Source: Spiroplasma melliferum
GTDB taxonomy: Bacteria; Bacillota_I; Bacilli_A; Mycoplasmatales; Mycoplasmataceae
Reading direction: 5' to 3'
NCBI GenBank assembly: GCA_005222125.1
Contig: CP029202.1
Location: 310,001 to 374,000 of the forward strand
DNA length: 64,000 nucleotides
Shown here: positions 1 to 64,000 of the stretch, one piece after another
Layout of the letters: the number at the start of each line of letters is the position of its first letter
How positions within the stretch are numbered: position 1 is the first letter of the stretch
Notes under the pieces: generated by a model
What the model was told of the DNA's origin: nothing
What the model saw: the letters and a program-made list of their open reading frames with translations, nothing else
Database searches by the model: none
Translations under genes and position numbers: made by a program

Positions 1-1038
1 GCGAAAGCAATTGACAAAAATACCGTTGAAGTTGCTGGGAAACGTTATTTATGTGCTAATTTGATTATTGCAACAGGAAGTGTTTCGCGTGGGCTACCAT
101 TACCAGGTTTTGAACAAGCTGAAAAAGCTGGTTATGTTATATCATCAACAGAAGCTTTATCATTACCAACAATTCCAAAAAAATTAATTATTATTGGTGG
201 TGGTGTCATTGGCATTGAATTTGCTTGTTTATATCATCGTTTAGGAACCGAAGTAACAATTTTGCAAGGTTTAGACACTATTTTAGAGTTATTAGATAAA
301 GACATTCGTGAAGAATTAACAAAATTGTTAATTAAAAATAAGGTAAAAATTGAAACTTCAGTTAAGATTAAAGCAATTAAAGGTAAATCAGTAATTTATG
401 ATAATAGTGAAGGAAAAGAAGTAAAACTAACATCAGATTATTGTTTAGTTTCAGTTGGTCGAACACCAGTAACAACTGGTTTTGAAAACATTGGACTAAA
501 AATTGGAGAGCGAAAAAACATTGAAGTTGATGAGCAATGTAAAACAAACTTGCCTGGTGTATATGCAATTGGCGATGTTGTGGGACGTGCAATGCTAGCT
601 CATGTTGCTTCAGCACAAGGAATATTAGTAATTGATAATATCAAGGGAAAAAATGTAAAAATGAATTATAATCGAATTCCTTCTTGCATTTATTCATTCC
701 CAGAAGTAGCAACAGTTGGAATTACTGAAGAGCAGGCAATTAAAGATAAAATTGCTTATAAAGCATTTAAATTTCCACTAGCAGCAAATGGTAAAGCAAT
801 AGCTGACGGAGAAACTGATGGTTTCGTTAAAATTTTATGTGATCCAAAATATGGTGAAATTTTAGGAGTTCATATTGTTGCTGCAACAGCAACAGATATG
901 ATTTCTGGAATTACTGCTTGTATGGAAACAGAAGGAACAATTCATGAATTGGCAAAAACAGTTCACCCACATCCGACGCTATCAGAGATTATTATGGAAG
1001 TTGCCCATGGTTTAGAAGGCCATGCAATTCATATTTAA
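1..1038 (+). CDS. lpdA: Dihydrolipoyl dehydrogenase (E3), 3' part
   Basis: The last 345 residues of a dihydrolipoyl dehydrogenase; the frame is open from base 1, so the N-terminus with the FAD fold and redox disulfide lies outside the window. The NAD-binding GGGVIGIEFA motif is near residue 67, the second FAD contact YAIGDVVG near 187, and the C-terminal active-site HPHPTLSE precedes the stop. The enzyme reoxidises lipoyl groups of pyruvate dehydrogenase using NAD+, in the cytoplasm. A TTG at 61 is internal, not the start. It is probably the last gene of a pdh operon, since a hairpin with a T-run follows the stop directly. Assignment is secure; which 2-oxoacid complex it serves is inferred. 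Confidence 0.95.
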   Translation, partial: AKAIDKNTVEVAGKRYLCANLIIATGSVSRGLPLPGFEQAEKAGYVISSTEALSLPTIPKKLIIIGGGVIGIEFACLYHRLGTEVTILQGLDTILELLDKDIREELTKLLIKNKVKIETSVKIKAIKGKSVIYDNSEGKEVKLTSDYCLVSVGRTPVTTGFENIGLKIGERKNIEVDEQCKTNLPGVYAIGDVVGRAMLAHVASAQGILVIDNIKGKNVKMNYNRIPSCIYSFPEVATVGITEEQAIKDKIAYKAFKFPLAANGKAIADGETDGFVKILCDPKYGEILGVHIVAATATDMISGITACMETEGTIHELAKTVHPHPTLSEIIMEVAHGLEGHAIHI

Positions 1039-1061
1039 AGTTACAGAAGTAACTTTTTTTA
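1039..1061 (+). terminator. Terminator after lpdA
   Basis: A six-base stem AGTTAC/GTAACT with a four-base loop is followed by seven T residues, directly after the lpdA stop. Confidence 0.75.
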
Positions 1062-1127
1062 TTTAAAAATAATAACTAAAAAGATTAATTTTGTTTGAAA
1101 AGTCTGCTTTTCATTTAATATTAATTT

Positions 1128-1136
1128 TGTTATAAT
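1128..1136 (+). promoter_or_regulatory. Extended -10 promoter for the 1181 gene
   Basis: TGTTATAAT is an exact extended -10 element 45 bases before the next start codon. No convincing -35 hexamer is visible. Confidence 0.5.
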
Positions 1137-1180
1137 AAACCCATTAAATCGGTCTATAAAGTTTACTAAAGGAGATTTCA

Positions 1181-3223
1181 ATGGCAAGAAAACCAGGCAG
1201 TTGACATAAACTTAATAATTTAACAAAAAATGTTACTGTAGCATCACGTAAAAAGGGATGACTTGCTGCAATTTGTGCTGTATTATACCTTAGCGCTTTA
1301 ATTCCCTCTGCTTATTTTGCCGTGGCATTTTTAGCAGATATTTTAAATTATGGTGGTATTGAAACCGATGGACCCTTGCCCGATGTTAATGATGGAGATT
1401 ATTTTGAAGTTAACTTTGCAAAAACAGAATTGCGAGATAATACAACAACAACTCCAGTCTTTGAAACTTATGAAATTCCTCCTGACCCTAATACTGGGCA
1501 AGTTGCACAAACTCGTGTTCGTGCAAGATCATTACGATTAGAATATGCTTATAATTTAATTTTTGAAAAAGCACCTAGTTTATATATTGCAAATAATATC
1601 TTTTTTAAACATAAATATAATCAGCCTAATCAAATTCAAATTTTAGATATTTTTACTGATTCACGAGGCACACAGCGGTTAAGTCTTGCTGATGTGCAGC
1701 AAAATCAATTTAATTTAATGAAAAATTTATTATTTTTAAAAATCAAATACCAAGGAGTACTACAAAAAAATTTAATTTGAATGCCAACATTATTTGCTGG
1801 TAATGAAGGATTTTTATCAAACTTTTTAAGTTTTAAATTAGGAGAAACAAGAAACAAAGATGATTTAAAACCAATAGTTTGAGAAAAACAAACAAATATT
1901 CTAGGTGAACAAGCTAATAATATTATGATTAATGGTACTAATGATAGTTTAGCGTTAGCAGATAGAGTTTATGCTGCTTATAAAGAACGTTTTGCTGCTT
2001 TTTATGCAGAAAATAAAGGAAATGATAAAGAATTTATTGGCGATTATAATCCATATAGTAATTTTGCTATTTCAAGTGTTAATCCAAATGACCAACTGTT
2101 TCCAGGTACTTTTATTGATAGTACACATTACATGCTTGATATTAATCGGGTAATTCAATCAGCCTATAAAAAAGGTGATTCAGAGCAAAGTTTTGCAAAA
2201 ACAGATACTCAGATTAATGGTAAATATATTCCACAATTATTAATTTTCTTAATTAACATTTTAGAAACATCACAAAATCGTGGTTTAGTGTTACCAACAG
2301 AACTTGTACCAACAGATTGACAAATTTGATATCAACATCTTCAACCAAAACGTTTAAATGTTAATCAGCCAGAGCAATTTTATTTTATGTTTTTACCACA
2401 AGGTGAAACAATTAAAAATGTGATTGCAAATCGATTGGGGCAAGAAATTAAAGATGTTTTAAATGGTAAATATTCATTATCAACAGCAATTAGAGAATTG
2501 GAAGAAGATGTTTTGAGCAATCCTAATGGGTCAAAATATAAATGAGTTTATGATTGAAATATTTTACCATTTCAATCATATGGAATAATAGAGAAAGCAG
2601 ACTATACTGTTGTTAAAAGAACAATTCAAGAAAATGGTGATTTAACAATTAATTTTAATAACAATCAAGCGAAAAAATCAGACTATGTAATAATTGATCA
2701 ACCATCATTACATTCAATTACTAATTTAGTTAATACTGGCGATCGTGATGCCTATTCAATTAGTAATAAACAGAAACGAAATACTTTATTTACAAAATAT
2801 TGAAGTGCTAATTTATATGGTGCACAGAAGCCATTAAATTATATTGACATTGATGTTTCAAATATTCCAGGTGATATAACTTCATTCAAAACAATGCTAC
2901 AAAACCAAATTGTTAATCGCACATGAGAATTTATCCAAAATATTAGTCAGAAGGTAGGAAACAATTTAAACATTAGTGATAATGTATTAGAAATAGATTA
3001 TGCTAAGGCGATTGCAGAAGATATTATAACATTTACACCTTTAAATAATTATCATAATGCTGCTGCTAATTTTAATGAATGATTTTATGCATTGCAAGCA
3101 AAAAGTGAAGAAGAATATAGTAATTTAACTGTTATTGATATTAAATTAGAATTAAAAGAGAAAGAAAATGTTCCACAAAATCTCCAAGCAATTACTTTCC
3201 GTTTTAACATTAATTATATTTAA
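1181..3223 (+). CDS. Membrane-anchored ectodomain protein (680 aa)
   Basis: I do not recognise a named family. The ATG follows AGGAG at a good distance. A basic N-terminus with several Trp/Lys is followed by one hydrophobic helix at about residues 29-52; the remaining 630 residues are polar, lack cysteine clusters and probably face outside. At least ten in-frame TGA codons read as Trp. The C-terminal 120 residues contain a W-E-x-I-type helix followed by strands ending in FRFNINY, which resembles the modules in the lipoprotein immediately downstream, so the two may be distant relatives. A surface role is inferred from topology and neighbours only. Confidence 0.8.
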
Positions 3224-3258
3224 AATTTATGTATAAAATATAAAAATGTATATAAAGT

Positions 3259-3267
3259 GTATATAAT
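3259..3267 (+). promoter_or_regulatory. -10 region for lipoprotein 3306
   Basis: TATAAT at 3262-3267 lies in a TA-rich tract with tandem TGTATATA-like repeats, 39 bases before the lipoprotein start. The -35 box is uncertain. Confidence 0.4.
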
Positions 3268-3305
3268 GATAGTAAGTATTAATGTTTGAAAAGGAAGGGA
3301 TTTAA

Positions 3306-5513
3306 ATGCGTAAAATTTTAACACTTTTAACAACATTTCTGATTACAAGTGCTTCGATAACTAGTGTTATATCATGCGGAACAATTTCTCCACCAAAAAT
3401 TGCTGGAAGAGAAAATATTTCAACAGAATTCACTTTAACTAATAATGTTATTGTTACTGATGACAATATGGCTGTAGAAGAATCAATATTTAATCAAGCA
3501 AAAAGTGAAGGAAGGATTTCTCAAGATTTATCCTTAGATTTTTTTGAAATTACTGATGCGGAAAATATGGTAAAACCAACTGCTGCTAATACGCCACAAA
3601 CTGGACATGTTGTTTTAACCGTTCGCCAAGATGAAGATATTCCATATATTGGTTCGGTTACCATTCGTTTTACTTTAGTTAAAAAATTGTCAATGGACAT
3701 TAGTCAAACTGTTAACTTAAAAAATGTGTGAGATGTAACAAAATATGAAAATGTTGAGGAATTATATAATGATATTTGGGAAAAGGCAGTTGGTAGTTTT
3801 AAACCAGAAACACCAATTGATATAGAAACTTATGATATCTCAGGTTTTGATTTACCAAGCGTTTATAACACAGAGTTACCTGTAACAATGTTTTCTGAAT
3901 ATAATGGAAAAGCAAATACGCCAACAAGTCTTTTTAGTGGAACAATTACATTCAACTTAAACATTATCAGTTATCGTGCTACGGTTAATTTGAAATTACA
4001 ACAAAATAACTTAGATCCAAAATTGTTATATGATTTAGTGTGAAAAAAAGTTAAACAACAATTTAGTGATGACCATGGAGTTTCAAGTGATTATAATGAC
4101 TATCAAGTTGAATGAAGTGATGTGATAGAACCAGATATTGGTGGCAATACATGATTGAATTTTTTAGCAACACCAAATAATGAAAACATTCATCATTATA
4201 TGAGAGTTGATGGGTTTATTTGTAAAGACCAAATTGAATTACCATCAACAATAGAATTATCAATTCCAATTGTTGTAACTCAACAAGAACGGCCAAATGT
4301 TGATAAAGATTGAATTTGAAAATTAGCAATGCGAAAAGCAAACATTAATGGTGGTCCAGCATTAACTAATTTTAATACAACAGATTGACAAACAATATTT
4401 AGTAAGAATTGACCTAATATTGGGCGAACAGAAACAGTTACTTTGCGTGCAGTTAATCGTAACACTGATCCAATGTTTAAAGGCGATGTTAAAATTACAT
4501 TAAAATTAATTAATCAAGGGATTGATCCTGGTTTATTAGAATTAGACCCAATTTTATTAGTTAAAAGTGATAATCATACAACAGATTCAGTCTTACATTT
4601 AGTATGAGATAAACTTATTAATAATAAAGCATGAAATCCGCATTTATCACGTGATTTAGTGAATTTTAAGCCTGAAGACCTAGATAGATTAAGCAATGCT
4701 TTACGAGACGCTGAAAACAGTGAAGAATGAAAATCTTATGCAATTAATATTTCTGGAAAACAAGAGGATGCTGGTCGTGACTTTAAAATAACTGTTCACG
4801 GTAAAATTAAGATGGTTAATAAAGCGATAGAAAAAGATGCCATAATTGATTTATCCGATAAAACTTATAACTTTATGCCAAGAAAACAATTTGGTTCAGA
4901 TAATCAAGTGTCTTATTTAGTTCATCAAATTTGAGGTGATATTATTAAAAATTCAATATTTACTGCTAACGATGAACAAGCTTTTGGTCTTTCAAAAATT
5001 CAAACTGATTGAAATTACTTTGAACCAATTTATCAACAAATAGATGAAGCAATTAATAAATATGATGCAAGTAGTAGTGACGATAAAATTCCATTAGAGT
5101 TGAAGTTTTCATTTAGAAACAATGCTATTTATACAGGCCAAGTGACTGTTAAATTAAATTTAACAGCAAGTGAACCAATTAATCTTGATTTTAATTTAAC
5201 AAGTTCAATGTTACCAATATTTATTCGTAGTTTACCAACAACATCAGAAGATAAAAAAGAATTGGTAAAAAATATGGTTAATACAATACTATATGATGGA
5301 ATCATAAAAAATCCAGACTTAAAAGCACAACAACGAAATATTTTATGACAATTATTATCTTATGATACAGCAACGGAAGAATTTATTGAACAATTTAATT
5401 TTCCAACAGAAAGTAATCCACAACGAGAATTAATTATTAACATTAAAACATCATCTGGCCAATTCGTTAATGGTTCATTTATGTTAAAAATAAATTTAAT
5501 TTATCAACCTTAA
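3306..5513 (+). CDS. Repeat-containing surface lipoprotein (735 aa)
   Basis: A typical Mollicutes prolipoprotein: positively charged start, hydrophobic core and a lipobox-like ITSVISC with the cysteine at residue 24, which should be lipidated by Lgt and leave the protein on the outer face of the membrane. The rest appears to be about five to six degenerate modules of roughly 100-130 residues. Each begins with a short helix (VWDVTKYENV, LVWKKVKQQF, LVWDKLINNK, IWGDIIKN) and ends with a strand such as GSVTIRFTLV, GTITFNLNII, GDVKITLKLI or GQVTVKLNLT. About twenty TGA codons encode Trp. An AAGGAAGGGA ribosome site precedes the ATG. Function unknown; adhesion or scaffold roles would be guesses. 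Confidence 0.88.
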
Positions 5514-5541
5514 AACTCTTCAAAAAAGAAGAGTTTTTTTC
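5514..5541 (+). terminator. Terminator after lipoprotein 3306
   Basis: Eight-base stem AACTCTTC/GAAGAGTT, A-rich loop, then a run of seven T residues, starting at the stop codon. Confidence 0.88.
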
Positions 5542-5576
5542 CTTTTAATAAGAGGGATAGTATTTTTAAAAGAAAA

Positions 5577-5585
5577 TGCTATAAT
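5577..5585 (+). promoter_or_regulatory. Extended -10 promoter of the 5627-14889 unit
   Basis: TGCTATAAT is an exact extended -10 motif 42 bases upstream of the first membrane-protein gene. No good -35 is seen. Spacing inside the downstream cluster allows this promoter to serve many genes. Confidence 0.5.
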
Positions 5586-5626
5586 CATTGTAAACGAGGG
5601 AGAAATTATTAAATTAGGTGGTATTG

Positions 5627-6196
5627 ATGGAAAAAGCAACACAAGATTTTCAAAAAAATGATGTTCGGTTAACGAGAATGTATTTTACTACGCCAATGGA
5701 AATTATTGCTAGAATTATGATTTTAATAGGTCAAGCAGTTATGTTGGGAGTAATTATTATTGTATCAGCTTCTTTAGCAATGATTGCAACTAGTAAATTA
5801 CCAATTCCTGCAGTTTTTAATAATTTTGGTTTAGCTGATGGTGTTTTTCGTGGTCTTACCATTGTTATTGCTCTGTTTGGAATTCTCTTTTCCTTAATTT
5901 TTGTAATTCCAACGTTAATTGTTCGTAATATTAAGCTTCTAAAGGTAACTGGAATTATTTTTAATACGGTTGGATGCATCTTTGTTTTTCTAATGTTAGG
6001 ATTAAGCATTATTGCATATCTTTATATTCCTGTTCGATTAAATTTACCAGGGGTAATTATGGCTGGGATTTGTATGTTAACATTATTTTGAGGTAGTTTT
6101 TTATTATGATTATCAGCAATTCGTCAGCAAAAACGAATTAACCTTGCTGTTGCTGAAAGTTTAGATTTTAGTTCTAAATTAAAAATAGTTGAATAG
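5627..6196 (+). CDS. Four-helix membrane protein, paralogue 1 of 4
   Basis: 189 residues when started at the ATG at 5627, which has AGGTGG five bases upstream; GTG 5618 and TTG 5624 are in frame but overlap that site. Predicted helices lie near residues 28-52, 76-98, 106-130 and 137-160, followed by a short basic tail. Just before helix 1 the motif MYFTTPMEIIARIMILIGQ matches the same position in the genes at 6209, 6982 and 10581. Helix 2 ends FVIPTLIVR, again shared. I know no named family. With its paralogues it may form a membrane complex in the same transcription unit as a large ectodomain protein and a MoxR/VWA pair. Confidence 0.82.
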
Positions 6197-6208
6197 GAAG
6201 GTGTTTTA

Positions 6209-6967
6209 ATGAAAAAAACAAAAAATAGTAAAACAATAAATCAAGAACAATCAGCAAAAGTAGTGAAAACAATGCAGTTCATTGTTGATAATCGTCCGCC
6301 AGTGTTAAAAAATTTAGATAAAACTGTTATTGATAAAACAGTAAAATCATTAGGAGAATATGAATTAAATCGAAAACAGCAAATTCGACCATTACCTTAT
6401 CAATACAACCTTGAAGCAAGTAAATATTATTTCTCTACTAAGAGTGAAACAATAGCAAGAACTTTAATTGTCTTCTCACAATTATTATTAATTGTAGTTG
6501 CACTAATATATCTTCCAACATTAGGGCAAGTAGGAGCACAACTTATTATCTCTTTATTATCAAAATTTAAAACTCCATTTACTGATCAAATTGTAACAAT
6601 TGGCCAACCAATTGTAATTGGAATAATTATTTTATTAGCTATTTTATGAATTGCAACATTCTTTTTTATCACAATTCCAATTTTAATTACCAAAACATTA
6701 AAAACTGTTAATATTTGAACAATTATTGTTAGTATTGTTGGTAATCTTAATTGTTCTTCAGTTCTTGGGTTAGCCATTTTACAATTTGTTTATGTTAAGA
6801 ATTCAGTTGCTGGATTAAATATTAATCCATTTATATTACCGTCATTTGCGATTATTGCTTTTTGTTGTTTTATATTGGGTTGCTTATTTTTAAAAAGTGA
6901 TCGCAAAAAATACCAAATAAAGTTAGAAAATGAAATAGCAAATCAAATTAGGGCGCTGAGAGAGTAA
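6209..6967 (+). CDS. Four-helix membrane protein, paralogue 2 of 4
   Basis: 252 residues; the start is 12 bases after the preceding stop, with AGGAAGG as ribosome site. It has a soluble polar N-terminus of about 80 residues, then four predicted helices near 85-108, 130-155, 165-185 and 205-230 and a charged C-terminus. The pre-helix motif YYFSTKSETIARTLIVFSQ and the helix-2 end FFITIPILITK align with the other three paralogues. Several TGA-encoded Trp residues fall in helix-bordering positions. Function unknown; membrane location is clear from composition. Confidence 0.82.
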
Positions 6968-6981
6968 GGAGAAAAACTATT

Positions 6982-7695
6982 ATGTTAACAAAAATTAGTT
7001 CAAAACGAGACGAATTAGCATTGCAATGAAACACACGAATTGAAGTTGCAGCACGTTTATTAGTTTTTAGTTTTTCAATTTTAGGAACTTTTATGGGTTA
7101 TTTTATTGGGGCTGGTTGTGCAATGGCTTATAATAATATTAAGAATCTAACGGGTGTTATTTCACATCGAACTTATGAATTACATTATATTATTGCTGGA
7201 ATTGTTGGTTTTATTTGTGCTGTTTTTTTCTTTTGTTTTATTGGTTTACCATATTTAAAATTAAAAAAAGCAACTAGTTTTAAAAGCTGAATTATTATTT
7301 CAACTATTTTTGCAACAATATATTACACAACATGTTTTACTTTAGCAATAATTTTTATAAATATGTTTAATACTATTAATAATTATTTTATTGTTGGTTT
7401 TACTTTGCTTATTATTTGTCTGGTCGTAATTTTTTCGTCGTATTTTTCACTTTGACGTGAAGTAAAAAAACAATGGATTTTACGAAAAAAATTTGAGTAT
7501 TTAGCAGATGAAGAACAAATGAAAAAAGTAGAAACAAAATTAGCAACTTTAGAATTACAACGTGAACGCCTTGTTGAATTAGAAACAATTAAATATAATA
7601 AAGAAAAGTATAGTTTAAATAATTTAAAGGAAAAAAAGAAACATATTTATGTTCAAAAGCCTGTTTTAGAAGAACAAGAACAAGAAGAAATTTAA
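6982..7695 (+). CDS. Four-helix membrane protein with coiled-coil tail, paralogue 3 of 4
   Basis: 237 residues; it starts 14 bases after the previous gene behind AAGGAG. A very short N-terminus leads into the variant motif LQWNTRIEVAARLLVFSFS, then four predicted helices at about 22-46, 67-90, 97-120 and 125-148; helix 2 ends FIGLPYLKLK. Unlike its paralogues it carries a highly charged C-terminal region of about 85 residues rich in Glu, Lys and Leu that looks like a cytoplasmic coiled coil. That tail may bind a soluble partner such as the ATPase encoded downstream, which is inference. Confidence 0.8.
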
Positions 7696-7743
7696 AATCA
7701 TCTAAACAAAAAAATATAATAAATATTAGAGGAGACCGTATTA

Positions 7744-10485
7744 ATGAATAAAGAAGATAACAATAATAATGTCGTGGAAGTAACAATTCAGCCCGTTCGG
7801 CGAAAAATTTCTCGGAAAACAAATTTAAATCTTTTTGCTATTATTGCAATAATAGCAATTACTGCTGGGCTAGGTGGAGTTATTTACTCAATTATTGCTG
7901 CTTCTTTTTATCATAATAAAAATCCATGAGCAAATGCTATTTTGCTAGATGATAAAATTACAAAAATGGTTAATTCACAATTATCAAAAGCATTAGTTGA
8001 TTCTAATGGAGTTGCAAAACCAGAGAATTTAACTAGTTATGTTCAGTTTAATGTCGGTGAAAAAGATGGAATTGATATTTATGCTAATTTAACTAATATT
8101 CAAATTATTCAAGATATTTTTGCAAAAAGTAATTGAATTGAAGATAATTTAAGTATTGTTGAAACAATGCTAAAGGGAACAGGTGCTAGTTTATCAGGAA
8201 CCAAAGTAATTTATCAAAATAATCTCTTGAATTTAGTTTTGCGACCAAAAATTTTATCTTATCCATATAATGATGGTGATGATAAATATGGTTTGGTAAC
8301 AGTTGTTCCAGTGGATTCTCAACAAGGGCTCTTTACATATAAAGTTCGTTTTGCTTTGCAATTAATTGCGACTGATTTTGCTGGTTATTATATTGATTTA
8401 AAGAAAACATTTGATTATACATATGATACAGTAGAAGGAGTTTACCCAGTTGCTTTAACATTAAGTCAACTTTTAAATTTAATTAGCAATCAAAAAATTG
8501 TTAATTTAGTGCAAAAATATAATGTTAGACTAGACAGTGGTAATGAATTAATTTTAAATAGTCTTTTAAGTGAATATTATCCAATTGCAAAACCAGATAA
8601 TAGTATTCTTATTAATGAAGAAATTGTAAATAAAGATGGTGTTTCTTTTGCACCAGTTATTGGAACGCCATCTGCCAGTGACTTAACATTAAATATTAAG
8701 TATGATTCTAAAAAATTTAGTTCATTACAACAATTTGGTGCTAATCTTTTTAATTATCATGATAAAAATTACTCAGCAATTGCTAATATTTTTACTAAAA
8801 TTGGAATTACAATGCCGACATTTGAAAATGTCAAAAATAGTTATGATTTATATGATCGAAACAGTGAAAATACTTTTCTTACTGATGCAATGATTGACCA
8901 ACGAGTAAATTCTTATCGAGGATTTGTGAAAGAAATGGGCGTTGATTCTGATAATATTGCTGATAACTTTAATTATGTTACTAATGATAATAGCCAGTAT
9001 GTTTGAGGTTCAGAACATCAAATTTTTTATAATGAAGTTAAAATTAAATTTTTAAATATTAATAACAATTTGGGAAATAATATTTATCGTAGTCCAACTA
9101 AAATTTACTATGACCAACAACGTTACACTAATACTTCAATTAATTTCCAAGCGTTTGATTTAGCGGCAAATGTTAAAAATGTTATTGAAAAAGTTCAATA
9201 TGATGATTCTGAAGCAGAAATTGATCGCCGATTAACAAATCAAAGTGGAGTTATTAAAGCAAATTTAAAAGATTATTTATTAAAGCAATTAAATAATCCC
9301 CATATTAAAATTGACAATATTGTGAAAGAAATTACTGTTGGTGTTACACATAATGCTTCTACAATTGAAGGAACAGTTTTTGCAAAACAGGTACCTATTA
9401 ATGGAACTTTGCGGGGGAATAATAATAAAGTATATCAAGATAAATTGTTAACCTTACCGAAAATTGACATCACAGTACGTTTTTCTTATGATGGTACTAA
9501 CAGCAACACTTATAATTTATCTTATCAATATGATGTGGCGCCAAAAGTAGTTAAAGATTGACGTGGTGTTGATAAAAATAGTCTTAATGTTTTACAAGGT
9601 GATTTTAACTTTTCACGGAATTATACAACACTTGATAAAATAACAAGTTTAGAAAATGATTATCGTAAGGAAATAATTAGTGTTGCTAATATATGAGAAA
9701 ATAATAATCCGATGGGAGTAGGGAATGGAGATAATAATTATCCCGTTGAATTTTCAAATTGAAATTCTTTTGCAATTAAGTTAAACCAAATTAATGTTGG
9801 ACGAAATAATAACAATAATTTAAGAGTTGGGTCTTATAATGCTAGTGTAACAGCAACAAAAGAATCGTTAAATTATCAAGGAACATTTACAACTAATTTA
9901 ATTTATGTAAAAGCAGCACCAATTGAGCATATTACAGTGCAGTCATTGCTTGCAAATAGTTCATGAACACAGCAACAAGCTTATCGACAAATTAAAACTA
10001 ATATTTTAAATCAAGCTGCAAAGTATGGTTTAAATTTAACAGATCGTGATTTTAGTATTAGTGGTATTTCAGAAAATAATGTAGAAAAATTACCAGTTGG
10101 AAATAAAGAAATTATTATTACTGCTTTGGGAAATGATAATGTTGTAACTGGAACGGCAACTATTAATTTAATTGTAAATCCAGTTAATATTAGAAAATAT
10201 GATAATGCTCTTAAACTAGGTTTTCAAAAAGTTAATCATTCAATTGGCGAGACAATTAACATGATTTTTGCGCAATTACAACAACCAATTAGGAAAGATG
10301 GGTATAACATTATAAATCCACGTCAATATTTTGATGTTATTATTTTAACTGAAAATAACCGTGAACTAAGTGCTAATGATATCTTTTTAGTAGAAGGTAA
10401 ATATTGGTATTATATTAAAGTAACAAGTTTTGGAGCAAGATATTTTGATGGAACAATATCAAATAATTTAATTGTTAAAAAATAG
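7744..10485 (+). CDS. Large single-pass ectodomain protein (913 aa)
   Basis: The product has a short Asn/Lys/Arg-rich cytoplasmic N-terminus, one helix at about residues 31-58, and roughly 850 polar residues predicted outside the cell. No cysteine follows the helix, so it is membrane-anchored rather than lipidated. The ectodomain is Asn/Tyr/Thr-rich with recurring strand segments such as GTFTTNLIYVK, GTATINLIVNP and DGTISNNLIVKK, each after a helix or linker, suggesting tandem beta-rich modules of 100-150 residues. Eight or so TGA codons encode Trp. It sits between four-helix paralogues 3 and 4. Function is unknown; a surface component of a complex made by this cluster is the simplest reading. 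Confidence 0.83.
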
Positions 10486-10580
10486 GAAAAAAATAATTTA
10501 ATTGCCTAAATTTAGGGAAAATGTTAAAATATTTACACAAATTAAAATAAAATAGGGTTAAATACCAAAGGGGGAATAAA

Positions 10581-11249
10581 ATGTTTAAAAATAAGCCAAC
10601 ATATGGAAGTAAATTTCCAGATTTAGAGTTGCTTGATACTGAAGAAGAACGCCGAAAATATGAGGAAGAAGTTAAAGAATTATCTAAACAAGAGCAAAAA
10701 CGTTTTAGTTATTTGTCGCCAACTCAGCATAATGATTTTTCACAACGACGAATGTTTTGGGATAGTCCACTTGAACGAGTAGGGCGAAGTTTTATTATTT
10801 TTGGACAGTTGATAGCAATTGTTTTAGCTTATTTTATTGGTCAAAAAGCAATTTTAGTTGCTTTAAGTAATTATCTTGATCCAAATATTAAAGTTTTTGC
10901 TGAGCTTTATGTTAAAGATCTTTTAAGTTATGGCTTCTTATTTCTTAGTTTATTATTTAGTTTATTATATTTTATTCCGATGGCAATGGCTCGAACTGCG
11001 GGTGCTATTTATGGATGAGGTATTGCATATATTATGTTAGCAATTTTATATTTTTTATTTGTTGAAATTTTATGTGCAATTTTATTGATTTTAGGAAGTA
11101 TTAAAGGAAATCCGGCTGAACCAATTAATATTTGATTACTAGTTTTTATTGTTTTGGTTCTAATAATTACTTCCATTTGAATTATTGGAGCATGCCTCTT
11201 GATTGTTAAATCAGATGATGTTAAACGAAGAATTAATTTAGAAATTTAG
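10581..11249 (+). CDS. Four-helix membrane protein, paralogue 4 of 4
   Basis: 222 residues preceded by AAAGGGGG. A charged N-terminus of about 65 residues is rich in Glu and Lys. The motif [19 protein letters not shown] then introduces helix 1 (about 70-95), with helices near 112-135, 145-170 and 185-208; helix 2 ends YFIPMAMAR. It keeps the aromatic, Glu and Arg pattern of the other three family members. It lies 13 bases upstream of the MoxR-type ATPase, which links the membrane set to the ATPase/VWA pair by operon structure. Function not known. Confidence 0.82.
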
Positions 11250-11262
11250 GAGAAAAAAGAAA

Positions 11263-12804
11263 ATGATGACACTTACAGAAAGATTAGAAGAATTAACAAA
11301 ACAACTACAGCAAAATGTTTATGAAAAAGAAGAAATTTTTAATTTAGCAATGTTAGCAATGCTAAGTGGTGAATCAATTTTTCTTTTAGGAAAACCCGGA
11401 ATTGCTAAATCATTAGTTTCTCGTCGTTTAAAACATGCTTTTAAAAATGGTACTATTTTTGAATACTTAATGAATCGTTTTTCTACACCAGAAGAAATTT
11501 TTGGTCCAATTTCAATTGAAGATTTACAAAAAGGAGTATATAAACGTTTAATTGATAAATATTTACCAACCGCAGAAATTGTATTTTTAGATGAAATTTG
11601 AAAAGCAGGACCATCAATTCAAAATACTTTATTAACAATTATTAATGAAAAGATTTTTCGTAATGCTGGAGTAGATATTAAAGTACCAATGAAATTATTA
11701 ATTTCCGCATCAAATGAATTGCCAGCAGAAGGACAAGGCCTTGAAGCTTTATATGACCGCTTTATTATTCGTTATATTGCCCAAGGTTTAAAAGATGAGG
11801 AAAACTTTAATGATATGATTGCTGGGGTAACTGAATTGGATGTAAAAGTTGATGAGGCTTTACAAATTACACATGAAGAATATGATGTGTGACGAAAAGA
11901 AATTAATAAGATTAAAATAACATCAGTAACCTTTGATTTCATTTCACGATTTCGAAAAGCAATGTATATTGCTACTGAAGGTGAATATTATATTTCCGAT
12001 CGTCGTTGAAAGAAGATTGCTCATTTAATGAAAGCTTCAGCATTTTATAATGGTCGTGATACAGTTGACAAAGCTGATTGATTAGTAATTCCATATTGTA
12101 TTTGAGATGATGAACAACAAGAAGAAGAATATAATGCTATTTTTAATGAATTTTATTTAGATGCTTTAACATATGATGTTCGTGAAAAAAAGAATCGTTT
12201 AAGCAAAGAATTAGAAGAATTATCAGCTCAATATGAAGATATTCAAGAAGTTAATAGTCGTAAAAGTGAATATTTAGATGTTTTTGATGGAAAATTACAA
12301 GGAACATTTCATCGAATTTTTTGAAAAAATCAACAATATCCAATTTGTTTTATCCGTGTTGAGGATTTCATTGATGCTCGTCATAATAAAACACAACCAA
12401 CTTTAATTGAATTATATTATGGCGAAGATTTAGATAATATGGCAGATGTTTTACAAACAGAGATTAGTTATGTTAATGATAGTACTTTTAAAATTATTAA
12501 AACAAATGAAGAAATTAAAATTGAAATTAAGAATTCAAAAGTGGATAATAATTCAAAACTGGAAAAAAGAATTTTAGCTGTTGAACGGGAAATTGATAGT
12601 TTAACAACTGCTTTTCCTGATGAAAAGGAACGATTATTATCTTTAAATTGTCTCTTTTTTAAAGAACGTTTTATGTTAGCAGTTAACAATGCTTTTAGTG
12701 ATAGTAAATTAAATTTTAATGAAGATGGGTTAGAATTAGAACATTTTTCAATCCCAGAACAAAAAATAAGTAATAATAATTTTGAACAATCAACAAAAAA
12801 TTAA
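11263..12804 (+). CDS. MoxR/RavA-type AAA+ ATPase
   Basis: 513 residues. Walker A GKPGIAKS near residue 46, a conserved [12 protein letters not shown] segment near 75 and Walker B VFLDEIWKAGPS near 107 identify a MoxR-class AAA+ ATPase; length and domain order fit the RavA branch, with a long charged C-terminal region of about 200 residues after the ATPase core. MoxR ATPases work with VWA-domain proteins as chaperones that load cofactors or assemble complexes. The next gene encodes such a protein, so the pair resembles RavA/ViaA. Two early TGA codons (11599, 11887) are Trp and would wrongly split the gene under the standard code. The substrate could be the membrane proteins encoded upstream; that is inference. 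Confidence 0.88.
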
Positions 12805-12830
12805 GTGGATAAAACAAGGGAGGATTTAAC

Positions 12831-14390
12831 ATGAATCCATATTTAGAGCAAAAAGCGGGAATTCAATTAGTTAATAAGTTAACAGCATTAAAAAATACGG
12901 ATTTAGTTAATCCAAAGTTTGCTCTGATGAAAACAACAAATCGTTGATTAAGTGAAATGTTTGATCAAGCTGTTAATAATTTTTATGATCACCAAATTGA
13001 AAATGAAATTATGAAAATTAAGTTAGACTCAAATATTGAAAAAGAAATTTATTTGTTTCATTGAATTAAAGTTAATGGTTATGATGGTTTAAAAAAGAAT
13101 TATGCTTCAACACAAGACTTTTTATTTAAAGTTAATTCACCATTTTATGATCGGCTAAATTATTATCGCTATGAATTTAATAAAAAACAAAATAATAATC
13201 CAAATATGTTATTTCGTGATTTTATTGGAATTTGAGAATCAATTTTAATTAAAAGAATTAATGATTATCGTTTTGCAAAAATTGAAGAATTAAGAACAAA
13301 GTTTATGCAAGATTTATATAATAAAGTGGAAATATATAATAAAGCTAATAGTTTATTAAAAACAATATGAAACTTTTTTGGTAAAATATGAAATCCAACA
13401 GAACTAAAAAAAGGTGTTAATATGTCAGCCATTGATAAGTTTGCAAAATTTTTAGAAACTAATCCAGCAATTATGGAAATTGCAACATTATTAGGACGTT
13501 TCCAAGGTGAAAGTAATTTAATTGAACAACGAATTTTAGAAGAAATTGTGATGGATTATGAATGAAAACCAATTGGTTCTTCACCAGAAGAAATTATTGG
13601 GGCAACTGAGTCAAAGGATTTAGAACATATGTTCCCAGCCGAATTAGTTTTATTAAAAGATCCAGTTTTAAAATATATTTTTTATAAAAAATATATTGAG
13701 GGAAAATTAACAACATTTGAATTTTTATCACAAGATAAAGTTCCTAAAGAACAAATTAAATTACGGACAATTGAAACATATGTTCCCGAAGAAAAAGGAC
13801 CAATCATTTTATCAATTGATACTTCTTCTTCAATGCGAGGTAGTCCTGAACAAATTGCCAAAGCACTTGCTTTAGCAATTGCAAAAATTGCTTTAGGAGA
13901 ACATCGTCCTTGCTATATGATTAATTTTTCTAAAAGTTTAGATGTCTATAATTTATCTTCTTTAAAAGATTCACTCCCAAAATTAATTGAATTTTTATCA
14001 AAAAGTTTTGCTGGAGATACCGATGTTGAACCAGCTTTAGAACATACCTTAACAGTAATGGATAGTAATGAATATTTTAATGCTGATTTATTATTAATTA
14101 GTGACTTTTTAACTTCTGATTTATCACCTCAATTAATAACAAAAATAAATTTATTAAAACAACGTCGGAATCGATTTCATGCTATTGTAATTGGCACAAT
14201 GGGAGCAGAAAATGTAGAAACAATTTTTAACAATGCTTGAATTTATGACCCACGTGATCCATTTGCTTCAGAACGAATTATTGCCTCGTTAACAGGCCAA
14301 ATTGTAAAGAAATATGATAAAGTTTCTGGGGCAAAAGCAATTTTAGGACGAATGATAACTGCAAAGGAGATTAGCAAAAATGTTAAGTAA
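12831..14390 (+). CDS. VWA-domain protein, ViaA/CoxE-like
   Basis: 519 residues behind GGGAGG. The N-terminal 300 residues are mainly helical with unknown fold. The C-terminal part is a von Willebrand factor A domain with an apparently complete metal-ion site: DTSSSM near residue 330, the Thr in GDTDVEP near 397, and the Asp of LLISDFL near 424. This is the layout of ViaA, the partner of RavA, and the ATPase gene lies immediately upstream. It is cytoplasmic, with no signal peptide or helix visible. The dUTPase start codon lies inside its last codons, so translation of the two may be coupled. Confidence 0.87.
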
Positions 14391-14889
14391 GGATACTTTT
14401 AATTATTTGTTAGAAAATCAAAAAAAATTAGATGAGCACATTTTAACAAAATTTAAATTAAATGATGATGAAACATTTGAGAAACGAATTTTAGCTTTCT
14501 TAGTTGAATTAGCAGAATTTATTAATGAACAACGTGATTTTAAATATTGAAGTGTTAAACCAGCTTCAACAAAAGATGTTTTATTAGAAGAATATATTGA
14601 TGGAATTCATTTTTTGATTAGTATTGGTAATAGTTTAGGAGTTGATTTTAAAACATATCAATATTGTAATGAATGTTGTAAGGAAAATATTAATTTGACG
14701 AAACTTTATTTAAATTGTTTTGCTGTTGCGACAGAACTAATTAAAAATCAGACACCAGAAATTTATTTTAAAGTTTTAAATCAGTATTTAATAATTGCTG
14801 AACAGTTAAAATTTACTGAAGATGATTTACTTATCGCTTATAATAAAAAAAATAAAATTAATTTTACTCGTCAACAAAATAATTATTAA
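14380..14889 (+). CDS. Dimeric dUTPase (all-alpha NTP pyrophosphohydrolase)
   Basis: 169 residues. The ATG overlaps the VWA gene by 11 bases and has AAGGAG nine bases upstream. The motif pair LVELAEFINEQRDFKYW and LLEEYIDGIHFLISIGNSLG fits the ExxE...ExxD(xxHF) metal-binding signature of dimeric dUTPases (dUTPase_2 family), which hydrolyse dUTP to dUMP and pyrophosphate with Mg2+. This keeps uracil out of DNA, which matters in a low-GC genome. It is not the trimeric beta-fold Dut. A hairpin terminator follows. Related MazG-type phosphohydrolases are the main alternative. Confidence 0.8.
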
Positions 14890-14926
14890 AAAAATGTTTT
14901 ATAAAAAATTATAAAACATTTTTTTA
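14890..14926. terminator. Bidirectional terminator, dUTPase/ferredoxin
   Basis: A 14-base inverted repeat AAAATGTTTTATAA / TTATAAAACATTTT with A-run and T-run flanks lies between two convergent genes, so it can act on both strands. Confidence 0.88.
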
Positions 14927-15169
14927 ATCCGTATCAAGACTACTTTTGCGATTTTCCTTAAATTCTTCTAATGTTTTAATAAAAATTGCCGCCGTTGGAC
15001 ACACCATTTGTGCTTCCACTAATTCCTTTTCATTATCAATTGTATTTGCGAAACCATCATCATCCATAAAAAATGTTTCGGTTTCATCAATCATAATACA
15101 GCTTCCACAAGAAATACATAAGTCAGTATTTACATATGTTCTTTTTTTTGATATATCACGATTTGCCAT
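14924..15169 (-). CDS. Single-cluster [4Fe-4S] ferredoxin
   Basis: 81 residues when started at ATG 15169, which has GGAG eight bases upstream; an in-frame GTG at 15178 overlaps that ribosome site and is less likely. CISCGSC followed by CPTAAI gives the four cysteine ligands of one [4Fe-4S] cluster, as in the short monocluster ferredoxins of Bacillus and Mollicutes. The centre is acidic (ETETFFMDDDGF), as expected for an electron carrier. It probably donates electrons to cytoplasmic redox enzymes; the partner is not identifiable here. It is transcribed toward the dUTPase and divergently from the 15265 gene. Confidence 0.9.
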   Translation of the reverse strand: MANRDISKKRTYVNTDLCISCGSCIMIDETETFFMDDDGFANTIDNEKELVEAQMVCPTAAIFIKTLEEFKENRKSSLDTD

Positions 15170-15264
15170 ATTTATCACTCCATTATTTATTTACTATAAT
15201 AATAACAAAAATTTTAATAATAATATATAATTTTAATGTAGTTTAAAAAAGTTGGAGGTTTAAC

Positions 15265-15966
15265 ATGGAAACTAGAATGGAGAAATTTGCCCAGCTACGT
15301 GAAATGATTAAGAAAGAGATTGAGATTGATCAAGAAATTAATCAAACAAGTCAGGTCATTAATAGTTATATGGCGAAATTAAACGCTATTGATGATAATT
15401 TTTTTGGTGGTGTTAAATCAAATTTTGAACAAGAATTTAGTTGAGAAAAAGTGTATTTGGATAAAAACCCAGATGAACAACCATATCCATCTGATTTTAA
15501 ATATGATTTACAACAGTTGCTAGAACAAGTTGTTAATACAACCAAAGCAACAATTCAAACTAATCAAAAAAATGACCAAGATGCCGGTGATGTTATGCAT
15601 AATATTTTAATTGCTGAAACATTGTTAAACAAACCAACATATCAAAAATATCAAGCAATTTTAGAAAGTATTTTAGCAGAAAAAATTATTTATCATCGTG
15701 TAAGTGATAAAATTCAAGCAGAAAATAGTAATTTTAAAATTAATTCAGCTAATATTGAATTTAGTACAATTGCACATATGCGGAAAAATGACCAACGGTC
15801 AACAGCAGAAATGCTAAAAGAATCAAGTGCTCTTTTAGAAGAAAAGCATAATAATGTGTTAGTTGTTTATCGAAAGATAAAACCAGGTTATAAAATGTTA
15901 TTTAGTACTATGGTTTTGCTTGTTGTTTTATTGGCTATTTGTTTAGTTTTAATCTTTATGTTATAG
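15265..15966 (+). CDS. Tail-anchored hypothetical protein (233 aa)
   Basis: Starts at ATG 15265 behind GGAGG. The first 200 residues are polar, Gln/Glu/Lys/Asn-rich and mostly helical with heptad-like stretches. A single hydrophobic helix at about 208-232 ends the protein, so it should be cytoplasmic and anchored by its tail. I do not recognise a family. It ends 13 bases before cmk and may share the transcript of cmk-der-gpsA, but nothing in its sequence suggests nucleotide metabolism. Confidence 0.78.
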
Positions 15967-15982
15967 AAAATAGGAGTAGATG

Positions 15983-16651
15983 ATGAAAATAAATATTGCG
16001 ATTGATGGCCCGGCTGGTAGTGGAAAATCTTCTGCTGGTTATGAATTGGCCAAAAAACTAAATTATCAGTTTATTGATACTGGTCTAACTTATCGTGCTT
16101 TTACTTATTTTTGTGTAAAAGTTGGAGTTGATTTTACAAATCATCATCAGTTGCAAGCACAATTAGCAAACTTTAAATATCAAGTAATTAATAACCATGT
16201 TTATGTTAATAATGAAGATATTACTGATAAGTTGCAAACTAATCTTGTTCTTGATAATATTAACAAAATTACTGGACTTGATTTTATTCGAGCATCAATG
16301 GTTTGTTTACAACGAAAATTAGTGGTTAAAAAAGGTAATGTTGTTGTTGGACGAGACATTACTACTGTTGTTCTCCCTGATGCGGAAGTGAAAATTTACT
16401 TAACAGCTAGTATTACAGCACGAGCTAACCGCCGATGAAATCAAAATCAAGAAAACAATATTGTTCCAAATAATTTAGCAGAAATTAAAGTCAAATTAAA
16501 AGAACGAGATTATGTTGATACAACACGAGCGGTAGGACCATTAAAAATTGCTCCTGATGCGGTTGTTGTGGATAGTAGTAAGTTAACATTTGAACAAACA
16601 GTAACTAAGATTTATCAAGTAGTATGTAATTATAAGAAAGCAGGAAAATAA
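15983..16651 (+). CDS. cmk: Cytidylate kinase
   Basis: 222 residues. The P-loop IDGPAGSGKSS at residues 7-17 and the Cmk segments FIDTGLTYRAF near 36 and VVGRDITTVVLPDA near 127 identify CMP kinase, which phosphorylates CMP and dCMP with ATP. The C-terminal substrate arm DYVDTTRAVGPLKIAPDA is also typical. ATG 15983 is placed six bases after AGGAG; an adjacent in-frame ATG at 15980 is possible. The stop abuts the der start with no gap, as cmk and der are often paired in Firmicutes and Mollicutes. Confidence 0.95.
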
Positions 16652-17968
16652 ATGGCACAAAAAGGAACTGTTGCAATTGTAGGGCGGCCAAATGTTGGGA
16701 AATCAACATTATTTAATCGTATTATTAAAAATCGTCTTGCAATTGTTGAAGATACTCCTGGCGTAACACGTGATCGAATTTATGCTTTTTCAGAATGATT
16801 AACAAGGGAATTTTTAATAATTGATACGGGTGGAATTACATTAAATAATACGGCAATGTTTGCGCAAGAGATTAAAATGCAAGCAGAAATTGCAATTGCA
16901 GAAGCCGATATTATTATTTTTGTTTTATCGTACAAAGAAGGAATTACCCCAGATGATGAAATGGTTGCAAAAATATTATATCGTGCTAAAAAACCGGTTC
17001 TTTTAGTTATTAATAAATATGATAAACAAGAAAAAGAAAGTGAATTATTTGAATATATGACATTAGGATTTGGTGAGCCAATTGCTGTATCTGCTACGCA
17101 TGGGATTGGCATTGGTGATTTATTAGACCAAGTAATTTCTTATTTAGATCAAATTCCAATTCAGCCAAAAACAGAAGGAATTCATTTTTCTTTAATTGGA
17201 AAACCAAATGTTGGAAAATCTTCGTTAACAAATGCAATTTTAGGTGAAGAACGAGTTATTGTATCACCAATTGCAGGGACAACAACAGATTCAATTGATA
17301 CATCGTTTAAACGTAATAATCAACTTTATACTGTGATTGATACAGCTGGGATTCGACGAAAAGGGAAAGTTTATGAGAAATTAGAAAAATATAGTGTTCT
17401 TCGTGCTGTTAGTGCAATTGAACGAAGTGATCTTGTTTTATTGATTATTGATGGAACAGTTCCTATTACTGACCAAGATACAAATATTGCTGGAATTGCA
17501 TTTGAACAAAATAAACCAATTATTTTAGTAGTTAATAAGTGAGATGCAGTGATGGAAAAAGATGAACGGTCAATGAAAAAAATTGAGCAAAGTATTCGTG
17601 GATATTTTAAATATCTAAATTATGCAAAAATGGTTTTTGTTTCTGCTTTAGAAAAAAAACGATTACATATTTTATTTCAAACAATTGATGAAGTTTATGC
17701 TGGTTTAACCCAACGAGTAAAAACTAGTATTTTAAATGAAATTTTAGTAAAAGCACAATTGTTAAATCCACCGCCAGATTTTAATGGTGGTCGTTTAAAA
17801 ATTTATTATGCTACCCAACCCGAAGGTATTATTCCGACTTTTATTATGTTTTGTAATAATCCAAAATATCTTCATTTTTCTTATAAAAGATTTCTTGAGA
17901 ATCAACTTCGAGAATATTTTGGATTTGAGGGAGTACCAATTAAAATATTATTTAGAGAAAGAAAGTAA
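16652..17968 (+). CDS. der: Ribosome-associated double GTPase Der (EngA)
   Basis: 438 residues, the usual size. Two GTPase domains in tandem: the first has GRPNVGKST near residue 10, DTPGVTRDR and DTGG; the second has GKPNVGKSS near 185, AGTTTDS and DTAGI; each has an NKxD-type guanine motif (NKYDK and NKWD, the latter with a TGA Trp). The C-terminal KH-like domain ends KILFRERK, as in other Der proteins. Der supports maturation of the 50S ribosomal subunit. Start ATG follows the cmk stop directly. Confidence 0.97.
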
Positions 17969-17979
17969 CGAGGGAAATT

Positions 17980-18990
17980 ATGATGAAAAAAACACAAAAA
18001 AATATTACTATTATTGGAACAGGAGCATATGGGACAGTTTTAGCAAATGTTTTGACAGATAATGATCATAACGTTATTATGTATGGAATTGATAATAAAG
18101 AAGTTGATGATATTAATAATGCACATTTAAATCGTCATTTTTTTGGTAATTTAAAAATTAATAAAGAAATTAAAGCTACAACAAATTTTGCTGAAGCAGT
18201 TGAAGATGCTGAATATATTATTTTAGGAATCCCTGTTGTTGCTATTAAATTAATTATTGAAAAGATTAATCAAACAGTAACTAAACCAGTTGTTATTATT
18301 AATGTTGCTAAAGGATTAGACCCTGACACGCATGAAGTTTTATCAAAATCAATTATAAAATTAGTGAATCCAAAAATTTTAAAAGCATATGCTGGTATTT
18401 ATGGCCCAAGTATTGCAAAAGAAGTTTTACAACGAAAACCAACATGTATTATGGCGGTTTCACAGGATTTTGCAATTGCACAAGAAGTTCGTGAATTATT
18501 TAACAATGAATATTTTGTTACTTTTGCTAATACGGATGTTATTGGTACTGAATATGCTGTTGCTTTGAAAAATGCAGTAGCAATTGCCTCAGGAATATTT
18601 AATGGTCTTTATGAATCAGATAACGCTAAAGCATCATTAATTACGATGGGATTAAATGAGATTCAACTTTTTGCCAAAACAAAAGGAGCTCAAATTGAAA
18701 CTTTTTTTAACTTTGCGGGATTAGCTGATTTAATTTTAACAACTACCTCAAGCAAATCACGAAATTATTCTCTTGGTTTTGAAATTGCTCAAGTTGATAA
18801 TGCTCAAAAAGTTTTATCAGAGCAGGTAAAAACAGTAGAAGGCGTTTTAACTTGTAAAACAATTGTGTTAGATGCGCGAGCAAATAATATTACTCTACCT
18901 CTATTTGAAGCTTTATATGATATTTTATATCATAATAAACGGCCAAGTGTAATTATTAATAATGTTTTTACAAAAGCAATATTGTCCTAA
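17980..18990 (+). CDS. gpsA: Glycerol-3-phosphate dehydrogenase [NAD(P)+]
   Basis: 336 residues. The N-terminal dinucleotide site IIGTGAYGTVLANVL and the C-terminal catalytic region EYAVALKNAVAIASG, with the conserved Lys, identify GpsA, which interconverts dihydroxyacetone phosphate and sn-glycerol 3-phosphate for phospholipid synthesis. The substrate segment reads TTSSKSRNYSLGF where many bacteria have a GRN-type loop. GAGGG lies six bases before ATG 17980; a second ATG at 17983 is possible. It lies 11 bases after der, probably on the same transcript. Confidence 0.95.
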   Translation: MMKKTQKNITIIGTGAYGTVLANVLTDNDHNVIMYGIDNKEVDDINNAHLNRHFFGNLKINKEIKATTNFAEAVEDAEYIILGIPVVAIKLIIEKINQTVTKPVVIINVAKGLDPDTHEVLSKSIIKLVNPKILKAYAGIYGPSIAKEVLQRKPTCIMAVSQDFAIAQEVRELFNNEYFVTFANTDVIGTEYAVALKNAVAIASGIFNGLYESDNAKASLITMGLNEIQLFAKTKGAQIETFFNFAGLADLILTTTSSKSRNYSLGFEIAQVDNAQKVLSEQVKTVEGVLTCKTIVLDARANNITLPLFEALYDILYHNKRPSVIINNVFTKAILS

Positions 18991-19077
18991 AAATGCCACT
19001 ATTTTATGTTATAATTACTACACAAAGTATATCAAAATAAAGAGTATGTAATTATTGATGAAATGGAAGGGCACAAA

Positions 19078-20040
19078 ATGAATTTTAAACATTCTTTTAA
19101 CAATGATTCGGGCAACAGACCAGAAAGTAATCAACAACAAGTTTCTCTTAACCAGGGAAATAATTTTAGTGTTTCACAACAACAGTATCAACAAAATGGA
19201 CCTAATCAAAATTATAATCCAGTAACATCTGGACAAACAGGACAAAATATTTCGCAACAACAATATTCCCCAGCAAGAAATATCAACTTTCAACAATATC
19301 AACAACAGAATGGTAATAATCAAAATTATAATCCGCTTAGTACTAACCAAGGGGGTCAACCATCACAACAATATCAACAACAAAATTTAATGCAACGTCC
19401 ACCTCAAAATATTGGACCACAGCAATTTAATCAACAATCAAATCTTGGTTCACAATATCAACAACAGAATGGTAATAATCAAAATTATAATCCGCTTAGT
19501 ACTAACCAAGGGGGTCAACCATCACAACAATATCAACAGCAAAATGTGAATCAACAATATTCTCCTAATGCTAATAATTGAGGACAACAAAATAGTCAAC
19601 CAATAAATACGATGCAGGAAAATCCACAACAATTATCGGGGCAAGGAACCCAACCGCAAACAATTGCTGAATGAATTGCCAATAGGCAAAATAGTACTTT
19701 AATTAAACCATCAGATTTCTTAAATGCACCAATTGATCCAAACATTAAAGTTGGTCTTGGTAAAAATATGAATATTGGGGTATCAGGGTCATCTGATTTA
19801 TTTGATGATAAGCAGCAAAAAGGAACCAATAGCAAAAAATATCAATCAAATATTGAAAAAATTCAATGTCAATGTAAAAATTGTGTAAAGAAAGCACGCC
19901 CCTGATTAACTGTTTTTATTACTATATTAATTGTTTTAGCTATTTTAGGTGGTTGTGTTGGGGCTATTTATGGTTTTCGCCCTCAACTGAGAGATTGATT
20001 ATTGAAAGATGAAGTAACAACTGAAAATGCAGTTGCTTAG
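19078..20040 (+). CDS. Gln/Asn-rich low-complexity protein with one membrane helix
   Basis: 320 residues. ATG 19078 is chosen because GGAAGGG lies just upstream; an ATG at 19063 overlaps that site. Residues 1-180 are dominated by Gln, Asn, Pro, Tyr and Ser with repeats such as QQYQQQNGNNQNYNPLS. An exact 87-bp direct repeat (159-bp period, in frame) lies in this part. A more ordinary segment follows, then CQCKNCVKKARPW, with three cysteines, directly before a hydrophobic helix at about 276-300 and a short tail. The composition resembles prion-like or disordered scaffold regions. Function unknown. Confidence 0.82.
19293..19538 (+). repeat. Exact 87-bp direct repeat inside the Q/N-rich gene
   Basis: Bases 19293-19379 and 19452-19538 are identical, offset by 159 bases, a multiple of three, so copy-number change would add or remove 53 residues without a frameshift. 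A weaker third copy starts near 19186. Confidence 0.9.
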
Positions 20041-20072
20041 GGGATAATTCTTGTTTTAAGATTTAACTTTTA

Positions 20073-20098
20073 AACCATATTTAAAAATATGGTTTTTT
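20073..20098 (+). terminator. Terminator after 19078 gene
   Basis: Stem AACCATAT/ATATGGTT with a six-base loop, followed by TTTTTCT. Confidence 0.85.
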
Positions 20099-20142
20099 CT
20101 TTTACAATATAATTATGAGATTTTAATAGAAAGTAGGAAATT

Positions 20143-20955
20143 ATGACTAAGATTAAATTAATTGCATTAGATATGGATGGAACTGCTTGTTCTTTTCATC
20201 AGGGGATTTACGAGACAAATATTATGCCAATTATTAAAGCACAAGAAATGGGTGTTCGTGTTGTTTTTGCAACGGGACGGCCAGTATTAACTTCGTTGTC
20301 AGAAGCTATTAAAGTAAAAATGGATTATTTTCAGCAATATTTTATTGGTTTTAATGGTGCATGCATTTATGATATTAAAACTAATACAATTGTTTATCAA
20401 CAAACCTTATCTGCTTCTCAAGTTAATTTTTTATTTCAATTAGCAAAAAAATACCATAAAAAATTATGATGTTATATTGATGATTTAACTAAAGTTATTG
20501 TTAACTTTAATCCTGTTGCTGAAAATAATCCTGAATTAGCATTTTTTCATGGGGAATTCATTCAATATGATTCTACATTAGTAATTCAAAATGAGAGTTA
20601 TAAGTGTATTGTAATGAATGTACATGAAAACGATGATTTTATTATTGCAGCGCGTGGACAAAATATTGAAATTGCAATTGATGCCTCAGGAACAGCAGAA
20701 ATAAATGCGCCAGGTATTAGTAAACTAGCTGGTTTAAAATGAATTTCAGCCCAATGGGATATTGCTTTATCAGAAATGATGGCAATTGGCGATAGTATGA
20801 ATGATTATTGAATGATTAAGAATGTAGGGTTAGGAATTGCAATGGAGAATAGCCAAGAACAAATTAAAGCAGTTGCAAAAGAAGTAACTACTACCGTTGA
20901 AACAGGTGGTGTTGCAAAAATGATTGAAAAATATATTCTCAATAATAAAAAATAA
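20143..20955 (+). CDS. Cof-type HAD-superfamily phosphatase
   Basis: 270 residues. HAD motif I is LDMDGTACSF at the N-terminus, motif II FATGRP near residue 43, and motif IV AIGDSMNDYWMI near 213; the cap is of the large C2B (Cof) kind. Such enzymes dephosphorylate sugar phosphates, nucleotides or cofactor precursors in the cytoplasm, and substrate cannot be read from sequence. A TGA Trp at about residue 109 is internal. It has its own upstream terminator and precedes gpmI by 44 bases, so cotranscription with gpmI is likely. Confidence 0.9.
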
Positions 20956-20999
20956 TTATATAATTGTTAAGGAAAGAGAAAAAGAGGAGAAATAGTAAA

Positions 21000-22577
21000 A
21001 TGAAAGTTAAACAACCAATTTTATTGGCAATTCTTGATGGATGAGGAATTGCTCCTGATTCAAAAGGAAATGCTGTAACACAAGGACATATGGTGAATGT
21101 TGAAAAATTAAAAACAAAATATCCATGAGTCTCAGCACATGCGGCAGGAGAATGAGTTGGTTTACCAGAAGGACAAATGGGAAATTCTGAAGTTGGACAT
21201 ATTCATTTAGGAGCAGGTCGCATTAAATATGAATCATTAACTTTAATTAATAAAGCAATTAAAGATGGAACATTTAATCAAAATCCAGAACTTTTAGCGG
21301 CAATTAATTTTGCAAAAAAAAGTAATGGTGCCTTTCATATTATGGGGTTATTTTCTGATGGTGGTGTTCACTCGCATTTAAACCATATTTTTGCTGCTTA
21401 TAAATTAGCAGCACAAGAAGGAATAAAAGAGATTTACTTGCATATTTTTGGCGATGGACGTGATACGAAACCAGAATGTATTAAAATTTACCTTGAACAA
21501 TTTCAACAATTACAAAACCAATTAAAAGTTGGGGAAATTGCAACAATTGGTGGTCGTTATTACGCAATGGATCGTGATAAAAAATATGACCGAGTGCAAA
21601 TTGCTTATGATGTTTTAGTTTCAAGAAAGGGTTCAGAATTTAGTGACCCAATAGAGTATATTAACCGTGAATATCAAGCTGGTCGCAATGATGAATTTTT
21701 AATGCCAGCATATAATATTAATACCCCAAAAGGTTATATTAAATCAGGTGATGGTGTCTTTTTTGCTAATTTTCGCCCGGACCGTGCTATTGCAATAGCT
21801 TCAGCTTTAACAAATCCTAATTTTCCGGGTAATGAAGCACAAACTTATTTTATGCCGAAATTACATGATATTTATTTTGTTTCAATGATGGAATATGCAG
21901 AAACAGTTGCTTCAAAACATGTTGCTTTTAAACCAATTGAAGTTGTTAATGGTTTAGGAGAATGATTAAGTAAAAAAGGCTATCGACAACTACGAATTGC
22001 TGAAACAGAAAAAATTGCTCATGTTACATTTTTCTTTGATGGTGGAAAAGATTATTTTAAAAATGGTTTAGCAACACAAGCCGAAATTACATTAACAGGG
22101 GCTTCGGCAGATTTAATTCCATCGCCAAAAGTAGCAACTTATGATTTAAAGCCAGAAATGTCAGCATATGAAATTACTGATAAGTTAATTACTGAACTTA
22201 ATCAAAATGAATTTGATGTTATTATTTTAAATTTTGCAAATTGTGATATGGTTGGTCATACTGGAATCTTGCCAGCGGCAATAGAAGCAGTTAAAACTAT
22301 TGATAATTGTCTTGGCAAAATTTATACAGCAATTCAAAAAGTTAACGGAATTATGATTATTACTGCTGACCACGGAAATGCTGAAATTATGATAGATGAA
22401 ACGGGTGGTCCTAATAAAAAACATACTTCACAATTGGTTCCAATTATTATTACCAAAGAAGGGTTACAATTACGACAAGATAATCCGGCAATTGCTGATA
22501 TTGCTCCGACAATTTTAGATTTATTAGGTGAAGAGATTCCTCCTGAAATGACACAACCATCATTAATTATTAAGTAA
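21000..22577 (+). CDS. gpmI: Phosphoglycerate mutase, cofactor-independent
   Basis: 525 residues. The alkaline-phosphatase-superfamily metal site starts with ILDGWG near residue 10, the phosphorylated serine lies in MGNSEVGH near 62, and metal ligands occur in SDGGVHSH, NFANCDMVGH and TADHGNAE. The enzyme interconverts 3- and 2-phosphoglycerate in glycolysis using Mn2+, the main energy route in spiroplasmas. GAGGAGA precedes the ATG. TGA Trp codons occur at conserved Trp positions, including DGWG. Confidence 0.96.
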
Positions 22578-22578
22578 A

Positions 22579-22601
22579 AGGCATTGAAAAATGTCTTTTT
22601 T
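22579..22601 (+). terminator. Terminator after gpmI
   Basis: Seven-base stem AGGCATT/AATGTCT including one G-U pair, GAAA loop and a T-run directly after the stop. Confidence 0.65.
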
Positions 22602-22705
22602 AGTGGATATATTCAAAATTTTTTAACAAATAATTTTAAATTTTCAATGGATTTTTAACTAATTTATTATATAATAAAAAGTAAGATTTAAAGGAGTAAT
22701 AAAAA

Positions 22706-23665
22706 ATGACTAATAATGATAATGGATATAATTCTAAAAGAGCATGATATGAATTAAAGCCAACATTAGTTGATCGTGCTGCTCCCTTTGATTTTAATTT
22801 AGTTAAACTTAGAAACACGGGTTATATTTTTTTAAGCACAGCTATTTTTGCTCCCTTTTTTATTAATATTTTGATTTCATATATGTTTGCACACAATGAA
22901 TATGCTTTAGCAGGAATGAACTTTATTAGTTGAATTATTGTTGCAGCTGGTTCATATTTTGTTATTAGTGGGGCCCAAAATGAAATTATGCGGTCAGGTG
23001 CTATTGCCTTTTATTATTTTTATTTTATTCCAAATATTATTGGTTTAGTAATTGGGACTATTGCAAACCAGTTTCATCCAGCTGTTAGCGTTAAAACAAC
23101 AATTAATTTATTAGCATCAATAATTGCAGGATTGGTAACAATTTTTATTCTTTATAGATCGTCACCATCAATTTTTAAAAAAATTAAATTAACTTTAAAA
23201 CAGGATTATAAACGCATTCTTGTTGTTTGTCCAATTGGTATTATTGCTATTTTTTCAATTCATTTATTTTTTGTTTATTTACAATCATTAATAACAACAA
23301 CAATTTCAAACAATCAAAATAATTTAATTGTAGGATTAGATAAATGGTGAAATATTGTTTTCTTATTTATTTATACAATTTGTATTGCTCCAATTGTTGA
23401 AGAATTAGCAACTAGACATGGGATTTTTAGTTTAAGTGGTAACAAATGACTTGGATTTGTTTCATCAATAATTTTCTTTGCTGGAATACATGTTGCTGGA
23501 ACAGGAGATTGAGAACATATTATTGGATATATTGGAGCATCATTAACACTAGGAATGTTATTTCTAATTGTTAATGGAAATGTTACATATACAATAATTC
23601 CCCATGCTGGTTATAATTTCATTGTTGCCATTTTAATGCTTGTTGCACCAAAATTTTTATCATAA
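22706..23665 (+). CDS. CPBP (CAAX/Abi) family intramembrane protease
   Basis: 319 residues with about seven predicted membrane helices and an AGGAG ribosome site. The C-terminal part carries the three family motifs in order: EELATRHG (EExxxR), FAGIHV (FxxxH) and HAGYNF (HxxxN). These glutamate-type membrane proteases cleave within or near the bilayer; in prokaryotes roles range from prenyl-protein processing to bacteriocin self-immunity. Nothing nearby suggests a bacteriocin. Its transcript ends in a hairpin facing the minus-strand alaX-like gene. Confidence 0.87.
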
Positions 23666-23673
23666 TTAGTTTT

Positions 23674-23694
23674 AAAAAGCACCAAGTGCTTTTT
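23674..23694 (+). terminator. Terminator after CPBP protease
   Basis: AAAAGCAC/GTGCTTTT stem with a three-base loop and T-rich tail. Confidence 0.8.
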
Positions 23695-23726
23695 ATTTTT
23701 ATTAAATATATCAATAATTTTAATAC

Positions 23727-23756
23727 AAAAAAGATGATACATAATATCATCTTTTT
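23727..23756. terminator. Terminator of the alaX-like gene
   Basis: AAAAAGATGATA/TATCATCTTTTT stem, placed at the 3' end of the minus-strand gene; the A-run gives a U-tract on the minus transcript, and the T-run one on the plus transcript. Confidence 0.85.
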
Positions 23757-25155
23757 AATCCATTTCTGCTTTTTTTATTGTTACTATTAAAAGGTCCAAA
23801 AATGGTTTAATATCATTTTGAAAGGTAAAGCTAATAAATAAAGCTGTCCCGCCGCCAGCCATTGCAAAGGCATTTTTATTAGTTTGCAAAAAGTTATTAA
23901 GATTAAATTTACTTTGATGTTTTTTAGTAAAACCAATAAATCCATACTGTAAGGTTGAATTAATAAAAATTAGCAAGTTATTTTCGTATTCTTGTAAAAA
24001 TTTATTTAATTTATTGCGTATTAATTCAAGTGTTATTTTTTCATCATTAATAATAATTTCTTTGATTATTAAATTATTATTAATATTTATTTCTTTAATT
24101 GGAAAAACAGTATTATCAATTGTTTGTAATAATAATTTGTATTTTTCTTTTGCAATTTCATTTAATTGTTTTTCTAATTGTTCAATTTCTATATTTAAAT
24201 TATTTTTTGCAAGTATCGTTGTTGGAATTACAAAATTGGGAATTGTAAAATTAAATTCAGCATCATAATTCTTGATTTTTTTAATACTTTGGGATAAATT
24301 ATCTTTTTTTTGATTAATTCAATTAGTAAAGTAACTTTGTGTTGCTTCTTTATTTGTTGAAAATTGTATTCGAACTTTCTTTTTATCAACTCAACAATCC
24401 CAAATTTCAAAAAAATTAATTTCTTGTAAGTTATTAACATGTGTCCCCCCACATAAGTCAATTGTTGCAGTTGGAAATTCAACAACGCGAACAATTGGAT
24501 CATATTCAAAATTTGGATGAGCAATTTTTAATTCTCTTGCTTGGGCAATTGGCATTTGATGTTCAATTTTAGCAATGTCATGATTAATTAATTTTTCAAT
24601 AATTTGCTTGCGAGCTTTTAAAATAATTTCTAATCAGTTATCAACTTTATTCATTGCTAAGAAAGCATAATCAGTTTTAATTTGCACCGAATCTGTCATG
24701 TCACCATCATTTAAAATATGTTCAATAATGTAAGATAGAATATGTTGGGCTGTATGATTTTTTGTAATTTTAATCCGACGTTCAACATCAATTTTTTGGA
24801 TTAATACATCATTAATTTCGATTGTTGTGCCATTAGTATCAACAAGATGAAGATATACTTTTTTATAAATTTGTTTATTTAAGTCAAAAACAGAAATTTT
24901 ATGTTCTTTTTTAATTAATACTCCTGTATCAGAGATTTGACCTCCACCAAGGGCATAAAAAACAGTATGATCAAAAGCAATAAATCCAATTCCATTTAAT
25001 GTGGTAACTGGATAACCATTTGCATCAAATAATGCTAAAACTGTTGCAGTATCAGTTGTTTGGTCATAACCATGAAAAGTGGTAGGGGGAAGATTAACAT
25101 TATTCTCTTGTTTTTTGAAGGTAGTTCATAATAATTCAATTTGTTCATTAGTCAT
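23755..25155 (-). CDS. Alanyl-tRNA editing protein, AlaX-L type
   Basis: 466 residues, matching the back half of alanyl-tRNA synthetase without the aminoacylation domain. The zinc and editing-site motifs are HTAQHILSYI near residue 136 and CGGTHVNN near 237; a DHHA1-like C-terminal domain with coiled coil ends in AFAMAGGGTALF. Such proteins hydrolyse Ser- or Gly-tRNA(Ala) in trans. The start ATG 25155 has GAGAGG about 12 bases upstream. Eight or more TGA Trp codons fragment it under the standard code. A separate full AlaRS is expected elsewhere. An AlaRS remnant is less likely because the frame is intact and has its own ribosome site. Confidence 0.85.
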
Positions 25156-25330
25156 AAGATATTGGTTCCTCTCTTAATATTAAATTATATGTTATATTTG
25201 TAAATTGTAAATAAACGATAAGAAAAATCTGTTAATTTAATTAAAATGATTTTCACAATAAACAAGATAATATTTTATAAACTATGAAAAAATAATTTAA
25301 TAATAAAAAGCCAAAAAAGAGGCGAATAAA

Positions 25331-25987
25331 ATGAAAAAAATGTTCAGTTTATTAACACTCATGAGTTTTAGTTTTGGTACTATGTCTAAGATTATTGCCG
25401 CTAGTGCATTAGAAAGCCAACTCATACCACCAGTAATAAAAGCGGAAACTAATTTAGATTTATCTTATAAAAATGGTGATAATTATAATGATAATAAAGG
25501 TGATGTTGTTTTTAATGATTGAGGTTTAAAAAGCGATGGGTGAAGATTGTGACATACATTTAATATTGGTTTTATTAATCCTATTACTTATAAAAAAATT
25601 ATGTTTTTAGGGACAAATGCAGATTTTTATACAAAAATTAGTTGAGGAAATGACGAATATTATGGTGATAAATTAAACAAATATAATGCTTGTTATAATG
25701 ATAATAAAGTAAGTAATAAAATTATTAATGCAAAAGTTCTTAATCCAAATCTTGATGTTCCTAGATTTGTTAGAAATGAAAGTCGTTTTTTTGTTCAGTC
25801 ACTTGAAATTCGTTATATTAGGGCATACCTTTCAGCAACGCAACTGTTTGCCTTAACTTGATATTATGATAATAATAATTATTATATTCAAGTTTTTACA
25901 TACTATTGAGTAAAAGTATGACATTCATGGATATATGGTGGGACATGAATGGGGATTGGTACTGGTATTAGATTATATAATGATTAA
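25331..25987 (+). CDS. Secreted aromatic-rich protein (218 aa)
   Basis: A signal peptide with SMSFGT-type hydrophobic core ends near residue 24 (IIAASALES) and has no lipobox cysteine, so the mature protein is probably released or surface-bound. The mature part is rich in Trp, Tyr, Asn and Asp, with many TGA Trp codons, and looks all-beta (for example ALTWYYDNNNYYIQVFTYYW). GAGG precedes the ATG by ten bases. It stands alone between the divergent alaX-like gene and the convergent RNase J gene. I do not recognise the family; a carbohydrate- or host-binding role would be speculation. Confidence 0.78.
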
Positions 25988-26010
25988 ATAATAATAAAAT
26001 ATATATTAAA

Positions 26011-26045
26011 AAATAAAAGAATATTTTTACATATTCTTTTATTTT
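26011..26045. terminator. Bidirectional terminator, 25331 gene/rnj
   Basis: A 14-base inverted repeat AAATAAAAGAATAT/ATATTCTTTTATTT with a six-base loop lies at the ends of two convergent genes and overlaps the rnj stop. Confidence 0.87.
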
Positions 26046-27799
26046 TTATTTAAAATTACTGGAATAATTAATGGATTACGACGTTTATAACGGTAAATGA
26101 AAGGAGATAATGATTGCTTGATAGCATTTTTTAGAGCCCCAAAAGTTGGCTTTTGAGTTTTTAAAACTTCATTAACTGCTTCGGTTGCTAAGCGAATTGA
26201 TTCATTAATAATATTTCCAGATTCTTTAACATAGAAACTTCCTCTTGAAATAATCCGTGGTGGAGTTAGCAATTGGTTATTTTGTGAATCAATTGAAATA
26301 ACAACAGCAATTAAACCATCTTTTGATAAGATTTCACGGTCACGAACAACAGCTGTTGTTTGACCTGATAAATCTTTGCCATCAACATAGACAGCTTCAG
26401 CTTCAATTCGTTTTCCAATTGCTGCTGTTCCATTTAATAATTCAATTTGATCACCATTAGCACAAATAAAGACATTATCTTTTGGCACATTGACACTAAT
26501 TGCTGTTTCACCATGTTGACGAAGCATACGATAGTCACCATGCATTGGCATAAAGTATTTTGGCTTCAATAGGGTAAATAATAATTTTTGTTCTTCTTGC
26601 GAAGCATGACCAGAAGTATGAATTTGATTTAGAGGACTATTTTCTTGTACAATAGCACCGGCACGAACTAGTTTATTAATAACTCGTTCAACATCAGCTT
26701 GATTACCAGGAATTGGTGATGATGAAAAAATAACAGTATCACCAGGAATAATAGAAATATGTTGATGTTGGTTATTTGCAATTCGTGATAATGCAGCCAT
26801 TGGTTCACCTTGACTTCCAGTACAAATAATTAATATTTCATTATCTTTATAGTTTTTAGCATCATTAGCTTTAATAAATGCCTTATCGGAAATTTTTAAA
26901 TGTCCCATTTGACGAATAATTTTAATAATTCGATCTAAGCTTCGACCAAAAACTAAAATTTTTCGTCCATATTTATTTGCAATTTCAACAATATGTTGAA
27001 TTCGATGGACATTTGAAGCAAAAGTTGAAATTAAAATTCGCCCTTTAGCTTTAACAAATAATTCACTAATATTTTTAATAATTTTTGTTTCAGTTTGAGT
27101 ATAACCTTCAACTTCAGCATTAGTACTATCAGCCATTAATAACATAACACCTTCTTGCCCCATATTTGCCATTCGTTCAATATCAGCACGATGTCCTAGT
27201 GGCGTTCAGTCAAATTTATAATCACCTGTTGAAACAACTTTTCCATTTGGAGTAACTACTGAAATTCCAAAAGCATCAGGAATACTATGATTAACAGCAA
27301 AAAAGTTAATTTTAAAGTTTTTCGTTTTAATCACACTCATATTATCAACTTCTTTAACAATTGTGGTTTGTTCCAATTTTGCTTCTTTTAGCCGATCACG
27401 AATTAAAGCAGCTGCTAATCGTGGTGCATAAATAATTGGAATATTAACTTCACGTAATAAATAGGGAATTCCACCAATATGGTCTTCGTGCCCATGCGTA
27501 ATAAATAACGCTTTTATTTTTCGTTGATTTTCTTTTAAATAATTATAATTCGGAATAACAGCATCAACTCCAAGCATTGTTGAACTTGGGAATTTAACTC
27601 CTGCATCAAGCATAATTAACTCTTCATCATGCTCAATACAATATGTATTTTTTCCAACTTCTTCTAATCCGCCTAAAGCAAAGACTTTTGTTGGAATTTT
27701 ATTTTTAACAACATTTTGTGTTGGTTGTTTTGTTACTATACTAGTTGGTTTTGTAACTATTGTTTTGTTTTTACTTGTTTCTTTCTTTTCTTCATTCAT
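26039..27799 (-). CDS. rnj: Ribonuclease J
   Basis: 586 residues. The metallo-beta-lactamase metal site THGHEDHIGG lies near residue 90, with later ligands in FAVNHSIPDAF and in the beta-CASP domain (GSQGEP, HTSGHASQEE, PMHGD). RNase J is the 5'-3' exonuclease and endonuclease of mRNA decay and rRNA maturation in Firmicutes and Mollicutes. A Lys/Thr/Gln-rich N-terminal tail of about 35 residues precedes the catalytic core. ATG 27799 is favoured since GAGGTG lies nine bases upstream; GTG 27811 overlaps that site. RNase Y is encoded in the same window at 53997. Confidence 0.94.
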
Positions 27800-27972
27800 T
27801 GAAATTATCACCTCATAATTCTAAAATTAACGCATAGTTTTTTCTTTATTAAATTGCTTATTATTAAAAAGAAAAAAAATTAATTTACTAGTATCCAAAA
27901 AATTATAACATAAAGATTAATAAGATTACAAAAAAAATACTTTTTCTTTAAAAAAGTTAAATAATATTAAAT

Positions 27973-28554
27973 TTATAAAATAATTCAATCATTTTTTTTC
28001 AATCAAGGTTCTTTTTTATTAATTAAATCATAATATAGTTTGCCTTCTAAATGTGCTTGTTCATGTTGAAAAACAATTGCTTCATAACTACGAGCAGTAA
28101 TTGTCACTTGTTGTTGTTTTAAATAATCATAACCTTCAACAATAATTCGAAAACTACGAGGGACAAAGCCTTTTTTATCACCATTAACACTTAAACAGCC
28201 TTCGCCTTCTTCTATGCAAGCTATTTGTGCACTTTTTCCAATAATTTTAGGATTAATCATTGCATGCTCAATTATTTTTTTGACTCCTGTTTCGTCATTT
28301 GTCTCTTCAATCCGAATATAATACATTTTAATATTAAATCCAATTTGAGGAGCTGCTAAGCCAACAGCTGGTCTAATTGTATGGCCACTATTTTTTTGTG
28401 GATCTTGGGAATATCTTACAAAATCAATTAATTTTTTCATCACAAGTTCATTTTCAGGTGCTAATGGTAAAGAAACGTCAATTGATGGTTGCCGAATTGA
28501 CGGTGTGTCATCAAATACTAGTCAGTCTTTAGTTGGAATTTCGTTTTGCAACAC
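27973..28554 (-). CDS. def: Peptide deformylase
   Basis: 193 residues. Motif 1 GLAAPQIG, motif 2 EEGEGCLSVNG (Cys metal ligand) and motif 3 VFQHEQAHLEG (HExxH) are all present, so the iron/zinc hydrolase that removes N-formyl groups from new proteins should be active. The start is a GTG at 28554 with AGAGGTG seven bases upstream, well before the first internal ATG at 28443, giving the normal N-terminal helix. The frame reads through TGA near the end (28003, 27985) to TAA at 27973. Confidence 0.92.
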
Positions 28555-28654
28555 TAAAAATCACCTCTTAAAAAATTATAACATATTCAGCAATTATTAA
28601 AGAAAATTCTAAAGTTTTAGTATAATAAAAAAAAGAAAGAAAAGGGTTAAGAAA

Positions 28655-29218
28655 ATGCGCGTGATTAGTGGAAAATATAAGGGTTATCAAATTAAAACAT
28701 TAGATGGAATGAATACCAGGCCAATGACGGCCCGTATTAAAGAAGATGCATTTAATATTTTAGATAATTATTTTATTTATGAAAATAAGATTGGCTTAGA
28801 TATTTTTGCTGGAAGTGGTCAATTAGGAATTGAAGGCTTATCACGGGGGTTACAACAATGTTATTTTAATGATTCTCATCAGGGTGCTTACAAAATTATT
28901 GAAACGAATTTAAATAAATTAAAAATAAATAATGCAAAAATATTAAATTATGATTATAAAATTTTATTAAGTTGAATGATACAGCAGAAAATGTCAATTG
29001 ATATTTTATTTTTGGACCCACCTTTTAAGCAAATTGAGTATTATTATGATATTATTACTATAATATTGAATAACAATATTATCAATAACTATGGAATAAT
29101 AGTTTGTGAATCAAATCAAGTGTTGTCATTTGATCAATTTAATTTAGTTATGCTACGCTGTAAAGCATATAAAAAAAAGTATTTGTATATATTAAGATTA
29201 GAAAAAGGAGAACGTTAA
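28655..29218 (+). CDS. rsmD: 16S rRNA (guanine966-N2)-methyltransferase RsmD
   Basis: 187 residues. MRVISGKYKG and TRPMTARIKEDAFN at the N-terminus, SAM motif GLDIFAGSGQLGIEGLSRG near 47 and the catalytic DPPF near 127 match RsmD, which methylates G966 of 16S rRNA. A TGA Trp at 28976 is internal. The stop overlaps the ATG that is out of frame with gmk, and gmk begins two bases later, so this is the first gene of an rsmD-gmk-rsmB unit. Confidence 0.92.
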
Positions 29219-29219
29219 T

Positions 29220-29795
29220 GTGCAGAAAAAGGGTTTTTTAATTATTTTTTCTGGCCCATCAGGAGTCGGGAAAGGGACAATATGCCAAGAACTTTTTAAA
29301 TATGAGGAGTTAAATTTGGCTTATTCAGTTTCAATGACAACAAGAGCAAAAAGGCAGGATGAAGTTGAAGGGGTAAATTATTTTTTTGTTGACCGACCAA
29401 CATTTGAAACTGCAATTAAAAATGATGAATTATTAGAATATGCTGAATTTGTTGGTAATTATTATGGTACGCCAAAATCATATTGTATTGAGCAAATTAA
29501 TAATGGAAAAAATGTTTTATTAGAAATTGAAGTACAAGGTGCAACACAAGTATTACAAAAGGTAACCGATGCAGTTTCAATTTTTTTAATTCCACCAAGT
29601 TTAGAAGAATTAGAAAAACGAATTAGAGGCCGAAAAAGTGAACCCGAAGAAGTATTACAAGCACGATTAGCAAAAGCAGCTGATGAACTTCCGTTGCAAA
29701 GTAATTATAATTATGTTGTTGTAAATAACACCGTAGAACAAGCCGTTGCAGAAATTAAAACAATTTTAGAACAAGAAATTGCTAATCGTTCATAA
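29220..29795 (+). CDS. gmk: Guanylate kinase
   Basis: 191 residues. P-loop FSGPSGVGKGT at residues 9-19, TTRAKRQDEVEGVNYFFV for GMP binding, and IRGRKSEPEEV of the lid identify GMP kinase (GMP + ATP to GDP + ADP). The start is GTG at 29220, nine bases after AAGGAG; the ATG at 29218 is out of frame. Positioned between two rRNA methyltransferase genes in one transcript. Confidence 0.96.
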   Translation: MQKKGFLIIFSGPSGVGKGTICQELFKYEELNLAYSVSMTTRAKRQDEVEGVNYFFVDRPTFETAIKNDELLEYAEFVGNYYGTPKSYCIEQINNGKNVLLEIEVQGATQVLQKVTDAVSIFLIPPSLEELEKRIRGRKSEPEEVLQARLAKAADELPLQSNYNYVVVNNTVEQAVAEIKTILEQEIANRS

Positions 29796-29812
29796 GTTTA
29801 AAGGATTAAGAA

Positions 29813-31084
29813 ATGCAAGCAAGAGAAGTAGCATGGAATATCTTATGAAAAATTTTTGCAAAAAATAAGTTTAGTAATCATTTATTATCAAATATCGTAG
29901 AACAAAATGATAACTTTACTGACCAAGATAAAACTTTAATTTATCGAATTGTTTATGGTACTTTAAAAAATAAATTGTATTTAGAATATATTGCTAATCA
30001 ATTTATTGAATCCAAGAAAACTAATCAAAAATTACAAGTTCTGTTATGAATGAGTATTTATCAATTTCGTTTTTTAGATCGTATTCCTAATTATGCAATT
30101 GTTAATGAAGCTGTTAATATTAGTAAAAGTGTTAGTCCAAAATATGCTGGTTTTATTAATGCTACGTTAAAAAAGATTTTTGACAGTAAAGATGAGATTT
30201 TTGAAATTAACATTGCTGATGAAACAAAAAAATTAAGTATTAAATATAGTTTTCCATCATCATTATATTTAATTCTTCGGAATGAATATAGTGAAGATAT
30301 TGCTCGACAAGTAATGATTGATAGTTTAACCATTCCAAAACTTTCATTTCGCGTTAATACCCTAAAAATTAGCCGAGATGAATTATTATCCAAATATTCA
30401 AATTATAATTTGACAAAAAGTTTAGTGTCTTCTGTGGGGGTCATTGCTGATAAACCAGTTGTTAACTCAGAAATGTTTAAAAAAGGTTTAATTTTTATTC
30501 AAGATGAAATGAGTATGCGTATTGCAGAGATATTAGACCCACAAGAAACTGACCGCGTGTTAGATATGTGTAGTGCACCGGGTGGTAAAGCAACGCATCT
30601 AAGTCAAATCATGAACAATAAAGGGATTATTGATGCCTATGATATTAGTGAAAAGAAGATTAATTTAATTAAGATGAATGCTAGTCGATTAGGAATTACT
30701 AATATTTATCCACACTTATTAGATGCTAGAAAAATTAATAGTGAAATTCAATATGATAAAATTCTTTGTGATGCGCCCTGCAGTGGCTTAGGGGTAATTA
30801 AACGAAAGCCAGAAATTAAATATCATACTTTGACTAATCAAGAATTAGCAAATTTAGTTGAGATTCAAGAACAATTATTAGAAAAAGCTTATCAATTATT
30901 AAAACCAGGTGGAATTTTGGTTTATTCTACTTGTACTTTTGGTGGGTATGAAAATATTGTTCAAATCCGCAATTTTTTAGCAAAACATCCGGATTTAAAA
31001 ATTATTACAACAGAACAAATCTTTGGTTATGAAAATAATACAGATGGATTTTATTATTGTAAAATTAGAAAAAAAGATAAGTAA
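29813..31084 (+). CDS. rsmB: 16S rRNA (cytosine967-C5)-methyltransferase RsmB
   Basis: 423 residues from ATG 29813, with AAGGA upstream. A NusB-like RNA-binding domain fills about residues 1-140; a Rossmann methyltransferase domain follows with VLDMCSAPGGKATHLSQ (SAM motif I), CDAPCSGLG with the proton-abstracting or release cysteine, and YSTCTFGGYEN with the nucleophilic cysteine. This is the m5C967 enzyme (RsmB/Sun). Two TGA Trp codons before 30050 would shorten it under the standard code. Confidence 0.92.
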
Positions 31085-31138
31085 TTATAAAAACTATGTA
31101 AAATATATATAAATAATAAGAAGAAAGGAAGCACAATT

Positions 31139-32812
31139 ATGAATACGAATGTTAAATTAATTGAAAATCTGTTACAAGAATACTTAAAGGCAAATAATTT
31201 AACAATACCAGTGATGGTTGAAAAACCACGTCAAGAAGGATTTGGCCATTTATCAACCAATTTGGCTTTGTTACTAGCAAAAAAATTAAAAAAGACACCA
31301 AATAAAATTGCTGAAGAAATTATTGCTTTTATTGAAAAAAATAATAAATCATATTTTAAAAAGATTGAAATTGCTGGCGCCGGGTTTATTAATTTTACCT
31401 TAGCTGATGACCAGTTACATCAAGTTATTAATGAGGTTTTAAAACGACAAGCAAACTATGGATATTCAGCAGCGAAGAATTTTACTTATAATTTAGAAAT
31501 TGTTTCAGCTAATCCAACGGGATTTTTACATATTGGTCATGCTCGGAATGGTGCTATTGGTGACAGTGTTGCTCGAATTTTGCGAGCAGCTGGTTATCAT
31601 GTCCAAACTGAATATTATGTTAATGATGCTGGTAATCAAATTAATACTTTAGCAGTAACGGTTTTTGTTAGTTATTTAAATTTATTAGGTAAAAAAACCG
31701 AGTTACCTGCTGATGCATATCGTGGCGATATGTATGATGCTGTTGCACAATACTTTGTTGACAATTATCAAGATAAATTTATTAATTTAACTTTTAACGA
31801 AGATTATAAAATTAGTGATCCAAAGGTACACGAAATATTTCGTAAAAAATCAGTTGATTTATTTTTAGATATTATTAAAAAACAATTACAATTATTTCGA
31901 GTTGATATTGAATATTATTCTTCTGAAGCTTCAATGTACGAAGGAGGAAAAATTGATGCAACGTTAGCACAGTATGCTAAATTGGGAAAGACTTATCAAC
32001 AAGACGGTGCATTATGATTAAAAACAACTGATTTTGGCGATGATAAAGATCGGGTTTTAGTTAAATCAAATGGTGATTTAACTTATATTACCCCTGATTT
32101 AGCATCACATAATGAACGGTTAATGCGAAGCAAGGCCGATAAATTAGTTAATTTTTGAGGTGGTGATCATCACGGTTATATTGTGCGAATGTTAGCGGGA
32201 TTACAGTTATTAGGTTATAAAAAAGACATTTTAGATATTGATATGATTCAAATGGTACGGTTAATTAAAGATGGTGCTGAATATAAAATGAGTAAACGAA
32301 AAGGAACAGCAGTTTGATTAATTGACTTAATTGAGGAAATTGGAGTTGATGCAATTCGTTATATGTTATCTTCAAAAAGTGCTCAAAGTCATATGGACTT
32401 AGATATTGGTATTTTAAAAGAACATTCTTCAAAAAATCCTGTTTATTATGCACAATATGCAACAGCTCGTTGTAATAGTGTGCTAAAACAAGCTAAAATA
32501 AGCAAAATTAATTTTACCGATGTTAAAACCTTTGAGTTATTAACGTCACAAAAAGAATTATACCTTTTAAATGAGATTGATTTATTTAATCGTTGCATTG
32601 AAGGAGCAGCAAAATTACGCCAACCACATCTTATTTGTGATTATGTGCAAAATATTGCACGGCAATTCCATTCATATTATAATGAATCAAAAGTTATTAA
32701 TTTAGATAACTTAGAATTAACAAAACAACGTTTAGTATTTATTAAAGTAATTTATCAAGTTTTATCAAATGCCTTTAATTTATTAGGGGTTAATGTTATT
32801 GAACAGATGTAA
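31139..32812 (+). CDS. argS: Arginyl-tRNA synthetase
   Basis: 557 residues. A class I synthetase with an ArgRS N-terminal tRNA-recognition domain, the signature [15 protein letters not shown] (HIGH) near 123, and [11 protein letters not shown] (KMSK) near 384, then the helical anticodon-binding domain with [12 protein letters not shown] and C-terminal [12 protein letters not shown]. It charges tRNA(Arg). GAAAGGA precedes the ATG. TGA codons encode Trp at 32018 and elsewhere. It lies in the same direction as rsmB, 54 bases downstream. Confidence 0.96.
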
Positions 32813-32859
32813 TTATTTAAGTTATGTTATAATCTATAAGACAGAAAGAGGGTGCAGGT

Positions 32860-34374
32860 GTGTTGCAAAATAATTGAGATGTTTTTTTATTTAATCCATT
32901 AATGTTATTATTGTTATTTGTTCTTTACATATTAATTTTAATAAAAAACATTAAAATTAAACATACTAGTCAGAAGGCATTCTTTATTCAAACTTTTTTA
33001 TATTGATTTGCGTTATCAGCAATTATTGGTGATAATTTTGAGTTCCGTGATTTATTTTTTGCTGCATCAATTAATAATATGGGAGGAATTGCCATTATTG
33101 CCACAACTTCCCTTTCTCTTTATGCTTTTTTAGCGATGATTCCTTATGTATTTTTACATAAGGTTTTTTCTCGTATTGGCTGACATTTTTTTCAATATAC
33201 AATGTTTGGAATATCAATGCTAGGAATTTTTATTTTAATTATTTATCCATCCGCGCCAACATTAATTATAGCGGCAATTTTTCTTGGTTTTGGAATTATT
33301 ACTAAGGCGAGTTATTTTTTATCATATAATGAGGCATATGGTCGTAAGTTTTTTCCATTTAAAACAATTAGTTTAGTGGCACCGCTAATGACATTTGCGC
33401 TTATTTTTGGTAGTGAGTTTAACAATATTGTTATTACAACAGGAAGTAATTTAACTAATCATTTACAAATAGGAATTATTGGAATTGGTGCAATAGTTGC
33501 TATTGCAGGGGCAACCATTTTATATGCCTTGTTTTCACATAAAGAGTTTACCTCAACATCATTTACAGTTGAACAACAAAAAATGTTTGAACCATTTAAA
33601 TGAGGGAAAGTGTTAATTATCTTTTTTATGGCAATTTTAATTATTATTTTAAAAGAAGTGTCCCAATCAAATATTTATATTTGATTGTTAGGTCAGCGCA
33701 CATGGGAAAAATACCATGATGTTTGGAAAGTCAACCAATTTGTCCGCTTAAATGAACAATTATTCTTAATTCCACAGTTTTTTGGTGCTTATTTAGTTTG
33801 TCATTTACTTTATAATAAAATTGGTGTTAAATATTGTTTTGGACTAGGGTTATTATTATGATTTATTTTCTTTAGTATTACGGCATTTAATCATTCGCCA
33901 GAAGCTTACTTAGCATTGCAAGTTATTAATGGGTTAGCTTTTGCTATGTGTTTTAACATTTTGTTTGCAATGACTTGTGAATGAAAATATCGTTCGCCAA
34001 CAAACAAACCAATTGTAGCGCAATTTCAATTATTATGATTTGGATTAGAATTCATTATTAAGTTTGTTGATGATGTAATGCGTGATAAAAAGGTTGGTAT
34101 ATTTAAAGAATATATTTATGGTCAACAATATATTTCTCGTGATAGTTTTGCGATTCAAATTGATAATATTACAACAATTATTTCAACGATTTGTGCCACA
34201 ATTGTTTTACTGTTATTGTTGATATTTTATTATACTTCAGACCTAATTTTAGCTGAATATCGTAATCATTTGCGTTTATTAGTTCCGAAGGTTAATCTAT
34301 TATTACGAGAAAGTTTTATTAGTCGTGTTAAATCAAATATTACTTCTGAAACAAATAACAAGAAAAAAACTTAA
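32860..34374 (+). CDS. Polytopic membrane protein, about 12 helices
   Basis: 504 residues started at GTG 32860, with GAGGG seven bases upstream; TTG 32863 is the next choice. About twelve hydrophobic helices are spread along the whole protein with short loops, a layout like MFS transporters, but I see no diagnostic MFS signature. A conserved-looking segment DNFEFRDLFFAASINNMGG follows helix 2, and RQRTW-like polar residues fall between the two halves. Trp residues are mainly TGA-encoded. It is followed by a BMP-type lipoprotein gene. A transporter is plausible; the substrate is unknown. Confidence 0.75.
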
Positions 34375-34445
34375 ATAAAATAATTTTTGTTTTGATAAAA
34401 AAGAATATTTTTAGTATTTTTTAATTATGGTTAAAGGAGATTAGA

Positions 34446-35804
34446 ATGAAAAAAATAATTAAAATGTTAATGGCGTTACAAATAGGCACTACTTCGGCTA
34501 GTTTTTTAACATCTTGTGTTAAAAAGTACCAATATATGTATGATATTTGAGTAATTACTAGTGGTGGTTCAATTAATGATCAATCTTATATTCAATCAGC
34601 ATGAGAAGGAGCAAGCAAATATATTGTGTCACAATTTGCCCAAGCTCCAATGGCAAATTGACAAGATAGTCCATTGCGAGCGAGTTATTTTGAACCAAGT
34701 GGTATTACACCAGGTGAATTTAAAGCAGCTTATATTACAGCTAGTATTGCTGGGGCAAAGACCTTAATTTTACCTGGTTTTAGTCATGCCAATACCATTG
34801 GTTGAGCAGCAAACTTAGTGGATAACGTTATTTTTATTGATGGTAGTGGGCAAAATGTATATAAAAATATGGATCCGCATGGTTCTTTAGCTGATAATAT
34901 TGTAGGAATTTTATTTCAAAAAGAAATTGCTGGTTTTTTGGCTGGTCTTGTCACAGCAATATGACTTAATTTGCATCAAACAGAATTCCAACAGCAATTA
35001 AATATTGCAACTTATGGAGGAATGGATAATCCAGTTGGAGTTTCAAATTATTTATGAGGATTTTTATTATCGTCAGATCTTTTTAATGAGATTATTAAGA
35101 CAGATAATTCATATCCTAATTTGCGTCAACTAGGAACAGATATTTTAGCAATAATGCAAAAAATAAACCCCAAAATTAATAATTTATTACCAATAAAAAA
35201 AGTTCAGGAAGTATTAAATGACAATGAATCATGGTTTTCACAATCATTTAACCAAGGAGAAGGAAAAGTAATTTCTGATTATTTAATTAATAAAAAAGCA
35301 AGTATTATTTTCCCTGTTGCAGGACCACAAACCCAAGATACAATTGACCGAATTAAATATAATCAAACAAAAACAAAAGTTGTCGGGGTGGATACAGCAC
35401 AATCCCGAATATATGGTGATGAATATATTATTACTAGTGGGTTATTAAATATTGCACAAGCAACACAGGATGCCTTATCTAATATCTATTCATCAACTTG
35501 TAGTTATAATAATGCCACTAAGCAATGAGAAAATAATAAACTTGATTATTGTTGGATTAATACTGATCAATCTTCAAAAACAAATCCAAATTGATTAGGC
35601 ATTGAAAAAACAAAATGAATTGATGATAGTATTATTAATTATATTAATAATGATGCAAAGATTGCCAAATTAACAACAACAATTGGTATAATTTATGATC
35701 AAATTAAACAAGCACATTTTACTGATACATTAAAGTTAACTTATCAAACACAAAATAAGTTAAAAACTGACTGACTAGAAACTTTAGAAAATGGTTTAAA
35801 ATAA
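34446..35804 (+). CDS. BMP/PnrA-family substrate-binding lipoprotein
   Basis: 452 residues. The signal MKKIIKMLMALQIGTTSASF ends in a lipobox with cysteine at residue 24 (FLTSC). WVITSGGSINDQSYIQSAWEGA near 34 is the typical BMP-family start (GGI-DKSFNQ-AWEG in relatives), with later ILPGFSHANTIGWAA and IFPVAGPQTQDT, so it should bind a nucleoside-like ligand outside the membrane. No ABC ATPase or permease gene lies nearby, so the partner transporter must be elsewhere or be the polytopic protein upstream. Many Trp are TGA. It was assigned by motif pattern only. Confidence 0.82.
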
Positions 35805-35818
35805 AAATAATATATTTT

Positions 35819-35848
35819 TTGCATAAATTTTAAAAAGTATAGTATAAT
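35819..35848 (+). promoter_or_regulatory. Sigma-70-type promoter
   Basis: TTGCAT (35819-35824), an 18-base spacer and exact TATAAT (35843-35848), followed by a start codon about 25 bases on. One of the clearest -35/-10 pairs in the window. Confidence 0.7.
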
Positions 35849-35872
35849 ACTCATAGATAGTGTGGTGTTTAT

Positions 35873-36133
35873 ATGGAGGGCTTCTTGACAACAAGTATAA
35901 CAATCTTAGATTTAGATATTCCAGTAATCGGGTTAATTGGTTTTCTACTAGGATTTGCAGCGCTATTATTATTTGTTTATTTTACTATTACTTTTTCTTT
36001 ATTTCGAAGTAAAAAAAGCAGTAGTAATTGAACGAATATTGTAAAATTAAAACAAGAAACTAGTTTTAAGGAAAACATTGAGTATTTTGAACAAGAAATT
36101 ATGCTAGCTAAAAAAATGGGTGATAAAATCTAG
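35873..36133 (+). CDS. Small single-helix membrane protein (86 aa)
   Basis: A short intact frame from ATG 35873, or from TTG 35885, which has GGAGGG immediately upstream. One hydrophobic helix spans about residues 19-43 (IPVIGLIGFLLGFAALLLF), followed by a basic stretch RSKKSSS and a Lys/Glu-rich tail of about 35 residues that may form a helix. One TGA Trp. It has its own clear promoter. It does not resemble a protein I can name; membrane division or secretion accessory roles cannot be excluded. Confidence 0.7.
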
Positions 36134-36186
36134 CAGTTTCTTTTTTAATACAATGTTATTCACATTTAGGGCAGGTGAAACAAAGA

Positions 36187-37899
36187 ATGGGTTTTTTTAA
36201 TACGGTTAAATCTTTTATGGTGAAAGATAAACAACGTGAGCAACCACCAATGCAATCAGCAAATCGTTTTGGTGACAATTTTAATTCTGAATTAATAAAC
36301 CAAAATAATGCTGATTTTAACCAAAATCAACCCTATCCAAGTGAAATTCCCCAAAATCATCGTTCGCCAAATCAATACTTTCGTCCAAATGAAGCATATA
36401 AACAAAACCAATTAAATAATACGGAAATGTTATATCAAAATAATAATACAATTCGTCCAGCACGAATGAATTTAAGTAATCAATATAATTATTACGCTAA
36501 TAATCATGACCGCCAGTATCTTGAAGAAGAACGTGAGGGAATGAATATAAATGCTTCACAAATGCCGCCAGGTTATGTTGAACCATATTATAATCATGAT
36601 GCTGCGCAAAATTATTCGCGTCCAGTTCAACAACAAATTTTACCACGCCGAATTCAACAGCATACATCAAGTTCTAATTATGGTCAATATTGGTCAGGAC
36701 AACAAAATCAAGGACGATATGACAATGCGGAATTTATGGGATATCAAAGCCACCGTGATGGTTATTTTAATGATGATAATATGTATACAAATCAATATCG
36801 TCATCCTTATCAACCACGTGTTATATCACCATATAATCAATCACAAGTTAATGAACAATTTAATCGTTCAGAATTAGGTTATGATAGCAAAGGAGCCTAT
36901 TATGGTGCAAATTCAGCACAATATTTTGATGATAATCAAATGGTGGCAAATTCAATGCCAGCGCCACCATCTTATTATCAAAATGGCCATTATACTCCAT
37001 CAGCACAATTTGACCCACCAGCTTTAACAAATGGTAGGGAAAATAATCGTTATGCTTATCAGCCACAGTTATCAGAAAAACAACGTCGTCGTCGTTTTAG
37101 TAAGGAATATGCTAACCGCTTAATTCCCCTCGAAATTGCTCGTGAAATTCGTTCAGAAAAAGTTCGTACCTTAATTATGATTATTATTGGTTTTATTGGA
37201 ACAATGATGACAAGTTTATTTATTGCCTTATATTTTATTTCTCATCAACAAGAATTAGAAGAAATTATGGGAATTAAAGCGAAATACATTCCTAATCCAT
37301 TTTTGACAATTACTTTTTTACTAATCTCACTAGGATTATTATTTGCTGGTATTTTTGATTTATCACGAGTTCGAATTGAAACAAATAGTTATCTTTCTAA
37401 TTTAACCCGAGGTAATCATACTATTCCCCATTTCTTAATTGATAATTACAAAAAAATGACTATTCGTAGTATTGTTTTAAATTGATTAGCATTTCCTACT
37501 TATTTCTTTGGTGGAATTATTTTAGGAATTTTATATGGATTCCAACAACATTCAGGTGAAGAATTCCGGTTTGGTTTTTGAAGTTGAGGCATTGTTGATG
37601 ATTTAACAGCAGCCATTACAATTACAATTATTATTTTAATCGTAACATTAGGCGTTCATATTGCAAATATTGTTTTAACAAAAAAAAGAAAAGCAAATAT
37701 TATTGGTTATTATGGATATGAAATTGTTCATCCAGACGAATTAGCTGCTTTAAAGAAAAAAACAAATCGGATTTGTTTAGTAATTTTTATTATTTTCTTA
37801 ATTATTTTAACATTAGTAATTTCAATTCCATGATTAATTGCTCGTCGTCGTAAACGAAGTGGTGAGGCATTACTTGGACGTTGATTTAACCGAAATTAA
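36187..37899 (+). CDS. Q/N/Y-rich membrane protein (570 aa)
   Basis: ATG 36187 follows AGGTG by nine bases; a GTG at 36175 overlaps that site. The first 300 residues are low-complexity, with abundant Asn, Gln, Tyr, Pro and Arg (for example NQYNYYANNHDRQY), predicted disordered and cytoplasmic. A basic patch QRRRRFSKEYANRL leads into four or five hydrophobic helices between about 330 and 545, and the protein ends RRRKRSGEALLGRWFNRN. Compositionally it resembles the 19078 product but the membrane part is much larger. Function unknown. It may be a scaffold or cytoskeleton-membrane linker, which is speculation. Confidence 0.8.
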
Positions 37900-37920
37900 A
37901 TATTGTTTTAAAAAAATTAT

Positions 37921-37998
37921 AATGTTTCTTTTAACCAAGATAAATAACAATTGTTATAGTTTATTCTTGAATATAAATGTTAGGAGAAACATTTTTTA
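37921..37998 (+). terminator. Long stem-loop with T-run after 36187 gene
   Basis: AATGTTTCT (37921-37929) pairs with AGAAACATT (37985-37993), followed by TTTTT. The 55-base loop holds a perfect 14-base palindrome ATAACAATTGTTAT (37944-37957). It may be a terminator with a structured loop or a small RNA. Confidence 0.5.
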
Positions 37999-38050
37999 TA
38001 TGACAAAAGATAGCACTAAATTTTAATAATGTGATTTCTTAATATCTTTT

Positions 38051-38079
38051 ATTTGCAAGATAAAATTTATCTTGCAAAT
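38051..38079. repeat. Perfect 14-bp inverted repeat in intergenic region
   Basis: ATTTGCAAGATAAA and its exact complement are separated by one base, with no T-run after them. It lies in the 494-base gene-free stretch 37900-38393, which otherwise shows no open frame, tRNA or repeat. An operator or cruciform element is possible. Confidence 0.6.
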
Positions 38080-38393
38080 AATTTGTTGAAGGTACTGCGG
38101 TGCTTTTTATATATTCAATAATGTTTTGTTTTTAATATGTGTTAAAGTGAGTTTAAAGAATTAGTTAAATGTGTTGCAATTTAGAATCCAAATACCCAAT
38201 AAATGTTTTATTTCATTTTCTATTTATAATTTTTTAGGAACAGGTTAGAATTAGAATATAAAACAAGGTTTCAGTCACACAACTGGTTTAATTTTTAAAT
38301 AAATCTTTTAATTTAATTATTAAAAAATATATAAATGTTGCACTTGAAATTATAATCTATATTATTAAAATATAAAAGAAATGAGGATTAATA

Positions 38394-39473
38394 ATGATTG
38401 AGCATTTATATGTACATATTCCTTTTTGTGACCATATTTGTTTTTATTGTGATTTTTTTAAAATTAAAAAATCACGTCCAATAATGATTGATGAATATTT
38501 AACTTCATTAGAGCAAGAAATTGCTCAACCTCATCCTAATTTTGCTTTAAAAACAATTTATTTAGGAGGAGGAACACCCAATAGTTTAGATGACATTCAA
38601 TTAGAACGGTTATTACAACTTTTACAAAAAGTTGTGCAAGGTCCAATAATTGAATATACAATTGAACTAAATCCAGAAAAGATTACAAAAAGTCAATTAC
38701 AACTTTTAAAGAAATATCATATTAACCGTCTTTCAATTGGGGTTGAAACTTTTAATGATCAGTTATTAAAAAAAGTTAATCGTTATCATAATAGTACTGA
38801 TGTTGTTAATAGTTATTACTTAGCTCGGCAAGAAGGCTTTGATAATATTTCGTTTGACTTAATTTATAATTTATTTGACCAAACACAAGTTGACATTGAA
38901 GCAGATTTATTAATGATTCAAAAATTACAACCTGATCATATTAGTTGATATTCGTTAATTTTAAAAGAAAATTCATATTGGGGCAAAACAAAACTTAAAT
39001 TACCAGAGTATGATATTGCATTTGATGAAATTATTAATACTGCATTAACTAAAATAGGTTATGAAAGATACGAAATTTCAAATTACACTAATAACAAGAA
39101 AAAATCACGACATAATTTGGCATATTGAACTAATAAATCTTTTTGATTACTTGGTCCTAGTGCAGCTGGTTTTATTAATAATGATGGATATTATTTATTA
39201 CAAAATTCGCGAAAATATGCTAATTGAACACAAACTAAAACAGAATTATCGTTAAAGGATTATTATTTTCAAATTTTAATGATGGGGTTACGTGTTTTAG
39301 ATGGCATTGATTTAGTAAAGGTTAAAGATGCAAAGAAAGCAGTCAATTACTATCAAAGTAAAATTGATGTAGAAGTACAAAAAAATAATTTAGTTTTTGA
39401 TAATAATCATTTACGTTGTACAAGTCAAGGATTAAACATTTTAAATGATATTTTAGTTAATATTATGGATTAA
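38394..39473 (+). CDS. hemW: Radical SAM protein HemW-like
   Basis: 359 residues. The radical SAM cluster motif is CDHICFYC near residue 12, followed by YLGGGTPNSLD near 62, TIELNPEKITK, RLSIGVETFND and SFDLIYNLFDQT, all characteristic of the HemN/HemW branch; the short length and missing HemN N-terminal extension favour HemW, a heme-binding chaperone rather than coproporphyrinogen oxidase. Spiroplasmas lack heme synthesis, so its role here is unclear. GAGG lies upstream of the ATG. Several TGA Trp codons. Confidence 0.88.
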
Positions 39474-39479
39474 GACTCA

Positions 39480-39488
39480 TGCTATAAT
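39480..39488 (+). promoter_or_regulatory. Extended -10 promoter for pepV
   Basis: TGCTATAAT, an exact extended -10 motif, 100 bases before the dipeptidase start, just after the hemW stop. Confidence 0.5.
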
Positions 39489-39587
39489 GTAAGTAAAGAA
39501 GAACTATGAATAATAAAAATTGATAATTAAGAAATTATAAGTAATAAAGACTTATGAATAAAAAGCATAATAAAGGAGGGGTATATT

Positions 39588-40931
39588 ATGGAAATTGATG
39601 TTGAGAAATTACAAAAAGAATATTTTGATAAAGCTTTACAAAAAATTCAAGATATTATTCGAATTCCATCAGTTCGTAGTGAAGCAAAACCAGAGGCTCC
39701 ATTTGGTGAAGGCATAAAAAAAGTTTTAGAATATGCTATTAATTTAGGAACAGAATTAGGTTTTAAAACATATCAAGATTTAGAAAATAGCTATGGTTAT
39801 GTTGAATATGGTTCTGGCTCAGAAATTTTTGCAATTTTAGGACATTTAGATGTTGTTCCTCCAGGTGATCTTAACAAGTGAGAATTTGAACCATTTAAAC
39901 CACAAATTAAAGATGATAAATTGTTTGGTCGAGGGTCAATTGATGATAAAGGTCCTACAATCATTAATTTGTATGCTTTAAAATATTTAAAAGACCATAA
40001 TTATCATCCAGATTATACTATTCGTTTAATTTTTGGTTTAACAGAAGAAACAGATTGAGCATCAATTAAAGCTTATATGAAAACAGAAGGAGTGCCTGCC
40101 TTAGGATATACTCCAGATGGAGAATTTCCTGTTGTGTATACTGAAAAAGGAATTATTAATGCTGATATCATCGGTAAAGGTGAACCATTTACATTAATAG
40201 GTGGTGAGGCTTATAATTCTGTTGCTGATGTTGTTAGTTACCAAGGTTCTTATTTGGATGATATTAAAACTAGATTAGAACAAAAAAATATTGAAACAAA
40301 GGTGGAAAATGATTGCTTAATTGTTAAAGGGAAATCTTCACATGGTAGTTTACCAGAGCGAGGAATCAATGCTGCTTTAATTACTTTAGCAACATATGCT
40401 GAATTAGATAATAATTCAGTGATTGCAAATTTTGCAAAAAAACATTTATATAATAATTTTCATTTTAGTCATCTTTTCCCAAATATGAAAGATGAAACAG
40501 GATTATTAATTGTTAATAATGGAATAGTTGAAATTAATCAAGAAAAAACACGATTAACTTTAAATATGCGCGTTCCAATTTCATATAAATTACATGATGT
40601 ACAAAATCCATTAATAGAAGAATTAAAAAAATATAACTTGGAATTAACAAATATTTCTTGGCAAGAACCACTGCATATGCCAGTTGATAGTCCAATGATT
40701 AAAAATATGATGAAAGTTTATCAAGAGGTTACTGGTGATAACTACACAAAACCTGTGGCAATCGGTGGTGGAACTTATGCTAAAGCAATGCCAAATTGTG
40801 TGGCTTTTGGAGCTGAATTTGACATTAATGAATCAACGATGCATGCTTATAATGAATATGTTAAACTTGATGATTTAAAAAAAATGTTAGAAATTTATAC
40901 AAAAGCAATTCCTTTGTTAACAAAAAAGTAG
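39588..40931 (+). CDS. pepV: M20-family dipeptidase, PepV-like
   Basis: 447 residues. Zinc ligands and catalytic residues appear in order: GHLDVVPPGD (His, Asp), GRGSIDDKGP (bridging Asp), TEETDW (Glu-Glu), and HAYNEYV near the C-terminus. The lid insertion starting at about residue 185 fits PepV, which releases amino acids from dipeptides. A strong AAAGGAGGGG site precedes the ATG. The single TGA at 39879 and that at 40056 are Trp. Useful to an amino-acid auxotroph; cytoplasmic, no signal peptide. Confidence 0.92.
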
Positions 40932-40981
40932 CATGTTACTTACTTTAAATAATGATATCTATTCATATTTTTTATAAATAA

Positions 40982-41212
40982 AAAATTGAAAAACAATATT
41001 TTAATTCTCATAAAAAGGTTCAAAAATTAAATCAAAAATTAGAAAAAGTTTTAACAAATATCATTACTGAAAAGAATTTTAATAATATTCATCAGTGAGA
41101 TGTTAAAAAAGAAATTAATCCTTTATATCATCAAAAAAATATTACAAATGAAAAAGAATTAAAAAAAAATATTACCATTTATTTCAAACAAATCGTATTT
41201 TGAACCAAATAA
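40982..41212 (+). pseudogene. Open frame without start codon, probable gene remnant
   Basis: A frame of 76 sense codons ends at TAA 41212 and is bounded upstream by TAA at 40979; it contains no ATG, GTG or TTG at a usable start and no ribosome site. The product would be Lys/Asn/Gln-rich and helical (KVQKLNQKLEKVL) with TGA-encoded Trp in HQWDVKKE, codon use typical of real genes here. It looks like the tail of a decayed coding sequence. It could instead be chance, given the AT-richness. Confidence 0.4.
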
Positions 41213-41223
41213 ATTTAATTATT

Positions 41224-41257
41224 AAAAAAGATAATATTAAATATATTATCTTTTTAT
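41224..41257. terminator. Bidirectional terminator
   Basis: AAAAAGATAATAT/ATATTATCTTTTT stem with a five-base loop between the remnant at 40982-41212 and the minus-strand gene ending at 41262. Confidence 0.8.
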
Positions 41258-41261
41258 TTTA

Positions 41262-41525
41262 TTATATTGTTTTAGCAAGACGTTGAGCAATTGATGGTTC
41301 ACCTTTTGCCCAGAAAATAATAACAAAAACGGTTCCAATAACTGTTGCCATTAAAATTCATTGTAAAAAGGAACATAATCCATAAATAAACTTTCCTTTT
41401 CGATCCTTTGGACAGTCTGTTCCGAAAACTAAAGTCCCAACGGGATTAACATTGAAAATTCATAAAATAACGTTTAATCAACAAAAAAGAATATTAAAAA
41501 GAGATGATAGCATTCTTTTGGCCAT
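41262..41525 (-). CDS. Small two-helix membrane protein (87 aa)
   Basis: A short intact gene with a strong GGAGG site four bases before ATG 41525. Two hydrophobic segments (about 8-32 and 56-75) flank a polar loop with FGTDCPKDRKGKF; the C-terminus is WAKGEPSIAQRLAKTI. Four TGA codons encode Trp, so it would look broken under the standard code. Location between two terminators or promoters suggests a monocistronic transcript. No family recognised. Confidence 0.78.
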
Positions 41526-41650
41526 AATATAGCCTCCTTTCAGATATATATAATTATACAATGTTTGTTATAATCTTATTATCTAAATCAAAAATTTTCT
41601 TTATTAATTTATGATATAATAATTATACTCAGTTTTTGGAGGAAATAATA

Positions 41651-42124
41651 ATGAATGTAAAAAACTCACAAGAAAATAATGATTTTATAAATTTAAAAAA
41701 TAATGAAGAACTTGTTAAAAAACATTATAAATATTGAATCAAGTTTAAAGATGAGTTATTTCAGTATTTATTAGAAATAATAAAGCTTGGAAAAATTAAA
41801 ATGTTTTATTGTAATAATTGTCAGCAGGGAAAAGATGTTGACGATTTAAATATTTATGATCTTTTTTTTGGATTTACTTTTGATAAGATCAATGTTAAGA
41901 CAGAAACAATTGACCATTTTATTGTTGAATTATGTAACGAATGTAATGAAATGAATGATGTTACTAATTCATATATTAAAGTATTGCAAAACAATGTTGC
42001 ATGTATTTATTGTAAAAAATTACTTTATCAAGATGATGAGCACTTGTTACTTGATAATAATAATTATTGTTCACGAGAATGTTTGCGCAAATATTTGAAT
42101 AAAACAATTAAAGAGGGAGAATAA
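41651..42124 (+). CDS. Cysteine-rich putative zinc-finger protein, paralogue A
   Basis: 157 residues from ATG 41651, eight bases after GGAGG. A helical N-terminus is followed by CNNC near residue 55, CNEC near 98, CIYC near 118 and YCSREC near 138: eight cysteines in four pairs that could bind two zinc ions. The last part, CIYCKK...YCSRECLRKYLN, recalls treble-clef TRASH/MYM-like fingers. The next gene, three bases downstream, encodes a relative with the same C-terminal pattern. Cytoplasmic; DNA-, RNA- or metal-binding roles are open. Confidence 0.78.
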
Positions 42125-42127
42125 GTT

Positions 42128-42571
42128 ATGAAAACAAAAGTTTTGACTAATAATAAATGACTAGATAAAATTGCTGAATCAGTGGTAAAAATTCAAACAC
42201 TAACAAATATTCCATATGTTGATTGTCATACATGTAATTATGAAAATCAATCATCAAATTTACTTTTTGCTAATTCATCATATGAAATATTATCAGTTTT
42301 AATTAAAACAACTTGTGGACATGATATTACAAAAGGAGTTAATTTTTCACGCATTGTTAATGATCATGGCCATAATTTTGAATTATTAGGGGAAGCAATT
42401 ACTGAATGTTGAGTTCATAAAGAAAAACCTTGTAGTCATCACTTAAATGAATCAAAAGCATTTGTCTGCTATCAATGTGATAAACTTAAAGCAAAAATAA
42501 TGCGCATTGATAATGTTAATGTTTGTTCATTAAAATGTTTAAAAGATTATTTAAATGCTCAAGTAAAATAA
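42128..42571 (+). CDS. Cysteine-rich putative zinc-finger protein, paralogue B
   Basis: 147 residues, starting three bases after gene A, so translation is probably coupled. CHTC near residue 35, a middle set of Cys and His (TTCGH, ECWVHKEKPCSHH) and the C-terminal CYQCDK...VCSLKCLKDYLN match the plan of paralogue A but with His replacing some Cys. The shared ending [CxxCxK...CSxxCL(R/K)xYLN] supports duplication of an ancestral gene. A terminator follows, so A and B form a two-gene unit. Function unknown. Confidence 0.78.
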
Positions 42572-42582
42572 ATTTTATATTT

Positions 42583-42608
42583 AAAAAAGGAAATTAATTT
42601 CCTTTTTT
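42583..42608 (+). terminator. Terminator after zinc-finger pair
   Basis: Perfect palindrome AAAAAAGGAAATT/AATTTCCTTTTTT ending in six T residues. Confidence 0.82.
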
Positions 42609-42736
42609 AAATTATTATTAAATTATGATTATGATAGATTGTTTTGTTAATTTCATATTATTACTTTACTTAACAAAATATCCAAGATAAAATTATAACT
42701 AGTAGTTGATTTTAACTAAAAAAGGAGGTTTAGGGT

Positions 42737-43447
42737 ATGCCATCATATTATACAGAACATATTTTAAAATTGAAGCAACCAAAATTAAAAGCACCATTAA
42801 CTGATGCCGAAATTAATGCTATTGTAACAGCTTTTAAGCATTTAGTTTGTAAAATTAAAAAAGATGCCATTGTTATTAAGCATCAAAAATTTGGTTATGA
42901 ACTTTTTCGTAGTAAAGCAGACGACAAATATTGAGCATATGCTTTAACTTTTACTGAACCTCTTAATCCATTAAAACCAATTTATAAACATCATTGAATT
43001 GGCAACGCTTTTATTGGTTATGGGTATGATACCTTAGAAGAAACAATTAATCAGACTTTTAAAATGATGGAACAAGGACCAACAGCACAAACAAATTTTC
43101 GTGATTATTTAGCTAGTTGAGATGAAGAAAAAGACCGCATTTTCTTAGATTGAGAAGAAAAAGAATGGTCGTTTGAAAAATATCAAAAGTTTCAGCGTTG
43201 ATATGAAAAAAACAAGGTTAAAATTATGGCAAAACAAATTGGGATTAAGGATGCCGAAGATTATAATAAAGAAATTAATAATAAAAATAATAGATCGGGA
43301 TTAGCAGTTTTATTAGGGAAAATGCAAGATCCACCAAAACGCCCACGAGCAATGGCTGTTGTAATGCGTGAAACAGCAGAGACAAAGGAAAAATGAGATG
43401 ACCCAAAAACCAAAAAATACCTTGTTGGTTTTATGTATGTTAATTAA
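42737..43447 (+). CDS. Hypothetical cytoplasmic protein (236 aa)
   Basis: Starts at ATG 42737 after a strong AAAGGAGG. No signal peptide, membrane helix or known catalytic motif. The protein is charged and Trp-rich through TGA codons, with acidic-aromatic stretches such as WDEEKDRIFLDWEEKEWSFEKYQKFQRW split across the middle, and ends KKYLVGFMYVN. Upstream of a SpoU methyltransferase and engB, with which it may be cotranscribed (20-base gap). No function assigned. Confidence 0.75.
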
Positions 43448-43467
43448 GAAAGAAAGAATCCGATATT

Positions 43468-44250
43468 ATGAATTATCGAGAAATTAATTCAGCGCAAAAT
43501 GAACATATTAAATTATTGGCAAAATTAAAAGAAAAAAAATATCGAAAAGAATTTAATTTAGCCTTAATTGAAGGATGGAACATTATTGATGAAGCATTAC
43601 AGCAGAACCTTGTTGTTGAAATTTTAACAACAAAAATAAATCAACGAAAATTAAAAAATTTTAATAATATTTTATTAACAATAGTTTCCGAATCAATTTT
43701 AACTAAATTAAGTCAAAGTAAAAATAGTCAAAATATTATCGGTGTGATTGATTTAACTAAGGTTAAGGAACAAAATAATTTTCAATTCAATCAAAATATT
43801 CTTTTATTAGAAAACATCCAAGACCCAGGTAATGTAGGAACATTAATAAGAACTGGCCTTGGTTTTGGTTTTACAAATATTATTTTGTATAATCATACTG
43901 TTGACCTTTTTAATGATAAAGTATTACGTGCTAGTCAAGGTGCTATTTTTAAAGTCGCAATTAAAGAAGCTAATTTAATTGAAATTAAAAATTTTCAATT
44001 AAACCGATATAAAATTATTACAACTGGTTTAAAACGACAAAGTGTCTTTTTACAAGATTGCCAGTTTAAACAAAATGAACGATATATCTTAGCATTAGGT
44101 AATGAGGGACATGGACTTTCAACAACATTGCAAGAAATTAGTGATTATAATGTCCAAATTAAAATTAATTCACAACTTGAGTCATTAAATGTTGCTCAAG
44201 CAGGAACAATTTTAATGTATGAAATTAATCGTCAGATGGAGGAAAAATAA
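43468..44250 (+). CDS. SpoU/TrmH-family RNA 2'-O-methyltransferase
   Basis: 260 residues. After an L30e-like substrate-binding N-terminal domain, the trefoil-knot SPOUT domain shows its three motifs: NIQDPGNVGTLIRTGLGFG near 112, LALGNEGHGLS near 208, and QLESLNVAQAGTILMYE near the end. It should methylate ribose in rRNA or tRNA; the closest functional type (RlmB, TsnR-like or YsgA) cannot be resolved. No strong ribosome site is visible. Its stop overlaps the engB start by one base. Confidence 0.88.
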   Translation: MNYREINSAQNEHIKLLAKLKEKKYRKEFNLALIEGWNIIDEALQQNLVVEILTTKINQRKLKNFNNILLTIVSESILTKLSQSKNSQNIIGVIDLTKVKEQNNFQFNQNILLLENIQDPGNVGTLIRTGLGFGFTNIILYNHTVDLFNDKVLRASQGAIFKVAIKEANLIEIKNFQLNRYKIITTGLKRQSVFLQDCQFKQNERYILALGNEGHGLSTTLQEISDYNVQIKINSQLESLNVAQAGTILMYEINRQMEEK

Positions 44251-44849
44251 TGTTTAAGTTTAAAAATGCGAATTATATTACATCAGCGGTTAATAAAGCA
44301 GGTTGAATTAATGATGATTTATTTGAAATTGCTTTTTTAGGGAAAAGTAATGTTGGTAAATCAAGTTTTTTAAATATGTTAACAAATCAACGTCAATTAG
44401 CAAAAGTTTCGCAAATTCCCGGGAAAACGCGGATGCTAAATTTCTTTGCAATTAATAATAACCAATTTCGAATTGTTGATGCACCAGGATATGGGTTTGC
44501 AAAAGTTGGTAATCAATATAAGATGGATTTTGCAAAAATGATGGAAGAATATTTAACTCAACGAGAAAATTTAAAATTTGTTTGTTTATTAGTAGACTTA
44601 CGGCATCCACCAACACAAGATGATTATGAAATGTATCAATATTTAAAGCATTTTAGCATTTTTACAGTTTTAATTGGAACAAAACTTGATAAGGTAAAAA
44701 AGAATGATATTCAAAAGCATGAAAAGATGATTAAGGCTAAATTAAATTTCGCTGATAGTGATTATTTTATTAAAACATCAAGTCGAAATAAAATCGCTCG
44801 TGATGAATGTTGGACATTATTTGCAAAATTATTAAATTTTAATGAATAG
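44250..44849 (+). CDS. engB: Ribosome biogenesis GTPase EngB (YsxC/YihA)
   Basis: 199 residues; the ATG shares one base with the preceding stop, and GGAGG lies seven bases upstream. P-loop FLGKSNVGKSSFLN near 31, DAPGYGFAKVG (G3), GTKLDK (G4) and KTSSRNK (G5) identify the TrmE-Era-EngA-EngB-Septin GTPase needed for 50S subunit assembly. Length fits the family. Confidence 0.95.
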
Positions 44850-44931
44850 TTAAAATATTTTGAATTAAAAACTTATTAAAACAATTTCTATTAAATTAGC
44901 ATATAATTATGACACATAAGGAGTGAATAAA

Positions 44932-45195
44932 ATGAATAATTTTTCATTGACAAAAGAAAAAGGCCTTTGACAAAAAATTTTTAAAAAAATTCCATGATTT
45001 TATCATGTCATTTTTCTTATGACTGGAATTGTAGCTGGACTTTTATTTCAATTTTTATATATTAAACGATGAGATTTTCCTTATTTTTTTATTTTTATTA
45101 TTGCGATAATAATGCTTTATTGTGTACTATTTTTATTATTTAGTCCCATTATTAAGCAAAATTGATTTTTAAAAAAAGGTTTTAATGAAAAATAA
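44932..45195 (+). CDS. Small two-helix membrane protein (87 aa)
   Basis: ATG 44932 follows AAGGAGTG. A basic amphipathic start (EKGLWQKIFKKIPWFYHV) leads into two hydrophobic helices at about 24-42 and 52-75, then a basic end. Its last four codons overlap the start of the LacI-type regulator by 11 bases, which suggests translational coupling with treR. No family recognised; a link to trehalose uptake is suggested only by position. Confidence 0.72.
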
Positions 45196-46174
45196 AAAAA
45201 TTTCAATTAAAACAATTGCTGCTGAATGTGGCGTTGGTATTGGGACGGTATCACGTTATTTCAATGGTGGTTATGTTAGCCAGGAAAAGCGTCTTTTAAT
45301 TCAAAAAGTTGTGGAAAAATATAATTTTCAACCTGATTTTGCTGCGCATTCAATTAAAAAGAAAATGTTAGAAGTATATATTTTAATTCCTGATTTAACA
45401 AGTAGTAATACGTTTATTGTTAAATCAATTTTAAAACAAATTAATGATGATTTTACTAAAATTGTTCCTTTTGTTGTTGAAACAACTTATGATGAGGATC
45501 GTTATTTATTACATTTACAAGAAATTGTACGCCGTAACCCAGCTGCTTTAATTTTATTTACGATTAGTAATGATGAAAATATTAGAGCCTTTTTACAGAC
45601 GATTAATATTCCAATTATTGTATATGGTCGTCAATGAGGGGATACCGTGTTTATTAATAATGATAATGAAATGATGTATGCTTTACTCCAAGAAATGGCA
45701 AAGAATCATGAATTTGATAAGAAAAAAGAAATTCTTTATATTGGAGAGAATCCGGTGACAAATTTACCAACTGGATTTGCTCGATATGATACTGTTGCTG
45801 ATTGATTTAATCGTCGCAATTATCGATTTCAAACGTACTTTTTTTCTGAGAATCAAGAACGAATAATTTGAGAATTAGTCAAAACAATTAATTTAAATAA
45901 TAAAATTATTATTGCAGGAACACATACTTGCTATAAAGTTGTGATTTCCTTTTTAATGAAAAATAATATTACTAATAGTTTGGTCACAGATATTTGTAAT
46001 AGTAATGACTTTTTTCTATCAATTTTACCAAAACATTATTATATTGCCATTAACTATAGTGAATTAGCAACAAAAATAATTATTAAGTTAAAGCAAATTT
46101 TAGATGGAAATAATATAACAAAAGATAAAACAATTGAATGTTTAAGTTATGAGATTAAAACTTTTTTAAAATAA
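45185..46174 (+). CDS. treR: LacI/TreR-family transcriptional regulator
   Basis: 329 residues. N-terminal helix-turn-helix ISIKTIAAECGVGIGTVSRYFNGGYVS with the hinge helix, then a periplasmic-binding-protein-like sensor domain from about residue 60. It lies directly upstream of the trehalose PTS and trehalose-6-phosphate hydrolase genes, with a perfect dyad between, so it is most likely the trehalose repressor responding to trehalose-6-phosphate. The recognition-helix and sensor assignments come from family knowledge. Trp residues are TGA-encoded. Confidence 0.85.
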
Positions 46175-46198
46175 GTTTATATTTTAAAAAATGTGTAT

Positions 46199-46227
46199 TA
46201 TAATCAAGATATGGAAATGATTCCATA
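46199..46227 (+). promoter_or_regulatory. treB promoter -10 and likely TreR operator
   Basis: TATAAT at 46199-46204 is followed by the perfect dyad TATGGAA-ATGA-TTCCATA (46210-46227), which would cover the transcription start and is 15 bases before ATG. LacI-type repressors bind such 14-18 base dyads; TreR binding here is inferred. Confidence 0.7.
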
Positions 46228-46242
46228 CAGGAGATAAAAATT

Positions 46243-47811
46243 ATGACAAAAAAAACATATACTACTGAAATAGTAGCGTTAATTCCGTTATTGGGAGGAA
46301 TTGACAATATTATTTCATATACTCATTGTGTTTCCCGGATTAGATTAGTTTTAAAAGACAATACAAAAGCAAATTCAAAGGAAATCGAAGAATTAGATAA
46401 TGTTAAAGGAACGGTTCAACCAATTGGACAATATCATATTGTAATTGGACCTGATGTCAATAATTATTTTGCTGAATTTAAAAAATACTTAACTTCTAAA
46501 ACAGAAAAATTAGGAGAAAATATAACAAATGAATCAACAGTAAAAAAAGGAAAATGATATCAACGCTTATTACAACATTTTTCAGAAATCTTTATTCCAC
46601 TAGTCCCAGCCTTAATAGCGGGGGGATTAATTTTAGGATTTCGTAACATTTTAGAAGCAAATTGAAATGGCGAAGGAACTTCATTGGTAAGTATTTCAGG
46701 ATTTGCTAAAGGGTTAGATGATTTTTTGTGAATTCCAGCCCAAGCTGTCTTTTGATATATCCCAGTTACAATTTGTTGATCAATTTTTGCCAAAATGGGA
46801 GGTTCTCCAGTTCTTGGTATTATTATTGGTTTAACCTTATTATTACCACCATTAGTCGATATTTTTGAAATTGCCAAAGGAGCTAAAAATTCATTATGAA
46901 TTTTTGATGTAGCACCAACATTTGACTTTGGAGCATGAAGTTTTCCATGAAAAATTCAATATACAGGACAAGTAATTCCAGCAATTGGAGTAGCCTTTTT
47001 TGGAGTTTATTTAGAAAAAGGATTAAATCGAATTGTCCCCGCTGTTTTAAAACAAATTTTTGTACCATTATTAACAATTTTATTATCGTTTACAGTTGGA
47101 TTATGCTTAATTGGTCCAATTGGTTATATTATTGGAAGTGCAATTTCAGTTGGATTAAGCTGAGCATTAGTTAATCCAATTGCAAAATACTTCTTTGGTC
47201 CAATTTTAGGATTATTATATGCACCAATTGTAATTACTGGTGTTCATACGATGCTTAATGCAGTAATGATTCAAGATACAGTTCAAATTGGGGGAACCTT
47301 TATTTTTCCAATTTTATGTATGTCAAATATTGCGCAAGGAAGTGCTTCCTTGATGTTTACTATTAATAATCGAAAAGACCCCAAGATGAAAGAAATTGGA
47401 ATTTCTGCCACAACGTCCGCTTGATTAGGAGTGACTGAGCCAGCATTATATGGAATTAATTTACGTTTTCTTTATCCATTCTTAGCAGCAATTGTTGGAT
47501 CAGCAAGTGGTGCAATGTTATTAACAGTTGCAGGAGTAACTTCAAATGGAATTGGAAATGGAGCATGATTAGGAATTTTATCAATTCAATCATTTAGTCA
47601 AGTCCAAGGTGTTCAAACATTTATTGGTACCGGATATACTTGGTTTATTCTTAGTGCACTATTAACAATGAGTGTAACAATGGCCTTAACATGATTTTTA
47701 GAAAAACTTCCACGTTTTACAAAGTTACGAGATGAAATATTGCAAGTTAAGGGAACAAGTTTAATTAGTTTTAAAAAACAACCAAAAGTGGTTGAAAATA
47801 TTAGTAAATAA
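46243..47811 (+). CDS. treB: PTS trehalose-specific EIIBC component
   Basis: 522 residues. The EIIB domain has the phosphorylated cysteine in SYTHCVSRIRLVLKD near residue 31; about ten membrane helices of EIIC start near 115, with GGSPVLGIIIGLTLL, the substrate loop GVHTMLNAVMIQD and TSAWLGVTEPALYGINLRF typical of the glucose-sucrose-trehalose class. It imports and phosphorylates trehalose, the main insect haemolymph sugar. No EIIA domain is attached, so a shared EIIA is required. Trehalose rather than sucrose is favoured by the downstream hydrolase. Confidence 0.9.
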
Positions 47812-47827
47812 ATCTTTGAAACTGTAG

Positions 47828-49461
<1,634 letters not shown>

Positions 49462-49489
<28 letters not shown>

Positions 49490-50655
49490 TCAAACCCTTT
49501 TTTTAAATGAAATAAATCTAGTTCAATTTTAGCAATTAAATCATCAATACAATTTTGAATGTTTCTATTTCTTGCAATGATTGGTTTTCAAATTTGATTT
49601 TGATGGTGGGCTTTTTTACTATAGAAATATTTATCTAATAAAAGAGTAAATTTATTGTTAACAAATGACATCGATAAAACTTCTTGATATTTGTTACTAT
49701 TATCAATTAGATTAGCCATTGCTTTTGGGGTTAAAATTTTACGTAATTTTACAGGGTCTGTTGTATTAGTATCAAAAAGATTAGGAAATTCTGCTCCTTC
49801 TAATTCAATTTCTTTATTATTTAAAATAAATTTTTTAAATTTGCCTTGATGTGGCACAATATTGGCTTCAATTTCAAGATTTTTTGGTAAAGTAGCTGTA
49901 AAGAAAAAGTAGTTTTCAGAGCGTTTCATTTCAATTCATAATAATAAATATGTTATATTAATTCCATTTGCAATACTATTTGATGTTTTTTGGTCTTTTG
50001 ATTTATTATTAGAAAGAGAAGCTAAAACAATTAAACCAATAAAAAGACAAAAAATTAATGTTTTTAAAAAAACCATTGTTTTACGAACCGTAATAACGCC
50101 TAACGAAAAGGCGTTATTTTTTATTGTGCCGTTAATAACTTTGTTATCAATTTTTTCTTCTAAACTACTAACTCGAATTAAACTTTGTTGCAATAAATTA
50201 TTTTTTTTCGGATTTTTACTAAAACTAGTGAAATTTGGTTCTGGGATAATTTTAAAATTATTACTTATTTCATCTAAAATAACTTCATCTTTTCAAAGAT
50301 CAGCAATTGCAATTCGGTAATATTCATTATAATCTAATCGATCAAGGAAAAGACTAATACTAATAGCACCAGCTTTAATCAACATATAAAGAATAATTGT
50401 TATTACTAACAGTGGTAAAGGTAAATATATTAAATAAAATGTGAGTGCAGGGTCATAATTATTAGCAATAAAGGTAAGAATAATGCCAATAATTAAAGCA
50501 GTAGTAAAAAATAAGATTAATGAACTGAAAATAACATCAATAATAATTGATTTACGCCAAAAACTAGTAATTTTTCGATAATGATTTTGTATGTGGTCTT
50601 GATGAAGTGCCTTAATTTTATTAATTGCTGATTCTGATAACGCAGTGCTAGTCAT
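49462..50655 (-). CDS. Three-helix membrane protein (397 aa)
   Basis: One gene that TGA Trp codons split into three apparent frames. Two close helices at about 36-62 and 72-98, a cytoplasmic-looking middle part with EKIDNKVINGTI, a third helix near 195-217, and a soluble C-terminal domain of about 180 residues (YFFFTATLPKNLEIEANIV onward). The start ATG 50655 has no strong ribosome site. The 3' end overlaps treA by 28 bases, tail to tail. No family recognised; layout resembles Spiroplasma proteins of unknown function. Confidence 0.75.
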
Positions 50656-50837
50656 TTGTTATTTCACATCGCTTTCTAAAAGTAATATTGTTTTAAATAA
50701 ATTATAGTTTAAAAAAATTAAGATTACAATTAAGTCCTAAAAATAAATGGACTTTTTTGTTTGAACTTGGTATATAATAATTATGCATTGTTTTATAATT
50801 TAGAAATTAAAAACACTTAAGGAGTGAAAAAAAATAA

Positions 50838-52721
50838 ATGAACAGGTTACTATTAACGAGTGGACCACCAAATCCAGGATGAATTACACCAACTAATACG
50901 CCACATAATATTTTAGCAACATATGGTGGGTGAATTCATATGTATGCTGTTTTTATTACATTAGGAATGATTTGCTCAGTTTTAGCATGTTTTATTCGAC
51001 TAAAATTAAAAAAAGTTCCAATTGAACCATTAATTTGATCAATTTTTGCTATTATTCCATTTTCATTATTTGGAGCTAGTTTTTTTGGAAAATTTAATAA
51101 TGATGTTAATCATCCTTGAGTATTAGAACCAGGTGATGTTCCATTTTGATCTTTATTTGCGTTTTGAAAAGCTGGAATGAGTATTCATGGCGGTGTTTTA
51201 TTTGGAACAATTACTGGTTTAATTGTTTTTGGCATTGTTGGTCGAAAAGCAAAAGTTTCACTTTGAGTTTATACTGATTGCATTATTCCAAATATTTTAT
51301 TAGGACAAGTATTAGGTCGTTGAGGTAATTTTTTTAATCATGAATTATTAGGAAGTGTTACTTCCTATGATTCATTACGCTGATTACCAGCTTTTATTCG
51401 TGATAATTTATGACAGTGGGATGGTTTATCACCAGAAACAAATAAACTTGGTGAAATTGTGTTTCGCCAACCGATCTTTTTATATGAATCATTCTTTAAT
51501 TTCTTAGCATGATTATTTATTACTTTTTTTATTCCTGTTGCTGGACAATTATTTAGTAAAAAGCCATGAAAAAAAGATGCAAAAGAATATCCTTTTGATT
51601 TAAAGTATAATTTTATTCATTTTTTTAATCGAAAATATATTAAACCCGATAAACTGACTTGAAAAGAAGTTTGAGATAAAGCATATTTTAACTATATACC
51701 AAACCAAAAACAATTAGATGAAATGGTTAAAAGAAATGAACAAGCGGATAGTTTAAAGGAAGAATCTGGTTTTACAAATAAAATTAAAAAATGATGACAT
51801 AATGATAGTGCTGCATTAACAAAATTAAATAATCCAGGGCGTTATGCAATTACACGCAGTGGGGTTCAAACTGGTTTTTATTTCTTTTTATGAAATTTAA
51901 TTCGTTTTATTTTAGAAACACAACGTGATGATGACACAAGTTTATTTATTAAAAATCATCGCACCCTAGATTATACGGTCTTAATTTTAATTGCTCTGAT
52001 TGGTTTAGGATTAGCAATTTATGCCCAATGAGGAGCACCTAAAAAATTCCGTAAGAATGGATTTATGTATGAAAAAGAATATGTTGATTTTCATAGTTTG
52101 CAAACATGAAAATTTGAGAAATATTTAAATAATAATATTGTTATTGGCGAAGACAATTACATTGATAAACTACCAACAGTCATTAAAACAAAAGTAATGG
52201 AATTCTTAGGATATCAAGTTGAACCTTTTGAAAAATATTTTGAATTAAAATATATTAAAACAAGTGAACACGAAGGAAGCAAAGATGAAGTTATTAATTA
52301 TAGTTTTAAAATAGTTGCATTAGCAACAGCAAAGAATAAATTTATTGATGAATTAGTTGTTAATCAAACTTTTAAATTTAATTTAAGTAAAATTTTACAA
52401 CAAACAACATTAGAATTATCAAAACCTGATAATAATAGTTATTTTACCTTAACAAAAAAACAATTGGGATTATTATTAAATGATATTATTCATACTTCTG
52501 AAAAGACAAGTGATATTAAAACAAGTTGGCATCAATTTTATCCTCATATTAATGAACAAAAAACAACAATTTTTAATCTTGATTTTAATGATTTAATTGC
52601 TTTTGATGAATTAAAAATTAATCCAAAAGCTAAAAAAATTGAAATATCAAAATTCCAATTTAAAGAAAATCAATTTTATTACTTTAATAAAAAGATTTAT
52701 TTTAAATTAAAATGAAAATAA
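50838..52721 (+). CDS. lgt: Prolipoprotein diacylglyceryl transferase, enlarged
   Basis: 627 residues, about twice the usual 260-330. Core Lgt motifs are present: HGGVLFGTITG near 115, the signature GRWGNFFNHELLG near 160-172, QPIFLYESFFNF near 211, and IRFILETQR near 354 before the last helix (about 378-396). Insertions relative to the family are about 100 residues between the last two motifs and a soluble C-terminal extension of about 230 residues that has no domain I recognise. Lgt lipidates the lipobox cysteine, needed for lipoproteins such as those at 3306 and 34446. GGAGTG precedes the ATG. Confidence 0.88.
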
Positions 52722-52769
52722 TTAACTTTTAAGAGTGTACAATAAGAATAGAAAGAGAGGGAAGAAGTT

Positions 52770-53294
52770 ATGTTAACAAAAGATATTGAAAAAGATTTAC
52801 AACATTATATTGATGAACACATTAAAATGCAATTCTTTTGCTATAATTTGAGTTCAGCCGCTGATAAATTAGGGTTTCCTGGTTTTAGTCATTATTTCCA
52901 AGTTCAAGCACAAGATGAAGTTTTACATCAACGTCGAATTATGAATTTTGTTTTAGACCGTGATGGTCATTATCAAATTAAAAATATTGCTGAAGAATAT
53001 AAAGATATTAAAAATATTATTGAATTAATGGAAACCTATCAAACAAAACGGGCATATTTTGCTGAATTAACAAATAAATTAGCACAACATGCCAATACCG
53101 TTGGTGATTTAGTTACTTATAAATTTTATGATTGATTTATTATTGACTTTTATGAAGAATTAGCTGAAGTAAAAGACATTATTGAATGAATTAAAATGTC
53201 AAACAATAATTATTATGAAATTGATCGAAAAATGGGAACAAAAGAAGAACCAGATACTTTAACAGTTATTGACCCTTTTAGTCCCCATGCATAA
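52770..53294 (+). CDS. Ferritin-like iron-storage protein
   Basis: 174 residues forming a four-helix ferritin. DEHIKMQFFCYNLSSAADKLG aligns with the first helix of bacterial ferritins; AQDEVLHQRRI supplies the ExxH ligands and IELMETYQTK the third-helix Glu. The first-helix Glu ligand (usually in KEFYA/LEFYA) appears as Gln in KMQFF, and the late QxxE position reads ELAE in FYEELAEVK, so the ferroxidase site may be altered. It follows lgt by 48 bases and ends in a terminator. Iron storage or detoxification is likely; a DPS protein is less likely by length. Confidence 0.87.
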
Positions 53295-53295
53295 A

Positions 53296-53330
53296 AAATG
53301 TTTTTTCTTAAAAAGAAAAAACATTTTTTA
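53296..53330 (+). terminator. Terminator after ferritin
   Basis: AAAATGTTTTTTCTT pairs with AAGAAAAAACATTTT around a short loop, then T-rich. Confidence 0.85.
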
Positions 53331-53476
53331 AATTTGTAAATTGTAAATGCAAGTGCAACAAATCCTATTAATTAAATATTGGTATATTTTATATAGAAAA
53401 AAATTATTTTCTAATTTTCTAATATAAAATAATGCTATCTTAGTTAAACTAAGACAGAAAGATGGGTGAATTTAAA

Positions 53477-53686
53477 ATGAAAAAAATTTTAAGTTTATTA
53501 AGTATGTTAACAATTTCTGGTGCACCAATTTCAGCATTAAGTGCGATGAGTCCATATGATTCAAACAAACAATTAGAATCTTTAACACTAAAAATTGAAA
53601 AATTTGAGCAAACAAAAAATAATTTAGAGAAAGAACAAACAGAATTACAAAATAAAATTAACGAATTAGTTATTATTCCATACTAA
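53477..53686 (+). CDS. Short secreted coiled-coil protein (69 aa)
   Basis: ATG 53477 is chosen because GGGTG lies eight bases upstream and the signal peptide MKKILSLLSMLTISGAPIS starts there; an in-frame ATG at 53462 would add five residues. Cleavage is likely after SALSA. The mature part is a 45-residue Lys/Glu/Gln helix with heptads (LEKEQTELQNKINEL), probably a coiled coil. The signal resembles those of much longer Spiroplasma surface proteins, so this may be a truncated member. A dyad CTTAGT-TAA-ACTAAG (53439-53453) lies just upstream. Confidence 0.68.
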   Translation: MKKILSLLSMLTISGAPISALSAMSPYDSNKQLESLTLKIEKFEQTKNNLEKEQTELQNKINELVIIPY

Positions 53687-53691
53687 AAAAT

Positions 53692-53748
53692 AAGTGCAAT
53701 ATGAATATGTTAAGTAAAATAGACATATTCAATAAAAGCACTTTTTAT
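53692..53748 (+). terminator. Long hairpin terminator
   Basis: AAGTGC (53692-53697) pairs with GCACTT, with an inner ATGAATATGT/ACATATTCA stem, followed by a T-run. Confidence 0.7.
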
Positions 53749-53996
53749 TTTAAATAGATATATAATTATGAAGTTAAAATTGATTAAAATTAAGTCAAAA
53801 GGTGATAAAATAATAAAAAACTATTAAAATATAGGCTTAAAATTAAAAAATATTCTTATAAAATCAAAATCTTACGCGAAAATTTTTCTAAAAGAGAGTA
53901 TAATAATATGTGGCAATGATTTCATTGCTAGTATTCCACTTATATATTTACAATTAATACTTCTTACTTAATCTTTTAAGTAAAGGAGAAATAATT
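53749..53996 (+). promoter_or_regulatory. rny upstream region with -10 and dyad
   Basis: 248 gene-free bases. TATAAT at 53899-53904 is followed by the perfect dyad GCAATGA-TT-TCATTGC (53913-53928) at the expected start of transcription, then AAAGGAGAA before the rny ATG. The first 150 bases show no feature. Confidence 0.5.
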
Positions 53997-55526
53997 ATGC
54001 AAACACACATATGAGTAATTATCCTTATTGCTGTTGCAATAGGTTCTTACTTTCTTGGATATTTATTTGAAAAATATTTAAGATTTAAATTAATCAAAAA
54101 AACAAAATTAAAAATTAAACAAGCTGAAGAAAAAGCAAAAAAAATTATTAACGCTGCTAAAGCAGATGGACGCGTTGAAGCAGCACAAATTAGACAAGAA
54201 ATGAAAGATGAATTAACTCGCAAACGTGAAGAATTTTTAGCGACCGAAAAATTTTTAGTAGATAGAGAACGTTTAATTGTTGAGAGAGAAGAAGTATTAA
54301 ATGGCAAAGAGCAAGAAGTGTTTCGCAAGAAAGAAGAATTGCAAGGAAAGATTAACTATTATCAAGAAATGGTAGAACGGAATCTTCATCAACTTGAAAA
54401 AGTTGCCGGATATTCACTTGAAGAAGCAAAGGATGTTCTTTTTAAAGAAATAAGTGATCGGTATCAAAAGGAAATTGGTGAATTTTTACGAAATGCTGAA
54501 AATACTGCAAAAATTAATGCCAAACAAACAGCCATTAACATTATTACTACTGCAATTGAACGTTATGCAGCAAAAGTTGTGGCAGAAAAAACAACAACTT
54601 CAATTTATTTAGAAGACGATAATATGAAAGGACGAATTATTGGGAAAGATGGTCGTAATATTCGTACATTTGAAATAGCTGCAGGGGTTGATTTAATTAT
54701 TGATGATACACCTAATGTTGTCCAAATTTCATCTTTTAATCCAATTCGTCGGGAAATTGCAAAAAAAACTTTAGAAAAATTATTACTTGATGGTCGAATT
54801 CAACCAAATCGGATTGAAGAAACAATCAAATTAGAACAAGAAGAAATTGAAATGACAATTCTTGAAGCAGGAAAAGAAATTGCAACTGAATTAGCAATTG
54901 ATAATTTAGATATTGAATTAATTCGTCACTTAGGAATTTTAAAATATCGAACTAGTTATGGTCAAAATGTCTTGTTACATTCTGTAGAAGTAGCAAAATT
55001 AGCAGCAATTATGGCTAGTGAACTGGGGTTAGATCCATCAATTGCAATGAGAGCTGGGCTATTACATGATATTGGAAAAGCAGTTGATTTTGAAAATGAA
55101 GGAAGTCATGTTACCTTAGGTATCCAAATTGCAACAAAATGTAATGAACATCCAATTATTATTAATGCAATTGCTTCGCACCATGGTGAAGTACCAGTAA
55201 CTAATCCTTATTCTGTTTTAGTATCAGCTGCTGATACTTTATCAGCTGCTCGCCCAGGTAGCCGTAATAATACTGTTGAAAATTATATTGCTCGAATGAA
55301 TGAGCTAGAAAAAATTTGTCAAACAGTACATGGTGTCCAATCAGCTTATGTTTTACAAGCAGGACGACAAATTCGAGTTATTGTTAATCCAATTATTAAT
55401 GACGATGCTCGTACTCATAAAATTGCTCTTGATATTAAGGAAAAAATTAAACAAGCAAAAACAATTCCTGGTGATATTGTTATTACCGTTATCCGTGAAT
55501 TACGAGTCACTGAAACTGTTATTTAA
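53997..55526 (+). CDS. rny: Ribonuclease Y
   Basis: 509 residues. N-terminal membrane helix at about 4-22, a long charged coiled coil to about 200, KH domain with GRIIGKDGRNIRTFEIAAGVD near 216, and HD domain with HSVEVAKLA near 326 and LLHDIGKA near 360. This is the membrane-bound endoribonuclease that starts mRNA decay. The start ATG follows AAAGGAG; the TGA at 54012 encodes a Trp in the helix. RNase J is also in this window. Confidence 0.96.
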
Positions 55527-55552
55527 AGAATAAAATTTTTATTCTTTTTTTA
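55527..55552 (+). terminator. Terminator after rny
   Basis: AGAATAAAA/TTTTATTCT stem directly after the stop, then seven T. Confidence 0.82.
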
Positions 55553-55613
55553 TGCTAGTTTTAGTATAATTAATAAGAGTGATTTTGTTATAAAAATTAA
55601 AGGAGAAAAAAAT

Positions 55614-56972
55614 ATGATTGGAGATTTTTTAGCGAATCGATTGAAAAAATCAATTGAAAAAAATATGAAAAAATCAACTTTAACAACTGATGCCATTACT
55701 GAAACAATGCGTGAAATTCGCTTAGCATTATTAGAGGCGGATGTGAATAATGAAGTAGTTAAAGATTTTATTAAAGCTGTTGAAACTAAAGCTCGTGGTG
55801 AATATATTCTTGATGGATTAAATTCAACACAAATGATGGTAAAAATTGTGCATGAAGAATTAGTTAATATATTTGGAAAAACAGCCAAAGAATTATCGTT
55901 TGCTTCAAAACCAACAATTATAATGATGGTTGGTTTACAAGGAAGTGGTAAAACAACCACAACGGGGAAAATTGCTAAGTTAGTTGAAAAGAAATATCAC
56001 AAAAAACCGTTATTAGTTGCTTGTGATATTTATCGACCAGCAGCGATTGAACAATTAAAAACAATTGGGAAAAATTTAAATATTGAAGTTTTTGAGCGCG
56101 GAACGCAAAACCCAATAACAACTGCGCAACAAGCAATTACTTATGCAAAAGATAATAAAAATGATGTTATCTTAATTGATACAGCTGGACGTTTACACAT
56201 TGATGCTGAGTTAATGCAAGAATTAAAAGAAATTAAAAATAATATTACCCCAGATGAAATTCTTCTAGTTGTTGATGGAATGACAGGGCAAGACATTATT
56301 AATGTTGCAACTGAATTTAATCAGTTATTAAAATTAACAGGAGTAGTTGTTACAAAATTAGATGGTGATGCTCGTGGTGGGGCTGCTTTGTCAATTACAC
56401 ATTTGACAAAATTACCAATTACTTTTATCGGAACTGGAGAAGGAATGAGTAATTTACAAATCTTTTATCCTGATCGAATGGCTGATCGAATTTTAGGAAT
56501 GGGAGATGTTCAAACCTTAGTTGAAAAAGCAAAAGATGTGTTAGATGAACGTGATATCAAAAAAACAATGAATCGAATGATGATGGGACAGTTTGATTTG
56601 CAAGATTTATTAAACCAAATGCGTCAAATTTCAAAAATGGGTAAAATGGGCGGAATTATGAAATTGTTACCTGGAATGCCAAAACTAAGTGATGAAAAGA
56701 TTGCTGATGCTGAACGAAAATTAAAAATAACTGAGGTATTGTTATCATCAATGACAGTGAAAGAACGCCGTGAACCACGGTTATTAAAACATTTATCACG
56801 AAAAAATCGCATTTTAAAAGGCTCAGGACGAACTGAAAAAGAATATAATGAGTTAATTAATCAATTTGAGAAAACAAAAAAACAAGTTGATGAAATTGCT
56901 CGTCAAATTAAATCAGGGCGTATGCCAAATATTCCTGGTATGGGTGGTTTAAGCGGAATGGGTTTTAATTAA
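55614..56972 (+). CDS. ffh: Signal recognition particle protein Ffh
   Basis: 452 residues. N domain, then G domain with GLQGSGKTTTTGKIAKL near 107, DTAGRLHID near 189 and TKLDGDARGGAALS near 248, and a Met-rich M domain (MNRMMMGQFDLQDLLNQMRQ) that binds 4.5S RNA and signal peptides. It ends PNIPGMGGLSGMGFN, as in other Ffh proteins. It delivers membrane and secreted proteins to FtsY and SecY. GGAGA precedes the ATG. No TGA codon seems needed to complete it. Confidence 0.97.
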   Translation: MIGDFLANRLKKSIEKNMKKSTLTTDAITETMREIRLALLEADVNNEVVKDFIKAVETKARGEYILDGLNSTQMMVKIVHEELVNIFGKTAKELSFASKPTIIMMVGLQGSGKTTTTGKIAKLVEKKYHKKPLLVACDIYRPAAIEQLKTIGKNLNIEVFERGTQNPITTAQQAITYAKDNKNDVILIDTAGRLHIDAELMQELKEIKNNITPDEILLVVDGMTGQDIINVATEFNQLLKLTGVVVTKLDGDARGGAALSITHLTKLPITFIGTGEGMSNLQIFYPDRMADRILGMGDVQTLVEKAKDVLDERDIKKTMNRMMMGQFDLQDLLNQMRQISKMGKMGGIMKLLPGMPKLSDEKIADAERKLKITEVLLSSMTVKERREPRLLKHLSRKNRILKGSGRTEKEYNELINQFEKTKKQVDEIARQIKSGRMPNIPGMGGLSGMGFN

Positions 56973-56983
56973 TCTATTTTAAG

Positions 56984-57007
56984 AAAACTGTTTTTTAAAC
57001 AGTTTTT
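56984..57007 (+). terminator. Terminator after ffh
   Basis: AAAACTGTTT/AAACAGTTTT stem around TTT, then ATTTT. Confidence 0.78.
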
Positions 57008-57039
57008 ATTTTGTAACAAAAAAATAGTGTTGTTTTAAC

Positions 57040-57077
57040 AAAATTATTTCTAAATGTAGTATACCACACACATTTTG
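57040..57077 (+). repeat. Left prophage junction: direct repeat and inverted arm
   Basis: 57040-57056 is identical to 63298-63314 (17-bp direct repeat). Just inside, 57063-57077 is the exact reverse complement of 63276-63290 (15 bp). The rest of 57008-57156 holds no gene. Confidence 0.85.
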
Positions 57078-57156
57078 GAGATTGCAAGAAAACAAGAAAA
57101 AATAATAAAATTAACACACTAAAAAATAGTTTAAATAAAACTTTATAAATTTAAAA

Positions 57157-58242
57157 TTATTTAGTTAAATTAGTTAAAAATTCAAATGGTGTCTGAAAGT
57201 TTAAAGATTTATGTACTCTTTCAAAATTATAAAAATAATAGTAATCATTTAATTTATTTTGTAAACCAACTGCATCCAATATTTTTTCATCAAATACAAA
57301 TAACTTAGTATAATTTTGATGAAATCTTTCAATTTTACCGTTTGACTGCGGAGAACGAACAGGTGTTGTTTGATGTAAAATATTTTTATCTGTTAAAAAT
57401 TGAGTAAAAGTAGTTTCTTTAACGCTACTTTTTTGATTATTCCGATGACTATTAATAAATTCAGAACCGTTATCAGTTCTAATCCGTGTTATTTTAATAC
57501 CAAATATTTTTTTAAAATCACTGATTGCTCTTTTAACGGCATCAATAGCATTCTCAGTGCATAATTTATCATAAATATAACCGAATACTCCTCTAATTCT
57601 TTCATCAATAAAATCATAAACATAATACTTTTTATCAACTGGAAATTTACTTGGCATAAAATATTTAGCATCCATTTGTAATAATCCTAATTCTTTTACT
57701 TCATATCTTGGATGTTGTCTTTTAATTTCTTTAATTTTATTTTTTATTTTTAATCAACGCTTATCTTTTTTAAGTCAACGAAAAAATGTTTTTAAATTTT
57801 TAGGTGCTTTATTTTTTAATTCTTCTCCGTGAATTCCTTTTTTTAAATTATAATACAATGACAAAACACCACCAGCACGTTTATCAGAATATTCAAAATA
57901 TAAATCACAGATATTTTCACGAACATCATTACTATATTGATAATTAATATTATTAGGAACTGTTGATTTTAATAATAAATCTTCAAAATTATTATTTGCA
58001 TATGCAACTAAAATTTTCTTTGCTCAATAATAAAAAGTTGAAAATTTATTTTTAAAATATTTTTTAATTAAATCTTTTAATAACAACTTGGTTTTAAGAA
58101 AAAACTCCTTACATAAATTAATATATGCAAATATTTTTGTTTTTATTCTTTTATAGTATTTATTTTGATAGTTTTTACTTAAAAAATCTTGCAATTTTGC
58201 TTGTAAATCGCTTAAATTAGAGATATTAATAATATATTTCAT
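57157..58242 (-). CDS. DDE (rve-type) transposase of the prophage
   Basis: 361 residues, intact when TGA is read as Trp. The N-terminal 170 residues are basic and helical, probably DNA-binding. An integrase-core domain follows: LGLLQMDAKYF (first Asp) near 189, RTDNGSEFI (second Asp) near 257, and SPQSNGKIERFHQ (Glu) near 298. The pattern fits IS3/IS481-like rve transposases as carried by some SpV1 viruses; the IS family cannot be fixed here. GGAGGG lies eight bases before ATG 58242. It is divergent from the lipoprotein fragment at 58317 and probably mediates integration. Confidence 0.85.
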
Positions 58243-58316
58243 TAATTTACACCCTCCTTAAGGATATATAGTATAATTATAACATTGAAGATAATTTAAA
58301 AAGAAAGGATAAAAAT

Positions 58317-58568
58317 ATGAAAAAGATACTTAGCATTTTAGGAACAATATGATTAACAGCAACAAGTACAACATCATTAATTAGTTGTGAAAAACCAAAA
58401 TCAGATAATAATAATGAAAACGGGGGGAATAATAAACTTACACCAAACACCAAACCCGAACCACAAGAGCCACCAAAAAATAGTAATTGAAAATTAATTA
58501 CCGATTATAATTCTTTTGAAAATAATATTTATTATCAACATTATTTTCAAAAGAATTATAATCGGTAA
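58317..58568 (+). pseudogene. Truncated lipoprotein fused to phage-gene sequence
   Basis: 83 codons. A full lipoprotein signal with cysteine at residue 24 (TTSLISC) and a low-complexity linker (DNNNENGGNN, PNTKPEPQEPP) is followed by NWKLITDYNSFENN, a segment also encoded in the same order by the minus-strand phage gene 58498-59118. The fusion point is the left edge of a perfect 43-bp inverted repeat, and a stop comes soon after. A ribosome site (AAAGGA) and the shared divergent promoter region are intact, so a short lipoprotein could still be made. Confidence 0.7.
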
Positions 58569-58582
58569 TTAATTTTCAATTA
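58484..58582. repeat. Perfect 43-bp inverted repeat, 13-base loop
   Basis: 58484-58526 is the exact reverse complement of 58540-58582. The 3' ends of both convergent frames lie inside it. The arms contain no long T-run, so this does not look like an ordinary terminator. Confidence 0.92.
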
Positions 58583-59118
58583 TCTTCAATTAAATTAACT
58601 GTTTGTAAATCATTTATATTTGTTTTTAATTTATTTAACATTTGCGTTAAATTATATTTATTTGCAAATGAATAAATAAAATTAGTTAATTCTCTTAAAA
58701 ATTGTTTTTTATCAACATCATAAAATTTATTAATGTTATATTGTTTAACATAAGTATCTCAATTTTTATATAAATCCATAAATTTATAACTAGGTTTATC
58801 ATAAGAAACACCAGTTGAATAACTATCCTTTAAAAAATCTAAGTATCATTTATCGTTATAAGTTAATGATTTTGATGTTTTTAAAGTAGGATTAATAAAA
58901 TAATTGGTATCACTTCAATTTTCAAAAAAAGTGCTGCGTAAAAACATCGTATTAATAAAATCAGTTTCATTTATACCAGTTTCTACACTTCGCTTTGTTC
59001 TTGTTTTTTCTTCTGTTTGTTGTGATTGATGGTTTTGTTGTAATGTCATTGCTCCTAACGAGAAAAAAGAAATCAATAAAATTGGTACAAACGAAAATAA
59101 TACTAAAAACTTACGCAT
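58498..59118 (-). CDS. Plectrovirus secreted/virion protein, C-terminus truncated
   Basis: 206 residues. A signal peptide (FLVLFSFVPILLISFFSLGA) is followed by a Gln/Thr/Lys-rich linker and an Asn/Tyr/Asp-rich helical domain. It ends FENNVDNKYYFQKNYNR where the reading frame enters the second arm of the 43-bp inverted repeat, so the natural C-terminus is probably missing. Last gene of the minus-strand phage run, its start overlaps the previous stop by eight bases. By position and signal it may be the adsorption (pIII-like) protein; that is inference. No strong ribosome site. Confidence 0.7.
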
Positions 59119-59419
59119 TATTATCTACCAAATTATTTTTACGATTTTCTTTTATTAATTTAATAATTTCATTAAATAAATAACCATAAAAATAATGAAT
59201 TATTAAGATATATCATAATATATCAAATCATAAACCATAAATTATATAACCATTTATACCAGCATATTTCTCTTTTAATTCTCCAATCGTTGAAACTGTA
59301 TCTAAAATACATAAAAGCGTTAATGAAAAACTTATAATAAGATACAAAATTAAATCAACCCAAGAAATAAACAAACCATTTTGTTTCTTTTCTTTTTTAT
59401 TTTCTACATTACTTTTCAT
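59111..59419 (-). CDS. Plectrovirus two-helix membrane protein (102 aa)
   Basis: Starts at ATG 59419 with AGGAG eight bases upstream. A Lys-rich N-terminus precedes a helix at about 20-42 and a second at about 58-80, then a basic tail. TGA Trp codons at 59228 and 59213 are needed to reach the stop at 59111. The 3' end overlaps the next gene. Probable minor virion or assembly protein by context. Confidence 0.72.
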
Positions 59420-59430
59420 AAATTCAACTC

Positions 59431-59667
59431 CTAACTATATAATGTTTTTGAAATAATAAAACCAATAATATATAAACTTGATATTGTTAACATTAACGGA
59501 TGACTAAATAAAATCGCCATTTTACCAAAAATAGATAACAACCAAGTATCAGAATTATATAAATCCATAATAATATTTTTTGCTGATGTCAACTGATTAA
59601 TAATAACTGTAATAAAACCAGTTCCAAATATAGCGATTGCCGCTACTAATAAAACCAACTTAATCAT
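59431..59667 (-). CDS. Plectrovirus two-helix membrane protein (78 aa)
   Basis: AAGGAG lies upstream of ATG 59667. The first helix (residues 3-24, [20 protein letters not shown]) may serve as a signal-anchor; the second lies near 52-72. The centre is polar. Typical of small inner-membrane or minor coat proteins of filamentous phages. No family signature. Confidence 0.72.
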
Positions 59668-59685
59668 ATAAAATCAACTCCTTAC

Positions 59686-60120
59686 TTATTTTTTTATTCG
59701 TTTAGTAGTATGAATTCTTTTAAACCCTTGTTCTCTTGTTTTTGCTTGTCTTGCTAAACTTGATAACTGTTGTTTATTGCGACTAACTTTAAATTGTTTT
59801 CGTTCTTTAATATGTTTTTGTAAACCTTGTTTAGTACTAGAAACACCCCGAACAGTAGCACCGTATAGTTTAGAACTATTAATAACACCACTTTTAACCG
59901 TTGAACCTAAATCGTTATAATTAGTTGATGTTCCGTGAATTGCATAAATAGATAATTTAATAATCATAAAAAAGATTAAAAAATAAGCAATTGTTATATT
60001 TGTCATTGGCAATTTAGTATTTCAAATTACATCAAAAACAAATAAAAAAGTATCAAAAATAAAACTAAAAATCTTATTTCAATTATCGTTATTAACGCTT
60101 TCACTTAATAAATTACTCAT
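59686..60120 (-). CDS. Plectrovirus membrane protein with basic tail (144 aa)
   Basis: The start is ATG 60120, 36 codons before an internal ATG, with AAGGAAAG upstream. Hydrophobic segments lie near 17-34 and 40-58; the remaining 85 residues are strongly basic with Lys/Arg/Gln (KHIKERKQFKVSRNKQ) and could contact phage DNA. The start overlaps the ATPase stop by eight bases, so the two are translationally coupled. Confidence 0.72.
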
Positions 60121-61126
60121 TTTTTATCTTTCCTTTCCCTTTTTTTGCTTTTAAATTTTCTTTCAAAATATCAATATCAAACAATTCTAAGCGTTGTTTA
60201 TTGTTTAATTTTGATATATCTTTTCAAAAGTATTCTTTTTTATTAATAACCTCATCGTTTTTCAAATCACGAACAAAACTTAATCAATGACTATCGTATT
60301 TATTAGCAAATTCAAGCGGAATAATTATCTTAAAAAACCGAATTCCCAAACCAACATCCGATTTATGTTTTGCTCGTTTACCTTCTGCTGTTCGTTCTAC
60401 TGATTTTGTTTTTCAAATTTCATAATCTGTAATATCTTGGAAAATACCAATTCGCATAACAAAACTACGATTAAAAATATTACCTAATTTTGATTTAACG
60501 GGTTTTTTCAATGAAATCGGAATAATAATACCACTTGCTAAATGACGAATATTATTTCACATCATACCCTCACGCTGTACGGTAAAAATCGCTCTATTTT
60601 TAAAATGTCTCGCTAAAACAATCCACACACTTTTACCACCATGAACTTTTTTAACTTCGTGGGGACTAGTTCCATCAATATATAAAAAACTTTCATCAAA
60701 CAAAATTAAACTATCATCAGGGGGAACTAATTTAGTTCTATCAGTAAAATCTAAATTATTAAAAGTTAAAAGTTTTATTGCATCATCTTCAATTGGATAA
60801 TTACTATAAATTTTATTTGTTAAAAGTTTCATAACTTGTGATAGAAAAGTTAAAAGCAATGTTTTACCAGTTCCTAATTTACCAATAATTACTGATAATG
60901 GATTATCTCAAATAAAGTAAACTAAACGAAAAACATTTAACTGATAAAAAATATTTTTTCAAACTCACCAAACAAAATAAACACATTGTAAGGCAAATAA
61001 TAGTCAAAATACTAAACCAGTATAATTTAATGAAATTATTCAAAGTAATAAATCAATTAAACTAAACAAAATCATTGAACCACTAATATAACAAAAGTTT
61101 ATTAAAAAAAATGTAAACTTTCTCAT
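60113..61126 (-). CDS. Plectrovirus assembly ATPase (Zot/pI-like)
   Basis: 337 residues. Two or three N-terminal hydrophobic segments up to about residue 70 are followed by Walker A GKLGTGKTLLLTF near 83 and a Walker B-like LILFDESFLYIDG near 140, then a basic C-terminus. This is the plan of Zot/pI morphogenesis ATPases of inoviruses and of the equivalent in Spiroplasma plectroviruses, which drive virion export through the membrane. Numerous TGA Trp codons. Start ATG 61126 shares one base with the upstream stop. Confidence 0.78.
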
Positions 61127-61329
61127 TATTTAAAATAACCAACTATTTTAAAAATCATTCACAATAAGAACCAAGTTAAAAACAAAATAACAATTCAAAT
61201 ACCAACCATTAAAGTTAAATATTCATTTTGTGTTAAATTTCAAGTTGTAATAGCTTCAACATTTGTTTTATCTATAAACAAAAAGACATAAATAAAAAAC
61301 TCTTTTAATTTTTCTCAATCATTTTGCAT
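61126..61329 (-). CDS. Plectrovirus small membrane protein (67 aa)
   Basis: ATG 61329 has GGAG nine bases upstream. Polar amphipathic N-terminus, one strong helix near 40-60 rich in TGA-coded Trp, and the short end KIVGYFK. The stop overlaps the ATPase start by one base (TAATG). Too short to identify by sequence; a minor coat or assembly protein by context. Confidence 0.7.
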
Positions 61330-61331
61330 AT

Positions 61332-61481
61332 TTAAAAACTCCACATTTTTTGAATAAGTTTAAAAAACATTCCAAAAAATAAAACTATAAATAATACAAA
61401 CGATAAAACATATAAAAATTCAGGGGCATTTGAACCAATAATATAACTAACAAATTGAACTCAATAATTATATAAACTCAT
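61332..61481 (-). CDS. Plectrovirus small membrane protein (49 aa)
   Basis: AGAGG lies eight bases before ATG 61481; the stop is two bases from the next start. A polar start with SLYNYWVQF is followed by a helix at about 22-40 and a basic end. Compact spacing with good ribosome sites supports a real gene despite the size. Confidence 0.66.
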
Positions 61482-61505
61482 TATAAAAACCTCTATAAAA
61501 AGTAT

Positions 61506-61847
61506 TTACCATATTCATTGATATTCAATTTCATAATTAAAATCTTTTATATTAATTTGAATAGGTTTTTTATAACATTGTTCATCATAAATTGATAAAA
61601 CACAATTCGACTCTTTTTTAAAACTTTTATAACATTTTTTACATAAGAATTTAATTTTATTTTTGCAAGAAAAAGATATATAAGAAACCTTAGATTTTAT
61701 AAAATTATTAGAACAACCAACTACTTTTAAATAATTTTTAATTAGATGATGAAAAATATAACCATTATCACATAATTTATAACCTTTATTTTTTTCGTAT
61801 TGTATTCTATTTTCTCTTTCTACTTCTTCTATTAATTTAATTTCCAT
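61506..61847 (-). CDS. Plectrovirus cysteine-containing protein (113 aa)
   Basis: The start is ATG 61847, which has GGAGG nine bases upstream; an earlier in-frame ATG at 61868 overlaps the preceding gene. Soluble and basic with cysteines near residues 26, 45, 61 and in LCKKCYKSF near 70, plus two more later, suggesting a zinc-binding fold. It may bind nucleic acid, for example as the phage ssDNA-binding or regulatory protein; this is inference from composition. Confidence 0.7.
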
Positions 61848-61848
61848 T

Positions 61849-62283
61849 TTATAATTCCTCCAAATCACGAATTAATTGTTCTACTTTTTCGTCATTTCAA
61901 TTTATTAAATTATTGTTGTTATTTGTTTTTACTTTTTTAGGTTCATTTTGAAATAATGCTTTATGCATACGCATAAAATAATTTTGTTTATATTGATTAT
62001 ATAAATTAATTAATTCTGTTCCAGTTAAATATTTTCAATCGTGTTGTTTTAAATTTTCATCATATTTTACAATGCGATAAGAATTATCATAAATCAAACC
62101 GATTGCTACTTGATCAGAATGTTTTTCACTCGAATAAATAAATTTATTACTCAATCAAAAACCAATATGGCGATTATGATTAGGTAAATTTATAAAACTT
62201 GCTTTATCTGTTTCAAAAACTATCAACTCTTTACGAATAAAATAATTTGCTATATTTTGATTTTTCTTAACAAAATTAATCAA
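61849..62283 (-). CDS. Plectrovirus soluble protein (144 aa), TTG start
   Basis: No ATG is available near the 5' end. TTG 62283 is favoured because AGGAG lies nine bases upstream; a second TTG overlaps the ribosome site. Soluble, with Asn-rich C-terminus ([16 protein letters not shown]). The stop lies one base from the next start. The intergenic repeat region upstream suggests this is the first gene of the second phage transcription block. No family recognised. Confidence 0.65.
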
Positions 62284-62317
62284 TTTTATCAACTCCTAAC
62301 TAATTATTTGTTTAATA

Positions 62318-62446
62318 AACAATGTTATATTTAATGTATATATATTGCTTATTTATTGATAAAAACATTGATTATTAACAATGTTATACATAATGCTAAT
62401 ATATTGTTTATTTAATGTTTAATAAACAATGTTATTAACAATGTTA
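62318..62446. repeat. Four iterated AACAATGTTA motifs
   Basis: Exact copies begin at 62318, 62377, 62425 and 62437. Copy two also forms a dyad with an upstream AACATTG. They lie in the 309-base phage intergenic region 62284-62592, in position to be protein-binding sites for replication or promoter control. Confidence 0.75.
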
Positions 62447-62468
62447 AATATATAAAATAGTAAAAATT

Positions 62469-62549
62469 GGCACACTGAAAAATACTATTAAGTTTTAAAG
62501 TAATAGTTATATAAAATAAATTAATAAAAAATAAATAAACTAGTGTGCC
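62469..62549. other. Nested inverted repeats in phage intergenic region
   Basis: GGCACACT (62469-62476) pairs with AGTGTGCC (62542-62549); inside, ACTATTA pairs with TAATAGT. The nested stem-loops could be the single-strand origin or packaging signal of the phage. Confidence 0.6.
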
Positions 62550-62571
62550 TTAGTTTTGTTTAAAATAACTT

Positions 62572-62591
62572 AGAATATAGTATTATATTCT
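62572..62591 (-). terminator. Hairpin after coat gene
   Basis: AGAATATA/TATATTCT with a four-base loop lies two bases past the coat stop on the minus strand; the following T-run is weak, so it may be an RNA-stability hairpin or partial terminator. Confidence 0.5.
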
Positions 62592-62592
62592 A

Positions 62593-62820
62593 TTAAAATC
62601 CTTTAACCATATGACGGAAAAAGTTTAATATCTTAATGATAATAAATAATCCAAATGGAATTAAAATAATTCACGCATCGCCTAAAAAGGTCATTAATTG
62701 CGGTAAAATACCATATACAGCATCTTTTACTTTACCCATTGCATTACCTAAACCAGTTCAAATAGAATTCATTCCATCACCAAAACCGATTTTTGTAACT
62801 GTTTCAGTTAATAAATTCAT
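62593..62820 (-). CDS. Probable plectrovirus major coat protein (75 aa)
   Basis: A very strong AGGAGG eight bases before ATG 62820. The small product is amphipathic: an N-terminal helix MNLLTETVTKIGFGDGM, a Gly-rich middle (TGLGNAMGKVKDAVYG), one membrane helix near 44-64 with TGA-coded Trp, and a basic end FFRHMVKGF that can bind DNA inside the filament. Size, charge layout, ribosome-site strength and a hairpin just after the gene fit the major coat protein of filamentous phages. The start overlaps the upstream stop by one base. Confidence 0.78.
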
Positions 62821-62969
62821 TATTTTCTATCCTCCTTTTTTTCAAGTTCTTTTTTTTCTTTTTTCTTACATTGAATTTGTCTAACTTTTTGATAAATTGA
62901 TAAGCCAATTCACGCAAAAATACCTAACAAAATCAAAATACTAAATATTCATGTTAATCATACTGGCAC
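62820..62969 (-). CDS. Plectrovirus small membrane protein (49 aa), GTG start
   Basis: GTG 62969 has GGAG seven bases upstream; there is no ATG in frame. A helix at about 3-22 with several TGA-coded Trp, then a Lys/Glu-rich tail. The stop overlaps the coat start (TAATG), so the two are coupled. Reading only with the standard code would hide this gene. Confidence 0.66.
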
Positions 62970-63010
62970 TATATAACTCCTTTCATAAATTAAAAAATTG
63001 AAATTTGCAA

Positions 63011-63095
63011 ACTCGCTCCGCTCGTTGTCGCTTTGCTCCATTAAAAACATTATTAAATAAATTATCCGCTAATAAATTACGCGGAATAATTTATT
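63011..63095. other. GC-rich tract and stem-loop in phage
   Basis: 63011-63039 is much richer in GC than the surroundings. Next to it, 63056-63069 pairs with 63081-63095 as a 14-bp stem with one bulged A, with an 11-base loop. It could be a replication or packaging signal of the ssDNA genome. Confidence 0.6.
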
Positions 63096-63098
63096 CTT

Positions 63099-63209
63099 TT
63101 ACTTTTTAATTTCAATATCTTTTGCAATCTTATTGACAATATTAATAACAATATCTTTGCCATATTTTTTCACTAACGACCGCAAAATAAAATATTGCTT
63201 TGTTTGCAT
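63099..63209 (-). CDS. Plectrovirus micro-protein (36 aa)
   Basis: ATG 63209 has AAGGAG eight bases upstream, and the frame is intact to TAA. The small basic product (QYFILRSLVKKYGKDIV onward) is amphipathic and Ile/Lys-rich without a full membrane helix. First gene after the phage promoter at 63234-63262. It is too short for motif identification, but spacing and ribosome site support it. Confidence 0.62.
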   Translation of the reverse strand: MQTKQYFILRSLVKKYGKDIVINIVNKIAKDIEIKK

Positions 63210-63233
63210 AATTTCAACTCCTTAATTAAAATA

Positions 63234-63262
63234 TTAATAAAATTTGTTTCTAAAACTGTAAA
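63234..63262 (-). promoter_or_regulatory. Candidate phage promoter
   Basis: On the minus strand TTTACA, a 17-base spacer and TATTAA, about 25 bases before the first phage start codon at 63209. The -35 has one mismatch to consensus and the -10 two. Confidence 0.5.
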
Positions 63263-63275
63263 TACCACAAAAGTA

Positions 63276-63314
63276 CAAAATGTGTGTGGTTTCTACAAAA
63301 ATTATTTCTAAATG
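63276..63314 (+). repeat. Right prophage junction: inverted arm and direct repeat
   Basis: 63276-63290 is the inverted partner of 57063-57077; 63298-63314 is the second copy of the 17-bp direct repeat. Confidence 0.85.
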
Positions 63315-63315
63315 A

Positions 63316-63321
63316 TAAAAT
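63316..63321 (+). promoter_or_regulatory. -10 box left by a split host promoter
   Basis: TAAAAT lies 17 bases after TTAACA when the prophage is removed in silico (57035-57056 joined to 63315). In the present sequence the matching -35 position reads CTACAA. Confidence 0.45.
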
Positions 63322-63377
63322 GACTATACAAAATTGAATACTATAAATTATTAAAATATTTAGAAAAGGAAAAACAT

Positions 63378-64000
63378 ATGAAAGAAAATAGCAAAAAATG
63401 GTGAATGATTAATTCAACATTAGTTTTAATGGTAACGGTTTTTGTCAGTTTTATTCTATATGTCTTATATCTTGGTTATTTAAGTCCAAGACCACTTGAG
63501 TTAGGGACAATTGTTACTAATCCTAATTTAAAAACCCTTAAAACTAATGGTTTACATGTTCCAAAAAAAATTCATATTAAAGAAAAACTAAAGCAACAAT
63601 TTCCGAATTTGAATATTAATAAAATAAAAATTAAAGATAAGATTAGTTCTTCTTCGGCAACACTTGTTTCAAGTGATTTTTCGTTTTATCGGGGGTCAGT
63701 GATTCTTTATTATACTCTCGATAAATCAATTGCTAATCACATTGATTTAAATCATCAATATGTTCCAAATAAAACTTGAGTACAAAATCGGGGTTATCGG
63801 GGATTATGAATTAGTAATAATATTGCAACAAAACTTGAACAAAATTTAACAAATGCTTTTTTAAGTCCGGCGAATTATACTAATTTGCCATTTTATGATC
63901 AAAAAACATTTATTTCTTATGATGAATTATTGGCATTTTTAGATGAACCGGTTCGTCGTTCTTGACAACAATTTATTAATCATTATTGTGCAACTTATCA
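63378..64000 (+). CDS. Single-pass ectodomain protein, 5' part
   Basis: The first 207 residues of a protein that runs past the window. AAAAGGA precedes ATG 63378. A short basic Trp-containing start is followed by one helix at about residues 12-33 and a polar presumed external part. The segment ATLVSSDFSFYRGSVILYYTL has the same helix-then-strand ending as modules in the 3306 lipoprotein and the 913-residue protein at 7744, so it may belong to the same broad surface family. Function unknown. Its promoter may have been altered by the prophage directly upstream. Confidence 0.75.

Follow-up and report, generated by a model that had tools for sequence, protein, structure and literature searches.

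The perfect palindrome that we analyse here is very probably the scar of a deletion of about 1.8 kb in an SpV1-type (Vespertiliovirus) prophage. More important than this lone scar is the module that it exposes, in which a hypervariable domain (VD) is common, allele by allele, to the phage adhesion protein ORF1 and to a lipoprotein whose gene lies on the other strand, in several Spiroplasma species. The window, that is, the whole 64-kb stretch of Spiroplasma DNA under analysis, covers positions 310001-374000 of contig C3 in a 1.41-Mb assembly and was read with genetic code 4, in which TGA encodes Trp.

A palindrome shared by two truncated phage genes

An earlier note on this DNA had reported an exact 43-bp inverted repeat, and the repeat is indeed perfect: two arms of 43 nt (58484-58526 and 58540-58582) enclose a loop of 13 nt (58527-58539). 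Elsewhere in the 64-kb window, perfect arms reach 20 nt at most, and in five Markov-1 control sequences only 12-14 nt, so the palindrome is not a product of chance. Its folding energy as single-stranded DNA is -39.4 kcal/mol (z = -16), and the exact 99-bp unit of arms and loop is single-copy in the genome. The features at the palindrome and around it, by position and strand, are:

57157-58242, minus strand: ORF3-type transposase with an rve integrase core (E = 6.7e-12), downstream of ORF1 and adjoining the lipoprotein gene as in SpV1
58317-58568, plus strand: truncated phage lipoprotein gene, with signal peptide, LISC lipobox, N/P-rich linker and the first VD residues, followed by read-through into the antisense of ORF1
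58484-58526, plus strand: left palindrome arm, the first 43 nt of the lipoprotein-gene VD, NWKLITDYNSFENN
58498-59118, minus strand: truncated ORF1 (adhesion protein, DUF3688), with the N-terminal ~200 residues including the VD start, followed by read-through into the antisense of the lipoprotein gene
58519-58526, no strand assigned: probable deletion junction, an 8-bp microhomology, ATTATTTT on the ORF1 strand
58527-58539, minus strand: loop of 13 nt, further ORF1 VD (VDNK codons) present on the ORF1 side only; identity with SpV1-R8A2B continues through it
58540-58582, minus strand: right palindrome arm, the first 43 nt of the ORF1 VD, aligned to the VD start of ORF1 in SkV1CR23x and R8A2B
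59111-59419, minus strand: small phage ORF of 102 aa between ORF9 and ORF1, without a family match
59431-59667, minus strand: ORF9, Plectro_ORF9 capsid protein family (PF25626, E = 1.4e-49)
59686-60120, minus strand: ORF5-like gene, assigned by position, without a Pfam match
60113-61126, minus strand: ORF2-like gene, assigned by position and length, without a Pfam match

Read with code 4, the plus-strand ORF at 58317-58568 and the minus-strand ORF at 58498-59118 both encode WKLITDYNSFENN before each enters the antisense of the other. The minus-strand ORF matches PF12461 (DUF3688; E = 5.9e-68) over positions 1-145 of the 692 in the profile, that is, over its N-terminal part only. ORF1/DUF3688, Plectro_ORF9, the transposase ORF3 and the SpV1 gene order are the markers of a Vespertiliovirus (SpV1-type plectrovirus) in the window copy, which is not a complete virus, as the 3' two thirds of ORF1 and the 3' part of the lipoprotein gene are deleted. 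The window copy is a defective Vespertiliovirus prophage and both truncated genes belong to it. The earlier observation of two truncated frames in SpV1-type prophage DNA, meeting in a perfect palindrome with a shared segment, is correct. The pairing of a lipoprotein gene with a phage gene holds in that both are truncated and needs amending in that the lipoprotein gene, too, comes from the phage and is found at the same place in isolated phages.

The intact module in prophages and isolated phages

When the genome was searched with the truncated proteins, some 20 copies of ORF1 came up, together with a corresponding set of lipoprotein genes that mostly adjoin them and converge with them. In the intact copies, ORF1 and the convergent lipoprotein both carry the same hypervariable VD, which begins with NWKLI and ends near YRWDG..EP.TP.I. 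The intact lipoprotein runs from a signal peptide through a lipobox and an N/P-rich linker to the VD, and the stop codon of its gene lies 11-30 nt from that of ORF1 in most loci. The lipoprotein signal and a lipobox motif of the LISC/LTAC type are recognisable in the listed lipoprotein genes, a few of which are without a Met start or are out of frame.

Because the two genes are convergent, the DNA of their VDs forms an inverted repeat, which spans ~160-320 bp and encloses ~1.4 kb of largely constant sequence from the 3' part of ORF1. We counted this natural repeat, with arms of at least 120 bp, in 54 loci, isolated phages included; the median arm is 248 bp, at 98.3% identity, and the median spacer is 1400 bp. 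The comparison with intact SpV1-type genomes that the earlier note had proposed recovered the full-length ORF1 and the original layout in SpV1-C74, SpV1-R8A2B and SkV1CR23x (Vespertiliovirus, Plectroviridae). These isolates share with the window copy the gene order, ORF1/DUF3688 and the convergent lipoprotein ORF, which is present on the minus strand in all three. They differ in that the window copy has the deletion of ~1.8 kb, the two VDs of R8A2B are mismatched and the lipoprotein ORF of C74 is frameshifted. The inverted repeat is already recorded in GenBank: the infectious SpV1-C74 and SkV1CR23x have it, and their records annotate it as 'inverted' or as a repeat_region. The GenBank records of SpV1-C74, SpV1-R8A2B and SkV1CR23x contain no CDS for the lipoprotein.

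For the distant Spiroplasma phage SVGII3, the match to ORF1 is limited to part of the C-terminal half, and we therefore do not claim the module outside Vespertiliovirus. IMG/VR yielded only four partial loci. A different phage of S. poulsonii, MaM-2019a (OL689226, OL689227), has a gene with a comparable lipoprotein-type signal peptide. Two loci of the window genome, L071 and L072 (G000:C3 554800-558700 and 571900-575900), contain ORF1/lipoprotein modules that are identical and oppositely oriented, some 15 kb from each other.

The two VDs of a locus are matched to each other. Across the 46 loci with both genes, the median protein identity between the VD of ORF1 and that of a lipoprotein is 0.89 within a locus, against 0.42 across loci. 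The VD is also the variable part of an otherwise constant protein, with median identities among 13 prophages of the window genome of 0.94 for the N-terminal flank, 0.35 for the VD and 0.93 for the C-terminal flank. Among the loci with both genes, the DNA-level inverted repeat is absent only in L062 and in SpV1-R8A2B (L080), in which the VDs of ORF1 and of the lipoprotein are different alleles; in R8A2B, the lipoprotein carries the VD allele of prophage L146, and the VD of ORF1 is similar to the one in the lipoprotein of L097. Similar VD alleles are found in different species with different flanks, and the VD thus seems to move as a cassette.

In all 40 loci compared, the two VD copies share their reading frame. 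The differences within the arms comprise 44 synonymous and 73 nonsynonymous changes (pS 0.025 versus pN 0.009), in a comparison confined to the arms that leaves out C74, with its frameshifted lipoprotein, and includes a few near-duplicate loci. This depletion of amino-acid changes, in the same frame, suggests that both VD copies are translated and under constraint. The VD is modelled fairly confidently in the AlphaFold prediction of the lipoprotein (block pLDDT of 77-93 from residue 51). It has no significant fold match in the PDB or among viral structures, and the lack of a structural match that would mark it as a binding domain counts against the exclusion role proposed below. The structure model of ORF1 is poor (mean pLDDT of 48).

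A pair of inverted repeats flanking a segment of ORF1, with similar alleles in species that have different flanks, is also what one might expect of an invertible or gene-conversion cassette that diversifies ORF1 in the manner of phase-variable or shufflon-type switches. We consider this improbable, as the VD copies are matched and not alternative, amino-acid changes are underrepresented where they differ, and a fusion of the lipoprotein N terminus to the ORF1 C terminus, the expected flipped state, is absent from all fetched loci.

Two other systems were rejected as well. A site-specific DNA inversion system would have a second orientation, which was not seen in any fetched locus. As for a diversity-generating retroelement, no reverse transcriptase is annotated in the three phage genomes, and the repeats are inverted, lie in two genes and are matched.

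The window lipoprotein gene (58317-58568) also has a G run after the lipobox. Runs of 5-8 G soon after the lipobox occur in the lipoprotein genes of L058-L061, L063, L066, L069 and L094 as well, and in L066, L069 and L094 the reading frame is lost at the run. This pattern suggests either on/off switching of the lipoprotein by strand slippage at the G run or homopolymer sequencing error.

Probable deletion scars at the natural repeat

Aligned with R8A2B and SkV1CR23x, the ORF1 strand of the window remains homologous over the conserved N-terminal part, the arm and the loop, up to ...AATAAATATTATTTT, which corresponds to window position 58519 (query 600). After the junction, the lipoprotein side picks up with ATTATTTTCAAAAG. 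The 8-bp microhomology at the junction, ATTATTTT, comprises NKYYF codons of ORF1 on one side and the antisense of ENN in the lipoprotein on the other. At its outer edge, TAATTGAA, the palindrome coincides with the natural repeat of SkV1CR23x (position 4386). On the SkV1 map, about 1.86 kb is missing: the remainder of the ORF1 VD together with the 3' parts of ORF1 and of the lipoprotein gene. The lost interval extends from codon ~20 of the ORF1 VD to codon ~14 of the lipoprotein VD, with the outer 43 bp of each arm retained. An intact copy of the window VD allele, TDYNSFENNVDNKYYF, did not turn up, and the junction was placed with the help of the related alleles of R8A2B (TDYNWLKDNFDNKYYF) and SkV1 (TDYNYFDKNIDDKWYF).

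Other prophage copies, which the earlier note had suggested checking for the same palindrome, contain such scars with other alleles; the 99-bp unit itself does not recur. A second scar in the same genome (L061) has the allele WKLVDDVWEEVKQSS, arms of 18 nt and a loop of 20 nt, and comparison with a close allele that is intact in L086 places its junction at TTGATGAT (8 bp). A third, L111 in S. phoeniceum P40, has arms of 25 nt, and the 5' end of its lipoprotein gene is also lost.

The recurrence of scars with different alleles favours slippage across the stem of the natural repeat, and disfavours assembly error and a one-off inverted duplication. The VD repeat would fold into a stem, either in the single-stranded phage genome or on the lagging strand, and the polymerase would slip between short direct repeats near the base of that stem, a step for which RecA should be dispensable. 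Hairpin-associated slippage deletions between short direct repeats need no RecA. The junctions described here resemble them in having 8 bp of microhomology within a long inverted repeat, and nothing notable sets them apart beyond the repeat being a natural one of the phage. The recA gene of the window genome has one in-frame TAA (G000:C3:633362-634144), and an interrupted recA has been reported for S. melliferum (PMC3563533).

The history put forward in the earlier note was an inverted duplication joining phage sequence to a (host) lipoprotein gene, perhaps by hairpin-primed or template-switch copying of ORF1 sequence onto a lipoprotein gene that was already there. Fold-back rearrangements do seem to occur at the VD repeat (in L163, described below), but a duplication is unneeded: intact phages have both arms where the window has them, and the order of the lipoprotein 5' end and the transposase is the usual one, and in SpV1-C74 and SkV1CR23x the arms are already part of the natural repeat. 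We therefore regard it as very improbable. A repeat that is normal in infectious phages, which the earlier note had itself set against its account, is largely what these two genomes contain. Replication of single-stranded DNA, which the note had invoked as the agent, survives as a plausible setting for slippage on a hairpin, although the event is a deletion between the arms and not a duplication. Nor can the identity of the arms be taken, as it had been, to mean that the event is recent or the repeat maintained; the VD copies of intact phages are nearly identical too, so arm identity says nothing on the age of the event.

It is more doubtful still that the window palindrome now acts as a bidirectional terminator or regulatory hairpin between convergent remnants, since, very stable as the hairpin is and placed between two convergent frames, both genes are broken and the other scars differ in sequence. 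A search for an intrinsic terminator, as a G+C-containing stem with a short loop followed by a T run, found 0 sites in 58200-58620. The least probable origin is an assembly or sequencing artefact in the form of a fold-back read chimera, of which long perfect palindromes are a classic signature and with which the single-copy state of the exact unit would agree: a chimera would put the same gene on both outer sides, whereas here the lipoprotein 5' end with the transposase faces the ORF1 5' end, and independent scars with other alleles are present in the same genome and in another assembly.

A rearrangement of another kind is seen in a different genome (L163, G002:C1:1299000-1306759). Here, the locus folds back at the VD repeat (1431-3904 and 5287-7760), such that a reverse copy of the ORF1 5' part, ORF9, ORF5 and ORF2 takes the place of the lipoprotein 5' end, around one ORF1 3' part. 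The reverse copies are 99.92% identical over at least 2,474 bp. The locus may have arisen by snap-back, by recombination between two prophages or as a fold-back of the assembly, and it points to the VD repeat as a site of more than one kind of rearrangement.

Possible roles of the matched domain

ORF1 is equated with g1 of the related SVTS2, which is named 'adhesion protein (CoaA)' in the ICTV profile (PMC8295915). The VD may be the specificity domain of this adhesion protein, and the lipoprotein would then display the same VD on the infected cell, where it could occupy or mask the receptor. That the lipoprotein gives type-specific superinfection exclusion by displaying the phage's own VD is a credible proposal, which we hold at somewhat less than even confidence. 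More tentatively, the pair may form an allele-matched self-recognition module that excludes only its own type, the copies being kept in step without RecA by pairing of the arms in the single-stranded genome and the palindromic deletions arising as a by-product. With recA interrupted, copying between paired arms is a natural candidate for keeping the VD copies identical, and our preferred guess is that this may proceed by intramolecular template switching in the single-stranded genome.

There are precedents for parts of this scheme. The Vir lipoprotein of phage MAV1 of Mycoplasma arthritidis has been described as surface-expressed and as conferring resistance to superinfection (PMC7466169), and the likeness, that of a phage-encoded lipoprotein in a Mollicute, is one of description and not of sequence comparison. 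Integrated SVTS2 sequence has been associated with virus resistance in S. citri (PMC8140453). In the filamentous phage Pf4, superinfection exclusion of related phages is exerted by the coat proteins pIII, pVII and pVIII (PMC11436027). The likeness is that a filamentous phage uses parts of its coat proteins against related phages, and the difference is that in Pf4 the virion proteins themselves act, whereas the Spiroplasma module has a separate antisense lipoprotein gene with a copy of the domain. A limited search of the open-access literature returned no paper that names DUF3688 and none that describes a matched VD pair. Nor are we aware of a report of Vir having a hypervariable domain in common with the adhesion protein of MAV1 itself.

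The distribution of alleles gives no support for exclusion. Prophages with the same VD are not depleted within genomes (4 shared pairs observed versus 3.7 expected), and the mismatched VDs of SpV1-R8A2B and L062 count against an exclusion role. In three of the four shared pairs, one partner is without a recognisable intact lipoprotein gene in the fetched stretch (L069, L100 and L145), a post hoc observation that proves nothing. The lipoprotein VD could instead be a homotypic ligand, a receptor, a virion-tethering protein or an agent of lysogenic conversion that acts in the relationship with the insect or plant host. In favour of these roles, the VD is hypervariable and part of a predicted lipoprotein, homotypic binding would be served by a matched copy just as receptor blocking would, and co-resident prophages share alleles at chance frequency. 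Against these roles stand the direct Mollicute precedent of MAV1 Vir for exclusion by a phage lipoprotein (PMC7466169) and the lack of positive evidence for homotypic binding; we see them as possible but rather unlikely.

The module has been present all along in phage isolates sequenced long ago, where its lipoprotein went without a CDS. If type-specific exclusion by this lipoprotein is true, it would explain both the variability of the SpV1 adhesion gene and how integrated viral DNA could confer resistance on Spiroplasma. The VD pairs also offer a natural case of inverted repeats in concerted evolution, in a host whose recA is apparently broken.
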